Positions 1-17,716 of a DNA stretch of 17,716 nt are shown piece after piece. Position 1 is the stretch's first letter, and each line of letters begins with the position of its first letter. Below the pieces are notes generated by a model. The model had not been told where the DNA came from, made no database searches, and worked only from the letters and a program-made list of their open reading frames with translations. Origin of the DNA: a bacterium (lineage in GTDB: Bacteria; AUK180); NCBI GenBank assembly GCA_030622125.1, contig JAUXGM010000030.1, positions 1 through 17,716 on the forward strand, in the 5' to 3' direction. Both the position numbers and the translations under genes were made by a program.

Positions 1-318
1 AATGGTGAGGGAGTATTATATATGCCACATAGTAATATATTATTTAGAGGCGAGATTGACAAATTTGAATTGCAATATGTCTGTCATCAGGATGAACCGA
101 ATAATGTGTATCTTCAACCAATATATTATATAGAAGGAAAAGCAGCGACTGATATCACAAGAAACAGAAAAAATTATAAAGAACGATTCTGGATAAAGAT
201 ACCGGCAATAAAGAATGAATATTTAATGCCAAGAATTCGTCCTAAGCAACTCTCAGAAAGATATGAGAAAAATTATTTTGAACAAATAGAAAAGAGAAAA
301 AAAGGAGAAAAGAAATAA
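1..318 (+). CDS. C-terminal part of an unrecognised protein, cut by the window edge
   Basis: The reading frame is open from the first base of the window to the stop at 318, so this is probably the 3' end of a longer gene. An internal ATG at 22 preceded by GAGGGAG eight bases upstream is an alternative start and would give a complete 98-residue protein. The protein has no signal peptide. Its middle has alternating hydrophobic residues with YLQPIYYIEGKA, a pattern I associate with beta-sheet C-terminal domains of secreted or regulatory proteins, and the last 30 residues are very rich in Lys, Glu and Arg. A short secreted ORF follows 34 bases downstream. I do not recognise the family. Confidence 0.55.
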   Translation, partial: NGEGVLYMPHSNILFRGEIDKFELQYVCHQDEPNNVYLQPIYYIEGKAATDITRNRKNYKERFWIKIPAIKNEYLMPRIRPKQLSERYEKNYFEQIEKRKKGEKK

Positions 319-352
319 GAATATTAAAATTAAATAATTTAGGAGTTTACAT

Positions 353-541
353 ATGAATATAAAAAGAACTATAATATCAGTTTTGCTGTTAGGAATTTTT
401 ATTCAAAATGCTTTTTGTACAAACAATTTCAAAGTTCTTGATTTAGTTATAAAACAATATAATTACAATGGGCCAAATTGGATATTTGATCAACGACAAT
501 TATTTTTACCATTCAACGACAACTATTTTTCCCGTTTTTGA
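353..541 (+). CDS. Short secreted protein of unknown function (possible gene remnant)
   Basis: A 62-residue ORF with a good ribosome site (AGGAG eight bases before the ATG). The N-terminus is a clear export signal: MNIKRT followed by a hydrophobic stretch (about residues 7-17) ending near Ala-Phe-Cys at 20-22. The residue before that Cys is Phe, so it is not a convincing lipobox, and a type I signal peptide fits better. Only about 40 residues remain after cleavage, rich in Asn, Phe and Tyr. That is very short for an exported domain, so it may be the start of a larger protein truncated by a stop. The downstream 500 bases show no continuation that I can see. It may be co-transcribed with the gene ending at 318. 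Function unknown. Confidence 0.45.
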   Translation: MNIKRTIISVLLLGIFIQNAFCTNNFKVLDLVIKQYNYNGPNWIFDQRQLFLPFNDNYFSRF

Positions 542-819
542 TAATACATAATTTCATAGATTTTTCAATTGTTCATCTTAAAACTTAATAGAATATTTTC
601 TTTGAAGGTAATAAGATAATACCTTGATTCTACTACACTGGACGCATTTTTTAGCTTCAATATTTATTATTTTAATATTTTAATTTAAATAGGATATCGA
701 AAACTCAAAAAAAGCAGGAGTTTTAATTGTCGTCAAACGGGAATTTTAATTGACGCTCATCAGTCCCTCTTTTTATGGGGTACGGAATTTAATATTGTTT
801 TACTTATCAATTTATCAAC

Positions 820-863
820 GGGTAGACACACGGGTTTACCCCTACGGCTTTTTTATTCTTTTT
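820..863 (+). repeat. Hairpin element with CCCCTACGG and T-run flank, copy 1
   Basis: GGGTAGAC (820-827) pairs with GTTTACCC (834-841), allowing one G-T wobble, around a 6-base loop. It is followed by CTACGGCTTTTTT and more T-rich sequence. A second copy in the opposite orientation lies at 2283-2315, with a different stem but the same CCCCTACGG-then-T flank. The T-run makes it able in principle to act as a terminator for plus-strand transcription from the two small genes upstream. The shared flank suggests a dispersed repeat family. Confidence 0.5.
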
Positions 864-865
864 TT

Positions 866-889
866 ATGGGCACGGCATGCCGTGCCCAT
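866..889. repeat. Perfect 24-bp palindrome
   Basis: ATGGGCACGGCA is followed directly by its exact reverse complement TGCCGTGCCCAT. It is GC-rich in a strongly AT-rich gap and lies 25 bases beyond the hairpin at 820-841. There is no T-run right after it. It looks like a dispersed extragenic palindrome and could also be a bidirectional stem. Confidence 0.6.
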
Positions 890-999
890 ACGATTCGTAA
901 CTTACAATCACCGCACCAATATATAGAGCGGGGTAAACTCGGAACTATTTACATTTTTAATTGAATTATTAACTTTTTTAATATTTTTTAAGATTTTAC

Positions 1000-1028
1000 T
1001 TGACATTATCAATTTTTTATGTTATAAT
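1000..1028 (+). promoter_or_regulatory. Consensus sigma-70 promoter of the DUF2089 operon
   Basis: TTGACA (1000-1005), 17-bp spacer, TATAAT (1023-1028). Both hexamers match consensus exactly. The predicted start near 1035 leaves a very short leader before the AAGGAGG at 1039-1045. A 7-bp inverted repeat overlaps the -10 box (separate entry). Confidence 0.8.
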
Positions 1029-1039
1029 ATAATATAACA
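1020..1039. promoter_or_regulatory. Candidate operator overlapping the -10 box
   Basis: TGTTATA (1020-1026) and TATAACA (1033-1039) form a perfect 7-bp inverted repeat with a 6-base spacer. It covers the -10 element and the expected transcription start. A repressor bound here would block the promoter. The first gene product is a putative HTH protein, so autoregulation is plausible but inferred. The AT-richness means chance cannot be excluded. Confidence 0.35.
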
Positions 1040-1050
1040 AGGAGGTTGCT

Positions 1051-1419
1051 ATGAAGATAATTAGCAGATGTCCTTCCTGTAATAGCACAATGGTTATACG
1101 GGAGGTGGAATGTCCGAAGTGCGGACTTACGATCAGAGGTACTTTCGATAGGGAGAATTTTATGGATCTTCCTGATGGAATGCTTAATTTTATGCTTATT
1201 TTTATCAAAAACCGTGGGAATATAAAGGAGGTGGAGAAAGAACTTGATATTTCATATCCTACGGTCAGGAATAAGCTTGATGATCTAATTGAATTATTAG
1301 GGTTTCCTGTAAGTAGAGAGCAGGAGGACTACAAAAGTGCAAGGTTGGAAATCCTTGAAAAATTGGGAAGTGGTGAGCTTTCAGCCACCGAAGCGGCAGA
1401 AAGACTAAAAAGACTATAA
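1051..1419 (+). CDS. DUF2089-type zinc-ribbon/HTH regulator
   Basis: A 122-residue protein matching the DUF2089 layout. An N-terminal zinc ribbon has two Cys pairs (CPSC at about 7-10, CPKC at about 21-24). A helical, HTH-like middle (about residues 34-85) contains SYPTVRNKLDDLIELLGFP, reminiscent of DNA-binding recognition helices. A short C-terminal helical hairpin (about 95-122, LEKLGSGELSATEAAERL) resembles a SHOCT-like module. The start is fixed by AAGGAGG five bases upstream and a consensus promoter. The next gene, 13 bases downstream, begins with a similar helical hairpin, so the two products may interact through it. In other bacteria such proteins sit beside DUF4097/YvlB-like genes, often with envelope-stress functions. 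The role here is inferred. Confidence 0.8.
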   Translation: MKIISRCPSCNSTMVIREVECPKCGLTIRGTFDRENFMDLPDGMLNFMLIFIKNRGNIKEVEKELDISYPTVRNKLDDLIELLGFPVSREQEDYKSARLEILEKLGSGELSATEAAERLKRL

Positions 1420-1432
1420 TCAGGAGGTTATA

Positions 1433-2215
1433 ATGGATGAAGAATTGAAAAAGTTGTTTGATTTATTTGAGGAAGGTAAGATCTCAAAGGATGAGTTTAT
1501 TGATCTTGTCAAAGCAATAAAGGAAGGTGATAAAAAATCGGAGAGAAAATCACAAAGTAAGAAATTCAAATTTGTATTTGACAATGATGCAATAAATGAT
1601 ATGAAAGAAGGATTTAAGGAGATGTTTGATGGAATGGGTAATGTTATTCAAGATATAATTCCCAAAAGGGAAAAAACTGAAAATGAATATGAGATAAAGG
1701 GAATTGAAAAAATTGAGATAGCTATTCTGGGTGGTAATCTGCATTATGAAAAAAGTGATGAAAAAAAAGTTATTATTGAAAGAAATGCTTATTCGGAAAA
1801 GGTAAATATTGATGGAAAAACAATGAAAATATCTATTATGAAGGGTGATGCATCTATTAAAATCCCTGAATCCATAGATGATATTTCTATAAAGATATTA
1901 GGTGGGAATGTTGAAGGTTTCGGTGATATTAAGGATTTTTCAATAAATGTAAAAGGTGGTAATGCCGACATAAAATGTGAAGATATTAAAAATCTTGAAG
2001 CAAATATTTTAGGTGGAAATCTGCTTTTATCACTTCCGAAGGATATTGATGCAACAATGAATTTAGAACTTAGAGGCGGTAACTTCAAATCGGATATCGG
2101 AACTGTGAAACCCTGTCAAAATGGTTCAATGGTTGGTACTTTCGGCTCCGGCAAAAAAGGAAAAATGGATATTTCAATAGTAGGCGGTAGCTTCAAGATC
2201 AATGCTCTGCACTAA
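1433..2215 (+). CDS. SHOCT-like plus DUF4097-like beta-solenoid protein
   Basis: A 260-residue protein with no signal peptide or membrane helix. Residues 1-30 form a SHOCT-like helical hairpin (LFDLFEEGKISKDEFIDLV). A charged linker follows. From about residue 88 there is a repetitive beta-rich domain with at least six Gly-Gly motifs spaced 20-50 residues apart (ILGGNLHYE, ILGGNVEGF, VKGGNADIK, ILGGNLLLS, LRGGNFKSD, IVGGSFKIN). This is the signature of DUF4097-type proteins such as YvlB and LiaX. AGGAGG five bases before the ATG supports the start. It forms an operon with the DUF2089 gene and is the last gene before a long repeat region. LiaX-like proteins sense or respond to cell-envelope stress in Firmicutes. 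Whether that holds here is unknown. Confidence 0.7.
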   Translation: MDEELKKLFDLFEEGKISKDEFIDLVKAIKEGDKKSERKSQSKKFKFVFDNDAINDMKEGFKEMFDGMGNVIQDIIPKREKTENEYEIKGIEKIEIAILGGNLHYEKSDEKKVIIERNAYSEKVNIDGKTMKISIMKGDASIKIPESIDDISIKILGGNVEGFGDIKDFSINVKGGNADIKCEDIKNLEANILGGNLLLSLPKDIDATMNLELRGGNFKSDIGTVKPCQNGSMVGTFGSGKKGKMDISIVGGSFKINALH

Positions 2216-2240
2216 GGAAGTTGATTAGAAAATACGGGAA

Positions 2241-2280
2241 ATGGGTGTATGAGTGAATGGGTTGATGGGTTAATGAGTAA
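2241..2280 (+). repeat. Octamer array ATGRGTNN, five units
   Basis: Five consecutive 8-base units, each matching ATGRGTNN with no indel (starts at 2241, 2249, 2257, 2265, 2273). It is the first of several short-period degenerate arrays in the gaps of this window. Non-coding; function unknown. Confidence 0.7.
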
Positions 2281-2282
2281 AG

Positions 2283-2315
2283 AAAAAAACCGTAGGGGTC
2301 GTTCGTGAACGACCC
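2283..2315 (-). repeat. Hairpin element with CCCCTACGG and T-run flank, copy 2 (inverted)
   Basis: GGGTCGTTC (2296-2304) and GAACGACCC (2307-2315) form a perfect 9-bp stem with a 2-base loop. On the minus strand the stem is followed by CTACGGTTTTTTT, the same flank as the copy at 820-863. It faces the opposite way to copy 1. Confidence 0.6.
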
Positions 2316-2343
2316 GTTTGGAGTTTGAAGTTTGGGATTTGAG
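2316..2343 (+). repeat. Heptamer array RTTTGRN, four units
   Basis: Four consecutive 7-base units (starts at 2316, 2323, 2330, 2337) matching RTTTGRN, immediately abutting the hairpin that ends at 2315. A partial fifth unit may follow. Non-coding. Confidence 0.6.
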
Positions 2344-2387
2344 GTTGGTAAGAAAAAAAATATAAAACTCCGAAAAACCATAAAAGA

Positions 2388-2432
2388 GGGACATACCTCA
2401 ACAAAGAGATTTTTTTTGTTGAGGTGTGTCCC
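2388..2432. repeat. Long hairpin at the left end of the 71-bp array
   Basis: GGGACATACCTCAACAAA (2388-2405) pairs with TTTGTTGAGGTGTGTCCC (2415-2432): 18 bp with one G-U wobble and a 9-base loop. The 3' arm ends inside the first TGTCCCGGA of the tandem array. There is no T-run after the stem, so it is not a standard terminator. It looks like a palindromic extragenic repeat. As RNA it would form a very stable stem downstream of the DUF4097-like gene. Confidence 0.65.
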
Positions 2433-2852
2433 GGATTCTTCCTTAGATAACGATAGACCACCCGAGAACAGTATAGACAAAGGAAATAGAATGACTGTGT
2501 CCCGGACTCTTCATTAGATAACGATAAATTATCCGAGAACAATATAGCCAAAGGAAATAAAATGATTGTGTCCCGGATTCTTCCTTAGATAACAATAAAT
2601 TACCCGAAAACAATATAGCCAAAGGGAATAAAATGACTGTGTCCCGGACTCTTCATTAGATAACGATAGACTACCCGAGAACAATATAGCCAAAGGAAAT
2701 AGAAAGACTGTGTCCCGGACTCTTCATTAGATAACGATAGACCACCCGAGAACAATATAGCCAAAGGAAATAGAAAGACTGTGTCCCGGACTCTTCCTTA
2801 AATAACGATAGCCCATCCGAAAACGATATAGCCAAAGGAAATAGATAAAGGG
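2427..2852. repeat. Tandem array: six units of exactly 71 bp
   Basis: TGTCCCGGA begins at 2427, 2498, 2569, 2640, 2711 and 2782, each step exactly 71 bases with no indels. Units 4 and 5 differ at one base; others differ at several positions, mostly transitions. Each unit opens with CCGGAYTCTTC, and most end near AATGAYTG or AAGACTG. These ends recall the GGATTCTTC...AGAATGACAG element seen at 4036-4174. The last unit decays at its end. Because 71 is not a multiple of three, a coding role is unlikely. The array lies 46 bp upstream of the putative fumarase promoter. Confidence 0.9.
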
Positions 2853-2898
2853 GTTCTGAATGACAGAAATTCCGCAAAAAACTACACAAAAAAAAAAC

Positions 2899-2927
2899 TT
2901 GACTTTTAAAAAAAAGTGTTATAATAT
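2899..2927 (+). promoter_or_regulatory. Probable promoter of the fumarase/Kor/Hdr/Frd operon
   Basis: TTGACT (2899-2904) with TATAAT at 2920-2925 (15-bp spacer) or TAATAT at 2922-2927 (17-bp spacer). It is the only good promoter between the repeat array and the fumarase gene. A start near 2933 would give a leader of about 165 bases. Confidence 0.6.
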
Positions 2928-2976
2928 TTTAGTATTGTAATTAAACAATATAATAGATTCTATTTTGAAGGAGAAA

Positions 2977-3078
2977 ATGAGGAATTTTTTTTGTGTCAAA
3001 ATTAGTAAAGATCTGGGTATAACTTCTAACTTATATGTAAATTATTATTTAAAAACACATTTTAATAATTACAAATAA
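2977..3078 (+). CDS. Possible 33-codon leader ORF upstream of fumarase
   Basis: ATG at 2977 is preceded by GAAGGAG (2967-2973), only three bases from the start. The frame runs 33 codons to TAA at 3076-3078 and ends 21 bases before the fumarase start. The product (beginning MRNFFCVKISKDLG) is basic and hydrophobic with no recognised motif. It could be a translated leader peptide or chance in an AT-rich leader. The short spacing and lack of homology knowledge keep confidence low. Confidence 0.22.
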   Translation: MRNFFCVKISKDLGITSNLYVNYYLKTHFNNYK

Positions 3079-3099
3079 AAACACCACAGGAGGTGAATA

Positions 3100-3945
3100 A
3101 TGAGGGAAGTAGATGTTACTGAATTAACTGACGCCGTAAAAAGGATGGTTATTGAATCAAACTATTACATTGTTGATGATGTTTCTAATGCCTTGAAAAA
3201 AGCTTATGAAAAGGAAACATCAGAAACGGGTAAAGCAATTTTAAAGATGATATTTGCTAATCATGAAGTTTCAAGAAAAGAAAAGATGCCTATGTGTCAG
3301 GATACCGGTGTAGCAGTTTTCTTTGTTGAAATCGGTCAGGAAATCCATCTTGTCAACGGCAATTACGAAGATGCAATAAATGAAGGTGTCCGACAGGGAT
3401 ATAAGGAGGGCTATCTCAGAAAATCCATGGTTGGTGATCCTGTAATAGAACGGAAGAATACAGGTGATAATACCCCGGCGGTTATCCATACAAGAATAGT
3501 TCGGGGAGATAAGATAAAAATTATTGTCGCACCAAAGGGCGGTGGTTCGGAAAATATGAGCGAAGTTAGGATGATGAAGGCAGCGGACGGCATGGAAGGG
3601 GTTATGGATTTTGTTGTAGAAAGGGTTAGTAAATCAGGTGGTAATCCTTGTCCGCCCGTTATTGTCGGTGTAGGCATCGGCGGAGATTTTGAAATGTCCG
3701 CAATCCTGGCAAAAAAATCTTTATTAAGGAACATTGGCGAAAGAAATTCCAATCCGAAATATGCAAAGGTTGAAGAAGAATTATTAGAAAGAATAAATAA
3801 ATTGGGTATCGGTCCTATGGGACTTGGAGGCAAAACAACGGCACTTGAAGTTTTTATAGAATATATCCCATGTCATATTGCATCTATGCCTGTTGCCGTT
3901 AATCTTAATTGTCATGTGGCAAGACACATAAAAATAATTATATAG
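3100..3945 (+). CDS. fumA: Fumarate hydratase class I, alpha subunit
   Basis: A 281-residue protein, the usual length for the separate alpha subunit of two-subunit, oxygen-sensitive class I fumarase (TtdA/FumA N-terminal type), interconverting fumarate and L-malate. It shows the three Cys ligands of the [4Fe-4S] catalytic cluster: Cys66 in MPMCQDTG, Cys184 in GGNPCPPV and Cys258 in YIPCHIASMPVA. It also has the family motifs GSENMSEVRM and GIGGDFEMSAILAKK. The start is fixed by AGGAGGTG seven bases upstream. It is first in the long central-metabolism operon. Unusually, its beta partner is not adjacent but lies 379 bases away beyond a repeat-filled gap. Some databases would name it ttdA or fumarase subunit alpha, so the symbol is a convention. 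Confidence 0.93.
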   Translation: MREVDVTELTDAVKRMVIESNYYIVDDVSNALKKAYEKETSETGKAILKMIFANHEVSRKEKMPMCQDTGVAVFFVEIGQEIHLVNGNYEDAINEGVRQGYKEGYLRKSMVGDPVIERKNTGDNTPAVIHTRIVRGDKIKIIVAPKGGGSENMSEVRMMKAADGMEGVMDFVVERVSKSGGNPCPPVIVGVGIGGDFEMSAILAKKSLLRNIGERNSNPKYAKVEEELLERINKLGIGPMGLGGKTTALEVFIEYIPCHIASMPVAVNLNCHVARHIKIII

Positions 3946-3993
3946 AGCATATGAGAATACAAATACAGTTCAAAAGTTCAAGAAAGTCTTCAT

Positions 3994-4174
3994 CTGTCAT
4001 ATTGAGCAAAGCGAAATATCCAGAAAGTCAAAATACTGGATTCTTCACCACAAGGGTTCAGAATGACAGAGAAGAGAATGCAAAGAGTGGATTCTTCGGG
4101 ACTTCGTCCCTCAGAATGACGGGCGAGGGGGAACTCCAAAGAATAGATCCTTCACATTCGTTCAGGATGACAGG
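3994..4174. repeat. Four copies of a GGATTCTTC...CAGAATGACAG extragenic element
   Basis: Copy 1 (3994-4023) is inverted: CTGTCATATTGAG to ATATCCAG. Copies 2 (4036-4069), 3 (4088-4123) and 4 (about 4145-4174) run the other way, from (T)GGATTCTTC or GATCCTTC to TCAGAATGACAG or TCAGGATGACAG. Copies 1 and 2 form a long imperfect inverted repeat. Copy 3 contains its own hairpin GGGAC-TTC-GTCCC (4098-4110). A fragment of the same element (GGGTTCTGAATGACAGA) lies at 2851-2867, and TGAACAAAGTGAA at 15425-15437 may be another. Confidence 0.65.
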
Positions 4175-4179
4175 AAAAG

Positions 4180-4214
4180 AACTCATAACTCAGAACTCAG
4201 AACTCACAACTCAC
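4180..4214 (+). repeat. Heptamer array AACTCAN, five units
   Basis: Five consecutive units matching AACTCAN without indels (starts at 4180, 4187, 4194, 4201, 4208), followed by decayed copies to about 4240. Non-coding. Confidence 0.75.
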
Positions 4215-4324
4215 GACTCTTACTCGGGACTCGCAACTTCTACATCAGAACTTTTGAACCCCGCACCCAATTGGTGCTGGGTGAACTTTGGAACTTTTAA
4301 ACAAAATTTAGAAAGGAGTTTAAT

Positions 4325-4879
4325 ATGGCGGAATACAAATTGAAAACCCCATTGGAGGAAAAGGATTTAGAGAAATTGAAGATAGGAGATCAGATCCTTT
4401 TAAGTGGAATTATTTATACTGCAAGGGATGCTGCCCATAAAAAGGTAGTTGATCTTATTGAAAAGAATGAACCATTGCCGTTTGATATGAAAGGAGCGGT
4501 GATCTATTATGTAGGACCTGCGCCTGCAAAGCCCGGTTATGCAATAGGTTCAGCTGGACCAACAACCAGTTATAGAATGGATCCTTATGCACCGATTCTT
4601 ATGAATCACGGCTTGAAAGGGATGATTGGAAAGGGACCTCGCAGCCAGAGTGTTATTGATTCAATGGTAAAAAATAAAGCGGTGTATTTAGCTGCCGTAG
4701 GTGGTGCTGCTGCACTTATTGCAAAATCAATTAAAAAAGCGGAGATTATTGCTTATGAGGATTTAAAATCAGAGGCAATAAGAAGATTGGAGGTAGAAGA
4801 TTTCCCTTGTGTCGTAGCAAATGATATTTACGGGAATGATCTTTATAAAGAAGGCACAGCTAAATATAAAGAGGAATAA
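4325..4879 (+). CDS. fumB: Fumarate hydratase class I, beta subunit
   Basis: A 184-residue protein, the expected size for the beta (C-terminal) subunit of two-subunit class I fumarase. It completes the active site on the alpha subunit's iron-sulfur cluster. Family motifs include TARDAAHKK (about residues 32-40), GPTTSYRMD, MNHGLKGMIGKGPRS and a late DFPCVVANDIYGNDLY. AAAGGAG seven bases upstream supports the ATG. The ferredoxin-KorA fusion follows 31 bases downstream, so transcription probably continues into the kor genes. The repeat-rich gap before it could alter the relative expression of the two fumarase subunits. That is inference. The symbol follows the alpha/beta naming convention and does not mean E. 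coli FumB. Confidence 0.92.
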   Translation: MAEYKLKTPLEEKDLEKLKIGDQILLSGIIYTARDAAHKKVVDLIEKNEPLPFDMKGAVIYYVGPAPAKPGYAIGSAGPTTSYRMDPYAPILMNHGLKGMIGKGPRSQSVIDSMVKNKAVYLAAVGGAAALIAKSIKKAEIIAYEDLKSEAIRRLEVEDFPCVVANDIYGNDLYKEGTAKYKEE

Positions 4880-4910
4880 AAAAATACCGTTATGAAGATA
4901 GGAGTTTTAA

Positions 4911-6380
4911 ATGGGAATAGTTGAAAAAACTCAAAAAAAGGGCACTTCAAAAAAAGAGACGAGAGAAATAGTCATTAAGAAAGAGAGATGTAAAGGTTGT
5001 AATTTTTGTGTGGAATACTGCCCAAGAGATGTTTTAGAGGTTTCAGAAGAATTTAATGAAAAGGGTTATCATCCTCCTAAAATAGTAAACTCGGATCAAT
5101 GTCTATTTTGCGGATTATGTGAAAGAATTTGCCCTGATTTTGCAATTTATATTAAGAATAATGAAACAGAACCTGAAAAAGAAGAAAAACCAATAAGCGA
5201 AACGACACATGGTTTATTCAATATTGTAAAAAGCAAATATGAAGGTGAATTTTTCATGCAAGGTGATATTGCATGTGCAGAAGGAGCAATATATGCAGGC
5301 TGTAGATTTTTTGGTGGTTACCCCATTACACCTGCTACCGAGATCGCTGAAAGAATGGCAAAAAGGCTGCCTTTTTTAGATGGGGTTTTTATCCAATTTG
5401 AGGATGAGATCGCTTCAATGGCAGGCATCTTGGGAGCATCATGGGCGGGAGCAAAATCTATGACTGCAACATCCGGTCCCGGTATATCCCTAATGAATGA
5501 AAATATCGGTTTAGGAATGATGACTGAAACTCCCTGTGTGGTGGTAAATGTTCAAAGAGGTTCACCTTCCACCGGATTGCCTACTTCATGGGGACAAGCA
5601 GATATGATGCAGGCGAAATGGGGTTCGCATGGTGATTATGGAAGTATAACATTATGTCCGAAATCACCGCAAGAATTTTTTGATCTTACAATAGTTGCAT
5701 TTAACTACTCTGAAAAATATCGATTGCCTGTTTTTATTCTCACGGATGCCATTGTTGGACATATGATCGAAAAAGTTATAATACCACCGCCTGATAAGTT
5801 GGAAATTATCAATAGAAAGTATACAAAAAAAAGACCACAAGATTATCTTCCATATGAAGCTGAAAGTAATCTCATTCCTGATTTTGCGAAAGCAGGGGAC
5901 GGATACCATTATTATGTAACGGGATTAACCCATGATGAAAGAGGTTATCCCATAATGACCGAGGAAGTCCAGAAAGAAAATGTAACAAGATTAGTAGAAA
6001 AGATCAACACTTATAGTGATGATATAATTATTTTAGAAGAAAGAGATATTGACAAAGCTGATATTGTTGTAATTGCTTATGGTATTACATCCAGAACGGT
6101 TATACCTGCAATTGAAAAAGCTAAGAAGAAAGGAATCAAAGTAGGATATTTAAGACTCATTACGATATGGCCGTTCCCGGAAAAAAGGATCAATGAAATA
6201 GCAAGAAACATTAAGGGCTTTGTAGTTGTAGAAATGAATTTAGGACAGATCGTTTTGGAAGTTGAAAGATGTGCCGCGCCTTATACCTCCACAAAATTGG
6301 TTCCTCATGCCGGTGGTGGAATACATAATATTGACGACATTGTAAAAGCAATAGAGGAGTTAGCCCATGAAAAAAAGTAG
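4911..6380 (+). CDS. korA: 2-oxoglutarate:ferredoxin oxidoreductase, fused ferredoxin (delta) and alpha subunits
   Basis: A 489-residue fusion. Residues about 20-80 are a two-cluster ferredoxin domain: CKGCNFCVEYCP (Cys27, 30, 33, 37) and CLFCGLCERICP (Cys64, 67, 70, 74). From about residue 115 comes the alpha subunit of a 2-oxoacid:acceptor oxidoreductase, with GDIACAEGAIYAGCRFFGG, YPITPATEIAE, the EDEIASMAGILGASWAG segment and TSGPGISLMNE. GLPTSWGQADMMQ and the neighbouring TCA genes favour 2-oxoglutarate as substrate over pyruvate or branched acids. The enzyme interconverts 2-oxoglutarate plus CoA with succinyl-CoA, CO2 and reduced ferredoxin. AGGAG about 10 bases upstream supports the start. 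The 3' end overlaps korB by 14 bases. KorD and KorA are often separate genes; here they are one. Confidence 0.9.
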   Translation: MGIVEKTQKKGTSKKETREIVIKKERCKGCNFCVEYCPRDVLEVSEEFNEKGYHPPKIVNSDQCLFCGLCERICPDFAIYIKNNETEPEKEEKPISETTHGLFNIVKSKYEGEFFMQGDIACAEGAIYAGCRFFGGYPITPATEIAERMAKRLPFLDGVFIQFEDEIASMAGILGASWAGAKSMTATSGPGISLMNENIGLGMMTETPCVVVNVQRGSPSTGLPTSWGQADMMQAKWGSHGDYGSITLCPKSPQEFFDLTIVAFNYSEKYRLPVFILTDAIVGHMIEKVIIPPPDKLEIINRKYTKKRPQDYLPYEAESNLIPDFAKAGDGYHYYVTGLTHDERGYPIMTEEVQKENVTRLVEKINTYSDDIIILEERDIDKADIVVIAYGITSRTVIPAIEKAKKKGIKVGYLRLITIWPFPEKRINEIARNIKGFVVVEMNLGQIVLEVERCAAPYTSTKLVPHAGGGIHNIDDIVKAIEELAHEKK

Positions 6381-7218
6381 TATTGAAATCAACAAACACC
6401 CTATTGATAAATATCTCAGAAGAGACAGGATGCCTCATATTTGGTGTCCCGGCTGCGGCTTAGGAATGGATATAACTGCATTTATTGAAGGAACAAAGCA
6501 AGCGAATATAGACATGAATAATATGCAAATTGTTTCAGGTATCGGATGTACGGGAAGGATTTCCGGATATATCAAGTTAGATGCTTATCATACAACACAT
6601 GGCAGGGCAATTCCTTTTGCGTCAGGATTGAAATTAGCAAATCGAAACCTTACTGTTGTAGTATTTTCCGGTGATGGCGATCTTTTTGCTATTGGCGGCA
6701 ATCATTTGATACATGCGGCAAGAAGAAATGTTGATCTAACCGTTATATGCGTCAATAATTTTATTTACGGAATGACAGGCGGACAGACAGCACCTACCAC
6801 ACCGGTGGGAGCATTCAGCTCTACCGCTCCTTATGGTAATTTTGAAAAACCTTTTAATCTGGTGGGAGTAGCCGCTTCTGCCGGAGCTTCTTATGTTGCA
6901 AGATGGACTTCACTTCATACAAAAAGATTAGCAAATTCCATTGCAAAGGCATTAAGTAATAAAGGTTTTTCTTTTATAGAAATCGTTTCTCCTTGTCCTA
7001 CGGTTTTTGGTAGAAAAAATAATAGAAGTGATGCTCTTGGTTTAATAAATGAATTAAGAGATAGATCCCGCATCGATAATTCTGCAAACCCAACGGAAAT
7101 TCCAATTACCAATTATGGGGAAATAGTTATTGGAGATTTTTTAAATGAACCTCGTCCGTGTTTTTCTGAAAGTTTTGAAGAAGGCATAAAGAAAACAAAA
7201 GAAAGGATTGAAAAATGA
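6367..7218 (+). CDS. korB: 2-oxoglutarate:ferredoxin oxidoreductase, beta (TPP-binding) subunit
   Basis: A 283-residue subunit carrying the thiamine diphosphate site and one [4Fe-4S] cluster. The likely cluster ligands are Cys27 and Cys30 (WCPGCGLG), Cys61 (GIGCTGR) and Cys210 (VSPCPTVFG). The TPP/Mg motif starts at GDGD (about 102-105) and continues through AIGGNHLIHAARRN to VNNFIYGMTGGQ. HTTHGRAIPFASG is also typical. It starts inside the end of korA (14-base overlap), which suggests translational coupling, and overlaps korC by four bases (ATGA). It works with the alpha and gamma subunits to transfer electrons from 2-oxoacid decarboxylation to ferredoxin, or the reverse for carboxylation of succinyl-CoA. 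Length is normal for KorB. Confidence 0.93.
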   Translation: MKKSSIEINKHPIDKYLRRDRMPHIWCPGCGLGMDITAFIEGTKQANIDMNNMQIVSGIGCTGRISGYIKLDAYHTTHGRAIPFASGLKLANRNLTVVVFSGDGDLFAIGGNHLIHAARRNVDLTVICVNNFIYGMTGGQTAPTTPVGAFSSTAPYGNFEKPFNLVGVAASAGASYVARWTSLHTKRLANSIAKALSNKGFSFIEIVSPCPTVFGRKNNRSDALGLINELRDRSRIDNSANPTEIPITNYGEIVIGDFLNEPRPCFSESFEEGIKKTKERIEK

Positions 7219-7763
7219 AAGATTGTAATTTTAAGATAGTTGGTTTTGGCGGACAAGGGATTATTCTTACTTCTTATGTTTTAGGGACTGCTATTTCAAT
7301 TCATGACGGGAATAGTGTTTCAATGACCCAATCTTACGGACCTGAAGCAAGGGGAGGGACATGCAGTTCACAACTTGTAATAAGCAGTAGTGAAGTAAAT
7401 TACCCTCTTGTTGAAAAAACAGATATATTGGTAGTGTTATCACAAGAAGGCTATGATAAATATTTTCAAATATTAAATACCGACGGTGTACTTTTTTATG
7501 ATTTAAATATGGTGAAAAAAGAGAAAATTAATAAAAAAATAAAAGCATTTTCTATTCCCGCAACCAAAATTGCCGAAGATTTGGGGAATAAACTTTTCGC
7601 AAATATGGTAATGTTGGGTTTTATTGCAGCCCACACTGATATAGTAAAAGCAGGATCTTTGAAAAAAGCTATTAAAGAAACTGTTTCCCCAAAATATATT
7701 GATATTGATCTAAAAGCATTTGATCTTGGATATCATTACGCTGAAAATGCTAACAAGGAGTAG
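7215..7763 (+). CDS. korC: 2-oxoglutarate:ferredoxin oxidoreductase, gamma subunit
   Basis: A 182-residue gamma subunit, normal length. It has the family signature GFGGQGIILTSYVLG near the N-terminus (about residues 10-24), followed by MTQSYGPEARGGTCSSQLV (about 38-56), conserved in the gamma domain of 2-oxoacid:ferredoxin oxidoreductases, where it contributes to the CoA-binding interface. The ATGA overlap with korB indicates coupled translation. It completes the kor set DA-B-C. The hdrA homologue begins three bases after its stop, with its ribosome site inside the korC 3' end. That places the ferredoxin-linked enzyme and the Hdr/Frd genes on one message. Confidence 0.92.
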   Translation: MKDCNFKIVGFGGQGIILTSYVLGTAISIHDGNSVSMTQSYGPEARGGTCSSQLVISSSEVNYPLVEKTDILVVLSQEGYDKYFQILNTDGVLFYDLNMVKKEKINKKIKAFSIPATKIAEDLGNKLFANMVMLGFIAAHTDIVKAGSLKKAIKETVSPKYIDIDLKAFDLGYHYAENANKE

Positions 7764-7766
7764 AAA

Positions 7767-10157
7767 GTGAGAATAGGAGTATATGTATGTCATTGTGGAG
7801 GAAATATCTCCGAAGTCGTTAATATAGATGAAGTGCTGAATTCCTTAAAAAACGAACATGATGTCGCATTTGTAAAAGACCATGAACATCTTTGTTCCAA
7901 AGAAGGACAGGAAATCATTTTTAATGATATTCAAGAATATAAGTTAGATAAAATCACTATTGCCGCTTGTTCACCTCAATTTCAAGGACCCACATTCAAA
8001 ACACTTATGGAAAGAGCCGGCTTGAGCCCATATTTAATGGAAATGGCTAATATAAGAGAGCAAAGTGCATGGGTACATTACGATGATCACAAAAAGGCTA
8101 CTGATAAAGCTAAAGAATTAACAAAAATGGCAATTGCCAAGGTTCGATATAATGAACCCCTTTCCAAGTATAGTATAGATATCGGCAAAAGGACCTTAAT
8201 AATCGGAGCTGGAATTGCGGGAATACAAGCCGCTTTGGATCTCGCTGATTCAGGGATAAAGGTCTATTTAGTTGAAAAAGATCCTTCTATCGGGGGACAT
8301 ATGGCGCAATTATCAAGAACATTTCCCACGGAAGACTGCTCAGCATGTATTCTTTCCCCTAAAATGGCTGATGTTCCTGAAAATCCGAACATAGAACTAT
8401 TAACCTATGGAGAGATAAAAGATGTTTCAGGTTATCTTGGAAATTTCCATATTACCGTTAATAGGAAACCGACATATGTTGATGCTGAAAAATGTACGGC
8501 TTGTGGAGATTGCGCAGATGTATGTCCCGTGGAGCTGCTTAATGAATATGATGGTAACCTCGCAACAAGGAAAGCCATATACCTACCTACAAAAATAGCG
8601 GTGCCGCATTCATATGTTCTTGATACGGAGCATTGTCTCGGCTTGAATCCTTTGGCTTGCGGGAAATGTCAAGAGGTGTGTAAAGCCGATGCAATAAATT
8701 ATGATCTCTATGAAGAGGAAATTGAATTCGATGTTGATACCATTATAGTTGCAACAGGTTTTGAATTATTCGATGCAAAGGAAAAGCCTGAATACGGGTT
8801 TGGGAAATTCAAAAATGTTATTGACGGAATGCAAATGGAAAGGATCATTGTATCCAGCGCGGAAGGGAATCCTTTGAAAGACATTGGAAAAAAAATTGCC
8901 TATATACAATGTATCGGTTCAAGAGATAAACAGATCGGCAGACCGTATTGTTCAAGGATTTGCTGTATGTATGCAATTAAACAGGCTAACTTACTGAAGA
9001 AAGGAATGCCGGATCGGGATATTTACATTTTCTACATTGACATTCGAGCTTTTGGCAAAGGATTTGAGGAATATTACAATACCGCTCAGGAAAATGGAGT
9101 GAAATTTATTAGAGGAAAGGTTGCCGAATTAATGGAAAATCCCGATACCGGCAAAATTATCGTAAAAGCAGAGGATACATTAAATAGACAAATGATAGAA
9201 ACAGAATTTGATACCGTAGTTCTATCGGTTGGAATCGGACCAAGTAAAACTACGGAAAATATTTCAAATATGTTGAAATTGGCAAGGAGTTCAGACGGAT
9301 TTTTACAAGAAGCTCATCCAAAATTCAAGCCTGTTGATACACTTGTACCGGGTATATTTTTAGCCGGCACAATTCAGGGTCCCAAAGATATTCCGGATAC
9401 TGTTTCACAAGCAAGCGGTTCGGCGGCAAGGGCGATCAGGTTAATGAATCAAGGAGAATATTTCTTTGATCCGCTATTGGCTTTTGTTGATGAAGAAAAA
9501 TGTGACGGTTGTGGATTATGTGTTGATCATTGCCCGTATAACGCAATATCAATGGCGGGAAAAACAGCAGAGGTCAATACCGCTTTCTGCTCAGGTTGCG
9601 GCAGTTGTATTTCATATTGTCCAAAAGACGCACTGGACCTGCACTTGTATACCAATAAACAATTATTGGAACAGATTAAAGAGGCAGTTATTAATAAGGG
9701 AGATGAGCCAAGAGTTCTGGTATTTGCCGATGACATGACTGCGTACAGATTGGCAGATAATGTCGGGAATGCAAAAGGCATTTATTCGCCGTACAGCAGA
9801 ATAATCAAAGTTCCTTCTTCCTGTAGGGTAACTCCTAAATTATTGCTCCAGGCATTCCATTATGGTGCTGATTCCGTTCTGATTTTAGGGACCGAAACAA
9901 AATCTTCACCATACCCGCATTGCCAGGAAGAAATAGAAAGATCTGTGAAAATAGTCCATAATATTTTAAAAGAAAATGAGATATCCGATAAAAGATTGTT
10001 CAATACCACCATTGTTACTGTAATGATAAAGAAGTTCTCGGGTATAATAAATACTTATACGGATCTGGCTAAGACATTAGGCCCCATTCCATTAGAAAAA
10101 AGAGAAAAATTGTTAAAAGACCTTGGGAAAAAGATTTTTGGAGGCAGCCATGAGTAA
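7767..10157 (+). CDS. hdrA: HdrA-like flavin/iron-sulfur subunit with degenerate MvhD-like tail
   Basis: A 796-residue protein starting with GTG, six bases after AAGGAG. The N-terminal HdrA domain has VCHCGGNISEVV and AACSPQFQGPTF. The FAD domain has GAGIAG (147-152), GGHMAQLSRTFPTEDCSAC (ending at Cys194) and the late GTIQGPKDIPDTVSQASG. An inserted ferredoxin domain has CTACGDCADVCP (Cys243-253) and HCLGLNPLACGKCQEVC. Near the C-terminus lie two more clusters, Cys579-589 and Cys608-618. Residues about 650-796 resemble MvhD/FlpD (SSCRVTPKLLLQAFHYGADSVLILG) but lack most of its cysteines. HdrA is the flavin-bifurcating subunit of heterodisulfide reductase and its bacterial relatives. Here it precedes HdrC, HdrB and Frd-like genes, so it probably connects ferredoxin to fumarate/succinate. 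Some methanogen HdrA proteins are about 650 residues. Confidence 0.88.
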   Translation: MRIGVYVCHCGGNISEVVNIDEVLNSLKNEHDVAFVKDHEHLCSKEGQEIIFNDIQEYKLDKITIAACSPQFQGPTFKTLMERAGLSPYLMEMANIREQSAWVHYDDHKKATDKAKELTKMAIAKVRYNEPLSKYSIDIGKRTLIIGAGIAGIQAALDLADSGIKVYLVEKDPSIGGHMAQLSRTFPTEDCSACILSPKMADVPENPNIELLTYGEIKDVSGYLGNFHITVNRKPTYVDAEKCTACGDCADVCPVELLNEYDGNLATRKAIYLPTKIAVPHSYVLDTEHCLGLNPLACGKCQEVCKADAINYDLYEEEIEFDVDTIIVATGFELFDAKEKPEYGFGKFKNVIDGMQMERIIVSSAEGNPLKDIGKKIAYIQCIGSRDKQIGRPYCSRICCMYAIKQANLLKKGMPDRDIYIFYIDIRAFGKGFEEYYNTAQENGVKFIRGKVAELMENPDTGKIIVKAEDTLNRQMIETEFDTVVLSVGIGPSKTTENISNMLKLARSSDGFLQEAHPKFKPVDTLVPGIFLAGTIQGPKDIPDTVSQASGSAARAIRLMNQGEYFFDPLLAFVDEEKCDGCGLCVDHCPYNAISMAGKTAEVNTAFCSGCGSCISYCPKDALDLHLYTNKQLLEQIKEAVINKGDEPRVLVFADDMTAYRLADNVGNAKGIYSPYSRIIKVPSSCRVTPKLLLQAFHYGADSVLILGTETKSSPYPHCQEEIERSVKIVHNILKENEISDKRLFNTTIVTVMIKKFSGIINTYTDLAKTLGPIPLEKREKLLKDLGKKIFGGSHE

Positions 10158-10557
10158 GATGATAGATTTATCAAAAGAAGCGGATGAATTCTTAAAAAAG
10201 ATAGAGGAACTCAGCGGAGAAAAGATCACGAGTTGTATTCAATGCGGTATTTGTTCAGGAAGTTGTCCGATGATCAATGAAATGGATTTAACACCTGCTC
10301 AAATTATGTTAATGACTTTATTAGGTCAAAAGGAAGAATTGTTAAAATCAAAATCCATATGGATATGTGCTTCCTGTTATACCTGCACGGTCCGATGCCC
10401 AAGAGAATTGGACCTTTCAAAGGTCGCAGAGGCGTTACGACAGGTCAAACTGAGACTTTCCATTGATCGTATAGATATAAATAAGATGGATAAGGCGGAT
10501 CTGGAAGAGTTACCGCCGATAGCTCTTGTCTCGGCTTTCAGAAAGTTTACAGGATAG
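10150..10557 (+). CDS. hdrC: HdrC-like iron-sulfur subunit
   Basis: A 135-residue protein using the ATG at 10150, five bases after GGAGG (10140-10144). A longer frame opening at 10123 has no ribosome site and would overlap HdrA more. It contains two [4Fe-4S] motifs, CIQCGICSGSCP (Cys29, 32, 35, 39) and CASCYTCTVRCP (Cys73, 76, 79, 83), in the helical HdrC fold. HdrC passes electrons between HdrA and HdrB. It overlaps hdrA by eight bases and hdrB starts nine bases later. In class E succinate:quinone reductases a similar small subunit (SdhF-like) can occur, so HdrC and SdhF roles are not distinguishable from sequence alone. Confidence 0.88.
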   Translation: MSKMIDLSKEADEFLKKIEELSGEKITSCIQCGICSGSCPMINEMDLTPAQIMLMTLLGQKEELLKSKSIWICASCYTCTVRCPRELDLSKVAEALRQVKLRLSIDRIDINKMDKADLEELPPIALVSAFRKFTG

Positions 10558-10566
10558 GAGATAAAA

Positions 10567-11469
10567 ATGAAGATACCCTACTATCCGGGTTGTACATTAA
10601 AAACAAAGGCAAAAAACTTTGAGAGATCCTCCATTGCCGTCGCCGAAATGCTCGGAGTTGAACTTGTTGAACTTCCTAAATGGAATTGTTGTGGTGTTGT
10701 TCATTCTTTGACATCGGATGATCTGATCCATCATCTTGCTCCAATAAGGAATTTGGTCCGTGTCCAGGAGATGAACGAGGAAAAATTGGTTGAAGATGAA
10801 TTTAGACTTGTTACGCTTTGTTCAATGTGTTATAATACACTAAAGAGATCAAATCTAAGATTTATAGAAAATTATGAAGAGAGAGAAAAGATAAACAGTA
10901 TTATGGAACGAGAAGAGGATTACAAAGGAAATGTAAAGGTTGTTCATTTTCTGGAAATATTAAGGGATATAGGTTATGATAAAATAAGTGATAAGATCAA
11001 AAAGCCACTTGATAAATTGAAGATTGCGGTATATTATGGATGCAATCTCCTGAGACCTAAGGAGGTGGGTATCGATGACCCTGAAAACCCTGATATACTG
11101 GAAACCCTTTTTGAATCACTGGGAGCGGAGGTTACCCTCTTCCCATATAAAAAGATGTGCTGTGGAAGTTATCAAACGGTTCTGGATAAAGAGAGTGTTG
11201 CCGATCTGACATATAATATCCTCTCCAATGCAAAGGAACATCATGCCGAGATAGTTGTAACAAGCTGTCCGCTGTGTGCTTTTAATTTAGATAACAGGCA
11301 GGAAATTGTTAGATCCAAACATTCCGAATTCAAAGCTATCCCTGTTGTCTATTTTTCCCAGTTGATGGCATTGGCTTTTGGATTGAATATTGAGATATGC
11401 GGTTTTGATTCGAACTATATTAGTGCGCTGCCCTTACTGAAAAAAAAGGGTTATTTAAAAAATAAATAG
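10567..11469 (+). CDS. hdrB: HdrB/SdhE-like subunit with two CCG domains
   Basis: A 300-residue protein with two cysteine-rich CCG domains. The first is Cys9 (PYYPGC), Cys41-Cys42 (NCCG), Cys85 and Cys88 (CSMC). The second is Cys159 (YGCNLL), Cys198-Cys199 (MCCGSY), Cys234 and Cys237 (CPLC). Both are complete. In methanogen HdrB these bind two non-cubane [4Fe-4S] clusters that reduce the disulfide CoM-S-S-CoB. In class E Sdh/Frd (SdhE, as in Campylobacter and Sulfolobales) and in TfrB, equivalent domains are associated with fumarate/succinate conversion. The next two genes are Frd/Sdh-like subunits, so a role as electron conduit to them is likely. AGGAG upstream supports the ATG. The natural disulfide or quinone partner is unknown. 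Confidence 0.87.
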   Translation: MKIPYYPGCTLKTKAKNFERSSIAVAEMLGVELVELPKWNCCGVVHSLTSDDLIHHLAPIRNLVRVQEMNEEKLVEDEFRLVTLCSMCYNTLKRSNLRFIENYEEREKINSIMEREEDYKGNVKVVHFLEILRDIGYDKISDKIKKPLDKLKIAVYYGCNLLRPKEVGIDDPENPDILETLFESLGAEVTLFPYKKMCCGSYQTVLDKESVADLTYNILSNAKEHHAEIVVTSCPLCAFNLDNRQEIVRSKHSEFKAIPVVYFSQLMALAFGLNIEICGFDSNYISALPLLKKKGYLKNK

Positions 11470-11483
11470 TGTGGAGGAAGTAT

Positions 11484-12263
11484 ATGGTTAAAAAAGATAT
11501 TATGGAAGAAATTGCAAAAGCAAACAAGTCGGTTATTAAGGGAGTGGATAAGAAGGATATAGAACATTGGGCAACGATTTACATAATGGGAAAGGCGTAT
11601 CGAGTACCTGCCGATCTGACCATTATGCAAGCGATGGAATATGCCGGATACAAATTTATTCGTTCCTGTGGTTGCAGAGCAGGTTTTTGCGGTGCCTGTT
11701 CAACGATATACAGATTGAAGGGAGATTACAAATTACAAACGGCAATGGCATGTCAGACACGGGTAGAGGACGGTATGTATCTCGTTCAACTTCCATTTTC
11801 TCCTGCTGAAAAGCCGATCTATGATATCGATACCGTAGAATATGAAGAGAATAGTTTTCTGAAATATTTTCCCGAGATTGCCAGATGTGTCTCCTGTAAT
11901 ACCTGTACAAAGGCATGTCCGCAGGATTTAGAGGTTATGGATTTTATTCAAGCAGCTCTCAGGGGAGACTTTAAAAAGGTGGCTGAGCTTTCATTTGATT
12001 GTATCCAGTGCGGATTATGTGCAATTAGATGTCCTGCGGAGATCGTTCAATACAATGTAGCTCAATTCGGAAGAATCATGTATGGTAAATACGGTTTTAA
12101 GGAAAACGAGTTTCTTGAAAAAAGGGTTACGGAAATAAAAGAGGGAAAATTTGATAAGGAATTTAAGAGATTATTATCTCTCAGCGGGAATAAAATAGTT
12201 GATGTCTATAAGAAACAGCAGGCAACAAAGAGTAAATACTTAAAAAAAGGGGGTAAAAAATGA
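11484..12263 (+). CDS. frdB: Fumarate reductase/succinate dehydrogenase-like iron-sulfur subunit
   Basis: A 259-residue protein from ATG 11484, six bases after GGAGG (11473-11477). The frame also opens at a GTG at 11469 with no proper ribosome site. It has a plant-type [2Fe-2S] site, C-x4-C-x2-C at Cys64-69-72 plus Cys90, with an extra Cys62. Two further clusters follow: CVSCNTCTKACP (Cys135-145) and CIQCGLCAIRCP (Cys173-183). In classical SdhB/FrdB the third site lacks one Cys and holds [3Fe-4S]. Here all four are present, predicting [4Fe-4S] as in class E Sdh and TfrB-like proteins. No membrane segment is present. It overlaps the flavoprotein gene by four bases. The symbol denotes the family; the direction in the cell is unknown. 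Confidence 0.85.
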   Translation: MVKKDIMEEIAKANKSVIKGVDKKDIEHWATIYIMGKAYRVPADLTIMQAMEYAGYKFIRSCGCRAGFCGACSTIYRLKGDYKLQTAMACQTRVEDGMYLVQLPFSPAEKPIYDIDTVEYEENSFLKYFPEIARCVSCNTCTKACPQDLEVMDFIQAALRGDFKKVAELSFDCIQCGLCAIRCPAEIVQYNVAQFGRIMYGKYGFKENEFLEKRVTEIKEGKFDKEFKRLLSLSGNKIVDVYKKQQATKSKYLKKGGKK

Positions 12264-13924
12264 GTGAATATAAACTTATAGGCGGCTATCCCGAGGATAT
12301 GCGCAAATCAATAGAAAAACTTGAAAAAACAAGAGACCGAAGAGTTGGAAGGCTTCCAAAAGGTATGACCTTAGAGGAAAGAGAAGAGGTTTTGAATCTT
12401 TGTCATCCCGATTATACCCCTGGCGGTAAAAGAAAAATACCCATTGGGGTCAATAAGGGAGATACGGCACCAACCGAGGTCGTTGAGCTTTTAGAAGCAA
12501 ATCCGGCAATCGATACAAAAGATATTGATCTTTCCAATATTGATTATGAAACGGATATACTGATCATTGGCGGCGGATTGACAGGAACAGCAGCAGCACT
12601 TCTTGCCAACGATAACGGCGTCCCTGTTGAAAAGATTCTCCTTGTCAATAAGTTAAGGCATGGAGATTCAAATTCAATTATGGCTCAGGGAGGAACTCAA
12701 GCTGCGGATTCACCCGTAGATTCTCCACCCATTCACTATCTTGATGCGATAGGAGGAGGTCATTTTACAAATAAACCGGATGTTTTGAAAGCACTGGTAG
12801 AGGAAGCACCTATTGCATTAAAATGGATAGTTGATCTTGGTGTGCTTTTTGATAGAACAGAGGATGGAGATTTCGTGAGGCTACCCGGAGGAGGTACTTC
12901 AAGAAAGAGGATGCATGCCTGTAAGGATTACACAGGGCTGGAGGAATTAAGGGTTATAAGAGATGAATTTAGAAATAGAAAGATCCCTGTTTTAGAATTC
13001 TGTCCCGTTGTAGAACTTTTGACCGATTCCGTTACCGATAAGGTTACGGGGGCAGTGCTCTGGGAGATGGAAACAGGTGATTATAAGATCGTAAGGGCTA
13101 AGGCAACGATACTTGCAACGGGTGGCTTTGGAAGACTTCATATCAGGGGCTTTCCAACCACAAATCATTATGGTGCAACAGCAGATGGCATTGTATTAGC
13201 ATACAGGGCAGGGGCAAAACTAAAAGATACCGATACCGTTCAATACCATCCCACAGGTGCAGCATATCCACAGCAGATCATAGGACTTCTTCTTACTGAG
13301 AAATTAAGATCTATGGGAGCACAGCCTATCAATAAAGAGGGTGAAGCATTTGTTTACCCGCTTGAACCAAGAGATGTTGAAGCATCAAGGATCATTAAAG
13401 AGTGTTATATTAACGATATGGGAGTAACAACCCCAACGGGAATGAAAGGGATCTGGCTTGATACTCCACTAATTGATATAATAAACGGTCCGGCAACTAT
13501 TGAAAAATCCTTTCCCGGTATGGTGAGAATGTTCAAAAGATTCGGTATAGATATGATAAAAGACCCCGTTCTTATCTTCCCGACACTTCATTACCAGAAT
13601 GGCGGAGTGGAGACCGATCCCGAAGGAAGAACCAATATCAAAGGACTTTTTGTTGCAGGAGAAGCCTCAGGTGGTGTTCATGGAAAAAATAGATTGATGG
13701 GAAACTCCACCCTTGATTGTATTGTTTTTGGGAGGATCTCAGGAAAGACCGCTGCTTCTTATATTAAAGGCTATAAGAAGAAGGATAAGATCAGCTTCAG
13801 GCATCTTGAAAAATACGGAAAATTATTTAAGGATGCAGGAATAAAAGCAAAGGGAAGGGCGCCGATCCTGTTACCTGAATATAGAGGAAAAGCTGTTCTT
13901 GAAAGAATGATTGATGTATTTTAA
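12260..13924 (+). CDS. frdA: Fumarate reductase/succinate dehydrogenase-like flavoprotein subunit
   Basis: A 554-residue FAD protein. The Rossmann motif GGGLTG is at 104-109, so about 97 residues precede it. Normally only a few do. Catalytic motifs are kept: QYHPTG (His330), the KLRSMGAQPINKEG segment, RDVEASR, TLHYQNGGV (His444) and GKNRLMGNSTLD (Arg478). The usual covalent-FAD histidine four residues before AQGG is replaced by Asn138 (SNSIMAQGG), so FAD is probably non-covalent, as in L-aspartate oxidase. Only about 76 residues follow Arg478, against roughly 190-210 in E. coli SdhA/FrdA, so the C-terminal helical domain is mostly missing. The length is close to that of archaeal TfrA. The substrate is most likely fumarate/succinate, given fumarase and SucCD nearby. 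L-aspartate oxidase is less likely in this context. Confidence 0.83.
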   Translation: MSEYKLIGGYPEDMRKSIEKLEKTRDRRVGRLPKGMTLEEREEVLNLCHPDYTPGGKRKIPIGVNKGDTAPTEVVELLEANPAIDTKDIDLSNIDYETDILIIGGGLTGTAAALLANDNGVPVEKILLVNKLRHGDSNSIMAQGGTQAADSPVDSPPIHYLDAIGGGHFTNKPDVLKALVEEAPIALKWIVDLGVLFDRTEDGDFVRLPGGGTSRKRMHACKDYTGLEELRVIRDEFRNRKIPVLEFCPVVELLTDSVTDKVTGAVLWEMETGDYKIVRAKATILATGGFGRLHIRGFPTTNHYGATADGIVLAYRAGAKLKDTDTVQYHPTGAAYPQQIIGLLLTEKLRSMGAQPINKEGEAFVYPLEPRDVEASRIIKECYINDMGVTTPTGMKGIWLDTPLIDIINGPATIEKSFPGMVRMFKRFGIDMIKDPVLIFPTLHYQNGGVETDPEGRTNIKGLFVAGEASGGVHGKNRLMGNSTLDCIVFGRISGKTAASYIKGYKKKDKISFRHLEKYGKLFKDAGIKAKGRAPILLPEYRGKAVLERMIDVF

Positions 13925-13944
13925 TAAATAGGAGGTAAATACTT

Positions 13945-15294
13945 ATGGAAGATAAAAAAGCTAATGTTGAAAAGCTTTTAGCAAAAGCAAAAAAACCGGG
14001 ACTGGATGCTATGGAACTGCATCCTTTCTATAAAGGTAAGGTAGAGGTTACATTAAAATGTACCGTGAGGGATTTTAATGATTTTGCGATATGGTATACA
14101 CCGGGAGTTGCGTCACCATGTCGGGATATTCAACAACATCCCGAAAAGGTATTTGAACATACCAATAAAGGCAACTTCGTAGCAGTGGTAAGTGATGGCA
14201 CGAGAGTCTTAGGTCTTGGTGATATTGGTCCTGAAGCGGGATTACCCGTAATGGAAGGTAAGGCACTACTCTTTAAATATCTTGGTGGTGTGGATGCATT
14301 TCCTATCTGTTTAAAAGAGAAGGACCCGGATAAGATTATAGAAATAGTAAAGGCACTTGAACCATCATTCGGCGGCATAAATCTTGAGGATATTTCCCAG
14401 CCAAAATGTTTTTATATCCTTGACAAATTAAGAGAAGAGATGAATATACCCGTTTGGCATGATGATCAGCAGGGAACCGCTACTGTTACACTTGCAGGAC
14501 TTTATGGTGCTTTAGAGGTTGTTGGTAAAAATATTGAAGATGTCCGGATTGCCTTTGTAGGTGCCGGTGGTGCAAATATTGCAATTTCCCGTGTTCTTAT
14601 ACTTGCCGGCTTTAAGCCAGAAAAAATGATCATGGTAGATAGCAAGGGTATATTGAACAAGGATAGGGAAGACCTAAATACATCAAAAACAAAGGAAAAA
14701 TGGAATATGTGTACGATAAGTAATTCCGAAAATAAGAAAGGCGGGATAGCGGAAGCACTTGAAGGAGCAGATGTGTGTATCGCCCTTTCAAAACCAGGTC
14801 CCGGAACTATCAAAAAAGAATGGGTAGCAAAGATGAACTCTGATGCAATTGTCTTTGCTTGTGCAAATCCTGTACCGGAGATATGGCCGTGGGAAGCAAA
14901 GGAAGCAGGTGCAAGGATCGTTTCAACAGGCAGAAGTGATTTCCCGAATCAGGTGAATAATTCTCTTGGATTCCCTGCTATATTCAGGGGAGTTTTAGAT
15001 GTCGTAGCACATACCGTTACAGATACAATGTGTATAGCAGCAGCAAAATCGCTTTTAAAAAGTGCCAAAAAGAAAGGATTAAGTGACAATTATATCACTC
15101 CTACAATGGATGATACTGATGCATTTATAGAGGAAGCAGTCGCCTGTGGTATGCAGGCAATAAAGGAAGGAACGGCAAAGAAAAAGTTAACCGAAGAGGA
15201 ATTACGAAAAAGTGCCGGAGAAAAGATCACCCGTGCAAGAAAGCTTGTGCATCTTGCAATGAAGAAGAAGATCATACCGAAAGCACCTAAGTAA
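13945..15294 (+). CDS. NAD(P)-dependent malic enzyme, short single-domain form
   Basis: A 449-residue malic enzyme without the C-terminal phosphotransacetylase-like domain of MaeB. It interconverts malate with pyruvate and CO2, with NAD(P) as cofactor. Motifs are AIWYTPGVASPC (Tyr51, the likely catalytic Tyr), VVSDGTRVLGLGDIGPEAGL, FGGINLEDISQPKCF (metal-binding acidic residues), VWHDDQQGTATVTLAG and the dinucleotide fold FVGAGGANIA. The later FACANPVPEI and STGRSDFPNQVNNSLGFP are also typical. AGGAGGT upstream gives a clear start 20 bases after frdA, so it is probably the last gene of the operon. It connects the C4 acids made by the fumarase and Frd genes with pyruvate. Cofactor preference cannot be read reliably. 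Confidence 0.92.
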   Translation: MEDKKANVEKLLAKAKKPGLDAMELHPFYKGKVEVTLKCTVRDFNDFAIWYTPGVASPCRDIQQHPEKVFEHTNKGNFVAVVSDGTRVLGLGDIGPEAGLPVMEGKALLFKYLGGVDAFPICLKEKDPDKIIEIVKALEPSFGGINLEDISQPKCFYILDKLREEMNIPVWHDDQQGTATVTLAGLYGALEVVGKNIEDVRIAFVGAGGANIAISRVLILAGFKPEKMIMVDSKGILNKDREDLNTSKTKEKWNMCTISNSENKKGGIAEALEGADVCIALSKPGPGTIKKEWVAKMNSDAIVFACANPVPEIWPWEAKEAGARIVSTGRSDFPNQVNNSLGFPAIFRGVLDVVAHTVTDTMCIAAAKSLLKSAKKKGLSDNYITPTMDDTDAFIEEAVACGMQAIKEGTAKKKLTEEELRKSAGEKITRARKLVHLAMKKKIIPKAPK

Positions 15295-15605
15295 GATAGT
15301 GGTTAATGCCGGGATGTAAATCCATAAGAGTAAAGTAATTGCCTCGAAAATAGGAAAGAAATATTATAAAGACACACCTGAAAATATTGTTATTTAAATA
15401 CTGAATATTTCGCGGAGCCTATGCTGAACAAAGTGAAGTGCCCAATATAACTGAATTGTATTTGACTGGTGCTCTGTGGTTAATATTATTAAAATAAAAA
15501 GCGAAAAGATATTGCAATAATTTCAAAATAATTTTGAAAAAAATAACATTTTCACATAGTAAAGTTTCTTAACATTTTCATTTAGTAACAATAAAAAAAA
15601 ACAGT
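15295..15605. other. Convergent gap between malic enzyme and sucD
   Basis: About 310 bases without a gene. It contains TGAACAAAGTGAA (15425-15437), which matches part of the element at 4003-4015 at 11 of 13 positions; a weak AT stem TTTCAAAA/TTTTGAAA (15521-15528, 15532-15539); and a near-perfect 18-bp direct repeat. No strong intrinsic terminator is visible for either convergent operon. Confidence 0.5.
15545..15588. repeat. Two 18-bp direct repeats
   Basis: AACATTTTCAYWTAGTAA occurs at 15545-15562 and 15571-15588, differing at two positions, 26 bases apart start to start, just beyond the sucD 3' end. Function unknown. It could be part of an AT-rich simple repeat. Confidence 0.5.
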
Positions 15606-16460
15606 CTAAAAGAAACCGGGGATATCCTGTGGTAAATTTGCTACCTTGATCCCGGCTTTTTCCAAATATTCTATTTTAGCTTGTGCGGTTTCATTTTTCC
15701 CCGAGATTATTGCTCCGGCGTGCCCCATTCTCTTTCCCTTCGGTGCGGTTTTTCCTGCAATAAAAGCGATTACAGGTTTTTTTACATTTTCCTTTATATA
15801 ATCAGCGGCAATAATTTCATCATTACCGCCGATCTCTCCTATCAAGACAATGCCTTCTGTCTCTTCATCGGCATTGAACATTTTTAAAAGCTTAAGAAAT
15901 CGACTTCCGATAATAGGATCACCGCCAATGCCGACAACAGTAGTTTGTCCAATCCCGGCAGTTGTTAAGCCATAAACTACCTCATAGGTAAGTGTTCCAC
16001 TTCTTGAGATAACTCCGATATTACCTTTTTTACAGATATTTCCCGGAAGGATCCCCATTTTCGCTTCTCCCGGTGATATTAGACCTGGACAATTCGGTCC
16101 GATTATGGTAATATTCTTTCCTTTAATATAATTCTTTATTTTTAACATCTCTAATGCAGGAATACCTTCCGTAATTACAACGATTAATTTTATTTCTTCA
16201 TCAATTGCTTCCCATATAGCATCTGCTGCAAATTTTGGCGGAACAAATATAGTTGTAGCATCAACGGAAAATTCTTTTTTTAAGTCGGAAACAGAATTGA
16301 AAACGGGCTTTCCCGCAACTTCAATACCACCCTTTCCCGGTGTAACTCCGGCGATGACCTTTGTACCGTATTCAATCATCATTTTTGTATGAAATCCACC
16401 ATCTCTTCCTGTAATACCCTGAATAATGACATTTGTATCTTTATTTAAAAGAATTGACAT
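15606..16460 (-). CDS. sucD: Succinyl-CoA synthetase (ADP-forming), alpha subunit
   Basis: A 284-residue alpha subunit, normal length. It has the N-terminal CoA-binding domain ([17 protein letters not shown], near residues 13-29), [28 protein letters not shown] and the phosphohistidine site KRMGHAGAI. The histidine is residue 247, essentially the same position as His246 of E. coli SucD. With SucC it converts succinyl-CoA, ADP and phosphate to succinate, CoA and ATP, reversibly. The ATG follows the sucC stop by one base, and its AGGAG lies inside the sucC 3' end, so translation is coupled. It converges on the malic-enzyme gene. It supplies the step between the Frd and Kor reactions encoded on the other strand. 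Confidence 0.95.
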
Positions 16461-16461
16461 A

Positions 16462-17598
16462 TTAATCTCCTATCATTGAAACGGCTTTTTTCACCGCTTC
16501 CTGCATTGAAGTGGCAATATCCAAATTAAGAGAGTTAAGTATTTTAACCCCTTCTTTTTCGTTGGTACCTGTTAATCTAATAACAATTGGAATGGAAATT
16601 TCAAGTTTCTCCATAGCTATTTTTATACCATTTGCAATATCATCACATCTTGTAATTCCCCCGAAGATATTGAATAAGATCACCTTAACATTTTTATCTC
16701 TTTTTAGTATCTTTAAGGCATTGATTACCTTATCAGGATTGGAAGAACCGCCAACATCAAGAAAATTTGCAGGTTCACCTCCAAAATATTTTATCATATC
16801 CATGGTTGTCATTGCCAGTCCGGCACCATTTACGATACATCCGATATTACCGTTCAATTGAACATAGCTTAAACCTGCTTTTTTTGCATCAAGTTCTTCG
16901 GAAGTAAGATCATCGTAATTTATAAACGAATCGAAATCGCTTAAAAATGGTATCCCATTATCATCTACGACTATCTTAGAATCAAGTGCTATTACCCTAT
17001 TACCTTTGATAATAGCCAGGGGATTTATTTCTACAAGATTTAATGAAAGTTCAATCACCATCTGGTACATTTTTTTTATTATATATCTAAATTGATTTTT
17101 TAAATTACGATCCTTAATCTTTGTTTTCTCAAAAAATTTTACAAAATGATGATTTTTTAATCCGATCAAGGGATCAATATCAAGTTTCAATATGGCTTCA
17201 GGGTTTTCTTCGGCAAGAATTTCTATTTCCGTACCGCCCTGAGATGATGTTATCATTGTTATCTTTTCACTATTTCTATTCAGCATAAATGAAAGATAAA
17301 ATTCTTGTTCAATATTTAGTCCTTCTTCTATTAGAACTTTTTCAACCTTATACCCTTTAATGTCCATTCCAAATAAGTTTTCCAAAGCAGATTCAATCTC
17401 ACTGACCTGTTTTATTAATTTTACACCACCTGCTTTCCCTCTTCCTCCAACTAAAACCTGTGCTTTTGCTACGATAGGGAAAATATCCTGATCAATCATT
17501 TTGAAAGCATCATCTTTACTATAAAATATCTTGCCTTTTGGAATCGGTATAAGATATTTTGCGAATAATCTCTTGCCCTGAAATTCGTATAATTTCAT
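16462..17598 (-). CDS. sucC: Succinyl-CoA synthetase (ADP-forming), beta subunit
   Basis: A 378-residue beta subunit (E. coli SucC is 388). It opens with [15 protein letters not shown], typical of this ATP-grasp family. It has the nucleotide-binding [17 protein letters not shown] (about 44-60), [12 protein letters not shown] with the metal ligands, and the C-terminal flavodoxin-like half with [27 protein letters not shown] and [15 protein letters not shown]. The ribosome site GAGAGGT precedes the ATG. A promoter is visible about 25 bases further upstream. It forms a two-gene operon with sucD. Codon and base composition match the kor/hdr cluster, so I see no sign that it is foreign. Confidence 0.95.
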
Positions 17599-17623
17599 TT
17601 TTTACCTCTCGGATACATTTTTA

Positions 17624-17652
17624 AATTTACCATATTTTTATAAAAAATGCAA
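17624..17652 (-). promoter_or_regulatory. Probable sucCD promoter
   Basis: On the minus strand TTGCAT (plus 17647-17652), a 17-bp spacer and TAAATT (plus 17624-17629), preceded by TGG as an extended -10 element. The expected start is near 17617, giving a short leader before GAGAGGT. Confidence 0.5.
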
Positions 17653-17716
17653 ATTTTTGTTTGTTTAGTTTTGACTTTTGACTTGGTCTCTTTTGATGCA
17701 TCTCAATATGATTTGA
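17653..17716. other. Right-edge sequence with short T-rich heptamers
   Basis: No gene is visible upstream of sucC to the window edge. The segment holds TTTTGACTTTTGACTT, two 7-base units similar in style to the other short arrays in the window. Confidence 0.35.

Follow-up and report, generated by a model that had tools for sequence, protein, structure and literature searches.

The five genes at positions 7767–13924 of the window, the whole 17,716-nucleotide stretch of DNA under analysis, encode homologs of HdrA, HdrC, HdrB, FrdB, and FrdA, and raise the question of whether these proteins work together and with which electron partner. The supply of low-potential ferredoxin in bacteria with a reductive TCA cycle is described as unresolved (PMC10052474), and a conserved Hdr–Frd core whose exchangeable inputs are H2, NADH, and perhaps an ion-motive complex in the membrane would be one answer. 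With a probability of roughly 0.6, the five genes are interpreted here as one functional unit, HdrA*BC–FrdAB, that would act as a cytoplasmic ferredoxin-coupled fumarate reductase, where HdrA* is an HdrA core with a cluster-less FlpD/MvhD domain. The overlapping genes, the conserved linkage, the invariant residues of FrdA, the CCG motifs of HdrB, and the K405/E358 pair of HdrA argue for this reading. The weak resemblance of FrdB to SdhB/TfrB, the occurrence of some frdBA pairs without hdr, and a gene content compatible with either direction count against it.

Gene Order and Its Conservation

The open reading frames and translations of the window place the five genes in overlapping or closely spaced frames, in agreement with the unbroken operon described in the first-pass annotation. 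Upstream on the same (plus) strand are genes for the alpha (3100–3945; PF05681, E = 2.6e-119) and beta (4325–4879; PF05683, E = 1.2e-60) subunits of a class I fumarase and for a 2-oxoacid:ferredoxin oxidoreductase (Kor). The latter comprises a KorD–KorA fusion, likely of a 2-oxoglutarate:ferredoxin oxidoreductase (4911–6380; PF01855, E = 5.9e-68; PRK08659, 558 bits; OGOR_delta, 74 bits), KorB (6367–7218), and KorC (7215–7763; PF01558, E = 1.2e-37). KorB was assigned from its translation and its place between KorDA and KorC, and an ortholog occupies the same place in the closest relatives, G003 and G004. The gene for HdrA* (7767–10157) begins with GTG after a gap of 3 nt and is followed, also on the plus strand, by those for HdrC (10150–10557), HdrB (10567–11469), the FrdB-like iron–sulfur subunit (11484–12263), and the FrdA/TfrA-like flavoprotein (12260–13924). 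The start used for hdrC, at 10150, gives an overlap of 8 nt with hdrA; the TTG start at 10123 is a mechanical ORF call. The frdB gene starts with ATG and has GGAGG upstream, and frdA overlaps it by 4 nt. A gene for a malic-enzyme-type malate dehydrogenase (13945–15294, plus strand; PF00390, PF03949; PRK12861, 330 bits) is found 20 nt downstream of frdA. The alpha (SucD, 15606–16460; NF004230, 424 bits) and beta (SucC, 16462–17598; NF001913, 435 bits) subunits of succinyl-CoA synthetase are encoded on the minus strand, both with scores above the cut-off. Profile searches together with the translations place hdrABC, kor, and frdAB within one cluster, and the family matches in the operon greatly exceed chance expectation (HdrA2 model, 944 bits; FAD_binding_2, E = 6e-65; CCG, E = 4e-23; TfrA model, 292 bits).

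No transmembrane segment appears in any annotated gene of the window, and 2–9 segments were obtained for the Mrp/NuoH controls. The reported lack of an SdhC/SdhD-type gene in the window therefore stands, and it extends to the whole genome, where no match to Sdh_cyt (PF01127) was detected. Nor did the whole-genome profile search reveal a hydrogenase encoded elsewhere, as [NiFe] hydrogenase (PF00374) gave no match.

The FrdA subfamily of the window is present in 42 of 386 sampled genomes, mostly beside hdr genes. Among 36 inspected loci, frdB adjoins frdA in 34 and hdr genes are near frdA in 28, and a conserved hdr–frd linkage is thereby supported by gene order across genomes. The electron inputs of these clusters are swappable, being either MvhAG hydrogenase or NADH-type Flx. 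The same genes have an Mvh-type arrangement in G003 and G004, and kor is located between hdrB and hdrA in L034 and L035. No hdr gene lies within the inspected stretch around frdBA at L040, L046, L048, L107, and L112; because some relatives carry frdBA without nearby hdr, FrdAB may have other partners too. Such pairs would also fit mere co-regulation of Hdr and Frd as separate enzymes, but the hdr–frdBA neighborhood is kept in many families amid shuffled surroundings, and this explanation is quite improbable. In G001, L054 and L056 are alternative hdr cassettes that both end at the same frdB start, either as alleles or as two loci sharing frdBA. A contig scan with FrdA alone as the query returned 3 loci.

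Cofactor Sites of FrdAB, HdrB, and HdrC

Several features of FrdA and FrdB had been overlooked in the first reading, namely an N-terminal extension of approximately 95 residues in FrdA, Asn138 of the same protein, and the four-cysteine motifs of FrdB. In the family alignment, FrdB (Fer2_4, Fer4_9) contains a [2Fe-2S] motif and two [4Fe-4S] motifs with four cysteines in each, and therefore no quinone-type [3Fe-4S] motif. The protein is weakly similar to SdhB/TfrB, and a fold search with its AlphaFold model (pLDDT 76) gave no decisive match. Asn138 of FrdA replaces the FAD-binding histidine (H44 of Escherichia coli FrdA) and is found in 15 of 15 aligned sequences; the FAD is expected to be bound noncovalently. 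Residues H330, E347, R371, H444, and R478 are invariant in the 15 sequences and were matched by alignment or motif to H232, E245, R287, H355, and R390 of E. coli FrdA. By this catalytic His-Glu-Arg-His-Arg set, and by the PF00890 match (E = 6e-65), FrdA fits the fumarate reductase/succinate dehydrogenase flavoprotein superfamily. L-Aspartate oxidase was excluded as its function: a separate NadB is encoded in the genome, and FrdA is therefore not needed in this role.

HdrB retains both CCG motifs for noncubane clusters (PF02754 twice, E = 4.3e-23) and is the sole CCG protein detected in a search of the genome of the window. Its scores against the HdrB (183 bits) and SdhE (173 bits) models are nearly equal, and the latter is below the cut-off of 500 bits for the SdhE-anchor family (class E SdhABE/MFR). 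HdrC retains two [4Fe-4S] motifs (HdrC model, 70.6 bits; QmoC, 70.9 bits; 8rvv_C, E = 2e-17).

Methanogen TfrAB, in which TfrB is a fusion of FrdB-like and HdrB-like parts, also combines these two parts with an FrdA-like protein. A corresponding thiol:fumarate reductase would use HdrB to oxidize a dithiol equivalent in bacteria to CoM/CoB, with electrons passing to FrdB and a separate role for HdrAC. TfrA is the closest model for FrdA, and both catalytic cluster motifs of HdrB are intact. However, FrdA reaches 292 of the 718 bits set as the TfrA cut-off, FrdB and HdrB reach 32–40 of 385 bits with the TfrB model, HdrB is encoded separately, and hdrA and hdrC join the separate genes. CoM and CoB are not known from such bacteria, and this function is very improbable.

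HdrA* and Its Candidate Electron Partners

HdrA* contains 796 residues, of which 1–640 approximately form the core, with all core Fe–S cysteines. The protein as a whole retains 26 cysteines and scores 944 bits with the HdrA2 model (NF040770), short of the cut-off of 1100. In the alignment with 5odc_A, the FAD-gating pair K405/E358 corresponds to K409/E356 and is invariant in HdrA*; gating roles of such Lys/Glu residues at the FAD site have been described (PMC12054007). The AlphaFold model is of low confidence (pLDDT 57) and was left out of the reasoning.

The FlpD/MvhD domain fused at the C-terminus (residues 647–780 approximately; PF02662, E = 1.9e-20) is the other feature missed in the first reading. 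All five [2Fe-2S] cysteine positions are gone and the conserved motif FADDxTxYRxxDxVG...RxTP...SSPY is found instead. HdrA* occurs in 5 of the 386 genomes, and the motif is invariant in these five, which belong to three families with three of the genomes in one. The dN/dS is 0.16 for the rebuilt domain versus 0.06 for the HdrA core. Decay to a pseudogene or an assembly error was excluded by the invariant motif and the low dN/dS. Conservation across unrelated families and purifying selection suggest a binding role for the domain. The working HdrA bifurcation set presumed previously is not supported: the MvhD-type entry site has no cluster ligand and, in contrast to the relatives, the window has no linked gene for MvhAG or Flx.

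Electrons within HdrA*BC–FrdAB would move between the HdrA FAD, the HdrC [4Fe-4S] clusters, the HdrB CCG clusters, the FrdB clusters, the FrdA FAD, and fumarate/succinate, with FrdB substituting for the heterodisulfide as the partner of HdrB. Through its ferredoxin domains, HdrA would give low-potential electrons to, or take them from, the ferredoxin pool that also serves the neighboring Kor. In relatives with MvhAG or Flx, bifurcation of H2 or NADH would convert two donor pairs into one succinate and one reduced ferredoxin, as needed by Kor for carboxylation of succinyl-CoA derived from this succinate. The proposed link between ferredoxin and the fumarate/succinate couple in a cytoplasmic complex is upheld by the Hdr–Frd linkage, the FrdA catalytic residues, K405/E358, the Kor context, and the lack of SdhC/D; the full bifurcation set and the membrane-free status that went with it are not.

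The main direction is likely reductive, from malate through fumarate, succinate, and succinyl-CoA to 2-oxoglutarate. Reductive use is favored because genes for citryl-CoA lyase and an aconitase-family protein are present in the genome, and the Kor/fumarase/succinyl-CoA synthetase neighborhood fits a ferredoxin-coupled reductive C4 arm. The endergonic succinate oxidation suggested originally is the less likely direction. It would proceed by confurcation of succinate and reduced ferredoxin to a two-electron carrier; every step is reversible in principle, and Kor acting on 2-oxoglutarate would provide matching ferredoxin. This reversal is nevertheless unlikely: confurcation to NAD+ is uphill by approximately 33 kJ/mol from standard potentials, and the donor/acceptor port that it needs is lost in HdrA*.

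The third partner in this genome is probably neither a hydrogenase nor Flx, because the donor docking domain is rebuilt without a cluster; either an unlinked partner or none would be used. The latter would make HdrA* a non-bifurcating ferredoxin:fumarate oxidoreductase without a pair-donor port, pulling the reductive arm forward at an energy cost. This is possible but doubtful. The loss of all five cysteine positions, the lack of linked MvhAG/Flx and of a [NiFe] hydrogenase in the genome, and a Kor that makes or uses the same ferredoxin are consistent with it, whereas the retained gating pair and the conserved, rebuilt FlpD domain count against it. Direct reduction of fumarate by ferredoxin would also release about −100 kJ/mol (our arithmetic from standard potentials) and discard approximately 0.5 V.

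The best candidate for an unlinked partner is an Mrp–Nuo–GltD (Mbx-like) ion-pumping complex. A single operon in G140 has the order MnhEFGBCD-NuoL-NuoHBCD-NuoI/GltD-HdrA*-HdrC-HdrB-FrdB-FrdA. Orthologs of the complex are present in all five HdrA* genomes and in approximately 7 of the 386; in the genome of the window, G000, at least the Mrp and NuoL half is found (G000:C85). The hypergeometric P for co-occurrence is 3e-10 by genome and 3e-6 with families collapsed, for an identity cut-off set after the data were viewed and with three of the five genomes from one family. The HdrA* complex may be docked on the membrane complex, with electrons (ferredoxin or NAD(P)H) given or taken at the rebuilt FlpD domain and fumarate/succinate turnover tied to ion pumping. 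This proposal is tentative: physical linkage is confined to G140, G246 and G319 have the complex without HdrA*, and neither PF00346 nor a GltD fusion of the Nuo–GltD half was found in the G000 assembly. The earlier description as soluble is correct for the encoded subunits but may not apply to the working complex, given the G140 operon and the Mrp half in G000. It is rather unlikely that HdrA* represents a new branch of HdrA proteins, with the [2Fe-2S] port of MvhD exchanged for another docking or ligand site, marked by this motif, that plugs HdrABC–FrdAB onto Mrp–Nuo–GltD, giving a quinone-free, ion-motive fumarate reductase that feeds ferredoxin-dependent CO2 fixation.

Relation to Known Systems

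The Hdr–Frd–Kor design has precedents that were published with bifurcation models (PMC6315080, PMC7282089, PMC8542988, PMC11636981). Flx–Hdr–Kor–Tfr clusters (flxABCD-hdrABC-korABCD-tfrAB) occur in the Escarpia laminata symbiont, Thioflavicoccus mobilis, and Endoriftia, where a single complex was proposed to supply both Kor and fumarate reductase (PMC6315080, PMC11636981). By published gene arrangement, these clusters resemble the window, and likewise L034/L035, in the interspersed genes for Hdr, a four-subunit Kor, and Tfr/Frd; the window differs in having no Flx genes and an HdrA fused to the cluster-less FlpD domain. The Flx–Hdr–Frd "succinate operon" of Pseudoclostridium thermosuccinogenes, for which coupling of fumarate reduction to ferredoxin reduction was proposed in the account of PMC7282089 (citing the preprint 10.20944/preprints201912.0288), also combines a soluble fumarate reductase with HdrABC. 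The likeness is drawn from that published description of the operon, and the NADH-type Flx input described there has no equivalent here. The Mvh-Hdr-Tfr-Kor-Fum-Suc cluster of Ca. Celaenobacter (Cloacimonadota; PMC8542988) has the same reductive-arm gene set with Hdr and parallels the Mvh-type arrangement of G003/G004, but the window has no MvhA, MvhG, or cluster-bearing MvhD.

The Ehe cluster of Culexarchaeia combines genes for HdrBC, SdhA, and HdrA2B2C2 with those for a Nuo/hydrogenase-type complex of the membrane that includes an ion antiporter subunit (PMC9723716). Ehe is archaeal and contains a [NiFe] hydrogenase, whereas Mrp–Nuo–GltD is found here with HdrA*BC–FrdAB and is directly linked to it only in G140. 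HdrA2B2C2 of Methanosarcina acetivorans, with a reported Fe2S2 cluster in the MvhD part (PMC5296606), shares with HdrA* the fusion to an MvhD-type domain without hydrogenase subunits. The FlpD domain of the window is cluster-less, scores 61 bits with the MvhD region of the HdrA2 model, where a canonical MvhD reaches 172 bits, and is linked to FrdAB; an HdrA2-type F420 enzyme was rejected on this difference in domain type. HdrA* offers a test case for whether HdrA complexes can function without the MvhD iron–sulfur entry site.

Organization of the operon and its core subunits

The window is the complete contig C74 of a 2.08 Mb genome (192 contigs, 96% complete). The genes fumA-fumB-korDA-korB-korC-hdrA-hdrC-hdrB-frdB-frdA-mae are arranged in this order on the + strand, followed by sucDC on the - strand. 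The spacers for korC/hdrA, hdrC/hdrB, hdrB/frdB, and frdA/mae are 3, 9, 14, and 20 nt, respectively; hdrA/hdrC and frdB/frdA overlap by 8 and 4 nt, and ribosome-binding-like sequences are present at the tightly packed genes. The first-pass annotation of the HdrA, HdrC, HdrB, FrdB, and FrdA genes (7767-13924) and of their tight spacing was correct. The noted lack of a membrane-anchor gene was also borne out: there is no transmembrane gene in the window, and neither Sdh_cyt, a [NiFe] hydrogenase, nor any CCG protein besides HdrB was found genome-wide, with about 4% of the genome possibly missing.

FrdA matches FAD_binding_2 (6e-65), and its top NCBIfam model is TfrA, at a score far under the cut-off. 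The catalytic set H330, E347, R371, H444, and R478 is invariant across 15 homologs, and Asn138 takes the place of the histidine that links FAD covalently. FrdB combines a [2Fe-2S] domain with two motifs of four cysteines each; by established SdhB chemistry, these predict a second [4Fe-4S] cluster where quinone enzymes typically have a [3Fe-4S]. Both CCG motifs are present in HdrB, which scores nearly equally with the HdrB (183 bits) and SdhE (173 bits) models. The HdrA core can be aligned end to end with the solved HdrA chains 8rvu (728 bits) and 5odc (699 bits), and it retains the core cluster cysteines and the gating residues K405/E358 (PMC12054007).

Repeats are found near the fumarase genes. 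A 71 bp unit is present in 5.9 tandem copies (90% matches) at 2425-2845, in the gap upstream of these genes. The 380 bp between fumA and fumB (3945-4325) contain short tandem repeats and look like an inserted repeat element; this gap is about 10-100 bp in G003 and G004, two genomes of the same family. Two genes at 1051-2215 (122 and 260 aa) match no NCBIfam model, and the longer one has a repeated pattern by eye.

Precedents and exchange of input modules

The Hdr-linked fumarate reductase design is already known in kind. Flx-Hdr-Kor-Tfr clusters of tubeworm symbionts and Thioflavicoccus carry the same shared-complex proposal as made for the window (PMC6315080, PMC11636981), Mvh-Hdr-Tfr-Kor is published for Celaenobacter (PMC8542988), and a bifurcating Flx-Hdr-Frd has been proposed for P. 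thermosuccinogenes (PMC7282089). No experiment on a purified Hdr-Frd-type complex was found in the open-licence papers searched.

The N-extended FrdA subfamily occurs in 42 of the 386 sampled genomes. At the 36 loci inspected, frdB adjoins frdA in 34 and hdr genes lie near frdA in 28; the inputs are MvhG/MvhA (H2) in ten and Flx-type (NADH) genes in ten. The operon is the same in G003 and G004 except that hdrA and hdrC are separated by a stand-alone, cluster-bearing mvhD and by mvhG; a large hydrogenase subunit is encoded downstream. The window falls in a FrdA clade of 7 rows (100/100 support) whose members have Mvh, Flx, or the altered HdrA described below (HdrA*) as input, and thus input modules swap around a stable frdBA core. 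Differing hdr cassettes are present in one genome bin at L054 (G001:C163) and L056 (G001:C109). They share their first 25 nt and an hdrB-end/frdB-start terminus (about 70 nt, 2 mismatches), as either a strain-level cassette swap or two loci with a common frdBA.

An HdrA domain without cluster cysteines

The HdrA core continues into an FlpD/MvhD-type domain (E=2e-20) in which FADDMT, SSCR, and GTETKSSPY replace the canonical FxCxWC, CSGR, and GCHPGDCHY, so that the cysteine is lost at all five aligned positions. The altered motif is invariant in the HdrA of G001, G002, G140, and G345. When the 386 genomes were searched with this domain, exactly these four and the window's genome scored above 250 bits; the next score was 88 bits. 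No description of HdrA* was found in the open-licence papers searched. The Methanosarcina HdrA2 domain was ruled out, since that part of the HdrA2 model gives 61 bits for the window and 172 for canonical MvhD.

Between the window and G001, dN/dS is 0.16 for the HdrA* domain and 0.06 for the core. The nucleotide identity of hdrA* to L054 of G001, which belongs to another genus, is mostly 91-96%, versus values down to 53-67% for hdrC and hdrB. These identities indicate that hdrA* has moved recently, by transfer or recombination confined to hdrA.

A membrane complex as putative partner and the proposed reaction

A single operon of G140 (L113 with L099, G140:C76:84001-120000) encodes MnhE-F-G-B-C-D, NuoL, NuoH-B-C-D, a NuoI/GltD fusion that includes a flavoprotein domain of the NAD(P)H type, and hdrA*-hdrC-hdrB-frdB-frdA. 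It is a candidate ion-pumping Hdr-fumarate reductase. Orthologs of this Mrp-Nuo-GltD complex are present in G345, G001, and G002. In the window's genome, contig C85 carries MnhE-F-G-B-C-D and ends inside NuoL (66% and 60% identity to MnhD and NuoL of G140; 32-36% to other paralogs); the Nuo-GltD half was not found in this genome, about 4% of which may be missing. At a similarity cut-off picked after the fact, only about seven of the 386 genomes have the complex, including all five HdrA* genomes, three of which belong to one family. Physical linkage is seen in G140 only, and no description of the association was found in the open-licence papers searched.

Electrons are most likely handed from HdrB to FrdB, which would make fumarate the high-potential acceptor in place of heterodisulfide. 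Where the input module is intact, H2 or NADH would supply two electron pairs, yielding succinate and one reduced ferredoxin, which the adjacent Kor could use up on succinyl-CoA. Our own arithmetic gives about -33 kJ/mol with NADH and -70 kJ/mol with H2 (E0' of +33 mV for fumarate, -500 for ferredoxin, -320 for NADH, and -414 for H2). As the input site of the window is rebuilt, either another partner would dock there or ferredoxin alone would power fumarate reduction; the Mrp-Nuo-GltD complex is the best candidate for such a partner. The reductive direction is favoured because of the energetics and the citryl-CoA lyase and aconitase-family genes elsewhere in the genome; succinate oxidation is a less favoured, though conceivable, working direction.

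The citryl-CoA lyase (259 bits, above cut-off) is encoded at L141 (G000:C43) near the aconitase/3-isopropylmalate dehydratase family gene, which may point to citrate cleavage as part of a reductive TCA cycle. The window's genome may also encode a ferredoxin/NAD(P)H exchanger: NuoE- and NuoF-like genes and a 1054 aa GltD/NuoG-like gene at L137 (G000:C75) resemble a Stn-type bifurcating transhydrogenase.
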